Origin: Chitinophagales bacterium
GTDB lineage: Bacteria > Bacteroidota > Bacteroidia > Chitinophagales > CAIODY01
DNA: 42,328 nucleotides
Assembly (NCBI GenBank): GCA_947449695.1
Contig: CANFST010000022.1
Coordinates: forward strand, 1-42,328
Direction: 5' to 3'
Shown piece by piece: positions 1 through 42,328 of this stretch; the first letter of the stretch is position 1; each line of letters begins with the position of its first letter. The notes under the pieces are model-generated. The model saw nothing but the letters and a program-made list of their open reading frames with translations, did no database searches and was not told where the DNA came from. Made by a program: the position numbers and the translations under genes.

Positions 1-840
1 AGCACAATTAATATGTGTATCGGCTGGTTTGCCACATTGGTGACAAGTTGCAATAATATCTTCTGTAATCCTTTCCCCTAGTCTTTCATCAAAAACAAAG
101 TTTTTACCAATGAATTTATTTTCTACACCTAATTCTTTGGCTTTGTTTACATATTCAATTATACCACCTTCAACGTGAAATACATTTTTAAACCCATTAT
201 GAAGCATATAGGCACTGGCTTTTTCGCATCGGATTCCACCTGTACAATACATGATAATGGGAACATCTTTTTTATCTTTCAGCATATCCACAGCCATTGG
301 AAGCTGTTCTTTAAAAGTATCACTTGGTACTTCAATTGCGTTCTGAAAATGACCAACCTCATACTCATAATGATTGCGCATGTCTACAATAATTGTTTCA
401 GGATTTTGACTTAAAGTATTGAATTCATTCGCTTTCAAATACTTTCCTCGGCGCTCCATGCTAAATGTAGGGTCATCAATTCCATCAGCAACAATTTTGT
501 TTCTGACTTTAATTTTTAAAACCCAAAAACTCTTTCCATCATCATCCACCGCAACATTCAATCTGATTCCATTCAATGGCTCGATGGAATACAAGTAACT
601 TTTAAATGCTTCATAATTCTCAGTTGGAATACTTATTTGTGCATTGACACCTTCATGCGCCACATAAATTCGTCCGAAAACTTTCAGTTCAAACAAATTT
701 TTATACAATTCATCACGGAATTGTTGTGGTTCTGTTATCGGAAAATAATGGTAAAATGAAATAGTGGTGCGCTTTTCATCTGACTGGAGCATTTTTTCTT
801 TTAGCTCCTTTTGGTTAATACGGTTGTAAAGCAATGGCAT
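1..840 (-). CDS. trhO: tRNA uridine hydroxylase TrhO (rhodanese family), 3' end outside window
   Basis: The reverse strand from ATG at 840 reads open for 280 codons to the window edge, so the C-terminus is missing. The N-terminal acylphosphatase-like half (about residues 25-110) is followed by a rhodanese domain (about 135-235) with the loop [10 protein letters not shown]; the active-site cysteine is Cys199. A further Cys pair begins in HQCGKPAD near the edge, as in the family's C-terminal metal-binding segment. TrhO (YceA) enzymes use O2 to form 5-hydroxyuridine at tRNA position 34. This is a stand-alone housekeeping gene here. Family assignment is secure; activity is inferred from the family. 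Confidence 0.93.
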
Positions 841-936
841 TGCGAAAGAATTTTAGGATTAAAAAAAATGTTGCAAAGAAGCCACTGGCATGGTGGACAA
901 AATTCTTGAAACGCTGCAAAGATAATAGTTTTGAAA

Positions 937-1272
937 TTAATTCAAAAACTGAACTAAATCGGAAGGGTCGATGTCATTATGTGTTGAGGAAAAAACACAT
1001 TTACCATCCTTAATTAACAATAGTTGTGGAGATTGGTGCTCCACATTAAATTGTTCGGCAATTTTATTCGAGATATTGCGATGCTGCAATAAATCAAGAT
1101 AGTAAGGCTGTACTTGTGCATCATTAAAATTCCAATTACGCTCAGTTTTGCTTAAAGCCATTCGGCTTATGCTACAACGAGTACTATGTTTAAATAGAAT
1201 TTGAGGAACACTGAATGAAGCTTTTGCAATTAAATCTAACTGCGCTTCTGATTCCAATTGATGCCAGTTCAT
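937..1272 (-). CDS. ytxJ: Bacilliredoxin-like YtxJ family protein
   Basis: A 111-residue thioredoxin-fold protein whose N-terminal motif HSTRCSIS corresponds to the TCPIS/TRCPIS monothiol site of the YtxJ (BrxC) family. The family helps remove bacillithiol from S-bacillithiolated proteins in the cytoplasm. The usual proline after the cysteine is serine here, as in some homologues. The cis-proline region is visible as EHQSPQLLLIKDG. It ends 96 bases from trhO and follows a small lipoprotein gene by 4 bases on the same strand. It implies that the host makes bacillithiol or a similar thiol, which is inference. Confidence 0.85.
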   Translation of the reverse strand: MNWHQLESEAQLDLIAKASFSVPQILFKHSTRCSISRMALSKTERNWNFNDAQVQPYYLDLLQHRNISNKIAEQFNVEHQSPQLLLIKDGKCVFSSTHNDIDPSDLVQFLN

Positions 1273-1276
1273 AAAT

Positions 1277-1420
1277 TTATGAATGAATAACCTTGTTAGA
1301 TGAATTCGCCTTAGTAATCATACCCGGACAACCCAAGGTTTTCTTGTGTGACGAACAGGCTGTGATACAAAATGATACGATTAACATCATTCCCACAACT
1401 GCGATGGTGTATTTTCTCAT
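1277..1420 (-). CDS. Small lipoprotein, 47 aa
   Basis: Reverse-strand ATG at 1420 opens a 47-codon frame. Residues 1-22 form a short charged n-region, a hydrophobic core and a lipobox ending ITAC, so the mature protein would be a lipid-anchored peptide of about 26 residues starting CSSHKK. It contains a CPGM motif (GCPGMITK). The stop lies 4 bases before the ytxJ start, so the two are probably co-transcribed. I cannot assign a function. The clear lipobox and operon position argue that it is real despite its size. Confidence 0.7.
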   Translation of the reverse strand: MRKYTIAVVGMMLIVSFCITACSSHKKTLGCPGMITKANSSNKVIHS

Positions 1421-1527
1421 GCGTTTAAATTGAAAATATAGATTTGTAAAATACTTTTACAGTGAAAAGTTTTACAAAAATAAACATTTTATAAGTAAAA
1501 TAGTTTTTCTCAAAACACATTATCAAC

Positions 1528-2883
1528 ATGAATTTTCACATTGTAGCTTGCGGCGGAAGTGTAATGCACCAGTTAACTATTCAATTAAAGAGGCTTGGAC
1601 ACCATGTTACAGGCAGCGACGACGAAATATTTGAACCAGCTTTATCTAATTTAAAAGTCCACAATTTACTCCCAGAAGAAATGGGTTGGAATGCTGAAAG
1701 AATCACTAAAAATCTGGATGCAGTAATTGTGGGAATGCATGCACATGCTGATAACCCCGAATGGTTAAAAGCGAAAGATTTGGGATTGAAAATTTATAGT
1801 TATCCTGAATTTATTTACGAACATAGTAAAAACAAAACCCGTGTTGCAATTGCCGGAAGTCATGGGAAAACAACCATTACAGGGATGGTGATGCATGTAT
1901 TAAAACAAAACAATAAAGCTTTTGATTTTTTAGTAGGTGCAAAATTAGAAGGCTTTGAATATTCAGTTCAATTAAGCGATGCGCCAATAATGATTATTGA
2001 AGCTGATGAATATCCTGATTCGCAGGAAACAAAAATTCCAAAATTCTTATACTATAAACCGCAAATAGCTTGCATCAGCGGCATTGCCTGGGACCATATC
2101 AATATTTTTCCAACATTTGAAAACTATGTATTACAGTTTGAAAAATTTATTGAAAGCATGGAACAAAACGGACATTTGTTTTACAATCAGGATGATAAAA
2201 CTTTGTGTGATTTAATAACCAAAGCTCAAAACCTGAATGTATCAGGATATAGTGCTCATGAGCATTTGAAAACAGAAGATGGTTTTGAATTGGTCACAAA
2301 ATCCAAAAACTATACTGTTCAGATTTTTGGCGAACACAATTTTTATAACATCAATGCTGCCTATCACATTTGCAAAACACTGGGTCTGAGCAATGAGGAA
2401 TTTTATACTGCAATACAAACATTTAAAGGTGCTGCAAAACGATTACAGCTCATTCATAAAAGTGATAAAAATATTTTCTACTTCGATTTTGCTCATGCAC
2501 CTTCAAAAGTGAAAGCAACAGTGAACGCTATGAAAGAGCTATCACCAAATCGAAAGCTGGTGGCTTGTCTCGAGTTACATACTTACAGCAGTTTGAATAA
2601 AGAATTTCTGAAAGAATATAAAGGTTGTTTTGATGGTGTTGATTTTCCAATTGTGTTTTATTCGCAACATTCTTTTGAAATGAAACGTCTGCCAGAGGTT
2701 TCACCAAGGGAAATATTATTGGCATTTGGCAATGGAGAATTAAAAACTTTTAATCAACCACAGCAATTGCTAACTTATCTGAAACGCATAACGCAGTTTG
2801 AAAAAGAATTCAACCTGCTGATGATGACCAGCGGTAATTTTGGTGGAATGAAAATGGAAGACGTTGCAAAGTTTTTATTTTAG
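1528..2883 (+). CDS. mpl: UDP-N-acetylmuramate:L-Ala-gamma-D-Glu-meso-DAP ligase (Mpl)
   Basis: A 451-residue Mur ligase. The N-terminal UDP-binding domain begins with the glycine-rich HIVACGGS. The ATP-binding loop GSHGKTT is at residues 110-116, with the metal/ATP signature IIEADEYPDS and the central HNFYNINAAY segment typical of Mur ligases. Mpl reattaches tripeptide from old peptidoglycan to UDP-MurNAc, a cytoplasmic recycling step. Length and motifs fit Mpl rather than MurC, which is longer and has a different N-terminus. The ATG at 1528 follows an A/T-rich leader. The next gene on the strand, an NlpC/P60 peptidase, also concerns peptidoglycan. Confidence 0.93.
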   Translation: MNFHIVACGGSVMHQLTIQLKRLGHHVTGSDDEIFEPALSNLKVHNLLPEEMGWNAERITKNLDAVIVGMHAHADNPEWLKAKDLGLKIYSYPEFIYEHSKNKTRVAIAGSHGKTTITGMVMHVLKQNNKAFDFLVGAKLEGFEYSVQLSDAPIMIIEADEYPDSQETKIPKFLYYKPQIACISGIAWDHINIFPTFENYVLQFEKFIESMEQNGHLFYNQDDKTLCDLITKAQNLNVSGYSAHEHLKTEDGFELVTKSKNYTVQIFGEHNFYNINAAYHICKTLGLSNEEFYTAIQTFKGAAKRLQLIHKSDKNIFYFDFAHAPSKVKATVNAMKELSPNRKLVACLELHTYSSLNKEFLKEYKGCFDGVDFPIVFYSQHSFEMKRLPEVSPREILLAFGNGELKTFNQPQQLLTYLKRITQFEKEFNLLMMTSGNFGGMKMEDVAKFLF

Positions 2884-2904
2884 AGACTTGAAAAAAAATA
2901 CTAA

Positions 2905-3549
2905 ATGCCATTGAATCAAATAAAAATATATTTTATTTTTTTTGTAGCCACAGTAGCAATGGGCTGCAGTGCTCCAAAATCTGCAAAAACAGTTATTCCG
3001 CACAAAAAAGACAATATTGAAACAATTGGTAACACCAAACCAAATCAATTACCAACTTCCAAAAAAGAAGTTAGCAAAAATCAACGTCCAAATAATTTTA
3101 AAAATGAAAAGGAATACGATAAATTTTTAATTAACCATTATTCTGACATATTAAATACGCCAAAATCTTATATCAAAAATAGTTTATCATTGTACAAATT
3201 TGTTGATATGTGGCTTGGAACTCCTTATCGCTATGGTGGAGAAGACATGAATGGTATAGATTGCAGCGGATTAGTAAAAACTACTTACAATGAGGTTTTC
3301 CATCAAAATATTACCCGTGATGCAACTTCTCAGTTTAATCAATGTGAATCTTTAGGCAAAGAAGATTTAAATGAAGGAGATTTAGTTTTTTTTAAAATTG
3401 GCTCTCGAAATATAAGTCATGTAGGCATTTATTTAGGCAATAGCAAATTTTTTCATGCCAGTTCCAAAGGCGTAGTTATTAGTGATTTAAATGAAAAATA
3501 TTATAGCAAATATTTTTACAAAGGGGGGAGATTGAAATTGAATAAATGA
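2905..3549 (+). CDS. NlpC/P60 (C40) cell-wall peptidase lipoprotein
   Basis: A 214-residue protein with a signal peptide and lipobox VAMGC (lipidated Cys21), a Lys/Asn-rich linker (about 22-90), then an NlpC/P60 domain. Catalytic residues are visible: Cys120 in GIDCSGLV, His172 in ISHVGIYLG and a polar third residue near His184. The family cuts gamma-D-Glu-diaminopimelate bonds in peptidoglycan; the lipid anchor places it at the inner face of the outer membrane or in the periplasm. It starts 21 bases after mpl, so the pair may be one operon linking wall cleavage to peptide recycling. Confidence 0.88.
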   Translation: MPLNQIKIYFIFFVATVAMGCSAPKSAKTVIPHKKDNIETIGNTKPNQLPTSKKEVSKNQRPNNFKNEKEYDKFLINHYSDILNTPKSYIKNSLSLYKFVDMWLGTPYRYGGEDMNGIDCSGLVKTTYNEVFHQNITRDATSQFNQCESLGKEDLNEGDLVFFKIGSRNISHVGIYLGNSKFFHASSKGVVISDLNEKYYSKYFYKGGRLKLNK

Positions 3550-3582
3550 TACCCTTTAAAGAAAAGAATTAACATTTAAGGT

Positions 3583-3590
3583 TATATTTG
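3583..3590 (+). promoter_or_regulatory. Bacteroidota-type -7 element before the epimerase gene
   Basis: TATATTTG matches the TAnnTTTG -7 consensus of Bacteroidota primary sigma factor promoters, 16 bases before the ATG at 3607. No convincing TTTG -33 element lies 19 bases upstream. Confidence 0.5.
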
Positions 3591-3606
3591 CGCTCATTTT
3601 TAAAAA

Positions 3607-4593
3607 ATGTATCAATCAGTTAACTTTCATGGAGGCGAAGATTTAAGCCAATCATCTTTTTTAGTGACAGGCTGTGCAGGCTTTATCGGATCGCACATAG
3701 CAGAATATTTATTGCAGCACAATGCTAAATTGGTAAAAGGTTTTGACAACTATTTAACTGGTTTAAAATCGAATATCGACTTACTAAAAAAGTATCCCAA
3801 TTTTGAATTTATAGAAGGGGATATTTGTGATTTGAATGCATGCAGAAATGCTTGTGAAGGAATCGATTTTATTACTCATCAAGCAGCTTTAGGATCAGTG
3901 CCAAGAAGCATAAAAAACCCTTTACATAGTCATCAAGTAAATGTTGATGGATTTTTAAATATGTTAATTGCCGCTCGTGATGCTAATGTAAAGCGGTTTT
4001 TGTTTGCATCATCATCCTCAGTTTATGGCGATTCAATTGAATTGCCTAAAGTTGAAAATAAAATTGGGAAGCCTCTTTCACCTTACGCTGTTACCAAGTA
4101 TACCAATGAACTTTATGCTGATGTATTTGCTAAAAATTATGGTATGCAAATAATTGGCTTCAGATATTTTAATGTGTTCGGCCCAAGGCAAGACCCAAAT
4201 GGTGTTTACGCAGCAGTTATACCAAAATTCATTAATTCATTATTAAAAAACGAAAACCCTGTAATTGATGGTGATGGTTTACAAACACGTGATTTTACCT
4301 ACATTGAAAATGTTGTTCAAATAAATATAAAAGCTTTTTTTGCTAACCAACCGGGTTGTACAAACAGAGTTTACAATGTTGCTGTAGCGGCTAATTTTTC
4401 AGTTTTAGAAATGTATAAAACGCTAGTTGAAATATTGCATCTTTCATTTCAATCACAACATACTGAAACCCGTAAAGGTGACATCCGCAATTCATTGGCT
4501 GATATTTCAGCAGCAAAAAATTTATTGCATTACATACCCACAGTCAACTTTAAAGAGGGTTTAAGCAAAACAGTAAAATACTTTCAACAATAA
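3607..4593 (+). CDS. NAD-dependent sugar-nucleotide epimerase (UDP-GlcNAc 4-epimerase-like SDR)
   Basis: A 328-residue extended short-chain dehydrogenase. The Rossmann glycine motif TGCAGFIG lies at 21-28, the serine cluster ASSSSVYG at 134-141 and the catalytic YAVTK at 160-164. The overall pattern, including FNVFGPRQDPNGVYAAVIPKF, resembles WbpP/TviC enzymes that interconvert UDP-GlcNAc (or its uronate) and the galacto form. It probably supplies precursors for surface polysaccharide; the Wza-like exporter gene starts 8 bases later. Exact substrate cannot be told from sequence. Confidence 0.85.
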   Translation: MYQSVNFHGGEDLSQSSFLVTGCAGFIGSHIAEYLLQHNAKLVKGFDNYLTGLKSNIDLLKKYPNFEFIEGDICDLNACRNACEGIDFITHQAALGSVPRSIKNPLHSHQVNVDGFLNMLIAARDANVKRFLFASSSSVYGDSIELPKVENKIGKPLSPYAVTKYTNELYADVFAKNYGMQIIGFRYFNVFGPRQDPNGVYAAVIPKFINSLLKNENPVIDGDGLQTRDFTYIENVVQINIKAFFANQPGCTNRVYNVAVAANFSVLEMYKTLVEILHLSFQSQHTETRKGDIRNSLADISAAKNLLHYIPTVNFKEGLSKTVKYFQQ

Positions 4594-4601
4594 ATAATTT
4601 A

Positions 4602-7112
4602 ATGAAAAAATTAGTTCTAATTTTTGCTTTGATTGGCATTGGTTTTAATTCAATGGCACAAGTAGATATGAGTTCAATACAGAGTTTGCTGCAATCTGGT
4701 GGACTAGACCAGTTACTTCAATCAAAAGGTATTGGAAACAACGATATTCAAAAATTGAAAGGAATGGCTTCGCAATATGGCACTGGTAATGGTGGCTCAA
4801 CAGCCACAGGTGCTAATTCAACGATTGTAACCAATACTCCAGCTGATTCATTTAAAAACGGACAACCAAATCCTGTTCAAAATTTTAATCCAAATAATCA
4901 AACCCAAAATGGAGGGTTTCATAATTTTTTAAATAACTATCAGCAAAGTTCTGCATCAGTTTCTTCCAATGAATTTTATAGTATTTTATCCAATTTAATA
5001 AAACAAAATGACTCATTAAAAAACTTTCAAAATAAACGTATCAAGAGCGTATTTGGATTAGATTATTTTCAAAGCACTCCTTTGGCAGTTTTTGATAGAA
5101 GTAATGGCAGTAAAGCGCCTGACAATTATACCCTTGATGAAGGTGATGAATTAAATATTTCAGTTTGGGGATTCGCTGAATATAATGACGTTTTTAAAAT
5201 TGATAATGATGGATATATTCAACCTCAAAATGTTGGACGAATCTATTTAAAAGGGCTCACTTTCAAAGAAGCTCGGGATTTGATAACAAAAAAATTTGGT
5301 GGTGTATATGATTTAAACAATTCAAAGATTGGCATCAAATTAAACTATTCTAGAATTATTAGAGTGAACATTGTTGGAGAAGTAAATCATCCAGGCACCT
5401 ACTCTATTCCTGCTATCAATAGTGCTTTCAATGCTTTGGCTGCCGCCCAAGGGCCTGATTCTATTGGTACAGTTCGTAATATTCAAATTAAACGAGAAGG
5501 GAAAATTATTCGTACTTTAGATTTGTATGAATTTTTGATGAATCCTGACAATAAAGAAGAATATTTTTTACGCGACAATGATTATTTGATTATAAATTTT
5601 TACGAACAACGGGTTAGTATCTTGGGCAATGTAAAGCGACCGATGATTTATGAAATGAAGAAAGGTGAAACCATAAGCGATTTAGTGAAATTTTCTGGTG
5701 GATTAAAATCATCAGCTTTCACAAAAAACATCAGAATAAAACATTTTGAAAATAATCATCTAAGCTTAGTTGATGTTGATTTTGAAGCTATTGAAAAATC
5801 TAAAGCCAAGCCATTTATATTAAGCGATGGTGATGAAGTTTTTGTTAGCAATGTTGATTCGGAAATTTTCAACAAGGTTACTTTAAGTGGTGCAGTAAGA
5901 GTGCCCAACGACTATGAAATAAAAGAAAACGAAACGCATGTAGCTGACATCATAAAAAAAGCTGGTGGTGTGCTTTATAGCACCTACACACACAAAGCTT
6001 ACATTACTAGAATTGATGCTGCATTGAAAAAAGGATATATGGCTTTTAATGTAGATTCTGTTTTAAATTTCCCCAACATTGCTTCTAATTACTTATTAAA
6101 ACCATTGGATAAAATTGAAATATTTTCAAAGCACCGGTTCGAAGATTCGATAAAAATTAAAATAAGTGGTGCAGTTAGAAAACCAGGGCAATATACTTTT
6201 GGCACTAACCTTACTTTAAAAGACGTGTTATATTATGCAGGCGGATTAAGAGCCGAGGCTGCTGGTAACCGAATAGAGGTGGCTCGAATAATTAATTATA
6301 ACGAAAGTACTAAACAAGGTGAAGCAACTAAAATTGCCATTAAAACTGTACAAGTAAATACTGATTTATCCTTAGATGAAGCATCCGAAAAATTTGAAAT
6401 GCAACCCTATGATGAGGTATTTGTTCGCACCATTCCTGAGTTTGATTATCACAAAGACGTTATTTTGATTGGTGAAATAAAATATCCAGGTGTTTATTCA
6501 TTACTTTCAAAAAACGAAAAGTTATTAGATGTGGTTAAACGTGCAGGAGGCATGTTACCGAGTGCATTTCATCAGGGTGTAACCATTAAACGAACCAAAA
6601 ATAATATCGGGAATGTAGTAGTTGATATTGACAAAGCAATCAATCGTCCACATTCACAATTCAATTATTTGCTTCGTGAAAACGACACTATTTTTATTCC
6701 AAAAATAAATGAGTTAGTTACTATAACAGGTGCAATTAACTTTATTGGTTCAAGTACTGATTCTATTAGCCAAATAAGTGTTCCTTTTTTTGCTGGCAAA
6801 CGTGCAGGATATTATATCAAAAATTTTGCTGGCGGATTTAATAAAAATGCTTTTCGCCGAAAAGTAATTTCAATTGAAGCCAATGGCAGAATGCGAAGCA
6901 CACGAAAATTATTTGGTATCATTAATCATTATCCAAAAATAAAAATGGGATCTAAAATTGTTGTCCCCAAAAAACAACCAGAGCCGCTTACAGCTAATGG
7001 TTCAGGGTTTGATTGGAATAGAGCTTTTGATACTTTTACAATTCGACTCACAGGTGTGATTACTTTATTTGTAGTGGTTTCGAAAGCTGCACAGGTGATA
7101 ACTAATAAATAA
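4602..7112 (+). CDS. Polysaccharide export protein with Poly_export and SLBB repeats (Wza-like)
   Basis: An 836-residue secreted protein. The signal peptide ends at MAQ (about residue 20), and a Gln/Asn/Ser-rich low-complexity stretch runs to about 130. A Poly_export domain begins around DEGDELNISVWG (about 180-260). Five clear SLBB repeats follow, recognisable by the recurring GxVxxPGxY and AGG motifs, plus one degenerate repeat near the C-terminus. A hydrophobic segment (GVITLFVVVSKAAQ) closes the protein and could be the outer-membrane helix seen in Wza. It is much longer than E. coli Wza and has no lipobox. It would form the outer-membrane exit for capsule or exopolysaccharide. No co-polymerase or flippase is in the window. 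Confidence 0.9.
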   Translation: MKKLVLIFALIGIGFNSMAQVDMSSIQSLLQSGGLDQLLQSKGIGNNDIQKLKGMASQYGTGNGGSTATGANSTIVTNTPADSFKNGQPNPVQNFNPNNQTQNGGFHNFLNNYQQSSASVSSNEFYSILSNLIKQNDSLKNFQNKRIKSVFGLDYFQSTPLAVFDRSNGSKAPDNYTLDEGDELNISVWGFAEYNDVFKIDNDGYIQPQNVGRIYLKGLTFKEARDLITKKFGGVYDLNNSKIGIKLNYSRIIRVNIVGEVNHPGTYSIPAINSAFNALAAAQGPDSIGTVRNIQIKREGKIIRTLDLYEFLMNPDNKEEYFLRDNDYLIINFYEQRVSILGNVKRPMIYEMKKGETISDLVKFSGGLKSSAFTKNIRIKHFENNHLSLVDVDFEAIEKSKAKPFILSDGDEVFVSNVDSEIFNKVTLSGAVRVPNDYEIKENETHVADIIKKAGGVLYSTYTHKAYITRIDAALKKGYMAFNVDSVLNFPNIASNYLLKPLDKIEIFSKHRFEDSIKIKISGAVRKPGQYTFGTNLTLKDVLYYAGGLRAEAAGNRIEVARIINYNESTKQGEATKIAIKTVQVNTDLSLDEASEKFEMQPYDEVFVRTIPEFDYHKDVILIGEIKYPGVYSLLSKNEKLLDVVKRAGGMLPSAFHQGVTIKRTKNNIGNVVVDIDKAINRPHSQFNYLLRENDTIFIPKINELVTITGAINFIGSSTDSISQISVPFFAGKRAGYYIKNFAGGFNKNAFRRKVISIEANGRMRSTRKLFGIINHYPKIKMGSKIVVPKKQPEPLTANGSGFDWNRAFDTFTIRLTGVITLFVVVSKAAQVITNK

Positions 7113-7118
7113 ATTTGC

Positions 7119-7667
7119 ATGCAAGTATTTGAGACCCCAATCAAAGGTTTATTAGTAATTCAGCCAACTATATTTAATGATAGCAGAGGTTATTTTTTTG
7201 AGAGTTTTAATCAAGAAAAATTCAATAATCTTACAAAAACCAATACGCAATTTGTTCAGGATAATCGTGCATTTTCATCATTTGGTGTTTTAAGAGGTTT
7301 ACATTATCAAAACAATCCGCATGCTCAAGCCAAGTTAGTATCGGTTTTGCATGGTAAAGTTTTGGATGTTGCTGTTGATATTCGTCCGAATTCCGAAACA
7401 TTTGGAAAACATTTTAGTATCGAATTATCTGCTGAAAATAAAACACAATTATTTGTGCCACGTGGCTTTGCCCATGGCTATGTGGTATTAAGCGATACAG
7501 CTGAATTCTTTTACAAATGTGATAATTTTTATAATAAAAATGCTGAAGGTGGAATCGCTTTCAACGACCCTCAATTAAATATTGATTGGCAGATTGATTT
7601 ATCGAAAGCAATCATATCAGATAAAGATTTAGTGAACCCATCATTAAAATCTATTTCATTAGATTGA
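7119..7667 (+). CDS. rmlC: dTDP-4-dehydrorhamnose 3,5-epimerase
   Basis: A 182-residue cupin of the RmlC family. Signature blocks are FFESFNQEKF, VQDNRAFSSFGVLRGLHYQ with catalytic His62, VDIRPNSETFGKH and FVPRGFAHGYVVLSD. It epimerises C3 and C5 of dTDP-4-keto-6-deoxyglucose in dTDP-L-rhamnose synthesis in the cytosol. It starts 6 bases after the SLBB exporter gene, so epimerase, exporter and rmlC look like one polysaccharide operon. rmlA, B and D are not in this window. It converges with murI. Confidence 0.93.
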   Translation: MQVFETPIKGLLVIQPTIFNDSRGYFFESFNQEKFNNLTKTNTQFVQDNRAFSSFGVLRGLHYQNNPHAQAKLVSVLHGKVLDVAVDIRPNSETFGKHFSIELSAENKTQLFVPRGFAHGYVVLSDTAEFFYKCDNFYNKNAEGGIAFNDPQLNIDWQIDLSKAIISDKDLVNPSLKSISLD

Positions 7668-7681
7668 ATTCGTTAAAAAAA

Positions 7682-8500
7682 TCATCCTTCGTTCCAAATA
7701 TTTTGTTTTTGCAAATGAATTTTGTCGCCATAAAACAATTGTGCTACTTGTTCAAATGCCACTGTATAATCAGATACATAAAACCGATGAGTAGCTTCAC
7801 CGTTTGTTCTTAACAAATTATTTTCAGCTAATTTTTGTTGCACTTCAATAGCAGTTATCTCGGTTGAATCCAACACTTTAACTTCATTGTGATAAAATTC
7901 TTCCATCGTGTTTTTTAAAATAGGATAATGGGTGCAAGCCAAAACTAACACTGCAATTTTACGTAGCTGAGGATGATGTAAATATTCATGGACCAATAAC
8001 TGACTTCCAGTATGGCGGCTAAACCCCTCCTCAATAAGGTGAACAAGCAAAGGGGTAGCTAAAGAATGTACATCATGAATTCCAAATTCAGCTAATTTTT
8101 TTTCGTAAACACCTGAGGCAATTGTTCCTTTTGTAGCAATTACTCCAATCTTTTTATCTGAAAAATTTTTTTTTACATATTGAACCATCGGTTCAATTAC
8201 ATCAACTAACAATATTTTATCTTCAAATTGTTTTTTCAATATTTCAAAAGCGGCGGCTGATGCAGTATTGCATGCAACCACAACCATTTTGCATTGTTTT
8301 TCGATTAAAAATTTTGTTATTTTCGTGGCATAGTTTTTTACTGCATCACTTGATTTATCTCCATATGGCAAATGAATTGTGTCACCAAAATAAATAGTAT
8401 TTTCATGAGGCAATAATTTACAAATAGCATTTGCAACGGTTAAACCGCCGACGCCCGAATCGAAAATTCCAATTGGCTGATTAGCTGATAAATCTTGCAT
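7682..8500 (-). CDS. murI: Glutamate racemase
   Basis: A 272-residue aspartate/glutamate racemase. The N-terminus reads IGIFDSGVGGLTV. The two catalytic cysteines are Cys77 in VVACNTAS and Cys189 in LACTHYPIL. It makes D-glutamate for peptidoglycan in the cytoplasm. Size and both thiol motifs are normal. It is transcribed against rmlC, with 14 bases between the two stop codons. Confidence 0.95.
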   Translation of the reverse strand: MQDLSANQPIGIFDSGVGGLTVANAICKLLPHENTIYFGDTIHLPYGDKSSDAVKNYATKITKFLIEKQCKMVVVACNTASAAAFEILKKQFEDKILLVDVIEPMVQYVKKNFSDKKIGVIATKGTIASGVYEKKLAEFGIHDVHSLATPLLVHLIEEGFSRHTGSQLLVHEYLHHPQLRKIAVLVLACTHYPILKNTMEEFYHNEVKVLDSTEITAIEVQQKLAENNLLRTNGEATHRFYVSDYTVAFEQVAQLFYGDKIHLQKQNIWNEG

Positions 8501-8585
8501 ATTGGAGCAAATGTAAAAACCTACATTAAAAAGTATTAATTTTTTTTTAAAATACTTTAAATAACGCTGCTCCGAATTTTATTGT

Positions 8586-8593
8586 TACCTTTG
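8586..8593 (+). promoter_or_regulatory. Bacteroidota -7 promoter element of the cold-shock gene
   Basis: TACCTTTG is a full match to TAnnTTTG, 19 bases before the ATG of the cold-shock gene. A -33 element is not obvious. Confidence 0.6.
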
Positions 8594-8612
8594 AAGTATT
8601 AAAACAATTTAA

Positions 8613-8807
8613 ATGCAAACAGGTACAGTAAAATTTTTCAACGAAACTAAAGGTTTCGGATTTATCACTCCATCAAATGGCGGTGAAGACATCTTTGTTC
8701 ACAGCAGCGGTTTATCAGGCACTATCCGTGAGAAAGACCAAGTTGAGTACGAAGAACAAAAAGGTAAAAAAGGTATGAATGCGGTTAACGTAAGAGTTAT
8801 AAACTAA
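8613..8807 (+). CDS. Cold-shock domain protein (CspA family)
   Basis: A 64-residue single cold-shock domain. RNP1 appears as KGFGFI (14-19) and RNP2 as DIFVHSS (about 27-33). Such proteins bind single-stranded RNA and DNA as chaperones. It is monocistronic, with its own -7 element and a strong terminator 23 bases after the stop. Confidence 0.95.
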
Positions 8808-8830
8808 TCAACAAATTTTATTTTTTACAC

Positions 8831-8865
8831 AAAAAAGACATTTCCAAACTGGGAATGTCTTTTTT
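8831..8865 (+). terminator. Rho-independent terminator after the cold-shock gene
   Basis: An A-run, a GACATTTCC / GGGAATGTC stem with a short loop and a T6 run form a near-symmetrical hairpin. The symmetry would also let it serve transcripts entering from the helicase side, but the helicase gene is transcribed away from it... towards 8,883, so it may act in both directions. Confidence 0.85.
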
Positions 8866-8882
8866 GTTTTAGTGTGGTTGAG

Positions 8883-10223
8883 CTATTTTTTTCTTCCAGG
8901 TTTCTGACCTCTTGTTTTTGGTCGGCCATATTTCATCATCATTCTGTCCTTGTGTTTTACAATCGTATTTACTCGTTTGTTTTTTTCTTTCTTTTCGTGA
9001 AATGCAGCGCCTTTATCTATTTTAGGTTGTTTTACTCGAATGATTTTCATGGTATCATTCGGAATTTCATCAGCAATTAATGTTTTATTTTTTTCTACAC
9101 CGACAGGAAAGCGCTTCATTTTTATTTTTCGGTTCATCAACATTTCAACTCGTAGTTGATTTTCTAATTCAGTTTTTGTAACAAAACTAATTGCAATGCC
9201 ATCTTTATCAGCTCTGCCAGTTCTGCCAATGCGATGAATGTAATTTTCAGCTTCGTCAGGCATATCAAAATTGATGACGTGAGTTACTTCGGCAATATCT
9301 AACCCACGAGCTACAATATCAGTGGCAATCAATACTCTGCTGGTTCCATCTTTAAATTGATTTACTGCTGCAAAGCGCACATTCTGTGCTCTGTTGGCAT
9401 GAATAATTCCGATAGTTTCATGAGGTAATTTTTTTTGTAAAGTTTCGTGCAATAAATCGGCTTGCTTTTTTGTGGCAACAAATACTAATACTTTTTTCAT
9501 GTCAGCATCTGTTTGCAGCAAATGCTGTAGCAAATTTATTTTAGTATTAAAATTCAAAACAGGGAAACCTAATTGAGTAATATTTTCTACTGGAGTGCCA
9601 GTTGGAGCAGCTTCTATAATTTGCGGATGACGAAAAAAAGTTTGGATCAATGCTTCCACATCAGTGGTCATAGTGGCTGAAAACATTAGGTTCTGACGAT
9701 TAGGCGGCAACAAATCCAACACTCTTGTTAGTTGTGTTCTGAAACCTAAATCTAACATTTCATCTACTTCATCAATCACTAATCGTTTTACTGTTTTTAA
9801 TTTGAATGAATAATTCAACACCAAATCTAAAAACCTACCAGGCGTTGCTACCAATATATCTAATCCTTTGTGAATCTGAGTTGCTTGCCCATTAATATTT
9901 CCACCGCCATATACGCCAACCACATCAACAGTCAAATATTTGGCTAGCTTTTTTACTTCTTCTTCCACTTGGACTACCAATTCACGAGTGGGCACCAAAA
10001 TCAATATTTGAATTTTTTTTTCTTTTGAAAATTGCCACATTCGCAAGCAAGGCAATAGGTAGGCTAATGTTTTTCCAGTACCAGTTTGTGCAATGCCAAC
10101 CATATCTTTTCCTGACATGATAGGCGCAAACGCTTTGTGCTGTATAGTTGTAGGCTTTGTTAAACCCAAATCATTTAAGGCATTGAGCAATGATTTGTTT
10201 AGATTTAATTCGTCGAAAGTCAT
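8883..10223 (-). CDS. DEAD-box RNA helicase
   Basis: A 446-residue superfamily 2 helicase. The Q motif region precedes AQTGTGKT (45-52, Walker A), PTREL (78-82), TPGR (127-130), DEVD in place of DEAD (151-154), SAT (182-184) and HRIGRTGR near residue 330. A short basic tail (KTRGQKPGRKK) follows, like that of RhlE/CsdA-type proteins. It probably remodels structured RNA in ribosome assembly or mRNA decay. The neighbouring cold-shock gene is functionally related but divergently placed. DEVD is a conservative variant and should not abolish ATPase activity. Confidence 0.93.
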   Translation of the reverse strand: MTFDELNLNKSLLNALNDLGLTKPTTIQHKAFAPIMSGKDMVGIAQTGTGKTLAYLLPCLRMWQFSKEKKIQILILVPTRELVVQVEEEVKKLAKYLTVDVVGVYGGGNINGQATQIHKGLDILVATPGRFLDLVLNYSFKLKTVKRLVIDEVDEMLDLGFRTQLTRVLDLLPPNRQNLMFSATMTTDVEALIQTFFRHPQIIEAAPTGTPVENITQLGFPVLNFNTKINLLQHLLQTDADMKKVLVFVATKKQADLLHETLQKKLPHETIGIIHANRAQNVRFAAVNQFKDGTSRVLIATDIVARGLDIAEVTHVINFDMPDEAENYIHRIGRTGRADKDGIAISFVTKTELENQLRVEMLMNRKIKMKRFPVGVEKNKTLIADEIPNDTMKIIRVKQPKIDKGAAFHEKKEKNKRVNTIVKHKDRMMMKYGRPKTRGQKPGRKK

Positions 10224-10323
10224 TAGAATTTGATTGGTACGCTAAGGTAAACCAAATTTAATGAATCCATTTGCTTTGTTTAAACTAATAAATTATCAAA
10301 AAAAACCTTCTCTTTAATCCAAC

Positions 10324-10358
10324 AAAAAAAGGCGAACCAATTTGATTCACCTTTTTTT
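10324..10358 (-). terminator. Rho-independent terminator of the SnoaL-like gene
   Basis: On the reverse strand, an A-run, GGTGAATC and GGTTCGCC followed by T7 form a 13-bp hairpin with one G-T pair, 20 bases beyond the stop codon at 10,378. On the forward strand the same position is a C-A mismatch, which supports reverse-strand use. Confidence 0.75.
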
Positions 10359-10377
10359 ATTGAAACACTTAATGAGA

Positions 10378-10737
10378 TTATTTATGATAAAACCTTTCGT
10401 TTACAATCATTCCGTTTTCCCATTTTTGAACTGCTACCTGAGCCATTTTAACTGCCGATGGAGCGCCTTTGAATTTTAATTCCATCCAATGTTCAATCAT
10501 GACTACATTACCATCTGTGCTGGTTGCAAAAGAATTGATACCCATGCCCAAAAAAGCTTCAACAGCTTCCATAAAATGTTGTTCATGAACTCGACATGCA
10601 TCTTTGCCTATTCGCAAATTATTTTCGCCAATGTCTTCCATCGAAACGTTTTCAGCATAATATTTTTCAAATGCTTCAAATAACTGACCATTGCCAATCA
10701 TGGCATAAATGTCTTGTGCTCTTTCTAAATTTGTCAT
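10378..10737 (-). CDS. SnoaL/NTF2-like fold protein
   Basis: A 119-residue protein starting MTNLERAQDIYAMIGNG. Its helical N-terminus, the central EDIGENNLRIGKDACRVHEQHF and the C-terminal strands QVAVQKWENGMIVNERFYHK fit SnoaL-like NTF2-fold polyketide-cyclase relatives. Many such proteins have no known substrate. It is monocistronic between a terminator and the divergent ACP-P450 operon. Whether it relates to that operon is unknown. Confidence 0.75.
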   Translation of the reverse strand: MTNLERAQDIYAMIGNGQLFEAFEKYYAENVSMEDIGENNLRIGKDACRVHEQHFMEAVEAFLGMGINSFATSTDGNVVMIEHWMELKFKGAPSAVKMAQVAVQKWENGMIVNERFYHK

Positions 10738-10968
10738 TGTTAATTTGTTTTGTTTAATTTTTTATTAGTGTCTTAATACCAAAGATGCACAAAAGTTTTT
10801 TTAATTCGATCAACGCTTATTATCAGAGTGTTAAATCTTATTTTCCATAAAAACGCTATCTATTAAAACAGCGCTAACTAACTCAAACTAATTGGTGTTA
10901 GATTTATTTGATTCCAATCTATTGAAAATATCTGTTTAGATAATTATTTTGTGAGAAATTAATAAAAA

Positions 10969-11211
10969 GTGAAAAATCCTCTAGAAATAAAAAACTTCAT
11001 CGCCGAAAAAATTGCAGAAGAATGCAGAGTTTCCATCGATGAAATTTCTTTTGAAAAATCGTTTCTTGATTTTAATATGGATTCATTGGCATTGATTTCG
11101 ATGTCAATGGAAATTGAATCATTTGTAGGCATGGGCGAAATTAATCCCACAGTTTTTCACGAATTTAACACCATCAATAAACTCACAGAATGGTTAGTAA
11201 CTCAAAAATAA
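10969..11211 (+). CDS. Acyl/peptidyl carrier protein
   Basis: An 80-residue four-helix carrier. GTG at 10,969 is the start. The phosphopantetheine attachment motif is FNMDSLALI with Ser39, and helix II is rich in Met and acidic residues (SMSMEIESF). It is not the fatty-acid AcpP, which has a DSLD core, and is more like DltC or secondary-metabolite carriers. It overlaps the P450 start by 22 bases, implying translational coupling. It probably carries the acyl or aminoacyl group that the downstream P450 modifies and the MBOAT enzyme transfers; that is inference from gene order. Confidence 0.88.
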   Translation: MKNPLEIKNFIAEKIAEECRVSIDEISFEKSFLDFNMDSLALISMSMEIESFVGMGEINPTVFHEFNTINKLTEWLVTQK

Positions 11212-12398
11212 TTTGGAATCCATATAGCCCTGATTATTTCCGAAACCCTTACCCACACTTAAATGCATGTCGGGAAAGCAACCCCATTCAATTTGGATTA
11301 CACGATTCCTGGATTTTTTTTAAATACAACCATGTCAGCGAAATTATTCGTTCGCAAGATTTTTTAGTATCAGATTTAAGTGGTTATTTGAAAACAAAAG
11401 AGCCTTACATTTTCGGCAATAATGGTTGCCCCTATTTAGCAAAAGGTACTCAAAAATGGTTGTTGTATTTGAATGGTGATGAACACAAACAAGCCAGAGC
11501 CATTGTAGGAAAAGCCTTTAAAGAATTTAATCTGAAAGTTGCCATCAGCGAAGCGACTGAACAAGTCATCAAAAAATTTGAATCAGAAACTGAATTTGAC
11601 GGCATTGATTTTTGTTCTGAATTTTTGTTTTTCATCATGAAAAAATTTTACAACATTCATGATGATTACACGATGGAAGAAATAAAAATTTATAGTAATC
11701 GCATCGCTCGAGCACAAGATATGTTTGTAACTAAACAAGTTTATCAAGAAATCAACAAATGGTTTTTATGGGGAAATGACATGTTTAATCATCAAGGAAA
11801 TGATGCATTCAACTACAAACAATTGATAGAAGATTTTGCAAAAAATATGCAGGTCGAGTTTTCAGAAGAAAATGTGCTATCAATTCTATCACTCTCACTC
11901 ATGGCGGCTTTTGAGACATCAAAAGACAATTTGGTCATTGCCATTAATGAATTTTTGACTCAACCCAATTTGATGGAAGAAGCACTCTCATTTGATGAAA
12001 ATCAAATCAGTTTATTGACAGAAGAAATTTTTCGTTTTTGTGCACCAGTGCATTACACTATTCGAATCAACAAAAACAAATTGCAGTTTAACGATATCGA
12101 AATTCCTGCTCAATCTCGAATTTATGTTTGCCTAGCAAGTGCCAATCGTGACGCAGATGAATTTCAAAATCCTGATTCCTTCATTTCACTCCGAAACCCC
12201 AATGAACACTTAACTTTTGGGGCTGGTAGCCATTTATGTTTGGGAGCTTCTATAGCCCGTCAGGAAATAAGAATTTGTATCAAACCAATGATTGAATTTT
12301 TGAAAAATTATTTAATTGATTCCTCGAAAGAATTAAAATACGGCAAACAAATTTTATTGCGAACTATTGAATCTCTTCCAATAAAAAAGAAAAGTTAA
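11190..12398 (+). CDS. Cytochrome P450
   Basis: A 402-residue soluble class-I-sized bacterial P450. The heme loop FGAGSHLCLG places the thiolate at Cys350. The E-x-x-R pair is Glu279/Arg282. The I-helix has AAFETS with the acid-alcohol pair Glu242-Thr243, so O2 activation looks intact. The usual glycine of AGxxT is alanine. No ferredoxin or reductase gene is nearby, so electrons must come from elsewhere. The coupling to a carrier-protein gene suggests a carrier-bound substrate, as known for P450BioI and for P450s acting on PCP-bound amino acids. The substrate is unknown. Confidence 0.92.
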   Translation: MVSNSKIIWNPYSPDYFRNPYPHLNACRESNPIQFGLHDSWIFFKYNHVSEIIRSQDFLVSDLSGYLKTKEPYIFGNNGCPYLAKGTQKWLLYLNGDEHKQARAIVGKAFKEFNLKVAISEATEQVIKKFESETEFDGIDFCSEFLFFIMKKFYNIHDDYTMEEIKIYSNRIARAQDMFVTKQVYQEINKWFLWGNDMFNHQGNDAFNYKQLIEDFAKNMQVEFSEENVLSILSLSLMAAFETSKDNLVIAINEFLTQPNLMEEALSFDENQISLLTEEIFRFCAPVHYTIRINKNKLQFNDIEIPAQSRIYVCLASANRDADEFQNPDSFISLRNPNEHLTFGAGSHLCLGASIARQEIRICIKPMIEFLKNYLIDSSKELKYGKQILLRTIESLPIKKKS

Positions 12399-12402
12399 TG
12401 GC

Positions 12403-13779
12403 ATGGAACTATTGACAGTACTGATTTTCATTGCTTCAAACTTTTTTCTGTTGTTTTTTTTTTCAACAGAAAATAAATGGAAAGCATTGCTCATCAGCAG
12501 CTTGATTTTCTATTTTTTTATCGTTGGTTACAAAATTATTTTTCTGATTGCCTTGGCCTTTTGCATTTACCAAATGAGTTTTTTGATAGAAAGAAAAAAG
12601 ATAAAAACTTGGTTGATTGTCATTTTGATTTTATTGCCATTGTTGCTTGAAAAGCTTACTCACGATACATTTCACTCAGAAACAACTTTTTCAAAAGGTA
12701 TTTCAATCAATAGCGTTTTTGATTTAAGAAACGTTTTGCAAATCATTGGCATTTCTTATTTCACGTTTAATGCACTGAGTTATATCATTGACATTAAGCG
12801 AAAATATTTGCAGCCTGAAAAGAATTTTTTTTTAGTGTTACTCTACTTAATTTTCTTTCCTTGCATTTTTTCAGGACCACTTCATCGAGCAAAATATTTA
12901 TTCCATCAGTTCAAAAGTATGGCAATAAATGATGAAACAATTTCCTCAGGATTAAGATTAATGTTGTGGGGCTTATTCAAATACAGAGTAGTAGCAGAAC
13001 GGATTGGGGCGTTAATCAAATATTTGCTAGTATTCAAAATCGGTGGCTTTTATTATCTGTTTGTCGGATTGCTTTTCTTTTTTTATTTGTATTTTAGCTT
13101 TAGTGCTTTCATTGACTTTTTTCAAGGCGTTGCAGCAATTTTCGGAATCAAATTGAAAGATAATTTTCGCAACAGAATTTACTTTTCCAACTCACGTCAA
13201 TCGTTTTGGAAGGGTTGGCACATAACACTCAACGAGTGGTTTCGTGATTATTTCTTTTTTGAAATAATTCGGCTTGATAGAAAAAGAAAATTCACCAATT
13301 TATTTTTGTTTTTGACCTTTGTTTTGATTGGCTTATGGCATGAATTTACTTTTATATTTTTATTGTGGGGATGCCTGAATGGCTTATGGATATTAATTGA
13401 GAAGCAGATTGACTTGGAAAAATTGCCCTTTAAAAATTTCAGAAAGTACGCAGGAGTGATTTATCATTTATCTATCGCATCGTGTTTGGCATTGTTGTTT
13501 TTTTCAAAAAGTGCAACAGAATTATTTAAGAAAATCTTTGTTGAACAATCCCATTTTCCAATAACTTTTTTCAGTACAATGAGCAATAATTTGGTGATTT
13601 TGATTTTCTCCTTTTTGCTGGTGGAATATCATTCCATCAAATCAGGTGAAGAAAAATTCAATGATTACATGCAACGAAAATCACTTACTAATCGGTGGTT
13701 GGTATATTTTCAATTAGCTTTAATGATTGTTCTTTTTGGATTAAATGCACAAATGGAAAACGACTACATTCAATTTTAA
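12403..13779 (+). CDS. MBOAT-family membrane O-acyltransferase (DltB/AlgI-like)
   Basis: A 458-residue polytopic protein with about ten hydrophobic segments. The MBOAT core is clear: SRQSFWKGWHITLNEWFRDY with His273, then LIGLWHEFTFIFLLWG with the conserved catalytic His313. The family moves acyl groups across or within the membrane onto extracytoplasmic hydroxyls (alginate acetylation, D-alanylation of teichoic acid). It starts 4 bases after the P450 stop and ends 1 base before the next ATG. Beside a DltC-like carrier, its donor could be the carrier-bound product of the P450. Confidence 0.92.
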   Translation: MELLTVLIFIASNFFLLFFFSTENKWKALLISSLIFYFFIVGYKIIFLIALAFCIYQMSFLIERKKIKTWLIVILILLPLLLEKLTHDTFHSETTFSKGISINSVFDLRNVLQIIGISYFTFNALSYIIDIKRKYLQPEKNFFLVLLYLIFFPCIFSGPLHRAKYLFHQFKSMAINDETISSGLRLMLWGLFKYRVVAERIGALIKYLLVFKIGGFYYLFVGLLFFFYLYFSFSAFIDFFQGVAAIFGIKLKDNFRNRIYFSNSRQSFWKGWHITLNEWFRDYFFFEIIRLDRKRKFTNLFLFLTFVLIGLWHEFTFIFLLWGCLNGLWILIEKQIDLEKLPFKNFRKYAGVIYHLSIASCLALLFFSKSATELFKKIFVEQSHFPITFFSTMSNNLVILIFSFLLVEYHSIKSGEEKFNDYMQRKSLTNRWLVYFQLALMIVLFGLNAQMENDYIQF

Positions 13780-13780
13780 C

Positions 13781-14716
13781 ATGAAAATCAAACAATCCAT
13801 ATTCAAACTTCTGGTTTTCGTTTTGACGATAATGATTTTCATTTTTAGTGTGAAGTATTTTTATGGAAAGAAAAAATCTGACATCGTCATTTTGCTTCGT
13901 CAAACTCAAATCACAAAAGATTCTTGCATTTATTTTATTGGTTCTAGCAGAGTGCAAAATGCCGTAAATATTCGATTGATAGCTGATTCTATTCATTCGA
14001 GTCATATTTTTAATTTAGGGTGCTCCGGAGCAAATTTTTTCAGCAATTGTTTGCTAGCAGAATTTTTAATGCAAAATAAATCACCCAAAAAATTATTTAT
14101 TGAACTGGGGTTAATCAAAAATAATTTTCCGAAACATTTTGCTTTTGTTGCCGAAGAGGCTGATATGAATTTGTATTCTCTGACTGAAAAATTATTCAGC
14201 AATCAATTTTTTTTTGACCGACAAAAACAAAAATATTCTTTACTTGAAGAGTATACTAATAACAATTTAAACTTTGATGCTGACAAGCTAATGCAAACAC
14301 TTCACTTAAAAAAAATTGAGCAACATTGGGGCTTTGTGGCTAAAAAGAAAACAGATTTTCAATCAACAAATTCATTTTTAACAGAAGAAGAAATTTACAA
14401 AAAAGAATTTCAAAGCAGCCAAACTACCCAATATGAATTGTTCATTCTATCATTACTAAAATCAGCAAAAGAAAGTAACACAAAAATTATTTTCATGCTG
14501 CCTTTAACTTGTGAAGACCAAGACGAAAAGCAAGCAATCATTCCTTTTTACAGAACATTGCCCGATAGTTTCAAATTTGTTTTCACCAAAAAATTTATGA
14601 ATGAAATTTCCGATTCAAAGTATTTATTCAACGCAAATCATTTGAATGAGGATGGAGCAAAGGTTTATTCAGAAATGATATCAGACTATTTAAAACAGAC
14701 CAAAAAGTGTAAATGA
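13781..14716 (+). CDS. Membrane-anchored SGNH/DltD-like protein
   Basis: I chose ATG 13,781, one base after the MBOAT stop, over an in-frame ATG at 13,745 inside that gene. The 311-residue product has one N-terminal membrane anchor (about 7-28), then an extracytoplasmic domain. YFIGSSR (Ser55/Ser56) resembles an SGNH block I, NLGCSGAN block II, and NANHLNEDGA near 284 the C-terminal block with His287. The Asp of the classical DxxH is Asn284 if this alignment is right. It would act with the MBOAT protein on the outer face of the membrane, as DltD does with DltB or AlgX/AlgJ with AlgI. No named family is claimed with certainty. Confidence 0.75.
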   Translation: MKIKQSIFKLLVFVLTIMIFIFSVKYFYGKKKSDIVILLRQTQITKDSCIYFIGSSRVQNAVNIRLIADSIHSSHIFNLGCSGANFFSNCLLAEFLMQNKSPKKLFIELGLIKNNFPKHFAFVAEEADMNLYSLTEKLFSNQFFFDRQKQKYSLLEEYTNNNLNFDADKLMQTLHLKKIEQHWGFVAKKKTDFQSTNSFLTEEEIYKKEFQSSQTTQYELFILSLLKSAKESNTKIIFMLPLTCEDQDEKQAIIPFYRTLPDSFKFVFTKKFMNEISDSKYLFNANHLNEDGAKVYSEMISDYLKQTKKCK

Positions 14717-14756
14717 TTTTATTAATTTAAAACTATGCTTTCTGAGGATAATTTCT

Positions 14757-15218
14757 TCAATTCCTCACCACCGCATAAGCATTCAACGATGTGGCAATCA
14801 GCAACCATATGAAATAAGGCAGCAACAGTAAAGTGTTCCATTTCTGTATGGAAAGAAAATGAAACAGAAATATACCAACTAAAATGGTGAGTGCAATGAT
14901 GATGAATAATGCAAAAGTGGTTTGGTGAAATTTAAAGAAAACAGGATTCCAGCCCACATTCAAAATCCATTGCAAAGCAAACATAGCAGCTATTTGAAAA
15001 TGCAATTGCGGAGCTTCCTGCCAAAGTATAGCCATATAAATTGAAAAACAAATCATGATGGTAAACCATGCTGCGCCAAACACCCAACCCGGCGGAGTCC
15101 AAGGGGCTTTGTTCATTTGCTGATACCAAACTGATGTAACACCGCCGCTGGTAAACAAACCTCCAATTCCTAAAGCAGCAAAATTGATAAGTAAAAAAAT
15201 GACTAAACGTAAAAGCAT
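14757..15218 (-). CDS. tspO: TspO/MBR family tryptophan-rich sensory protein
   Basis: I prefer ATG at 15,218 (153 residues) over an upstream start at 15,287, because the shorter form matches TspO length and begins directly with the first membrane helix. Five hydrophobic helices are visible. The signature WTPPGWVFGAAWFTIM lies near residue 40, with the Trp-rich NVGWNPVFF and Asn-rich C-terminal helix. TspO binds porphyrins and lipophilic ligands in the membrane. It is convergent with the ACP-P450 operon. Its upstream region carries a duplicated palindromic site. Confidence 0.93.
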   Translation of the reverse strand: MLLRLVIFLLINFAALGIGGLFTSGGVTSVWYQQMNKAPWTPPGWVFGAAWFTIMICFSIYMAILWQEAPQLHFQIAAMFALQWILNVGWNPVFFKFHQTTFALFIIIALTILVGIFLFHFLSIQKWNTLLLLPYFIWLLIATSLNAYAVVRN

Positions 15219-15236
15219 ATTATTTTTGATTTTAAA

Positions 15237-15271
15237 AACTAACAAAGTTGTAACTAACAAAGTTGTTAGTT
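15237..15271 (-). promoter_or_regulatory. Tandem 15-bp repeat with perfect palindrome upstream of tspO
   Basis: A 15-bp unit, AACTAACAAAGTTGT, occurs twice head to tail (15,237-15,251 and 15,252-15,266). The second copy extends into a perfect inverted repeat with 9-bp arms, AACTAACAA and TTGTTAGTT (15,252-15,260 and 15,263-15,271). The block lies 19 bases upstream of the tspO start codon, a good place for an operator. No regulator gene is adjacent. Confidence 0.6.
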
Positions 15272-15373
15272 TTAAAAATCGACTCAAACTTTTTTATTTT
15301 TTTGAACCAAGCAGTGCCAAAGCGGAGCTTCGAAAAAATTTCTACATAGGTTCACTTCTGTTGTGAATATTTT

Positions 15374-16669
15374 TTATAAATACGGTAGCTTAACAATAAA
15401 CTCACTACCCATATTTTGTTCTGAAATTACCTCGATATTTCCACCATGGTTTTTAATTATTCCAAAAGCAACTGACAAACCTAATCCTGTGCCTTTGCCA
15501 ACATCTTTGGTTGTAAAAAATGGGTCGAATATTTTTTGTTGAATTGCCGCATTCATTCCTCTGCCATTGTCTTTCACCATAATTTTAATTTGGTTATTTT
15601 CAGCAGAAGTTGAGATATTGATTTTGCCTTTTTCATCAATTGCATCAAATGCGTTGTTTATCAAATTAAGAAACGCTTGATTTAGTTCGCCAGGATAGCA
15701 AGCTAGTTCAGGAATATTTCCAAGTGCAAGTTCAACTTCAATATTTTTTTCTTTTAAATGATTGCCCACCAAAAGCAAACAAGAATTTATTCCATCATTC
15801 AGATTGACTTTTTTCTTTTCAGTTTCGCTTAATCTTGAAAAGCTTCTTAAGCCACTTACAATTTCTGCAATTCTTTTTGCTCCGTCGGTTATACCTTCTA
15901 ACAATTGCCTTGATTCGGTGATGGAATATTTCAAATCTTCCGAAACCTTGGATGGCTCTTGGTTAATGAATTCAATCATGTCATCAATATCTCTTGTCAA
16001 TGGGTTTACATTGCTCAATACGAAATTGATTGGGTTATTGATTTCATGAGCAACACCTGCGGTTAGTTGACCCAATGAAGCCATTTTTTCAGATTGAACA
16101 ATTTGTGATTGTGCTTCTTTAAGTTGCTTGAAAGCTTCTTGTTGTGAAACTAAAAGTTCATCACTTTTCTCTTTTTCAAGCCTTAATTCTTTAGTTCGTT
16201 CATCCACCAATATTTCTAACTCTTTATTATGCCTTTCTAATAATCTATTTTGTTCTTGTAATTGCTTTTCCTGATAAAAGCCTTTGATAGCTTCTTTGAT
16301 AGTCAAGATAAGGTCATTTCCTTCCCATGGTTTAGAGATATAGCGATATAGGTTAGCATGATTAACAGCTTCTGTAACTGCATCAATATCTGTTTGACCA
16401 GTAAGCAATATATTGTAGGTGGAAGGTGTCAGCTGATGAATTTGTTTAAGCAATTCATGTCCTTTGATACCAGGCATTAATTGGTCAGAAATAACAACCA
16501 CAATTTCATTCCCTTCAAGCATCAATTCGTTGACTAATTCCAATGCTTCTTCACCACTTTCGGCAAGTTCAATAGAAAAGTCAGAGCCGAAGTATCTGCC
16601 TAACTGAGTTTGCAAGCCATTTAGTACAATACGTTCATCGTCAACACAAATAATAGTTCCTTTTCCCAT
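15374..16669 (-). CDS. Response-regulator receiver fused to histidine kinase (REC-HK)
   Basis: A 431-residue soluble protein with reversed hybrid order. The receiver domain comes first (1-125; acidic pair Asp10/Asp11, phosphoacceptor Asp62, Lys113), then a coiled coil (about 130-195), an H-box HEINNPINF with His208 and an HATPase domain with NLINNAFDA, DNGRGM and GTGLGLSV. There is no membrane segment. It is the last gene of a three-gene operon, 3 bases after a lone receiver. It probably receives phosphate or protein contact from the other two and controls its own kinase. No DNA-binding output is present in the operon. Confidence 0.9.
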   Translation of the reverse strand: MGKGTIICVDDERIVLNGLQTQLGRYFGSDFSIELAESGEEALELVNELMLEGNEIVVVISDQLMPGIKGHELLKQIHQLTPSTYNILLTGQTDIDAVTEAVNHANLYRYISKPWEGNDLILTIKEAIKGFYQEKQLQEQNRLLERHNKELEILVDERTKELRLEKEKSDELLVSQQEAFKQLKEAQSQIVQSEKMASLGQLTAGVAHEINNPINFVLSNVNPLTRDIDDMIEFINQEPSKVSEDLKYSITESRQLLEGITDGAKRIAEIVSGLRSFSRLSETEKKKVNLNDGINSCLLLVGNHLKEKNIEVELALGNIPELACYPGELNQAFLNLINNAFDAIDEKGKINISTSAENNQIKIMVKDNGRGMNAAIQQKIFDPFFTTKDVGKGTGLGLSVAFGIIKNHGGNIEVISEQNMGSEFIVKLPYL

Positions 16670-16672
16670 TTT

Positions 16673-17059
16673 CTAATCTTTAATTAAATCTACTAAATCC
16701 TTTTCGTTCCAGGGCTTATGAATAATTTTTATGCCTTTGTTAGACTTTTCAATATCATGAATCACCTTACTGTCTATATGCCCAGTAAGTAGAATGGTTT
16801 TTACATTATCCACTTTCTTACGCACTTCTTCTAATAATTCATCACCTTTCATGCCCGGCATCAACCAATCTGAAATAACAACATAAATCATTTCATCATC
16901 AGCTTTGTGAAGTTCTTCAATAATTTCAAGTGCTTCTTTAGCTGATTCGGCAAACTCATAATTAAAATTTTTTCCAAAATTTCTTGTAAGTTGAGAGTTC
17001 AAACTGTCAAGCACAATTTTCTCATCGTCAACACAAACTATGTTTAAGATTTTTTTCAT
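16673..17059 (-). CDS. Single-domain response regulator
   Basis: A 128-residue receiver domain with nothing else: acidic pair DDE at 11-13, phosphoacceptor Asp64 in VVISDWLMPG, Thr in LLTGH and Lys in IIHKPW. It overlaps the membrane kinase gene by 4 bases. It is clearly related to the receiver of the following REC-HK gene (both keep LLTG and the KPW motif), so one may have arisen by duplication. It acts as a phosphate shuttle or protein-contact switch. Confidence 0.92.
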   Translation of the reverse strand: MKKILNIVCVDDEKIVLDSLNSQLTRNFGKNFNYEFAESAKEALEIIEELHKADDEMIYVVISDWLMPGMKGDELLEEVRKKVDNVKTILLTGHIDSKVIHDIEKSNKGIKIIHKPWNEKDLVDLIKD

Positions 17060-18624
17060 GTTGTTTTTAAATTTATTGGAAGCTTAATAAAAAATGTTGT
17101 GCCTTCGCCTTCAGCAGATTGAAAAGAAATAGTTGCGTTATGTTCATCCAAAATTCGTTTGATTATATCAAGCCCTAAACCACTTCCTTCACCTGAAGTT
17201 TTTGTTGTGAAGAATGGTTCAAAAATTTTATCTTGAATATCTTTCGGAATTCCTTTGCCGGTGTCTTTGATGCTTACCATAACAAAATCACCTTCGTTTT
17301 TTAATCCAATTGTCAGTATGCCTTTATTGTCCATTGCTTGGGTAGCATTTACAATCAAGTTTGTCCAAACCTGATTGAGCTGGTCTGGATGCCCCATAAT
17401 ATCAGGCACTTCATCATAATTCTTAATTACCTGAATGCCTTGCTTTAAACGATTGTGATAAATAGTAAGAACGGTTTCTAAATTGTCGCGTAGATTGATG
17501 GTTTCTTCTTCGTCTTTTGCAGACGAGTGAAGGTATGTTTTTAATGCTTTTACAATTCGTGAAGCTTTGTCAACTGCCAACTGTATGGTTTGATTACTTC
17601 TTTGTTGATTAAGGATATTATATACAATCATCATCAGCTTTTCAAAATGTTCTTGCTGTGCAATTCGTTCTAATGCAGGCGTTACTTCATATATTCCCAC
17701 CTGAACCAAACGGTCGGCAATAAATCTTGAATTTGATATGCCAAGTTCTTCAAACCGTCCCCTAAGTTTTTTCTTTATTTCACGTTCTTCAATAGTTGAT
17801 AATGTTTGAGTGCTAGGATTAGAAGTAGCAACAAACTCAACAAACATATCTTTTTCTTTATCACTCAAAGCTTGTGTAAGCCAAACAAAATCGACAAGTA
17901 TTTCACCAAAAGCTTTTGATGATTCTTCAGCAGATGATTTGATTGCTCCCAATGGCGTATTTACCTCATGTGCTATTCCTGCTGAAAGTTGACCTAAGGC
18001 AGCCATCTTTTCAGATTGTACAAGCAAAAGGTGTGTCTTCTTGAGCAAAAGAAAAGTATTATTTCGCAACACATAGAAAATTAACAATGCAAAAATTATG
18101 GCGGAGATAACTACTATGTTTAGTGTGTAAAGTATCATCGACACATTCAATGGAGTATTTGGTTTTATCCAATCAATAAACACATGGTCGAAAACTCCGG
18201 TTAGTATGGTTAATACAAGATATAATACAAGCCAAAACAAACTGCTTTTTACATTCTGATAACTTAACGAAGCAGCTACTGCCAACATCGCCCAAAGCAT
18301 AACGCCTCCTGATGCATGGAAGCCACCCAGTACCCATTGAAAAACAAATGGCAGCAATAAACTAATGGCTGTTTGAAAATCTCTTACGATTGAAAAGTTT
18401 TTACTTTTTGCGAAATAAAGAAGGTTGAAAAAGGTAAGGACAATATATCCATAGGGTACTATAGATTGAAATTTAAAATTGAGGAAAAGTACAATTGTAC
18501 CCCACATTAAACCACCCATGCTCATAAGGATGCCTTCATAAACAACAAATTGTTTTTGATGAATTGCATTTTCATCATCACCTGCTTTAATGCCAATTTT
18601 AGAAATGTCTGTTAGTAAACTCAT
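17056..18624 (-). CDS. Membrane sensor histidine kinase with six-helix sensor and H-box insertion
   Basis: A 522-residue kinase. Six hydrophobic segments span about 30-187 with little between them, so the sensor is membrane-embedded. SEKMAALGQLSAGIAHEVNTPLGAI carries His219. Between this H-box helix and the second dimerisation helix (LAVDKASRIVKALK, about 370) lies an extra helical block of about 130 residues with many charged residues, much longer than the usual turn. HATPase motifs are NLIVNATQAM, DTGKGIP and GSGLGLDI. It is first in the operon with a lone receiver and a REC-HK. Signal unknown. Confidence 0.9.
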   Translation of the reverse strand: MSLLTDISKIGIKAGDDENAIHQKQFVVYEGILMSMGGLMWGTIVLFLNFKFQSIVPYGYIVLTFFNLLYFAKSKNFSIVRDFQTAISLLLPFVFQWVLGGFHASGGVMLWAMLAVAASLSYQNVKSSLFWLVLYLVLTILTGVFDHVFIDWIKPNTPLNVSMILYTLNIVVISAIIFALLIFYVLRNNTFLLLKKTHLLLVQSEKMAALGQLSAGIAHEVNTPLGAIKSSAEESSKAFGEILVDFVWLTQALSDKEKDMFVEFVATSNPSTQTLSTIEEREIKKKLRGRFEELGISNSRFIADRLVQVGIYEVTPALERIAQQEHFEKLMMIVYNILNQQRSNQTIQLAVDKASRIVKALKTYLHSSAKDEEETINLRDNLETVLTIYHNRLKQGIQVIKNYDEVPDIMGHPDQLNQVWTNLIVNATQAMDNKGILTIGLKNEGDFVMVSIKDTGKGIPKDIQDKIFEPFFTTKTSGEGSGLGLDIIKRILDEHNATISFQSAEGEGTTFFIKLPINLKTT

Positions 18625-18721
18625 GCTTTTTTTATTTAATCAAGTTTCTTTTACTTCAGTCTTATTTATGTTAGAGCTTAAATTAATAATATGAAACTGT
18701 GAGGTTTGGTGAAGTATGTTA

Positions 18722-20659
<1,938 letters not shown>

Positions 20660-20669
20660 AATAAATGTT

Positions 20670-20873
20670 TTATCCTCCCTGTGTAGCTTGTATAACAAGC
20701 ACTTTATCGTTCTCTTTTAAAATTGTTTCAGTCCATTTTGATTTTGGAATCACAGAATTATTAACAGCCAATGCATAACCATTGGTGTTGTGAATTTGCA
20801 ATAATTCAAACACTTGTTGCGCTGAAAAATTTTCAGTTATTGTTTTTGTTTCGTTGTTGATTTCTATTTGCAT
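20670..20873 (-). CDS. thiS: Sulfur carrier protein ThiS
   Basis: A 67-residue ubiquitin-like protein ending in the diagnostic Gly-Gly (IQATQGG). ThiF-type adenylation and sulfur loading at this tail feed thiazole synthesis by ThiG. The start is ATG 20,873, downstream of a TPP riboswitch. In many Bacteroidota thiS heads a thi cluster. Here only thiC follows within the window and the genes after it are unrelated. Confidence 0.95.
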   Translation of the reverse strand: MQIEINNETKTITENFSAQQVFELLQIHNTNGYALAVNNSVIPKSKWTETILKENDKVLVIQATQGG

Positions 20874-21002
20874 TTTGATAGCACACGGATTTTTTTAGAT
20901 TGATTATGATTTCACTGATTTTACAATCGAAAATCGTACTTCGTAAATTACAGGAAATAAAAGTTGGGGAAGTTGATGCAAATCATTTTCAAATTGCAAT
21001 TT

Positions 21003-21158
21003 GCTCCTTCCTTTCGCCAGCATTACCTGTTTCAAGTTCTAAGGGTTCATCTCAGACTTTTGAAGTTTTTAATTTTGAGTGTTAAATTTTTAATTTGAAA
21101 ATAAACAACTAATCACTGATAACTCAAAACTAAGCACTGCATTCGCCGCCCCTAAAGC
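21003..21158 (-). ncRNA. TPP riboswitch (THI element) controlling thiS-thiC
   Basis: Reading the reverse strand: GCTTTAGGGGC starts the aptamer, a long P3 arm of about 85 bases follows, then the conserved CTGAGAT, ACCCTTAGAAC and GGTAATGCTGGCGAAAGGA core. P1 closes as GCTTT with GGAGC. This matches the TPP aptamer consensus. The expression platform lies in the remaining 129 bases before thiS. A strong terminator is not obvious there, so control may be at translation. Confidence 0.88.
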
Positions 21159-21162
21159 AGTT

Positions 21163-21170
21163 CAAAAGTA
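21163..21170 (-). promoter_or_regulatory. Promoter -7 element of the thi operon
   Basis: Reverse-strand TACTTTTG fits TAnnTTTG and lies 4 bases before the first base of the riboswitch P1 stem, where transcription would start. A T-rich stretch sits about 19 bases upstream. Confidence 0.65.
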
Positions 21171-21311
21171 GTTAAACAGACGCTGTTTAAAAATGTTTTA
21201 AATAATTTTTTTTTATCTCTTGAATTATTCAACAAATCAGCTTTTTAAAAACTGACTTCAACCGATTAATAAATCAATAATTCACACTTCTCAATTTTTA
21301 AATAATATCCT

Positions 21312-21319
21312 TACCTTTG
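21312..21319 (+). promoter_or_regulatory. Bacteroidota -7 element before the coiled-coil protein gene
   Basis: TACCTTTG matches TAnnTTTG. It overlaps a possible TTG start at 21,317, so that start would precede the transcript; this supports ATG 21,350, which has GGAG 11 bases upstream. Confidence 0.6.
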
Positions 21320-21349
21320 CTTTCCCAAAAAAAAATTGGAGACCCATTT

Positions 21350-23284
21350 ATGATAAAGGATTTAAACATCGAACAACATCAGGCCATCAAAGATTTATTG
21401 TTAGCACACTACAATACAGCTAACCCAAAAATCATTGGTGCTGTTGAAAACAAGGCAGGAGTGCCTACTTTTGCAGTATCATTAAGAGATGGTCAGTTTA
21501 TTACAATTGCTGAAATTATTAAACCTACAGTACCAGTTACTGTAGATAGATTTGCCATTGAATGGATTAATGAAAAAATAAACGGCACTTTAGGTGATGC
21601 AATCAAGAATGCTTTAAAAAAACGTGGCAAAGTAAATTATCAGGCATTTGAAGTAGATAGCAGAGACGACAATAATAAAAGCGTTCGTCGCATTCAACCA
21701 TTTGGAACTATTGAATTTACAGAATTATTACCACATACGCAATTCAACTTTGATTATTATAAAGATGAAATAAATAATCTAGCTGCCACTATTCCTGGGT
21801 TAACTACTGATTTTAAAAAATATTTTCAGAAGATTCAATCGTTGCAGAATTCTTTAAAAGAAACATTGATTGACCCAAATAAGAAAAAAGAGTTATTTGA
21901 AAAATTGCAAGAAAGTTATGTGCAATTAGAGGGAAAACAATCAAACGAAAAAGCTGAATTTGAAAAAAATTGTGCTGCAAACTATACAGATATTAAATCT
22001 AAATGCGAATCAGTTTTAAACGGCATAAAAGAAAATAAAACCTTTAAAGAAACCCGTGAAGCATTATCTGAAATTCAGCAAATGCTCAACGAAAAAGATT
22101 TAAAACGTGAGCAACGTAATGAATTATATGAATTAGTACATACTTGTTATGCTGAAATTGATAAACGCCGAGAAGAAGAGCAAGAAGAATATGAAAAAAC
22201 AACTTCAGCCAACTATGATGCATTGAAACCTAAGCTGGATACAGCACAACAAACCGCTGAAAGCACTGAAGATGTGCAAAGCACCAGAGAAGACCTAAAA
22301 AAATTGCAAGTAGAAAGCTGGGGATTACGATTAAAGAAAGAACATCGTGCTGAACTGCATGAAAGATTCAATCATTTGTTTGAAACATTGAGCAACAGAT
22401 ATGAAGCTTTGAAGTTTCAGTTTGAAAATGAAAGCAATGCCAATAAAGATGAACTGGCTTTAAGAGTAGAAGAGGTAGAAAAATTTGTTGCATCGTCAAC
22501 CGATTTAAAAGCTACCAAAGAACAATTAAAAGCCATGCAAAAACAATTGCAGGAAATGAAACTGACACCTGTTCATCGTCAGGAATTATGGAATCTTATT
22601 GATAAGGCTTTTAAAGAAGTGAATAAAAAGATGGATGAAGCCTTTGGTGAAGAAAGAAAATTAGCCGAAGAAAATTTTGCACGTTTAAAACCACAAGTTG
22701 AAGCGGTTGTTGAAGCTGTTAATAATAATCAGATGTTTAAAGAAGCCCGTGAAAAAATGAAAGCTGGTTTCGATTTAATTAAAGACAAAGATTTAAAAAT
22801 ATTACCACGTCAGCGTCAGGAACTCTGGAAAATGTTAGAAGCTGCCAATCAGAATCTGAATGAAAGAGCTGATAAATTTTTTGCTAACAGAAAAACAGAA
22901 CGTGAACAAAAAGAAAAAGAATGGTTGGGCAGACAGCAAGACAGAATGGTGAAAATGGAAAAGCTAGTAAAACATTTGCAACAAGAAAATGTAGATGACC
23001 GCAGCAATCTGGGTAATATGGAAGACTGGCTGAAGAAAGTGAGAGATAATGTGGCTACAAAAGATTTACGCCAGAGCATTCTGGATAAAATAAAAGTTGT
23101 AAATGATACCATTGCCGAAAGAACAAAACGCATTGAGGATATTAAACTGGAATTAAAAGATATGCGTCAGAAAATGAGAGAGGCAGATGAGAAGAAAAAA
23201 CAAGAAGCCGCCGAAGCACAGGAAAAATTAAATAAAACCACTGCCGAAAACGCTGAAAAAACTGTTTCGCAAAATGCAGAGTAG
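21350..23284 (+). CDS. Long coiled-coil protein with DUF349-like repeats
   Basis: From ATG 21,350 the product has 644 residues. A globular N-terminus (about 1-140) is followed by coiled coil and four repeats of about 75-80 residues. Each repeat has a FKxTREALKxxQ-type helix followed by R-x-ELW-x-x and an amphipathic helix, e.g. VHRQELWNLIDKAFKE. These resemble DUF349 repeats. A charged coiled tail ends in Lys/Glu/Ala. There is no signal peptide or membrane segment, so it is cytoplasmic. It lies 46 bases before bamD and may share its transcript. The role is unknown; a structural or RNA-associated function is a guess. Confidence 0.7.
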   Translation: MIKDLNIEQHQAIKDLLLAHYNTANPKIIGAVENKAGVPTFAVSLRDGQFITIAEIIKPTVPVTVDRFAIEWINEKINGTLGDAIKNALKKRGKVNYQAFEVDSRDDNNKSVRRIQPFGTIEFTELLPHTQFNFDYYKDEINNLAATIPGLTTDFKKYFQKIQSLQNSLKETLIDPNKKKELFEKLQESYVQLEGKQSNEKAEFEKNCAANYTDIKSKCESVLNGIKENKTFKETREALSEIQQMLNEKDLKREQRNELYELVHTCYAEIDKRREEEQEEYEKTTSANYDALKPKLDTAQQTAESTEDVQSTREDLKKLQVESWGLRLKKEHRAELHERFNHLFETLSNRYEALKFQFENESNANKDELALRVEEVEKFVASSTDLKATKEQLKAMQKQLQEMKLTPVHRQELWNLIDKAFKEVNKKMDEAFGEERKLAEENFARLKPQVEAVVEAVNNNQMFKEAREKMKAGFDLIKDKDLKILPRQRQELWKMLEAANQNLNERADKFFANRKTEREQKEKEWLGRQQDRMVKMEKLVKHLQQENVDDRSNLGNMEDWLKKVRDNVATKDLRQSILDKIKVVNDTIAERTKRIEDIKLELKDMRQKMREADEKKKQEAAEAQEKLNKTTAENAEKTVSQNAE

Positions 23285-23330
23285 TTTTAATTCACAAAAT
23301 AAATTTTCAACTTTAGAGTTATTGCATTTG

Positions 23331-24146
23331 ATGAAGAAAATCAGTGTTTATTTTTTTATAATTATTGTAGCATTTAGTTTTTCAGCCTGCGACCCTTATC
23401 AAAAACTGTTGAAAAGCAGCGATTTGAACCTGAAATTGACCAAAGCTAAAGAGTTTTATAATAAAGAAGAATACGAAAAAGCTATTCCTTTGTTTGAAGA
23501 AGTGTTAGCCACCTTTCGTGGCACAAAAAACTTCGAGCCAGTATATTATTATTATGCATGGTGTCAGTATGGTAGTGAAAACTACCTGATGGCTGCCTAT
23601 CATTTCAAGTATCTTGCTGAGAATTTCCCCAATAGTGATCATTCTGCTGAGTGTGAATACATGGGCGCTTATTGTTATAATCTGTTATCGCCCGATGTTA
23701 ACTTAGACCAAGAAGATACTAAGAAGGCTTTGGATGCAATGCAGTTGTTCATTAACAATCATCCCGAAGATTCAAGAGTGGAAAAAGCGAACGAAATCAT
23801 TACTCAATTAAGAGAAAAGCTGGAACTAAAGGCAACCAGAGCTGCTGAATTGTATTACAATATTACCAGCTATAAAGCTGCTATTATTGGTTTTAAAAAT
23901 ATCTTAAAAGACTATCCAGACACTAAAAAAGCCGATTATATCACCTTTTCCATCTTGAAAAGCAGCTACGAATACGCTACACAAAGCATTCCCACAAAAA
24001 AAGAAGAAAGATTCAATGAAACTTTAACCTATTATTTCAATTTTATTGATAAATTTGCAACTTCTAAATATGCTAAAGATGCGCAAAGAATATATGAAGA
24101 CTCGAAAGCGCAACTAAATAAATTAAAAAACAATAACAATAATTAA
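23331..24146 (+). CDS. bamD: Outer-membrane assembly lipoprotein BamD
   Basis: Starting at ATG 23,331, the 271-residue product has a signal peptide with lipobox FSAC (Cys20), which rules out the longer frame from 23,274 that overlaps the gene before. TPR helices follow, with KAKEFYNKEEYEKAIPLFEEVL and YYYAWCQYGSENYLMAAYHF near the start. BamD is the essential TPR lipoprotein of the BAM complex at the periplasmic face of the outer membrane. The rpoZ-like gene begins 1 base after the stop, an arrangement common in Bacteroidota. Confidence 0.93.
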   Translation: MKKISVYFFIIIVAFSFSACDPYQKLLKSSDLNLKLTKAKEFYNKEEYEKAIPLFEEVLATFRGTKNFEPVYYYYAWCQYGSENYLMAAYHFKYLAENFPNSDHSAECEYMGAYCYNLLSPDVNLDQEDTKKALDAMQLFINNHPEDSRVEKANEIITQLREKLELKATRAAELYYNITSYKAAIIGFKNILKDYPDTKKADYITFSILKSSYEYATQSIPTKKEERFNETLTYYFNFIDKFATSKYAKDAQRIYEDSKAQLNKLKNNNNN

Positions 24147-24147
24147 T

Positions 24148-24489
24148 ATGAGCAACGAACCTGTTCCGGCTAAAAAAATGGTACCAAGCAATCCTGGCGT
24201 TGAAACCAGAAATGTGGATGCTTTGAAATCAAGAATTGGTAATACGTATGAAACTGTGGTGGTGATTGCAAAACGTGCTAATCAAATCAGTAACCACACT
24301 AAAGAAGAATTGCATAATAAATTAGCTGAGTTTGCAAGCAGCACTGATAACTTAGAAGAAGTACACGAAAACCGTGAACAAATTGAAATCAGTAAGTATT
24401 ACGAAAAATTACCTCATCCTACTATTCTTGCTACACAAGAATATTTAGATGGTAAAGTTTATAGCCGCAATCCGGCTCGTGAACAATAA
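24148..24489 (+). CDS. rpoZ: RNA polymerase omega subunit, Bacteroidota type
   Basis: A 113-residue protein with the omega-like core RNVDALKSRIGNTYETVVVIAKRANQI at about 20-47 and the YEKLPHPTILATQEYLDGKV tail typical of Bacteroidota omega. It would bind beta-prime and aid RNA polymerase assembly. It sits directly behind bamD and is followed by a strong terminator. The usual next gene in many relatives (coaBC) is absent here. Confidence 0.85.
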   Translation: MSNEPVPAKKMVPSNPGVETRNVDALKSRIGNTYETVVVIAKRANQISNHTKEELHNKLAEFASSTDNLEEVHENREQIEISKYYEKLPHPTILATQEYLDGKVYSRNPAREQ

Positions 24490-24511
24490 TATTCAGCGTT
24501 TTTACGCTTAC

Positions 24512-24549
24512 AAAAAAGCACTTTTGATTCTGTTCAAAAGTGCTTTTTT
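24512..24549 (+). terminator. Rho-independent terminator after rpoZ
   Basis: AAAAAAGCACTTTTG and CAAAAGTGCTTTTTT form a perfect long hairpin around a short loop with a terminal T-run, 22 bases after the stop codon. Confidence 0.92.
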
Positions 24550-24576
24550 GTTTTATGCCTTTATTGTTTTAATTTT

Positions 24577-25080
24577 TCATCCATAACAACTTACCACCGT
24601 GTTTGTTGGTTGTAGTATATTATTAGTAGCTGCTAATGCAATCACGGCAGTTGCTTCTTTCATCGAAGTATATTCAATACTGATGCTACCATTTTGAGTT
24701 GATATTGCTTTCTTTATATTAGCTTGTGGAGGCAAAGGTTTCTTTCCTTTGCTTCCGCTGGTAGTTTGATAACCTGCGCTTTCTATTTTACTCACATCAC
24801 CATTAGCAATTCTATCTACATAAGCAGCTTCGGAGTCGAGCAAACCATTTAATACCACCACCTGTGCTTTTACATCATCATGACTCTTTTTACTACCTTT
24901 TATAGCAGCAGCAATTAATGTATCCAGGGTATTACAGGCGGCAGTAATACTTGCTAATGACACATCAGGAGTAGTAAAGGTGGCATTACCAGTCATTTTA
25001 CTGACTACATTCCTTCCAAAGGCCGATAAATCGGCAGGAGGTACTTTTTTAAAACTACGTTTCACTTTAATTTTTGGCAT
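24577..25080 (-). CDS. Hypothetical protein of a Bacteroidota-specific family
   Basis: A 167-residue protein with no signal peptide or membrane helix. The N-terminal basic stretch (KIKVKRSFKKV) is followed by helical FGRNVVSKMTGNATFTTPDVSLASI and a Pro/Gly/Lys hinge (TSGSKGKKPLPPQ, about 108-120). A C-terminal beta-rich part follows (SISIEYTSMKEATAVIALAA). I recall this helical half with the KMTGNA.FTTP motif from Bacteroidota proteins that carry a fibronectin-III-like C-terminus; here that part is short. The function is unknown. Its upstream region is a 41-bp tandem array. Confidence 0.65.
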   Translation of the reverse strand: MPKIKVKRSFKKVPPADLSAFGRNVVSKMTGNATFTTPDVSLASITAACNTLDTLIAAAIKGSKKSHDDVKAQVVVLNGLLDSEAAYVDRIANGDVSKIESAGYQTTSGSKGKKPLPPQANIKKAISTQNGSISIEYTSMKEATAVIALAATNNILQPTNTVVSCYG

Positions 25081-25125
25081 AACGATTTATTTTTTATGGT
25101 TTAAAAATTGTTTTCAGTTTGTTTT

Positions 25126-25414
25126 TCATCATTTATCATCAGCAATAATTCAGTTCTGATGATTTTTTTAATTTTTTCATGAGAATAAACTTTGTTCTGA
25201 TGATTTTTTCAGATTTTTCATGAGAATGAACTTTGTTCTGATGATTTTTTTGATTTTTTCATGAGAATAAACTTTGTTCTGATGATTTTTTCAGATTTTT
25301 CATGAGAATGAACTTTGTTCTAATGATTTTTTCAGATTTTTCATGAGAATGAACTTTGTTCTGATGATTTTTTTGATTTTTTCATGAGAAATGATTGCTG
25401 GCTCATCATTTATC
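25126..25414. repeat. 12-bp direct repeats flanking the 41-bp array
   Basis: TCATCATTTATC occurs at 25,126-25,137 and again at 25,403-25,414, bracketing the tandem array on both sides. This could mark the ends of an inserted or slipped segment or be chance in A/T-rich DNA. Confidence 0.5.
25153..25390. repeat. 41-bp tandem repeat array, about 5.8 copies
   Basis: Units begin with GTTCTGATGA at 25,153, 25,194, 25,235, 25,276, 25,317 (GTTCTAATGA) and 25,358; the last is cut off after about 33 bases. Two versions alternate: one has TTTTTTCAGATTTTT and GAATGAAC, the other TTTTTTTGATTTTTT and GAATAAAC. The order is A-B-A-B-B-A. Each unit holds two T-tracts about 10 bases apart and small palindromes (TCTGA..TCAGA, TTCAT..ATGAA). 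There are no unique spacers, so it is not CRISPR. It lies 72 bases upstream of the 167-aa gene. Confidence 0.92.
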
Positions 25415-25634
25415 TAAGCATACGCACTGTATAAAAGAACTTTTTATGCAGCAAATATTTATTCATCATCACATCGAAAACAATAATGCCTTGATACTAT
25501 GGCAGGCTGACTGGATAGGTAGGAATATTGGGTGGATAAATGTTGCTTTTAAAGTTTGTCGAACTACTTACTTATCCGTTTGCAGAAAATTTATGGCAGT
25601 GTATTAATAGTTAGTCGAACTTAATCCTTAGGCA
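25391..25634. other. Non-coding stretch between the repeat array and the LytTR gene
   Basis: No gene is supported. A 70-codon forward frame at 25,395-25,607 has no ribosome site and His/Cys-rich composition typical of a shadow. No clear hairpin terminator for the reverse-strand LytTR gene was found. Confidence 0.5.
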
Positions 25635-26003
25635 TTAAAAACGGAGGAATAAATGATGCATCATATCATAATAGGGTTTGGAAAAATGAACATGCACCAT
25701 ATTGCGCATCAATACATGATGCTGATGATAATTGATTTTAAGAATATGATTCTGATTGACCAGATGCGAATGATGAATACGGATAAAATGATGACTGGAT
25801 AGTATTTGTTCGCATTTTTTAAGTGGCTGACAGATGCTGGTATGTTCTATTTTATTATTAAAATAAAAAGTAAACTTGCAAAAGTTGCCTTCTACTTGCA
25901 GATATAATATATCATCTATAGGCACTACAAATACTTCGCCATCTTTATCATAAAGTATTACTTTACTGGTATCGGTTTTATATGTAGTGGGTTGCTTTGC
26001 CAC
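25635..26003 (-). CDS. Stand-alone LytTR DNA-binding protein
   Basis: A 122-residue protein that is almost entirely a LytTR domain (about 14-115): VPIDDILYLQVEGNFCKFTFY, LKKCEQILSSHHFIRIHHSHLVN and a beta-rich end. The start is GTG at 26,003. There is no receiver or membrane part, so its signal is unclear. The His-rich HHFIRIHHSHLVNQNHI is the usual LytTR core strand. It probably binds near the divergent 145-aa gene or the downstream repeat-bearing gene; this is inference from position. Confidence 0.85.
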   Translation of the reverse strand: MAKQPTTYKTDTSKVILYDKDGEVFVVPIDDILYLQVEGNFCKFTFYFNNKIEHTSICQPLKKCEQILSSHHFIRIHHSHLVNQNHILKINYHQHHVLMRNMVHVHFSKPYYDMMHHLFLRF

Positions 26004-26060
26004 TTACTGATTGTTTTATATTTATTAGTGTGTTTTTTCAATAAAAACGTTGCATGAGGG

Positions 26061-26136
26061 GGTAGGTTTTTTTGTTAAATGAGCAAAAAATACCCACTGG
26101 TAGGTATTGACTTTGTGATTTTGGGGGAGGTACCTT
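26061..26136. promoter_or_regulatory. Repeated GGTAGGT / GGTACC words in the LytTR divergent promoter region
   Basis: GGTAGGT occurs at 26,061-26,067 and 26,099-26,105, followed by GGTACC at 26,129-26,134, which overlaps a near -7 element (TACCTTTA, 26,131). AATACC..GGTATT forms a small inverted repeat around the second copy. Possible operator sites; no binding protein is proven. Confidence 0.4.
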
Positions 26137-26164
26137 TACAATCAAACAAAAAAACAAATACAAC

Positions 26165-26602
26165 ATGGGATTTTTCGATAAGCTATTCGGGAAAAAAGAA
26201 AATGCCAGTCAGCCTGCTAATAAATCAATGAATACTGACTATCAAAATAAATTGTTAGCCGCCAAACAATTTTATCCGTTTGAAAAATGGAGAGCAAGCT
26301 ATAATGAAGGCTTAACGCAATACACTAAAGCCAATTGCAACAAAGCAAAAAAAATTTTTGATGATTTAATTACAGCATTAATCAGGTTAGGAGAAAATGC
26401 CAGTGAAGAACAAAAAATAGCATTGTTTAAAACTGCTATTCTTCAAACTAATCAACTCAATGATGCAATAGAAGATTTATTTGAAACAGGCGAAAGAGAA
26501 GATTTATGTGAATTGACTAACCAAATTACAATTGCCTGTGGTCTTAACCCAGATAAATATGGAGAAGGCGAAGGATTAGCTACTGAATGGAGAGAATGGT
26601 AA
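26165..26602 (+). CDS. Hypothetical protein, 145 aa
   Basis: The N-terminus MGFFDKLFGKKE is a short amphipathic, lysine-rich segment often seen in membrane-peripheral proteins. The rest is helical, with a TPR-like stretch (YNEGLTQYTKANCNKAKKIFDDLITALIRLG). It has no signal peptide and I recognise no family. It is transcribed away from the LytTR gene with shared upstream sequence, so it may be that regulator's target. Codon use looks like its neighbours. Confidence 0.6.
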   Translation: MGFFDKLFGKKENASQPANKSMNTDYQNKLLAAKQFYPFEKWRASYNEGLTQYTKANCNKAKKIFDDLITALIRLGENASEEQKIALFKTAILQTNQLNDAIEDLFETGEREDLCELTNQITIACGLNPDKYGEGEGLATEWREW

Positions 26603-26832
26603 TAAAAACCGGGTGATTTGTTTTGGTTATTGCAATAATCTGTAGGATTCAAACGATTACAGCAAACCAACCAATGAAATTGCAGATAAAATTATCGTTT
26701 GTTGAACTTATGCTAACAAGCCTCAGCAGCATTTCAATTTTGCTCTGATATTAACTATCGAAAGTATGACGAACTTTTTCAAAAAGCAGCATTAAAACAA
26801 GTAGCAATAAACCCTAAAAAGAGTTTTGGCTA
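26603..26832. other. Intergenic stretch with possible decayed coding remnant
   Basis: Forward frames contain protein-like fragments separated by stops, for example PTNEIADKIIVC and, in another frame, DINYRKYDELFQKAALKQVA ending at a stop near 26,835. No intact frame or start joins them. This may be a degraded gene but could be chance. Confidence 0.3.
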
Positions 26833-27111
26833 TTAATTGGTTTTAATAAAGTTACCATCTTCATCAAAAAAATCATGATGCGTACGTACACCTAATTTCC
26901 ACGATGCTTCATACACTGTTTTATGGTGTCTTTGCATTACTGTCCAGTCGGCTAATAGTAAAGAAGGATGTTTTTCTTTAAAAGCATTCAATACAGCGGT
27001 AGGTACTTCGTGCAATGTAATAGTATGCTCAGTTGCGCAGGCATAAAAATACATGGAAGAGAAAAAAAATAGTGGGATAACGCCCAACCAAAAGAAGAAT
27101 TTATTTCTCAT
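26833..27111 (-). CDS. PepSY-like small lipoprotein or secreted protein
   Basis: I chose ATG 27,111 (92 residues), which starts directly at the signal peptide MRNKFFFWLG. Its hydrophobic core ends at YFYAC, a plausible lipobox. The mature part VPTAVLNAFKEKHPS..DWTV..YEASWKLGVRTHHDFFDEDGNFIKT has the alternating pattern of Bacteroidota PepSY-like (DUF2874-type) domains. Such proteins sit in the periplasm; their ligands are unknown. Confidence 0.75.
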   Translation of the reverse strand: MRNKFFFWLGVIPLFFFSSMYFYACATEHTITLHEVPTAVLNAFKEKHPSLLLADWTVMQRHHKTVYEASWKLGVRTHHDFFDEDGNFIKTN

Positions 27112-27331
27112 GGCACAAAAGTAAAAATTAACAATTGTTAAGTACATTAATAATTCATTAATTGAATGTTTGTTGAATCAATATCATTGATTTATCTGGC
27201 GTGCTTGAACAAATGTTACATGGAATAGTTTAATTTTGCGCAGCATTGATTTAGTTCAACTGATAAATGAATAAATACCAGTCAGATTTAAGTCATTTCA
27301 AACCAGAAAACTACCTGAATTAATCAGCCCG

Positions 27332-27721
27332 ATGCCTAATAACAAAAAAGCCGAAGAGTTTTTTGCAGCTTATAGCAATGAAGTGATGAGCCTTGCTTTG
27401 CAATTGCGCAAAGTGCTTTTGAAACAATTGCCTTTTATTATAGAACAGATAGATATGCCTGCAAAAATGATGGCTTATTGCTATGGGCAAAAATATGTAG
27501 ATTTAATATGTGTGATTATACCTTCAAAAAAAGGATTAAAATTAGGTTTTAACCGGGGAGTTGAATTGCCCGACCCTGAAAAACTATTAGAAGGTACAGG
27601 AAAAATATCGAGGTATATTAATATTAAATCGGATGCCATCATTCATTCAGCAGCTTTAAAAAAAATGCTGGCTGATGCTTTTGAATTGTATCATCTGAAA
27701 GTGAAAAAAACTGCTGAATAA
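27332..27721 (+). CDS. DUF1801 / YdhG-like protein
   Basis: A 129-residue protein with the helical N-terminus (AEEFFAAYSNEVMSLALQLRKVLL), a central strand pair (YGQKYVDLICVIIPSKKGLKLGFNRG) and the C-terminal RYINIKSDAIIHSAALKKML pattern of DUF1801. It is cytoplasmic and has no known biochemical function. Monocistronic, with an A/T-rich leader. Confidence 0.72.
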   Translation: MPNNKKAEEFFAAYSNEVMSLALQLRKVLLKQLPFIIEQIDMPAKMMAYCYGQKYVDLICVIIPSKKGLKLGFNRGVELPDPEKLLEGTGKISRYINIKSDAIIHSAALKKMLADAFELYHLKVKKTAE

Positions 27722-27827
27722 TTTTTACAGCCTCAAATCCGGATAGCTTGGTTTGAAAAAAAACAAGCAATGATTAAAAATAAAGTTTAATTTTATTGTA
27801 GCGTTTTAATTTTAAATCCATCTAATC

Positions 27828-28082
27828 ATGACCAGCACCGAAAATTTTAATCAGCCCTGGAATACAGATGTGCAAATAACCGATGCACCAAAAAAAATTA
27901 ATCCTGTTCGCAAACAAAATGCATTTATATGCATCAGCATTGGTGCTTTTATTGGTTTTTTAAGTTGCGTATTAGCCATCACCAATCCCCTACCCGATTT
28001 GTTTAATTTCTTTTTATATGGTTTAACCATGTTGGCTATTTGTACCATTTTACCCGGATTTTATTTATTGTTCGAAGGATAA
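27828..28082 (+). CDS. Small two-helix membrane protein
   Basis: An 84-residue protein with a polar N-terminal 30 residues and two hydrophobic segments (about 33-52 and 60-80) separated by a short loop. There is no recognisable family. It may be an inner-membrane protein with a cytoplasmic N-terminus. Composition resembles neighbours. Confidence 0.6.
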   Translation: MTSTENFNQPWNTDVQITDAPKKINPVRKQNAFICISIGAFIGFLSCVLAITNPLPDLFNFFLYGLTMLAICTILPGFYLLFEG

Positions 28083-28133
28083 ATAATAAATGGCTGATAA
28101 AAAGGCAAGCGCCAATGGCTTAAAAATAAAAAA

Positions 28134-28161
28134 GGTCAGTTGTATATTTCAACAACCGACC
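28134..28161 (-). terminator. Hairpin with T-rich tail on the reverse strand
   Basis: On the reverse strand GGTCGGTTG and CAACTGACC pair with one G-T pair and are followed by TTTTTTATTTTT. No reverse-strand gene ends here, so it may stop antisense transcription or belong to a small RNA. The forward-strand form has no T-run. Confidence 0.45.
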
Positions 28162-28371
28162 TGATAACAACAAAACTTATTTTGTTGAGAAGAAAGTGTA
28201 AACATAAACATTTTCACTTTTAAAAAGTTTTCATTTTTTTTCAGCTATTTTCTCCTTAAAAAATTGAGTAGTCAATTAAAAATAAAAAGTAATTATTATT
28301 TTCACCATCGCTATTAATAGAAGCTGACAGCAACAAAATTATTTTTCACCCAATCACACTTATTTAAAACC

Positions 28372-29028
28372 ATGAAACATTTACTACTGATAATTAGTAT
28401 TTTATTCCTCACAATAAATACAAAAGCACAAAGCATAAAAACAATCAGCACTACTGATTTGGTAGCCGAGTGTTCGAAAACCAATGGCGAACTGCCCGAC
28501 AAACAATTTGTAATCTGGTTCCCACCAATATTCTGGGAGATTATTGCTGATAAAATGAACGTATCGTCAGAGTATATTACCGAACCATTAAAGGATTATA
28601 TGATGTTTTGTGTGGTTGACTATTCATTGGTAAACGGAAAAATTATTTTTAAATCAGAAGAAGATATTCGTGAATCATTAATGCTGATTGATTCATCAGA
28701 TAACAAAACAAGACCAGTAGATGAATCAGAAATATCAGGCAAAGCTGATTCGGTTTTGAATCTTATACGACCAGTGATGAAACAATTGTTAGGTCAGTTT
28801 GGCGAAGGCATGAAAGTGTTTTTATTTAAACCAAAGCACAAAAAACTTCATCAGTTAGATGACGTAAAAAGCAAAAATAAATTTTCATTACGCTGGGATT
28901 CAAATACAATCACCTGGAAACTTCCGTTTTCAAGTGTTTTACCACCAAAAATTTGCCCGATTGATAAAGAAAAAATGAAAGGCAACTGGGATTATTGTCC
29001 GTTTCATGGTGTTAAACTTGAAAAGTAA
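28372..29028 (+). CDS. Hypothetical secreted protein with C-terminal Cys pair
   Basis: A 218-residue protein with a signal peptide (MKHLLLIISILFLTINTKAQ). The mature part is mixed helix and strand; the C-terminus CPIDKEKMKGNWDYCPFHG resembles a small zinc-ribbon-like knuckle with two Cys and a His. I recognise no family. It converges on the PhoR-like kinase gene, with a 7-bp hairpin (TGTTGCT/AGCAACA at 29,087-29,104) between them. Confidence 0.6.
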   Translation: MKHLLLIISILFLTINTKAQSIKTISTTDLVAECSKTNGELPDKQFVIWFPPIFWEIIADKMNVSSEYITEPLKDYMMFCVVDYSLVNGKIIFKSEEDIRESLMLIDSSDNKTRPVDESEISGKADSVLNLIRPVMKQLLGQFGEGMKVFLFKPKHKKLHQLDDVKSKNKFSLRWDSNTITWKLPFSSVLPPKICPIDKEKMKGNWDYCPFHGVKLEK

Positions 29029-29160
29029 AAATGTGCAGACTGTAAGCAGCCAATTAATCAATTATAAAAAAACACATAAGGGTTGATGTTGCTTTTTAGC
29101 AACAAAAATTAATCCTAAAAAATCGAAGAGTTGTTCTATTAAAATCTGACTTAATTGAGC

Positions 29161-30204
29161 TTAGGAATGTGCTTCAAATTTTTTAAGTGTAAAGCCAAAT
29201 GTACTGCCCACATTGGCAGTGCTTCTTACATGTATCACCTGATGATGTGCTTCAATGATATGTTTTACAATAGCTAAACCTAATCCTGTACCTCCTGCAT
29301 CTCTGCTCCTGCTTTTATCTACTCTATAAAAGCGTTCAAACAATCGCGGCAGATGTTCTTCATTTATGCCTATACCAGTATCGGTTACTTCAATCAGAAT
29401 ATTCTCGTCCATATCATAAAAACCCACCACAGTTTCACCATTTGCTTTTCCATATTTAATAGAATTATCAATCAAGTTAGTAACCACTTGCCTTATCTTT
29501 TCTTTATCAGCACTTACTATCCAGGGTTTATCAGTTCCTTTCTTGATATGAAAATGAATACCATTTTTATGGGCTTTATCTTCCAGTTCATTCATCACAT
29601 CATGCGTTAATTTATTCACATCAAATTCTTCGTAATTGATTTTTATTTCGCCCTTTTCTAGTTTTGATATTTCTTCCAGATCAGCTACTAAGTTTACCAG
29701 GCGTTCAACACTCGAAGCTGATTTATCTAAAAATTTTCTGTTTACATTTTTGTCTTCTAAAGCGCCATCTAATAAAGTATGCAAATAACCTTGTATGCTA
29801 AACAGTGGTGTTTTAAATTCATGCGAAAGATTAGCTAAAAATTCACGTCGGAACTTTTCAAGTTTTTTTAAATCTTCTAATTCATCTTTTTTATCTACTG
29901 ACCAATCAGCAACTTCCTTTTCTACCTCACCTAATGGGTCAGTTGACACTCTTTCACCTAATGCATCTTTAAATTCTTTCCCTAATTTAAGTGAATGAAT
30001 AGATTTATAAATCAGTTTTATTCTTCTGTAAATAAATTGCTCAATGATATATAAAAAAATAAAGTAAGAAAGCACCAGTGTTGATATGCCTACCACCAAT
30101 GCAGACCATAAATTTTTATTAAATAAAAAACTGATGATGCCAACTACCAAAGCCAACACAATAGAAGCATATAATGTAATACTCCGTGGTTTGAAATTTT
30201 TCAT
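29161..30204 (-). CDS. PhoR-like sensor histidine kinase
   Basis: ATG 30,204 is preferred over a TTG nine bases upstream. The 347-residue product has two N-terminal membrane helices (about 10-28 and 34-55) with almost no periplasmic loop, a HAMP-like or linker helix, then FLANLSHEFKTPLFSIQGY with His128 and HATPase motifs (NLIDNSIKYG, DTGIGI, GTGLGLAIV). It resembles PhoR/ResE kinases lacking a periplasmic sensor. No response-regulator gene is adjacent, so its partner lies elsewhere. Confidence 0.9.
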   Translation of the reverse strand: MKNFKPRSITLYASIVLALVVGIISFLFNKNLWSALVVGISTLVLSYFIFLYIIEQFIYRRIKLIYKSIHSLKLGKEFKDALGERVSTDPLGEVEKEVADWSVDKKDELEDLKKLEKFRREFLANLSHEFKTPLFSIQGYLHTLLDGALEDKNVNRKFLDKSASSVERLVNLVADLEEISKLEKGEIKINYEEFDVNKLTHDVMNELEDKAHKNGIHFHIKKGTDKPWIVSADKEKIRQVVTNLIDNSIKYGKANGETVVGFYDMDENILIEVTDTGIGINEEHLPRLFERFYRVDKSRSRDAGGTGLGLAIVKHIIEAHHQVIHVRSTANVGSTFGFTLKKFEAHS

Positions 30205-30354
30205 TGGGTGCAAGTTCGGAATAATTTATCGAGTGCAAAAGTTAAATAATAATTAAGCTGCCATTTTATCGAGCCAACATCACTTCATTAGTAAAGAAGC
30301 ACTATTAATTTCAGCAATTTTTCGGATATTCGCACCTCAAATTTTTTTATACAA

Positions 30355-31689
30355 ATGTTTGCCAACCTACAAGATAGATTAGAAAAAGCCATTAAAACCC
30401 TGAAAGGTGAAGGAAGAATTTCGGAAATTAATGTAGCCGCTACAATAAAGGAAATTCGCAAAGCATTAATAGATGCGGATGTGAATTATAAAATAGCAAA
30501 AGACTTTACTGATAAAGTAAAAGATAAAGCAATGGGTGCAAACGTACTCACAGCAGTTTCTCCAGGTCAGTTATTTACCAAAATTGTAATGGATGAATTA
30601 ACTGAATTAATGGGCAACAAAAGCACTGACATTAATTTAAAAAATAATCCATCTATTATATTAATTGCAGGTTTGCAGGGAAGTGGTAAAACAACTTTTA
30701 GTGCCAAGCTGGCAAACTATTTAAAAACAAAGAAAAATAAATCAGTTTTATTGACAGCTGCCGACGTTTATCGCCCAGCAGCCATGGAACAATTAAGAGT
30801 ATTAGGAACTTCGATAGGTGCCGAAGTATATATTGAATTAGACAATAAAAATCCATTAGAGATTGCTCAGCATGCACTAAAGCATGCCAAAGAAAGAGGG
30901 TTTCAAACTGTGATTATAGATACTGCTGGTCGTATTGCTATTGATGAGGATATGATGAATGAAATTGAGCGGTTGAAAACAGAATTAAAACCTGATGAAA
31001 CATTGTTTGTGGTAGATAGCATGACAGGACAAGATGCTGTAAACACTGCAAAAACATTTAACGAACGAATAAATTTTGATGGCGTTGTTTTAACCAAATT
31101 AGATGGGGATACTCGTGGAGGTGCTGCTTTAAGTATCAGAAGTGTAGTAAACAAACCTATTAAATTTGTAAGCACAGGCGAAAAATTAGATACCCTTGAT
31201 ATTTTTTATCCTGAAAGGATGGCGCAAAGAATATTAGGGATGGGTGATATTGTTTCTTTAGTTGAAAAAGCACAGGAACAATATGATGAAAAGGAAGCAC
31301 AGAAATTAAATCAAAAAATACGTAAAAATCAATTCGATTTTGAAGACTTCTTGGGGCAATTAAATCAGATAAAAAAGATGGGGAACATTAAAGATTTAAT
31401 GGCAATGATACCTGGCATCGGAAAAGCAATTAAAGATGTGGATATAAGCGATGATGCATTTAAAAAAATTGAAGCCATCATTCAATCCATGACTCCTGTT
31501 GAAAGAAAAAACCCTGATCTAATTGATGGAAAACGCCGTAAAAGATTGGCAGATGGAAGTGGTAATTCTATTCAGGAAGTCAATAATTTTTTAAAACAAT
31601 TTGAAGAAATGCGCAAGATGATGAAAAACATGAACAAACTTCAAAGCGCAGGAAAAATGATGAAAGGAATGCCATCATTAGGCAGATAA
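30355..31689 (+). CDS. ffh: Signal recognition particle protein Ffh
   Basis: A 444-residue SRP54 GTPase. The N domain (1-85) leads to the G domain with GLQGSGKTT (106-114), DTAGR, TKLDGDTRGGAAL and a Met-rich M domain (about 325-444: MKNMNKLQSAGKMMKGMP) that binds signal sequences and 4.5S RNA. All GTPase motifs are intact and the length is normal. It targets nascent membrane proteins to the translocon. Confidence 0.97.
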   Translation: MFANLQDRLEKAIKTLKGEGRISEINVAATIKEIRKALIDADVNYKIAKDFTDKVKDKAMGANVLTAVSPGQLFTKIVMDELTELMGNKSTDINLKNNPSIILIAGLQGSGKTTFSAKLANYLKTKKNKSVLLTAADVYRPAAMEQLRVLGTSIGAEVYIELDNKNPLEIAQHALKHAKERGFQTVIIDTAGRIAIDEDMMNEIERLKTELKPDETLFVVDSMTGQDAVNTAKTFNERINFDGVVLTKLDGDTRGGAALSIRSVVNKPIKFVSTGEKLDTLDIFYPERMAQRILGMGDIVSLVEKAQEQYDEKEAQKLNQKIRKNQFDFEDFLGQLNQIKKMGNIKDLMAMIPGIGKAIKDVDISDDAFKKIEAIIQSMTPVERKNPDLIDGKRRKRLADGSGNSIQEVNNFLKQFEEMRKMMKNMNKLQSAGKMMKGMPSLGR

Positions 31690-31749
31690 TTATTGATTAA
31701 ACTCTTCTCTTATTTCCATTGTAAGGTTTCATCACCATAACTTTTACTA

Positions 31750-33417
31750 ATGACCAACGAAGAAATTGCTGAACAAATAAAATACTTGGGCAAGTTGATG
31801 GATTTGCACGATGAGAATCCATTTAAATCCAAAGCATTTGCCGCTGCTTCATTTCAGATTGACAAATGTAAAACTGAATTAGAAGAAATGTCGGACGATG
31901 CAATTGTTCGCATTCCAAGCGTTGGTAAATCAATGCTGAATATTATCCATGAATTAATCGAAACCGAAACTATTGAAGAACTGGAAGTATTATTAGAGAA
32001 AACCCCTAAAGGTTTGCTTGAAATGATGCAAATAAAAGGGTTAGGGCCAAAAAAAATCAGAACGATTTGGAAAGAATTAGAAATAGAAAGTGTAGGCGAA
32101 TTGCTTTATGCTTGTAATGAAAACAGATTGGTAGAACTGAAAGGCTTTGGAGATAAAACTCAGCATGAAGTCATCAAACAAATTCAATTTATCAATCAAA
32201 GCCAACACAAGTTTTTTTATTCAGAAGGATTGATTGTTGTCGAAGAATTATTGAATTTATTACAAACAAAATTTAGCGAAGCACAATTTGATTGTTCAGG
32301 AGAAATCAGAAGAAAGGAAATTGTGTTAGATAAAATTGAATTGATTGGAATACTTGATTTTGCAGATAAAAATGAAGTGATCGAATTGCTGAAATCAAAC
32401 CTTCATTTCAAACTTGAAAGAGATGACGAATCTATAATTGGAAAATTTGCAGAACGTTTTCCTGTTGAAATATTTTTGGTAAAAAAAGAAGACTATGTTC
32501 TTCAACAATTCCATAAGACCTCATCCAAAAAACATTTAGAGCAATTACCTAAAGTTTATGAGAGCAAAATCTATCTATCTGAAAAAGATATTTATGCTGA
32601 TTATCAAATGCAATTCATCGAGCCTGAATTAAGAAATGGTTTGCAAGAAATTGAATTAGCGAAGCAAAATAAGTTGCCAATTTTAATTGAAGAGAAAGAC
32701 ATTAAAGGAGTAATTCATTGTCATTCAAAATATAGTGATGGTAAAACGACAATCAAAGAAATGGCTGAATATTGCATCCAGCAAGGTTTTGAATATTTAT
32801 GCATGAGCGACCATTCGCAATCAGCTACATATGCCGACGGCATAAAGCCTGATAAAATTTATCAGCAGCATGATGAAATTGATGGACTGAATAAAAAACT
32901 TTTTCCTTTCAAAATTTTCAAAGGCATCGAATCGGATATTTTATATAATGGCGATTTGGATTATGAAAATGAAGTTTTATCTTCCTTTGATTTTGTGATT
33001 GCATCTGTTCATTCTGTTTTGAAAATGAGTGAAGAAACAGCTATGAAAAGAGTTTTGAAGGCGATTGAAAATCCCTACACCACTATTCTTGGTCATCCAA
33101 CTGGAAGACTATTATTGAGCCGTGAAGGCTATCCGCTTGATCATAAAAAAATTATTGATGCATGTGCTGCGAATAATGTTGTGATTGAATTGAATGCGAA
33201 TCCACATCGTTTAGATATTGATTGGCAGTGGATTCCTTATGCTTTGAAAAAAAATGTTTTGATTTCAGTAAACCCTGATGCACATAATTTACAAGGAATC
33301 CATGATATAAAATATGGAATTGCTGCTTCACGAAAAGGAATGTTGAGCGCTTCAAAATGCTTGAATAATATGGATGTTCGGCAGATTGAAAAATATTTTT
33401 CAGAAAAAAGAAAATAA
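31750..33417 (+). CDS. PolX-like protein: HhH, degenerate nucleotidyltransferase, PHP domain
   Basis: A 555-residue protein. Two helix-hairpin-helix motifs (IPSVGKS near 55 and IKGLGPKK near 97) precede a pol-X-like region where SGEIRR (183-188) is recognisable. The catalytic Asp-x-Asp expected shortly after is replaced by DKIE (194-197). The C-terminal PHP domain keeps its metal ligands: HCHSKYSDG (His323/His325), MSDHS (Asp354/His355), VHS (His421), GHPTGR (His449), NPHRLD and PDAH (Asp510/His512). Family members act in base-excision repair; this one is more likely a 3'-5' exonuclease or phosphoesterase than a polymerase. Confidence 0.88.
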   Translation: MTNEEIAEQIKYLGKLMDLHDENPFKSKAFAAASFQIDKCKTELEEMSDDAIVRIPSVGKSMLNIIHELIETETIEELEVLLEKTPKGLLEMMQIKGLGPKKIRTIWKELEIESVGELLYACNENRLVELKGFGDKTQHEVIKQIQFINQSQHKFFYSEGLIVVEELLNLLQTKFSEAQFDCSGEIRRKEIVLDKIELIGILDFADKNEVIELLKSNLHFKLERDDESIIGKFAERFPVEIFLVKKEDYVLQQFHKTSSKKHLEQLPKVYESKIYLSEKDIYADYQMQFIEPELRNGLQEIELAKQNKLPILIEEKDIKGVIHCHSKYSDGKTTIKEMAEYCIQQGFEYLCMSDHSQSATYADGIKPDKIYQQHDEIDGLNKKLFPFKIFKGIESDILYNGDLDYENEVLSSFDFVIASVHSVLKMSEETAMKRVLKAIENPYTTILGHPTGRLLLSREGYPLDHKKIIDACAANNVVIELNANPHRLDIDWQWIPYALKKNVLISVNPDAHNLQGIHDIKYGIAASRKGMLSASKCLNNMDVRQIEKYFSEKRK

Positions 33418-33430
33418 AAATTTCAAAACA

Positions 33431-33461
33431 TTTGCAGAATTAAAATCGAGTTTTATCTTTG
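33431..33461 (+). promoter_or_regulatory. Promoter of tRNA-Lys
   Basis: TTTG at 33,431-33,434, a 19-base spacer and TATCTTTG at 33,454-33,461 match both elements of the Bacteroidota consensus with exact spacing, 27 bases before the tRNA. Confidence 0.8.
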
Positions 33462-33487
33462 CAGCCCTTAAAAAAAGGTAAGGTTAA

Positions 33488-33560
33488 GATTCCGTAGCTC
33501 AGCTGGTAGAGCATAACACTTTTAATGTTGGGGTCCTGGGTTCGAGTCCCAGCGGGATCA
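33488..33560 (+). tRNA. tRNA-Lys (anticodon UUU)
   Basis: Acceptor GATTCCG pairs with CGGGATC, the D-arm is AGCTCAGCTGGTAGAGC, the anticodon loop CTTTTAA gives anticodon UUU and the T-arm contains GGTTCGAGTCC. Discriminator A at 33,560; CCA is not encoded. Its 3' end is the likely attachment site for the integrase gene starting 270 bases downstream. Confidence 0.97.
33530..33560 (+). other. Candidate attL of the integrative island (tRNA-Lys 3' end)
   Basis: The 3' half of the tRNA, containing the T-arm, is the usual recombination site for integrases of this type. No second copy lies in the window, so the far end of the island must be beyond 42,328. Confidence 0.45.
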
Positions 33561-33583
33561 CTTTTAATTTATCAAATTCAACG

Positions 33584-33619
33584 AAACCCTTGTAAACACT
33601 ATGTTTGCAAGGGTTTTTT
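33584..33619 (+). terminator. Terminator after tRNA-Lys
   Basis: AAACCCTTGTAAAC pairs with GTTTGCAAGGGTTT (one G-T pair) and is followed by T6, 23 bases after the tRNA. Confidence 0.88.
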
Positions 33620-33670
33620 GTTTTGCGCCTACACCAAATTATTCAAATTTTCTCAAATTGTAGGATACCT

Positions 33671-33711
33671 ATTCGGGTACCAATTTCTCATCTTTAATTA
33701 GGTAACCGAAT
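33671..33711. repeat. Imperfect inverted repeat between attL and the integrase
   Basis: ATTCGGGTACC (33,671-33,681) and GGTAACCGAAT (33,701-33,711) match in 10 of 11 positions across a 19-base spacer. Related words GGATACC and GGGTACC lie just upstream. Position suggests integrase or excisionase binding sites. Confidence 0.5.
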
Positions 33712-33829
33712 CGCCTTGAAACCCTTTATACATAAGGCTTTTAAGTGAAAATAAATTTGCAAAATTGCACAACATTTTGTAATTTTAAAACGTAAAAACA
33801 ATACTTCAAAAACTAAATTTTCATTCAAA

Positions 33830-34258
33830 ATGAATACACCAGTTTCACAATTATTTTACTTGAAAAGAGCAAAAGCTGATAAAATGGGCAATGCTCCAAT
33901 TTACTTACGAATCACTGTTGACGGCAAACGAGCAGAGCTTTCAACTAAAAAAATTATTCAACCCAATAATTGGGATGTTGAAAAGGGATATGCAAAAGGA
34001 ACAAAAGAAGATGCAAGGATAATTAATCAAACTATTGATGGCTTAAAAAATAGAGTCAACAAAATTGTTTTGTCATTAGAGCATGATGAAAAACAAATCA
34101 CTGCCGAAGTAATCAAAAATTCCTTGTTGGGTGTAACAGAAAAAAAGTACACCATCAAAGAAATTTTCGAGTACCACAATAAAATGGTTTGGGCAAAAGT
34201 TGGAAAAGATTATGTTGAAAAAACAGCACAGCGTTATGATATTACTTTGAACAAGATA
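33830..34258 (+). pseudogene. Tyrosine integrase, N-terminal fragment
   Basis: Codons 1-143 of a CTnDOT-type integrase: the Bacteroidota Arm-binding domain (VSQLFYLKRAKADKMGNAPIYLRI, then VDGKRAELSTKK) and the start of the SAM-like core-binding domain (YTIKEIFEYHNKMVWAKVGKDYVEKT). The frame runs into the left inverted repeat of the inserted element and stops at 34,354 after a repeat-encoded tail. The catalytic domain is missing here; a matching part lies at 41,639-42,328. The ATG at 33,830 has an A-rich leader. Position next to tRNA-Lys fits an island integrase. Confidence 0.85.
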
Positions 34259-34329
34259 ATTATACCCAAAAGACATGGAACTTTCCGTTCAATGGTACTA
34301 TGGGCTTTTCAATGTTATAATACTGCAAT
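34259..34329. repeat. Left 71-bp inverted repeat of the transposon
   Basis: It is the perfect reverse complement of 41,570-41,640. It begins ATTATACCCAAAAGACATGG; similarity then continues imperfectly for about 30 more bases inward. Confidence 0.95.
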
Positions 34330-34397
34330 AGTAAGGGTTTCTGATGGATTTTGAAACTGATTGAAAGTTGTTGAATAGATAACTAAACACATTGTTT

Positions 34398-34691
34398 ATG
34401 ACTGATTGTTATTTAACAAATCTAATTTTGGAAACCAACCCAAATTTGGATGAGGAAACAAAAAAACAAGTAACTGATGAAATCGCTAAAATCAGAAAGG
34501 GAATACGTTTAAAACCTCAATCTGTTAAAAGATGGAAAGAGGGAGAATATATTTGCAGTTCAATAGAGATTAGCATAGCTGAAATGTTAAACAAAGAAGT
34601 AAAAATTCTTGAAGAATTGAAAAGAATTAATCATTTCTATCCTCTTCTATCATTCGTTGAAGCAACAAATGTAATTCATTCGATGATGTAA
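34398..34691 (+). CDS. Hypothetical cargo protein, 97 aa
   Basis: ATG 34,398 is chosen over a TTG six bases upstream. The product is helical and charged (NPNLDEETKKQVTDEIAKIRKGIRLKPQSVKRWKEGEYICSSIEI); no family recognised. Its 3' end overlaps the opposing 83-aa gene by 65 bases, so one of the two might be wrong, or they are mutually antisense. Confidence 0.45.
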   Translation: MTDCYLTNLILETNPNLDEETKKQVTDEIAKIRKGIRLKPQSVKRWKEGEYICSSIEISIAEMLNKEVKILEELKRINHFYPLLSFVEATNVIHSMM

Positions 34692-34878
34692 CAATGTCAA
34701 ATTTGGTATATGGATTTTTGGAGTATCCATCATAACTCACATACACAGTTGCTTTCCCTAGCCCTGTGTGAAGATTTTTTAGTTCTCTTATCTTCTTATT
34801 AATAATGCCAAGAGTAAATCTATTCGTTTTTGCATCATCATTTTCATTGAACCGTAAATTTGAGATAACTTCAATCAT
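34627..34878 (-). CDS. Hypothetical partner of XRE regulator, 83 aa
   Basis: An 83-residue mixed alpha/beta protein (RFTLGIINKKIRELKNLHTGLGKATVYVSYDGYSKNP). It begins 4 bases after the XRE gene, so the two form an operon. The layout recalls small regulator-toxin or regulator-antirepressor pairs, but no toxin motif is visible. Confidence 0.6.
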   Translation of the reverse strand: MIEVISNLRFNENDDAKTNRFTLGIINKKIRELKNLHTGLGKATVYVSYDGYSKNPYTKFDIVTSSNELHLLLQRMIEEDRND

Positions 34879-34882
34879 GATT

Positions 34883-35116
34883 TTAGAACAATTCTTTCAC
34901 TTCAATCGAAAGTGCTTTTGCAATTTTGAACATCGTTTTTAATGATGCACTAATTTCTCCTCTCTCAATTCTACCAATCTGATTGTCGGCTATGCCTGCT
35001 TTCCAAGCCAATTGGTCTTGGGTAAGACTGGCTTGCTTTCGGGCTTTTGCAACATTAATCCCAAATTGTTTTATGAATTGTTTTTCAGTGATTGGCACGT
35101 GGCAAATTGAACCCAT
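34883..35116 (-). CDS. XRE-family helix-turn-helix regulator
   Basis: A 77-residue Cro/C1-type HTH: INVAKARKQASLTQDQLAWKAGIADNQIGRIERGEISASLKTMFKIAKAL fills most of the protein. It probably represses its own operon and perhaps the divergent MORN gene. A 9-bp inverted repeat brackets its start codon and a 12-bp palindrome lies upstream. Confidence 0.88.
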   Translation of the reverse strand: MGSICHVPITEKQFIKQFGINVAKARKQASLTQDQLAWKAGIADNQIGRIERGEISASLKTMFKIAKALSIEVKELF

Positions 35117-35145
35117 TGTAGATTTGCCACAACCCCATATATGGG
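35099..35145. promoter_or_regulatory. Inverted repeat around the XRE start and adjacent palindrome
   Basis: GTGGCAAAT (35,099-35,107) and ATTTGCCAC (35,122-35,130) are perfect inverted copies that put the XRE ATG in a 14-base loop. CCCATATATGGG (35,134-35,145) is a perfect palindrome in the divergent promoter region. Candidate auto-regulatory sites. Confidence 0.6.
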
Positions 35146-35198
35146 TCTTTTAACTTTTTTTCATTTCCTTTGCATTCTAACAAATTAAAACATCAACA

Positions 35199-36842
35199 AT
35201 GAAAAGAATTTTAATCACAATCGTCTTGAATGTATTGGCAATACAGGCTTTTTCACAATCGTTTAATACAGTAACAACTTATTATGATTGGGGAAAAACG
35301 AAAATCCACGAAGTGTATCAAGTTATTTCGGGAACGCCAACAAAACATGGTCTTTACAAAAAGTATGATGAAGATGGATTTTTGATTGAAGAAACAATGA
35401 TGGCGAATGGGCAACTAAATGGAGTATCAAAAACATTCTATGCAGGTGGTGAAGAAAATGGAAAAGTTGGAAGTATCGAAACTTATAAGAATGGTATAAA
35501 GGATGGTTTGTTTGAGAATTATGAATACAAAGATGGAATCAAAAGAACTCCCAAAACACAGATATACAAAGATGGTGAGGTTGTAAAAGAAACTTTCAGA
35601 AATGAAAAGGATGAAATAATAAAAGTTGGGGATGTCAATGGAATAAATTACGCACTTTATAAAAATGGACAAAAAGAATATCAATTCGTTTTAAGCAATG
35701 GCGTTGCAAATAGTGAAAGCATTGGTTACTATCCAAATGGTAAAGTAAAAAAGAAAGGCTCGTTTTTAAATAACAAAGAAGTTGGGAAATGGCTTGAATA
35801 CAGTGATAGTGGCGTTGTTATAAAAGAAACAGAATACAATGATGGGGTTGCAGTTATTGAAAAATATTTCCTTTCAGATGGCAGTGGTGGTGTTATAAAA
35901 GATGTGAAAAACAATGATGGTTTATACACAGAAACTACTTATCAAAATGGTAAAATCTATTCTGTTGCAGAAAAAATTTATGGGCAAGAAAAAGGGTCTT
36001 ACGAAAAGAAAATGATTTTTAATGGCAAGTACACTGAATTTTATCCCGATGGAAAAATCAAACAAGATGGCGTTTATGAACTGAATTTTAAAAATGGGAT
36101 TTGGAAAAAATATATTCAAAGTGGCTCTACACTTGAATCGTTAGAATACAATGATGGTAAATTAGATGGTAAGTGTACTTACTATTTCCCAAATGGCAAC
36201 AAACATATTGAAGGTGATTACAAAAAGGGCGAATCATACGGAGCATTAAAAACGTATTATCAAAGTGGAAAGGATTCATCAATATGGAATAGCAGCAATG
36301 CTCAATTTGTTTCATTCTCTATGAATGGTGATACACTTGAAAAAGGTAAAATTTATGATGGTAAAAAGTCTGGACATTGGGTAATTTATAAAAACGGTCA
36401 AGCTGCATCCTTTAAAACTTATAACGATGGTTTACTTATTTCTTCTGTTACAAATGAAGATATTGAGGGGGAAAAAATGAAGGATAGAATACCAGATTTA
36501 ATCGTGAAAATATTTGGTGTAAATCTTTCTACTGACAATCACATTGATGGAATGGTGGATTCTATTGAACATCTTTATAAAACTCGTTCTATTTTATCAG
36601 ATGAAATCATCGTTTATAAAAAGAAACATTTGTACAACGCCTATTGTGTTCTGAAATCATCATTGAAGCAATCAATTGAAAGCAAATCATCTTCAATTAA
36701 GGAAAAACACGAAAGCTGTAATAGACTGATTAATTTGTGTAACAAGATGAAAGAAATGCTAAATTCTAATACTTCCGAAATTGAAAAGCAATTAAAAAAT
36801 GAGGATAATCCCGAAAAAATAGCATCGCTGTTTGGTGTTTAG
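35199..36842 (+). CDS. Secreted MORN-repeat (YwqK-like) protein
   Basis: A 547-residue protein with a signal peptide (MKRILITIVLNVLAIQAFSQ). From about 45 to 420 it is built of MORN_2-type repeats (YxDGxxxGxWxxYxxxG, e.g. YPNGKVKKKGSFLNNKEVGKWLEY and YNDGKLDGKCTYYFPNG). A charged helical tail (about 430-547) ends it. Database annotations often call such proteins YwqK-family antitoxins, but export and a lack of a toxin partner make that doubtful. It is a transposon passenger, divergent from the XRE regulator. Confidence 0.8.
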   Translation: MKRILITIVLNVLAIQAFSQSFNTVTTYYDWGKTKIHEVYQVISGTPTKHGLYKKYDEDGFLIEETMMANGQLNGVSKTFYAGGEENGKVGSIETYKNGIKDGLFENYEYKDGIKRTPKTQIYKDGEVVKETFRNEKDEIIKVGDVNGINYALYKNGQKEYQFVLSNGVANSESIGYYPNGKVKKKGSFLNNKEVGKWLEYSDSGVVIKETEYNDGVAVIEKYFLSDGSGGVIKDVKNNDGLYTETTYQNGKIYSVAEKIYGQEKGSYEKKMIFNGKYTEFYPDGKIKQDGVYELNFKNGIWKKYIQSGSTLESLEYNDGKLDGKCTYYFPNGNKHIEGDYKKGESYGALKTYYQSGKDSSIWNSSNAQFVSFSMNGDTLEKGKIYDGKKSGHWVIYKNGQAASFKTYNDGLLISSVTNEDIEGEKMKDRIPDLIVKIFGVNLSTDNHIDGMVDSIEHLYKTRSILSDEIIVYKKKHLYNAYCVLKSSLKQSIESKSSSIKEKHESCNRLINLCNKMKEMLNSNTSEIEKQLKNEDNPEKIASLFGV

Positions 36843-36917
36843 TTTTTATTAACAATTAATGTTGCTTTCAACCCTGTTTTAGGAGAAACCGAAATGGATT
36901 TGACCCCTATGATATAA

Positions 36918-37769
36918 ATGGGAAAAGAATCCATTTATGAATATTTGATGACTGCTTCTGATGATGTGTGCTTGGAATTTATATTTCTACGTAAACATAA
37001 AAAGAATAACTCCGTTTGTGAAAAATGTGCGAAGCAAACAAAATATTATCGTGTCAAAAATAGAAAATGTTATGAATGCGGAAATTGCGGCTATCAGATA
37101 TATCCGTTGAAAGGTACAGTTATGCAAGGCACGAAATTATTATTGCGTAAATGGTTTTTTGCTATGAATGAATTTGATAAATCCAAAAATGGAGTTTCTG
37201 CAAAAGAATTGGAACGAAGATTAAATGTAACCTACAAAGTAGCTTGGGCAATAGCCAACAAAATAAGAAATTCGATGAGTGATGGTTGCCAAAAATTTGA
37301 TGGAATTGTTGAAGTTGATGAAAGCTATATTGGTGGAAAGAAGCAAAAGAAAAATCACCCTTTCGTGAACAAGAAAACAATATTCGGGATGGTGGAACGA
37401 AAAGGAGATGTTAGAACATGGCATGTTGAACATCGTGATAAGAAAACAATATTTCCGTTAATCAGAGCCAATATTGAAAAGGGTTCAACAATTTACAGCG
37501 ATGAACACCCTATGTATTCAACGCTCAATAGGATTGGATTTAATCATGATTTTATTAAGCACAATAACTACAAATGGGCTAATGGTGCTGTTTGCACAAA
37601 TACAATCGAAGCATTTTGGTCATTGTTAAAACGAGGTATTCGTGGCACTTACATTCACGTGAGTAAGAAATGGATGCAATCGTACCTTGATGAATTTTCA
37701 TTTAGATACAACAGAAGAAATTGCAGCAACAAAGTGTTCAATGATTTGGTGGAGAACCTGTTTAATTAA
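36918..37769 (+). CDS. IS1595-family (ISXO2-like) transposase, copy 1
   Basis: A 283-residue transposase. The N-terminal zinc ribbon CEKC...CYECGNCG (about 34-60) precedes an HTH-like region (SAKELERRLNVTYKVAWAIANKIR) and a DDE-type domain: VEVDESYIGG, IYSDEHPMY and NTIEAFWSLLK supply the acidic residues. All catalytic positions appear intact. Its stop overlaps the 3' end of the opposing 77-aa gene by 4 bases. It is a distant paralogue of the second transposase, not a duplicate. Confidence 0.93.
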   Translation: MGKESIYEYLMTASDDVCLEFIFLRKHKKNNSVCEKCAKQTKYYRVKNRKCYECGNCGYQIYPLKGTVMQGTKLLLRKWFFAMNEFDKSKNGVSAKELERRLNVTYKVAWAIANKIRNSMSDGCQKFDGIVEVDESYIGGKKQKKNHPFVNKKTIFGMVERKGDVRTWHVEHRDKKTIFPLIRANIEKGSTIYSDEHPMYSTLNRIGFNHDFIKHNNYKWANGAVCTNTIEAFWSLLKRGIRGTYIHVSKKWMQSYLDEFSFRYNRRNCSNKVFNDLVENLFN

Positions 37770-37999
37770 AATATCCCCAATCCCTTACTCATAAACCAAA
37801 CATGCCTTCTGATGGCAATTTCGGGTTCAACATTTTCTTTTGGATTTGCCTCATATTCTTTTCTAAAGGATTCTTTGTGAAGTTCCAATTCACGTTTATC
37901 TTCTTCGCTAATATTTTTCATCGCTTCATCATAATATTTTGAAGCACGAACATCAAATTCGTCTAATTCTTCTTTTCCAATCATTTTCTTTCTTGACAT
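37766..37999 (-). CDS. Hypothetical protein between the two transposases, 77 aa
   Basis: A 77-residue, highly charged helical protein (GKEELDEFDVRASKYYDEAMKNISEEDKRELELHKESF) with a C-terminal RRHVWFMSKGLGIF. Unknown family. The direct repeat TGACATGACA at its start codon (37,994-38,003) and at 38,028-38,037 could be an operator shared with transposase 2. Confidence 0.55.
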   Translation of the reverse strand: MSRKKMIGKEELDEFDVRASKYYDEAMKNISEEDKRELELHKESFRKEYEANPKENVEPEIAIRRHVWFMSKGLGIF

Positions 38000-38109
38000 G
38001 ACAAACTTTTGATTTCATTATACAGGCTGACATGACAGGGTTTCATGCGAATGTATTTTTAAAGGCGTGGCACGAGCCTTGTAAAATTTATGTTAAAGAC
38101 CTGTAAAGC

Positions 38110-38952
38110 ATGACCTACAAAGACTTTCAAAAGAAATTCCCCGATGAAAATATTTGCCTCGAATACATTTTCCAACACAAATTCAGCAACACAAAAGAAT
38201 GCCCATCTTGTAAAAAGAAGTTCAAGTATTACAGAGTAAAATCGAGAAAATCGTATGAATGTGGTGAATGCAGTCATCAAATTTATCCAATGAAAGGAAC
38301 AATATTTGAAGATTCTACAACAGCATTATGTTCTTGGTTCTTTACCATCTATTTGTTTTCCGTTTCAAAAAACGGTGTATCAGCAAAAGAAATCCAAAGG
38401 CAAATAGGTGTTACTTACAAATGTGCTTGGCGAATTGGTCATAAAATCAGAACTCTCATGAATTCGGGAACACCAACAAAATTAAATGGAATTGTTGAAG
38501 TTGATGAAACATTGATTGGTGGCAGAGTTAGCGGTGGCAAAAGAGGTTGGGGTGCTGAAAATAAAACTTGTTTGTTGGGAATGATTGAAAGAGATGGAAA
38601 GGTAAAAGTGATAACATTACCCAACAGAGAAAGGGAAACAATATTTCCGATTTTAGAAGCTAATATCGAGAAAGGAACTGTTGTAAATACTGATGAATTC
38701 AGAGTTTATAGCACACTACCAACAATTGGATTTGAACACCAAAAAGTTAATCACTCGAAGTATCAATGGAAAAACGGAGATGCTTATACTAATTCGATTG
38801 AGGGCTATTGGTCAAACATAAAGAAATCAATTTTTGGTACTCACACTTTTGTAAGTCCGAAGCATTTACCAAAATATCTTGGCGAATTTGATTTCAGACA
38901 CAACCACAGAAAGGGTTTTGTGATGTTCGATGAAATAATGAAGAAAATTTAA
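38110..38952 (+). CDS. IS1595-family (ISXO2-like) transposase, copy 2
   Basis: A 280-residue protein with the same plan as copy 1: zinc ribbon CPSC...SYECGECS, HTH-like SAKEIQRQIGVTYKCAWRIGHKIR, then VEVDETLIGG, VNTDEFRVYS and NSIEGYWSNIKK. It lacks the GKKQKK insertion-like loop of copy 1 and has a Gly-rich loop (GGRVSGGKRGWG). Intact catalytic residues. Only partly similar to copy 1, so the two have separate histories. Confidence 0.93.
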   Translation: MTYKDFQKKFPDENICLEYIFQHKFSNTKECPSCKKKFKYYRVKSRKSYECGECSHQIYPMKGTIFEDSTTALCSWFFTIYLFSVSKNGVSAKEIQRQIGVTYKCAWRIGHKIRTLMNSGTPTKLNGIVEVDETLIGGRVSGGKRGWGAENKTCLLGMIERDGKVKVITLPNRERETIFPILEANIEKGTVVNTDEFRVYSTLPTIGFEHQKVNHSKYQWKNGDAYTNSIEGYWSNIKKSIFGTHTFVSPKHLPKYLGEFDFRHNHRKGFVMFDEIMKKI

Positions 38953-39003
38953 TCTTCTTCGTTCCTCAAAACTATCTACTTTTGATATTGAAATAAATAT
39001 TTC

Positions 39004-39549
39004 ATGAACACAGAGCCAACAGAATTTTTAAATGATGAACAAGTAGATAAATTAAAGGAAGCTGATGCGAAATTTATTTTTGACCAAGCCGAAAAGCAGT
39101 TGAAAGATGTTTTGGAAACAAGTTCTGTCATTGTTTCAAGAACAGCAACACTGATAACCATAACAATCGGCTTAACAGTAGCTTTATTGGGGTTTGTATT
39201 TAATAGAATGAATGCAAATTCCTTCTGCGACCATCAAATAATAGCAGCATCATGCGGAATAATTTATTTGTATGGTATTTGCTTCTATTTAAGAGAAAAC
39301 ATTAAAGGTCATGAATATGCTACAATTGGTGATGAACCAAAATCATTAGGAATAGATTATTTTTTCAATGAAAAGATTAAAGATGAGCAGAGAATAATAG
39401 AGTATTATTATGCTTGTAGTGCAAATTATCAGACACGAATAAGAAATGGGAAGGAAACCAATAACAAAAGATGGGGAATTTATGACCGCTCCTTATTGCT
39501 ATTAATTTTTCTGCCTGCGTTTGTTATTGCAGTGTTTATTATCTTATGA
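39004..39549 (+). CDS. Hypothetical membrane protein, 181 aa
   Basis: A charged N-terminal helix (about 1-45, coiled-coil-like) is followed by a membrane pair (about 55-75 and 85-105), a cytoplasmic helical stretch with YYYACSANYQTRIRNGKE, and a C-terminal membrane segment (LLLLIFLPAFVIAVFIIL). I recognise no family. The arrangement resembles small membrane effectors of defence systems only in outline; no such function is claimed. Confidence 0.6.
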   Translation: MNTEPTEFLNDEQVDKLKEADAKFIFDQAEKQLKDVLETSSVIVSRTATLITITIGLTVALLGFVFNRMNANSFCDHQIIAASCGIIYLYGICFYLRENIKGHEYATIGDEPKSLGIDYFFNEKIKDEQRIIEYYYACSANYQTRIRNGKETNNKRWGIYDRSLLLLIFLPAFVIAVFIIL

Positions 39550-39553
39550 AAGC

Positions 39554-39730
39554 TTACTCACTTTTCTTAACTACAATACTATCTTGAGTAGTATTTGGAC
39601 TATCTCTGTTTACTGGCTTAATAACATTCTTATTAGCCGCCAATTCCTCTCTTGATGAACGTTGCGATTCAGAAATCAGATTCTCTTTTACTACTACTTT
39701 TTCTTGTGGAATCTTTTTATCTTTTGACAT
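39554..39730 (-). CDS. Small hydrophilic protein, 58 aa
   Basis: Reverse ATG at 39,730 gives a 58-codon frame starting MSKDKKIPQEKVVVKENLI. It is Ser/Lys/Asn-rich, with no hydrophobic segment, probably disordered. It ends 4 bases from the stop of the 181-aa membrane gene. The frame is below the size where I would trust it alone; a good A/T-rich promoter region precedes it. Confidence 0.4.
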   Translation of the reverse strand: MSKDKKIPQEKVVVKENLISESQRSSREELAANKNVIKPVNRDSPNTTQDSIVVKKSE

Positions 39731-39951
39731 AATGCAATTACTTTTTTATGAAACAAAGATAGAGTTATTTCATCAAATCTCAATCAAGCTTATCTGTCAA
39801 TACTGTATTTCTTTTTGGCAGAAATCATAGAATGATACTGACAGAATCGGAGAATAAAATACCATTTTTGTATGTGGGAAAGACAATATGTCTAAATAAC
39901 CGTTATTGGCATTTTAATTGGTAAATTCGGAACAACAAAAACACAATAACA

Positions 39952-40470
39952 ATGGCATTAGATAACTTTTTAAAAAAGGAAAACCAAAAAGCAGAAGAAG
40001 CTATTCAAAAGCAGAAGGAATGGCAAGAAAAAGTAACAAAAGAAGAAGCGGAATTTAAAACTCTTGCCAAAGATAAATTCACCAATGTAATTCGACCAAC
40101 ATTGAATAATTTATCTAAAACATTTAATGCCAACGATTATAAGTCAACATTAACACAAGATGTCCGTAAGATTAGTTATATGGATAGGGCTTCTGCACAA
40201 ATTTGTGTTTTCTTCCAAAATAATCACTACCAGTTTGATTTTATTTCTACAATAAGTAAAACAATAGAGGTTATTTTATACCACACCAAAAATGTAGGTA
40301 AATTTAATGTGCAAATGCAGCAAATTCCTTCTGTGAAAGAGCAGCATATTGCTGTATTTCATAAATTGGAAAATGTAACAGCAGAAAATATTGAAGCAAT
40401 AATTGAAGAATTACTAAAGCATGTAACAGAAAAAAAAGATATTGGTGTGTTTGTGTCAAAGAATTTTTAA
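39952..40470 (+). CDS. Hypothetical cargo protein, 172 aa
   Basis: The N-terminal 50 residues form a charged coiled coil (KKENQKAEEAIQKQKEWQEKVTKEEAEFK); the rest looks like an alpha/beta domain (DRASAQICVFFQNNHYQFDFISTISKTIEVILYHT). No signal peptide. Unknown family. It overlaps the opposing 161-aa gene by 15 bases at the 3' ends. Confidence 0.6.
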   Translation: MALDNFLKKENQKAEEAIQKQKEWQEKVTKEEAEFKTLAKDKFTNVIRPTLNNLSKTFNANDYKSTLTQDVRKISYMDRASAQICVFFQNNHYQFDFISTISKTIEVILYHTKNVGKFNVQMQQIPSVKEQHIAVFHKLENVTAENIEAIIEELLKHVTEKKDIGVFVSKNF

Positions 40471-40941
40471 AGAATTTTTCAAAATCAGTTCAACAACCTG
40501 CTTTTTATTTTCAAATTCAGTTTTACTGATTAAATCAAACAATATCTTTTGACTTTCTCTTTTGAATAACGCAAATTTCTTTTTGCTTATGAAATAGAAA
40601 CTCTTGGTTCTCTTATCCAGTCTGTGTTTGTAGATTATTCCTTGATACTTTGGGATTCCTCCTTTTTTCACTGAATAAACGTACCAACTCGTGGCATATA
40701 CAACATCAATTTCTTGCGGTACTATCAAATCATTCATAAATGATGTTGTCATTTCCGAAGCACTTCTAAATTTTGCTTTCCTCTTCTTTTCCTTTTTAAA
40801 ATATTTTAGCGCATCGTTTTCATTTGATGTCAATGGAAATAAAATAAGATTGTGATGATTGAGTTTTCCGAGATTGATTCTGTCATTGAAATAAAATTTT
40901 TGGAGCATTGGTATTAACGCTTCGTTGAATTGTAGTAACAT
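40456..40941 (-). CDS. Hypothetical cargo protein, 161 aa
   Basis: ATG 40,941 is chosen; the longer frame opens with TTG inside the gene upstream. The product is basic, with a central strand-rich stretch (IDVVYATSWYVYSVKKGGIPKYQGIIYKH) and helical C-terminus. Third gene of a three-gene reverse-strand operon, starting 2 bases after the previous stop. No family recognised. Confidence 0.6.
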   Translation of the reverse strand: MLLQFNEALIPMLQKFYFNDRINLGKLNHHNLILFPLTSNENDALKYFKKEKKRKAKFRSASEMTTSFMNDLIVPQEIDVVYATSWYVYSVKKGGIPKYQGIIYKHRLDKRTKSFYFISKKKFALFKRESQKILFDLISKTEFENKKQVVELILKNSLKIL

Positions 40942-40943
40942 TC

Positions 40944-41162
40944 TTAAAGCATGAAACAATTTGATTTAAAAATCGATGTGTATTTCTCTTCGTATGTTTT
41001 ACCAAAATCATTGGTTTTGTGAAAGTCAATGATTTTTTCATTTGCCTTATACACCAATGTGTAATGGATTCCATTACCATCACCAATCATTATTTTCTCT
41101 TTGCCTTTTGAATCACCGTATGCGAAGAATAATTTTTCGAGAATTGATATTTCGTTATTCAT
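40944..41162 (-). CDS. Hypothetical cargo protein, 72 aa
   Basis: ATG 41,162 is preferred over an upstream TTG. The small protein has strands KIMIGDGNGIHYTLVYKANEKIIDF, ending in a Cys-containing FKSNCFML. No recognised family. Middle gene of the operon. Confidence 0.5.
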   Translation of the reverse strand: MNNEISILEKLFFAYGDSKGKEKIMIGDGNGIHYTLVYKANEKIIDFHKTNDFGKTYEEKYTSIFKSNCFML

Positions 41163-41200
41163 TTGACTTTTCTGAAACAAGTCAAATAGCAAGCCAAAAC

Positions 41201-41506
41201 CTATTCTGCTTTCTTCAAATCACCATCATGCTTGAATCTTATCGCCTTTATACTTATTGATTTGAAATTGGGGTGGTTTATTAATTTTTGAAGCATCTGT
41301 TTATCCATTCTGTTGTTTGGCGCATTTTCAAATGATATTTCATAGCCTCTGTGATTCATATCAATGCTGTTATCAGCAACGATTTCAATGTTTTCTTTTT
41401 GTTTGCAGAAAAAATCATCGAGAATATTTTTCAATTCTTCGGATAGTCTATTGTTGTCAATTACTTTCGATTCGTTGGTTTTTATTGAAGTCCTTTTAAG
41501 GCTCAT
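41201..41506 (-). CDS. Hypothetical cargo protein, 101 aa
   Basis: A Lys/Asn/Glu-rich protein (NNRLSEELKNILDDFFCKQKENIEIVADNSIDMNHRGYEISF) with a C-terminal strand-helix pair. First gene of the reverse operon just inside the right inverted repeat; its promoter must lie at about 41,510-41,570. Unknown function. Confidence 0.55.
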   Translation of the reverse strand: MSLKRTSIKTNESKVIDNNRLSEELKNILDDFFCKQKENIEIVADNSIDMNHRGYEISFENAPNNRMDKQMLQKLINHPNFKSISIKAIRFKHDGDLKKAE

Positions 41507-41569
41507 TTTGTTTGATTATTCTGAATTATTTATCGGCAACTATTCAAAAATCTAACTGAAACCTTTATC

Positions 41570-41640
41570 ATTGCAGTATTATAACATTGAAAAGCCCATA
41601 GTACCATTGAACGGAAAGTTCCATGTCTTTTGGGTATAAT
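41570..41640. repeat. Right 71-bp inverted repeat of the transposon
   Basis: Perfect reverse complement of 34,259-34,329. The integrase fragment resumes at 41,639, overlapping the last two bases. Confidence 0.95.
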
Positions 41641-42328
41641 CACCTTGAACAAAGTTGTTGCATTTTTAAAAGCCAAGCACAGCAAATCTGATGTTGAATT
41701 ATCTGAAATCAATTTCAAGTTTGTAACCGATTTTGAATTTTATCTAAAGACAAATGATAATCTTCAAAACAACACAGCGATGAAGTACATTAAAAATTTC
41801 AAGAAAATTATTCGCATTGCATTTTCAAATGGCTGGATTGAAAAAGACCCATTTTATAATTTCAAGTGCAAGACCGAAGAAAAGAATCGTGATTTTTTAA
41901 CGATGGAAGAAATAGAGCTCTTAAAAGAAAAGGAATTTTCAATTCCACGATTAGCAGAGGTTCGTGATATTTTCCTTTTTGCTTGTTACACTGGCTATGC
42001 TTATTCCGATGTTGAAAAATTAACAACCAATGATATTTCAAAAGGCATTGATGGTAATAAATGGATAATGACCAATCGTATAAAAACTGATTCACGTTCT
42101 AATGTGCCATTGCTGCCAGTTGCCGAAGAAATGATAAACAAGTATGCCAAGCATCCTGAATGTATTTACAGCAAGAAGTTATTGCCAGTTAAAAGCAATC
42201 AGAAAGTAAATGCCTATTTGAAAGAAGTGGCTGATATGTGCCAAATCAAAAAACATTTAACTTTTCATATTGCCCGACACACATTTGCAACTACCATCAC
42301 ACTCACCAATGGAGTACCTATCGAAACT
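41639..42328 (+). pseudogene. Tyrosine integrase, C-terminal (catalytic) fragment, cut by window end
   Basis: An open frame of 230 codons to the edge, with no start of its own. It encodes the core-binding domain (ITLNKVVAFLKAKH) and the catalytic domain: CYTGYAYSDVEKL, where the first catalytic Arg is replaced as in IntDOT relatives, and HIARHTFATT with His/Arg. The nucleophile Tyr would be beyond the window. It continues the fragment at 33,830-34,258, but the first five codons (ITLNK) repeat codons 138-142 of that fragment with synonymous differences. Confidence 0.85.

Follow-up and report, generated by a model that had tools for sequence, protein, structure and literature searches.

In the Dlt system (DltA-DltB-DltC-DltD), which is responsible for teichoic acid D-alanylation, a carrier protein, an MBOAT acyltransferase and an anchored SGNH protein are encoded in one operon. 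The AlgI/AlgJ/AlgX and PatA/PatB O-acylation pairs also combine an MBOAT protein with a membrane-anchored SGNH protein and, to our knowledge, include neither a carrier protein nor a P450. In the FAAL-ACP-P450 starter units of lipopeptide and polyketide pathways, such as the Nostoc plasmid loci L135 and L136, a P450 adjoins an acyl carrier, and these units possess a FAAL and feed a PKS or NRPS. P450 BioI (CYP107H1), an enzyme of biotin synthesis, acts on acyl-ACP and has been crystallised with it (3ejb). Finally, in sphingolipid synthesis, the dedicated carrier AcpR, with the acyl-ACP synthetase AasR encoded nearby, steers fatty acids towards a single envelope-lipid enzyme (PMC9386255).

We analysed a 42,328-nt stretch of DNA from a Chitinophagales bacterium, hereafter the window. 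According to ORF analysis, positions 10969-14716 contain four genes on one strand in the order ACP-P450-MBOAT-SGNH:

10969..11211, + strand: acyl carrier protein; 80 aa, GTG start, phosphopantetheine site Ser39 (NMDSLA); PF00550, 3e-10
11190..12398, + strand: cytochrome P450; 402 aa, heme ligand Cys350 (FGAGSHLCLGA); PF00067, 7.4e-19
12403..13779, + strand: MBOAT acyltransferase of the DltB/AlgI branch; 458 aa, His273 (WHITL) and His313 (GLWHE); PF03062, 1.5e-10
13781..14716, + strand: SGNH-fold protein; 311 aa, one N-terminal membrane anchor; no Pfam match

The ORFs, protein families and predicted fold bear out the first-pass annotation of the locus as a dlt-like unit (carrier, MBOAT and SGNH protein) with a P450 in its middle. 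The intergene spacings are −22, +4 and +1 bases. The tight packing described earlier is confirmed; at the first junction, the P450 gene starts 22 bases inside the end of the ACP gene. ATG 13781, from which homology extends, is the most likely start codon of the SGNH gene, in preference to ATG 13745 of the longest ORF. The four-gene unit contains no adenylating gene, as originally noted, and no redox partner gene. Scans of the locus for terminators and promoters yielded no excess over shuffles.

The cassette shares its carrier, MBOAT and anchored SGNH protein with the Dlt system but lacks DltA, has a carrier that is not DltC, includes a P450 and occurs in a Gram-negative phylum; we know of no teichoic acid synthesis in Bacteroidota. 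Its carrier is of the same type as those of the Nostoc units. Unlike those units, the cassette has no FAAL, and its output would be the MBOAT-SGNH pair. By comparison with BioI, a distant relative of its P450, the cassette is without biotin genes and has a dedicated carrier and a putative membrane transfer step. Its carrier resembles AcpR in being a dedicated acyl carrier, but no loader is encoded with it. A literature search for the four genes combined found no described system, in agreement with the first-pass annotation, which knew of none. We rate the cassette as a new form of MBOAT/SGNH envelope acylation.

The cassette is rare. A search of other Bacteroidota for the same gene order, as had been suggested, was positive: the unit was intact in six genomes, those of the window and five others. 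This recurrence excludes a chance arrangement. Relatives with unlinked genes had been named as potential counter-evidence, and none was found: all six P450 orthologs identified occupied the exact ACP-P450-MBOAT-SGNH order, and their flanks were unrelated. In a blind test, the sixth member was picked using the P450 profile alone, and the other three genes were then confirmed beside it. Most other P450 matches in 395 genomes of the class and 395 of the phylum were ferredoxin-linked or unrelated, with neither carrier nor MBOAT. The four cassette proteins diverge in step, their identities correlating with r of 0.91-0.99 over 15 genome pairs, and dN/dS values of 0.14-0.35 between two close members indicate purifying selection. 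The four genes are one conserved unit, which confirms the original observation.

The GC content of the cassette (0.29-0.33) resembles that of its surroundings and therefore provides no compositional sign of recent transfer. Orthologs of the adjoining helicase occur in two same-genus genomes that do not have the cassette; because their neighbourhoods are quite different, they define no clean insertion site. In the same empty-site comparison, TspO was absent from five close relatives in a search run without a positive control.

We propose, with a probability of roughly 0.55, that the cassette conveys oxidised acyl groups out of the cytoplasm to the cell envelope. An acyl chain, most likely fatty acyl, would be attached to the phosphopantetheine arm of the dedicated carrier, and the P450 would oxidise this chain while it is carrier-bound, hydroxylation being likeliest and BioI-like chain cleavage possible. 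The MBOAT protein would then accept the acyl group from the carrier via a tunnel through the membrane, by analogy with the transfer from DltC to DltB (PMC9338922). On the outside, the anchored SGNH protein would play the part ascribed to DltD or PatB and hand it on to a hydroxyl group on some envelope glycan or lipid. We infer the fatty-acyl cargo, the carrier-bound oxidation and the direction of transfer from family relations. The narrower proposal, that a fatty acyl group bound to the dedicated carrier is oxidised by the P450 and that this carrier feeds the MBOAT-SGNH export pair directly, is tentative, with slightly less than an even chance of being correct. It would represent the first dlt-like system with built-in cargo oxidation, as a four-gene cassette spread among Bacteroidota. 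The overall interpretation of the first-pass annotation, in which a carrier-bound group is oxidised and exported to modify the envelope, is partly supported.

If true, the proposal means that bacteria can use P450 chemistry to modify an acyl group ahead of its export to the surface. Transfer from carrier to MBOAT would extend past D-alanine, hinting that envelope lipid or glycan esters of a new class exist. The cassette would also provide a compact, testable system for how DltB-type MBOATs and their SGNH partners move acyl groups across the membrane, and for P450 recognition of acyl carriers.

The MBOAT profile matched DltB only among solved structures (1e-22), and the PF03062 score of the window protein exceeded the gathering score. 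His273 and His313 were invariant in the six members. Against the DltB equivalog model, the protein scored 107.6 bits, far below the cut-off of 375 bits. Ordinary Bacteroidota MBOATs scored 119-148 bits against this model as compared with 107 bits for the cassette MBOAT, which is therefore no closer to DltB. The SGNH protein has a single hydrophobic segment at about residues 6-24, and a Pfam search with its family gave no significant match. Its predicted model (mean pLDDT 75) has a fold matching DltD, TesA and PatB; the top Foldseek match was DltD (6pfx, E 2.6e-5), and PatB was among the structural matches with a Z of 12. The window copy contains Ser56 (GSSR) and His287. The triad Asp (DxxH) is present in the other five copies, whereas the window copy has Asn284 at that position.

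This MBOAT-SGNH pair might instead perform ordinary O-acylation in the manner of AlgI or PatA-PatB, using an acetyl-CoA-type donor, while the carrier and the P450 work as a pair of their own in tailoring a diffusible lipid and merely share the operon. MBOAT-SGNH pairs occur widely in the class: of the 30 best-scoring MBOAT loci examined, about 20 had a match to the SGNH profile, and almost all of these were without carrier or P450. However, the cassette MBOATs form a clear group of their own, scoring ~740 bits as compared with ≤230 bits for typical MBOATs of the class. Linkage and co-divergence of all four genes in six genomes likewise argue against this alternative, which we consider unlikely.

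The P450 is the only one in the window genome. It carries AAFETS in helix I (Glu242-Thr243), an ExxR motif (Glu279-Arg282) and the heme ligand Cys350. The heme Cys, ExxR and the helix-I acid and Thr were invariant in all six orthologs, confirming that the enzyme, with the heme ligand first described, is intact. Its profile matched PksS and P450 BioI best among solved structures. Among the sequences compared, the best-scoring non-members were a bioW-linked plasmid P450 and the P450s from two Nostoc loci of the FAAL-ACP-P450-PKS type. Single-sequence searches also placed archaeal CYP119-type or other P450s first, so a close relation to acyl-ACP P450s is no more than suggested. In a P450 tree, the cassette enzymes did not group with the FAAL-linked P450s. 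A structure model based on five sequences was of poor quality, with a pLDDT of 60.

The matches to BioI and to the bioW-linked P450 are consistent with a second alternative, in which the P450 cleaves fatty acyl-ACP like BioI to yield a biotin-type or dicarboxylic short acyl group (e.g. pimeloyl-like) that MBOAT and SGNH proteins attach outside. By contrast, the similarity to BioI is distant, none of the six cassettes lies near biotin genes, and biotin synthesis has no role for an MBOAT-SGNH pair. We regard this reading as doubtful, and somewhat more so than the first alternative.

The carrier had been called DltC-like. No DltC model matched it at E≤0.1, nor was DltC found in a PDB search, in which the nearest solved sequences were 4hkg, 2n98, 2afd and the Pks13 ACP. 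The window carrier is 36-49% identical to the other cassette ACPs, and the carrier profile also matched FAAL-ACP fusions of Nostoc and of G265. By these matches, the window carrier resembles FAAL-loaded ACPs. These similarities suggest that its cargo is more likely fatty acyl than aminoacyl; the aminoacyl groups originally considered find no support in a carrier of this class. The window genome encodes only two carrier proteins, the second being the fatty-acid-synthase ACP, so the cassette carrier has no other synthase to serve. This rules out, in this genome, the earlier concern that it might serve an unrelated one. A role with a hidden NRPS or PKS was similarly rejected, as the genome contains no NRPS/PKS carriers.

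Only two AMP-binding enzymes are encoded in the window genome, an acetate-CoA ligase and a long-chain fatty-acid CoA-ligase (FadD11-type); the D-alanine adenylating enzyme DltA is not among them. P450s acting on carrier-bound amino acids are known, and a Bacteroidota locus (G361) combines an MBOAT-SGNH pair with a carrier that does match a DltC model in the same library, an amino-acid adenylation enzyme and a PigA/RedW-like prolyl-carrier dehydrogenase, so aminoacyl-carrier/MBOAT-SGNH logic exists in the phylum. Nevertheless, a dlt-like system in which an enzyme encoded outside the cassette loads an amino acid onto the carrier, the P450 beta-hydroxylates it in NRPS style and an envelope polymer receives it is the least probable reading, given an acyl-type carrier that is neither DltC nor PCP and a genome without an amino-acid adenylation enzyme.

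With respect to loading of the proposed fatty acyl cargo, the window genome encodes no FAAL, and none of the six cassettes has one beside its ACP. A FAAL in an Aquimarina MAG was rejected as the cassette loader, as it adjoins its own ACP and likely serves another unit. Because the window genome has neither a FAAL nor a DltA-type ligase, the carrier probably receives its acyl group either straight from fatty acid synthesis or through an acyl-ACP or acyl-CoA synthetase of general function. A distant operon (G262), which favours the proposed fatty-acyl reading, encodes a FAAL (403 bits to PRK05850), an ACP, a P450 and an MBOAT protein, with an SGNH-like gene next door.

The cassette lies on the forward strand of the window as four consecutive genes with spacings of −22, +4 and +1 bases.

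Features of the cassette and its surroundings in the window
1528-7667: Mur ligase-type, NlpC/P60, sugar-nucleotide epimerase/dehydratase, SLBB polysaccharide export and dTDP-sugar epimerase-like genes
10969-14716, + strand: cassette
10969-11211, + strand: gene 1, carrier protein (PF00550, 3e-10), phosphopantetheine site Ser39
11190-12398, + strand: gene 2, P450, with heme Cys350, ExxR pair and helix-I Glu-Thr
12403-13779, + strand: gene 3, MBOAT, with His273 and His313
13781-14716, + strand: gene 4, SGNH, with a single N-terminal membrane segment and predicted SGNH fold
15374-18624: three adjacent signalling genes (response-regulator/histidine-kinase fusion, response regulator, membrane histidine kinase)

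A class-wide search with the P450 identified two orthologs of 39% identity, and scanning 84,980 species genomes added two more, in an Aquimarina MAG (51%) and a Saprospiraceae MAG (48%). All four occurred in the order carrier, P450, MBOAT, SGNH. As a test, 398 genomes of the window's order were searched using the P450 profile alone; the region of the one new ortholog, found by its P450 only, again contained all four genes in order. Counting the window, the same order was thus present in 6/6 P450 orthologs in Bacteroidota, while flanking genes varied between genomes. The four genes form a unit. Across 15 genome pairs, the identities of the four proteins were correlated (r 0.91-0.99). In the two closest members, the genes are under purifying selection, with dN/dS values of 0.14 (P450), 0.21 (MBOAT), 0.24 (SGNH) and 0.35 (carrier). 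Overall, the first-pass annotation, which described a dlt-like acyl transfer system with a P450 oxidation step, was right as to gene list, gene order, absent ligase and dlt-like shape.

The cassette is rare: P450 orthologs occurred in 3/395 genomes of the class and 2/398 of the order, the window's own genome included in each count, and the cassette was not found in the two same-genus genomes searched. The window P450 was 51% identical to that of the Aquimarina MAG versus 37% to that of G940, a member from its own order. More generally, the window copies were closer to the Aquimarina copies than to those of G940, which were closer to those of two pond MAGs of another order. This pattern suits an old duplication followed by loss, or the horizontal spread of all four genes together; no compositional trace of transfer remains in the window cassette.

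The window carrier, annotated in the first pass as DltC-like, is not of that kind: it fell short of the DltC model, which the carrier of another MBOAT locus reached. Its closest solved sequences were 4hkg, 2n98, Asl1650 (2afd) and the N-terminal ACP of Pks13. FadD32, a fatty acyl-AMP ligase, reportedly loads Pks13, and we take 2n98 and 4hkg to be parts of lipopeptide-type units. The cassette ACP profile also matched the ACP portion of fatty acyl-AMP ligase (FAAL)-ACP fusions from Nostoc and genome G265. Finally, a distant Bacteroidota operon (G262, L033:3191-9399) encodes FAAL, ACP, P450 and MBOAT in sequence, adjoined by a convergent SGNH-like gene on the opposite strand. Its P450 is 20-22% identical to the cassette P450s, and the operon is possibly an ancestor or parallel form that retained its loader. 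Carrier relatives, FAAL-ACP matches and the G262 operon all point to a fatty acyl group, which is a likelier cargo than an amino acid group. In G265 (L031:3361-7416), the FAAL-ACP fusion gene is accompanied by a gene of 243 aa and by a P450 in convergent orientation, with no MBOAT nearby. Apart from its cassette, the Aquimarina MAG has a FAAL gene with a separate ACP beside it, together with a gene resembling acyl-CoA dehydrogenases (L083:1429-4200).

The best two solved matches of a five-member P450 profile were PksS (150 bits) and BioI (145 bits); adding the G262 sequence placed BioI first (222 bits). BioI was reportedly crystallised with acyl-ACP (entry 3ejb). Since single-sequence searches ranked a CYP119-type or other P450 first, this closeness is a hint rather than proof. 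Among the sequences compared, the best-scoring non-members were two Nostoc plasmid P450s, each with a FAAL-ACP gene on one side and a PKS on the other, and one P450 adjoining bioW. Phylogenetically, the five cassette P450s tested grouped with full support; the group's place among the remaining P450s was not firm.

DltB was the sole match of the MBOAT profile among solved structures. Nevertheless, the cassette MBOAT scored 107 bits against DltB versus 119-148 for ordinary MBOATs of the phylum, and is no more DltB-like than these, which often adjoin an SGNH gene. Cassette MBOATs scored ∼740 bits, the next sequence (G164) 419 and typical MBOATs ≤230; the cassette proteins constitute a distinct group. 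Their nearest MBOAT-SGNH relatives are a pair whose upstream side is cut off by a contig edge (G164:C12, L121:6703-9057). We placed the start of gene 4 at 13781, not 13745, because homology begins there. For its predicted fold, Foldseek ranked DltD first (E 2.6e-5), and VIA-align gave TesA (Z 13) and PatB (Z 12). Residue 284 (window 14630-14645) is Asn, as opposed to the DxxH Asp of the five other cassette SGNH proteins; Ser and His are retained.

Oxidation of a carrier-bound group followed by export is the best explanation of the cassette, with a probability only slightly better than even (∼0.55). Carrier-to-MBOAT transfer from DltC to DltB (PMC9338922) serves as the model: by analogy, the cassette carrier would bind its MBOAT from the cytoplasmic side, with the SGNH domain working outside the membrane. 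The window genome encodes no FAAL. Of its two AMP-binding enzymes, one is an acetate-CoA ligase and the other a FadD11-type long-chain ligase, a type also present in both pond MAGs; its two carriers are that of the cassette and one adjoining a fatty-acid synthase gene. A FAAL is absent, sequence does little to distinguish acyl-ACP synthetases from ligases of other kinds (PMC10522932), and there is precedent for dedicated carriers that such synthetases load (PMC9386255). We therefore prefer, as putative source of the acyl group, a general ligase or else fatty acid synthesis itself. No description of the four-gene combination was found in the literature searched, which excludes most subscription journals; this is weak evidence of novelty.

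The genes at 1528-7667, upstream of the cassette, are envelope-related; murI-like, cold-shock and helicase genes lie between, and the envelope-related genes are not kept beside other cassettes. In another genome (G361:C125, L123:138-6879), SGNH, MBOAT, carrier and amino-acid adenylation genes are consecutive, and the run continues with a PigA/RedW-like prolyl-carrier dehydrogenase and a halogenase-like flavoprotein. This locus looks like one in which a carrier-bound pyrrole-type group is passed to the MBOAT-SGNH pair.
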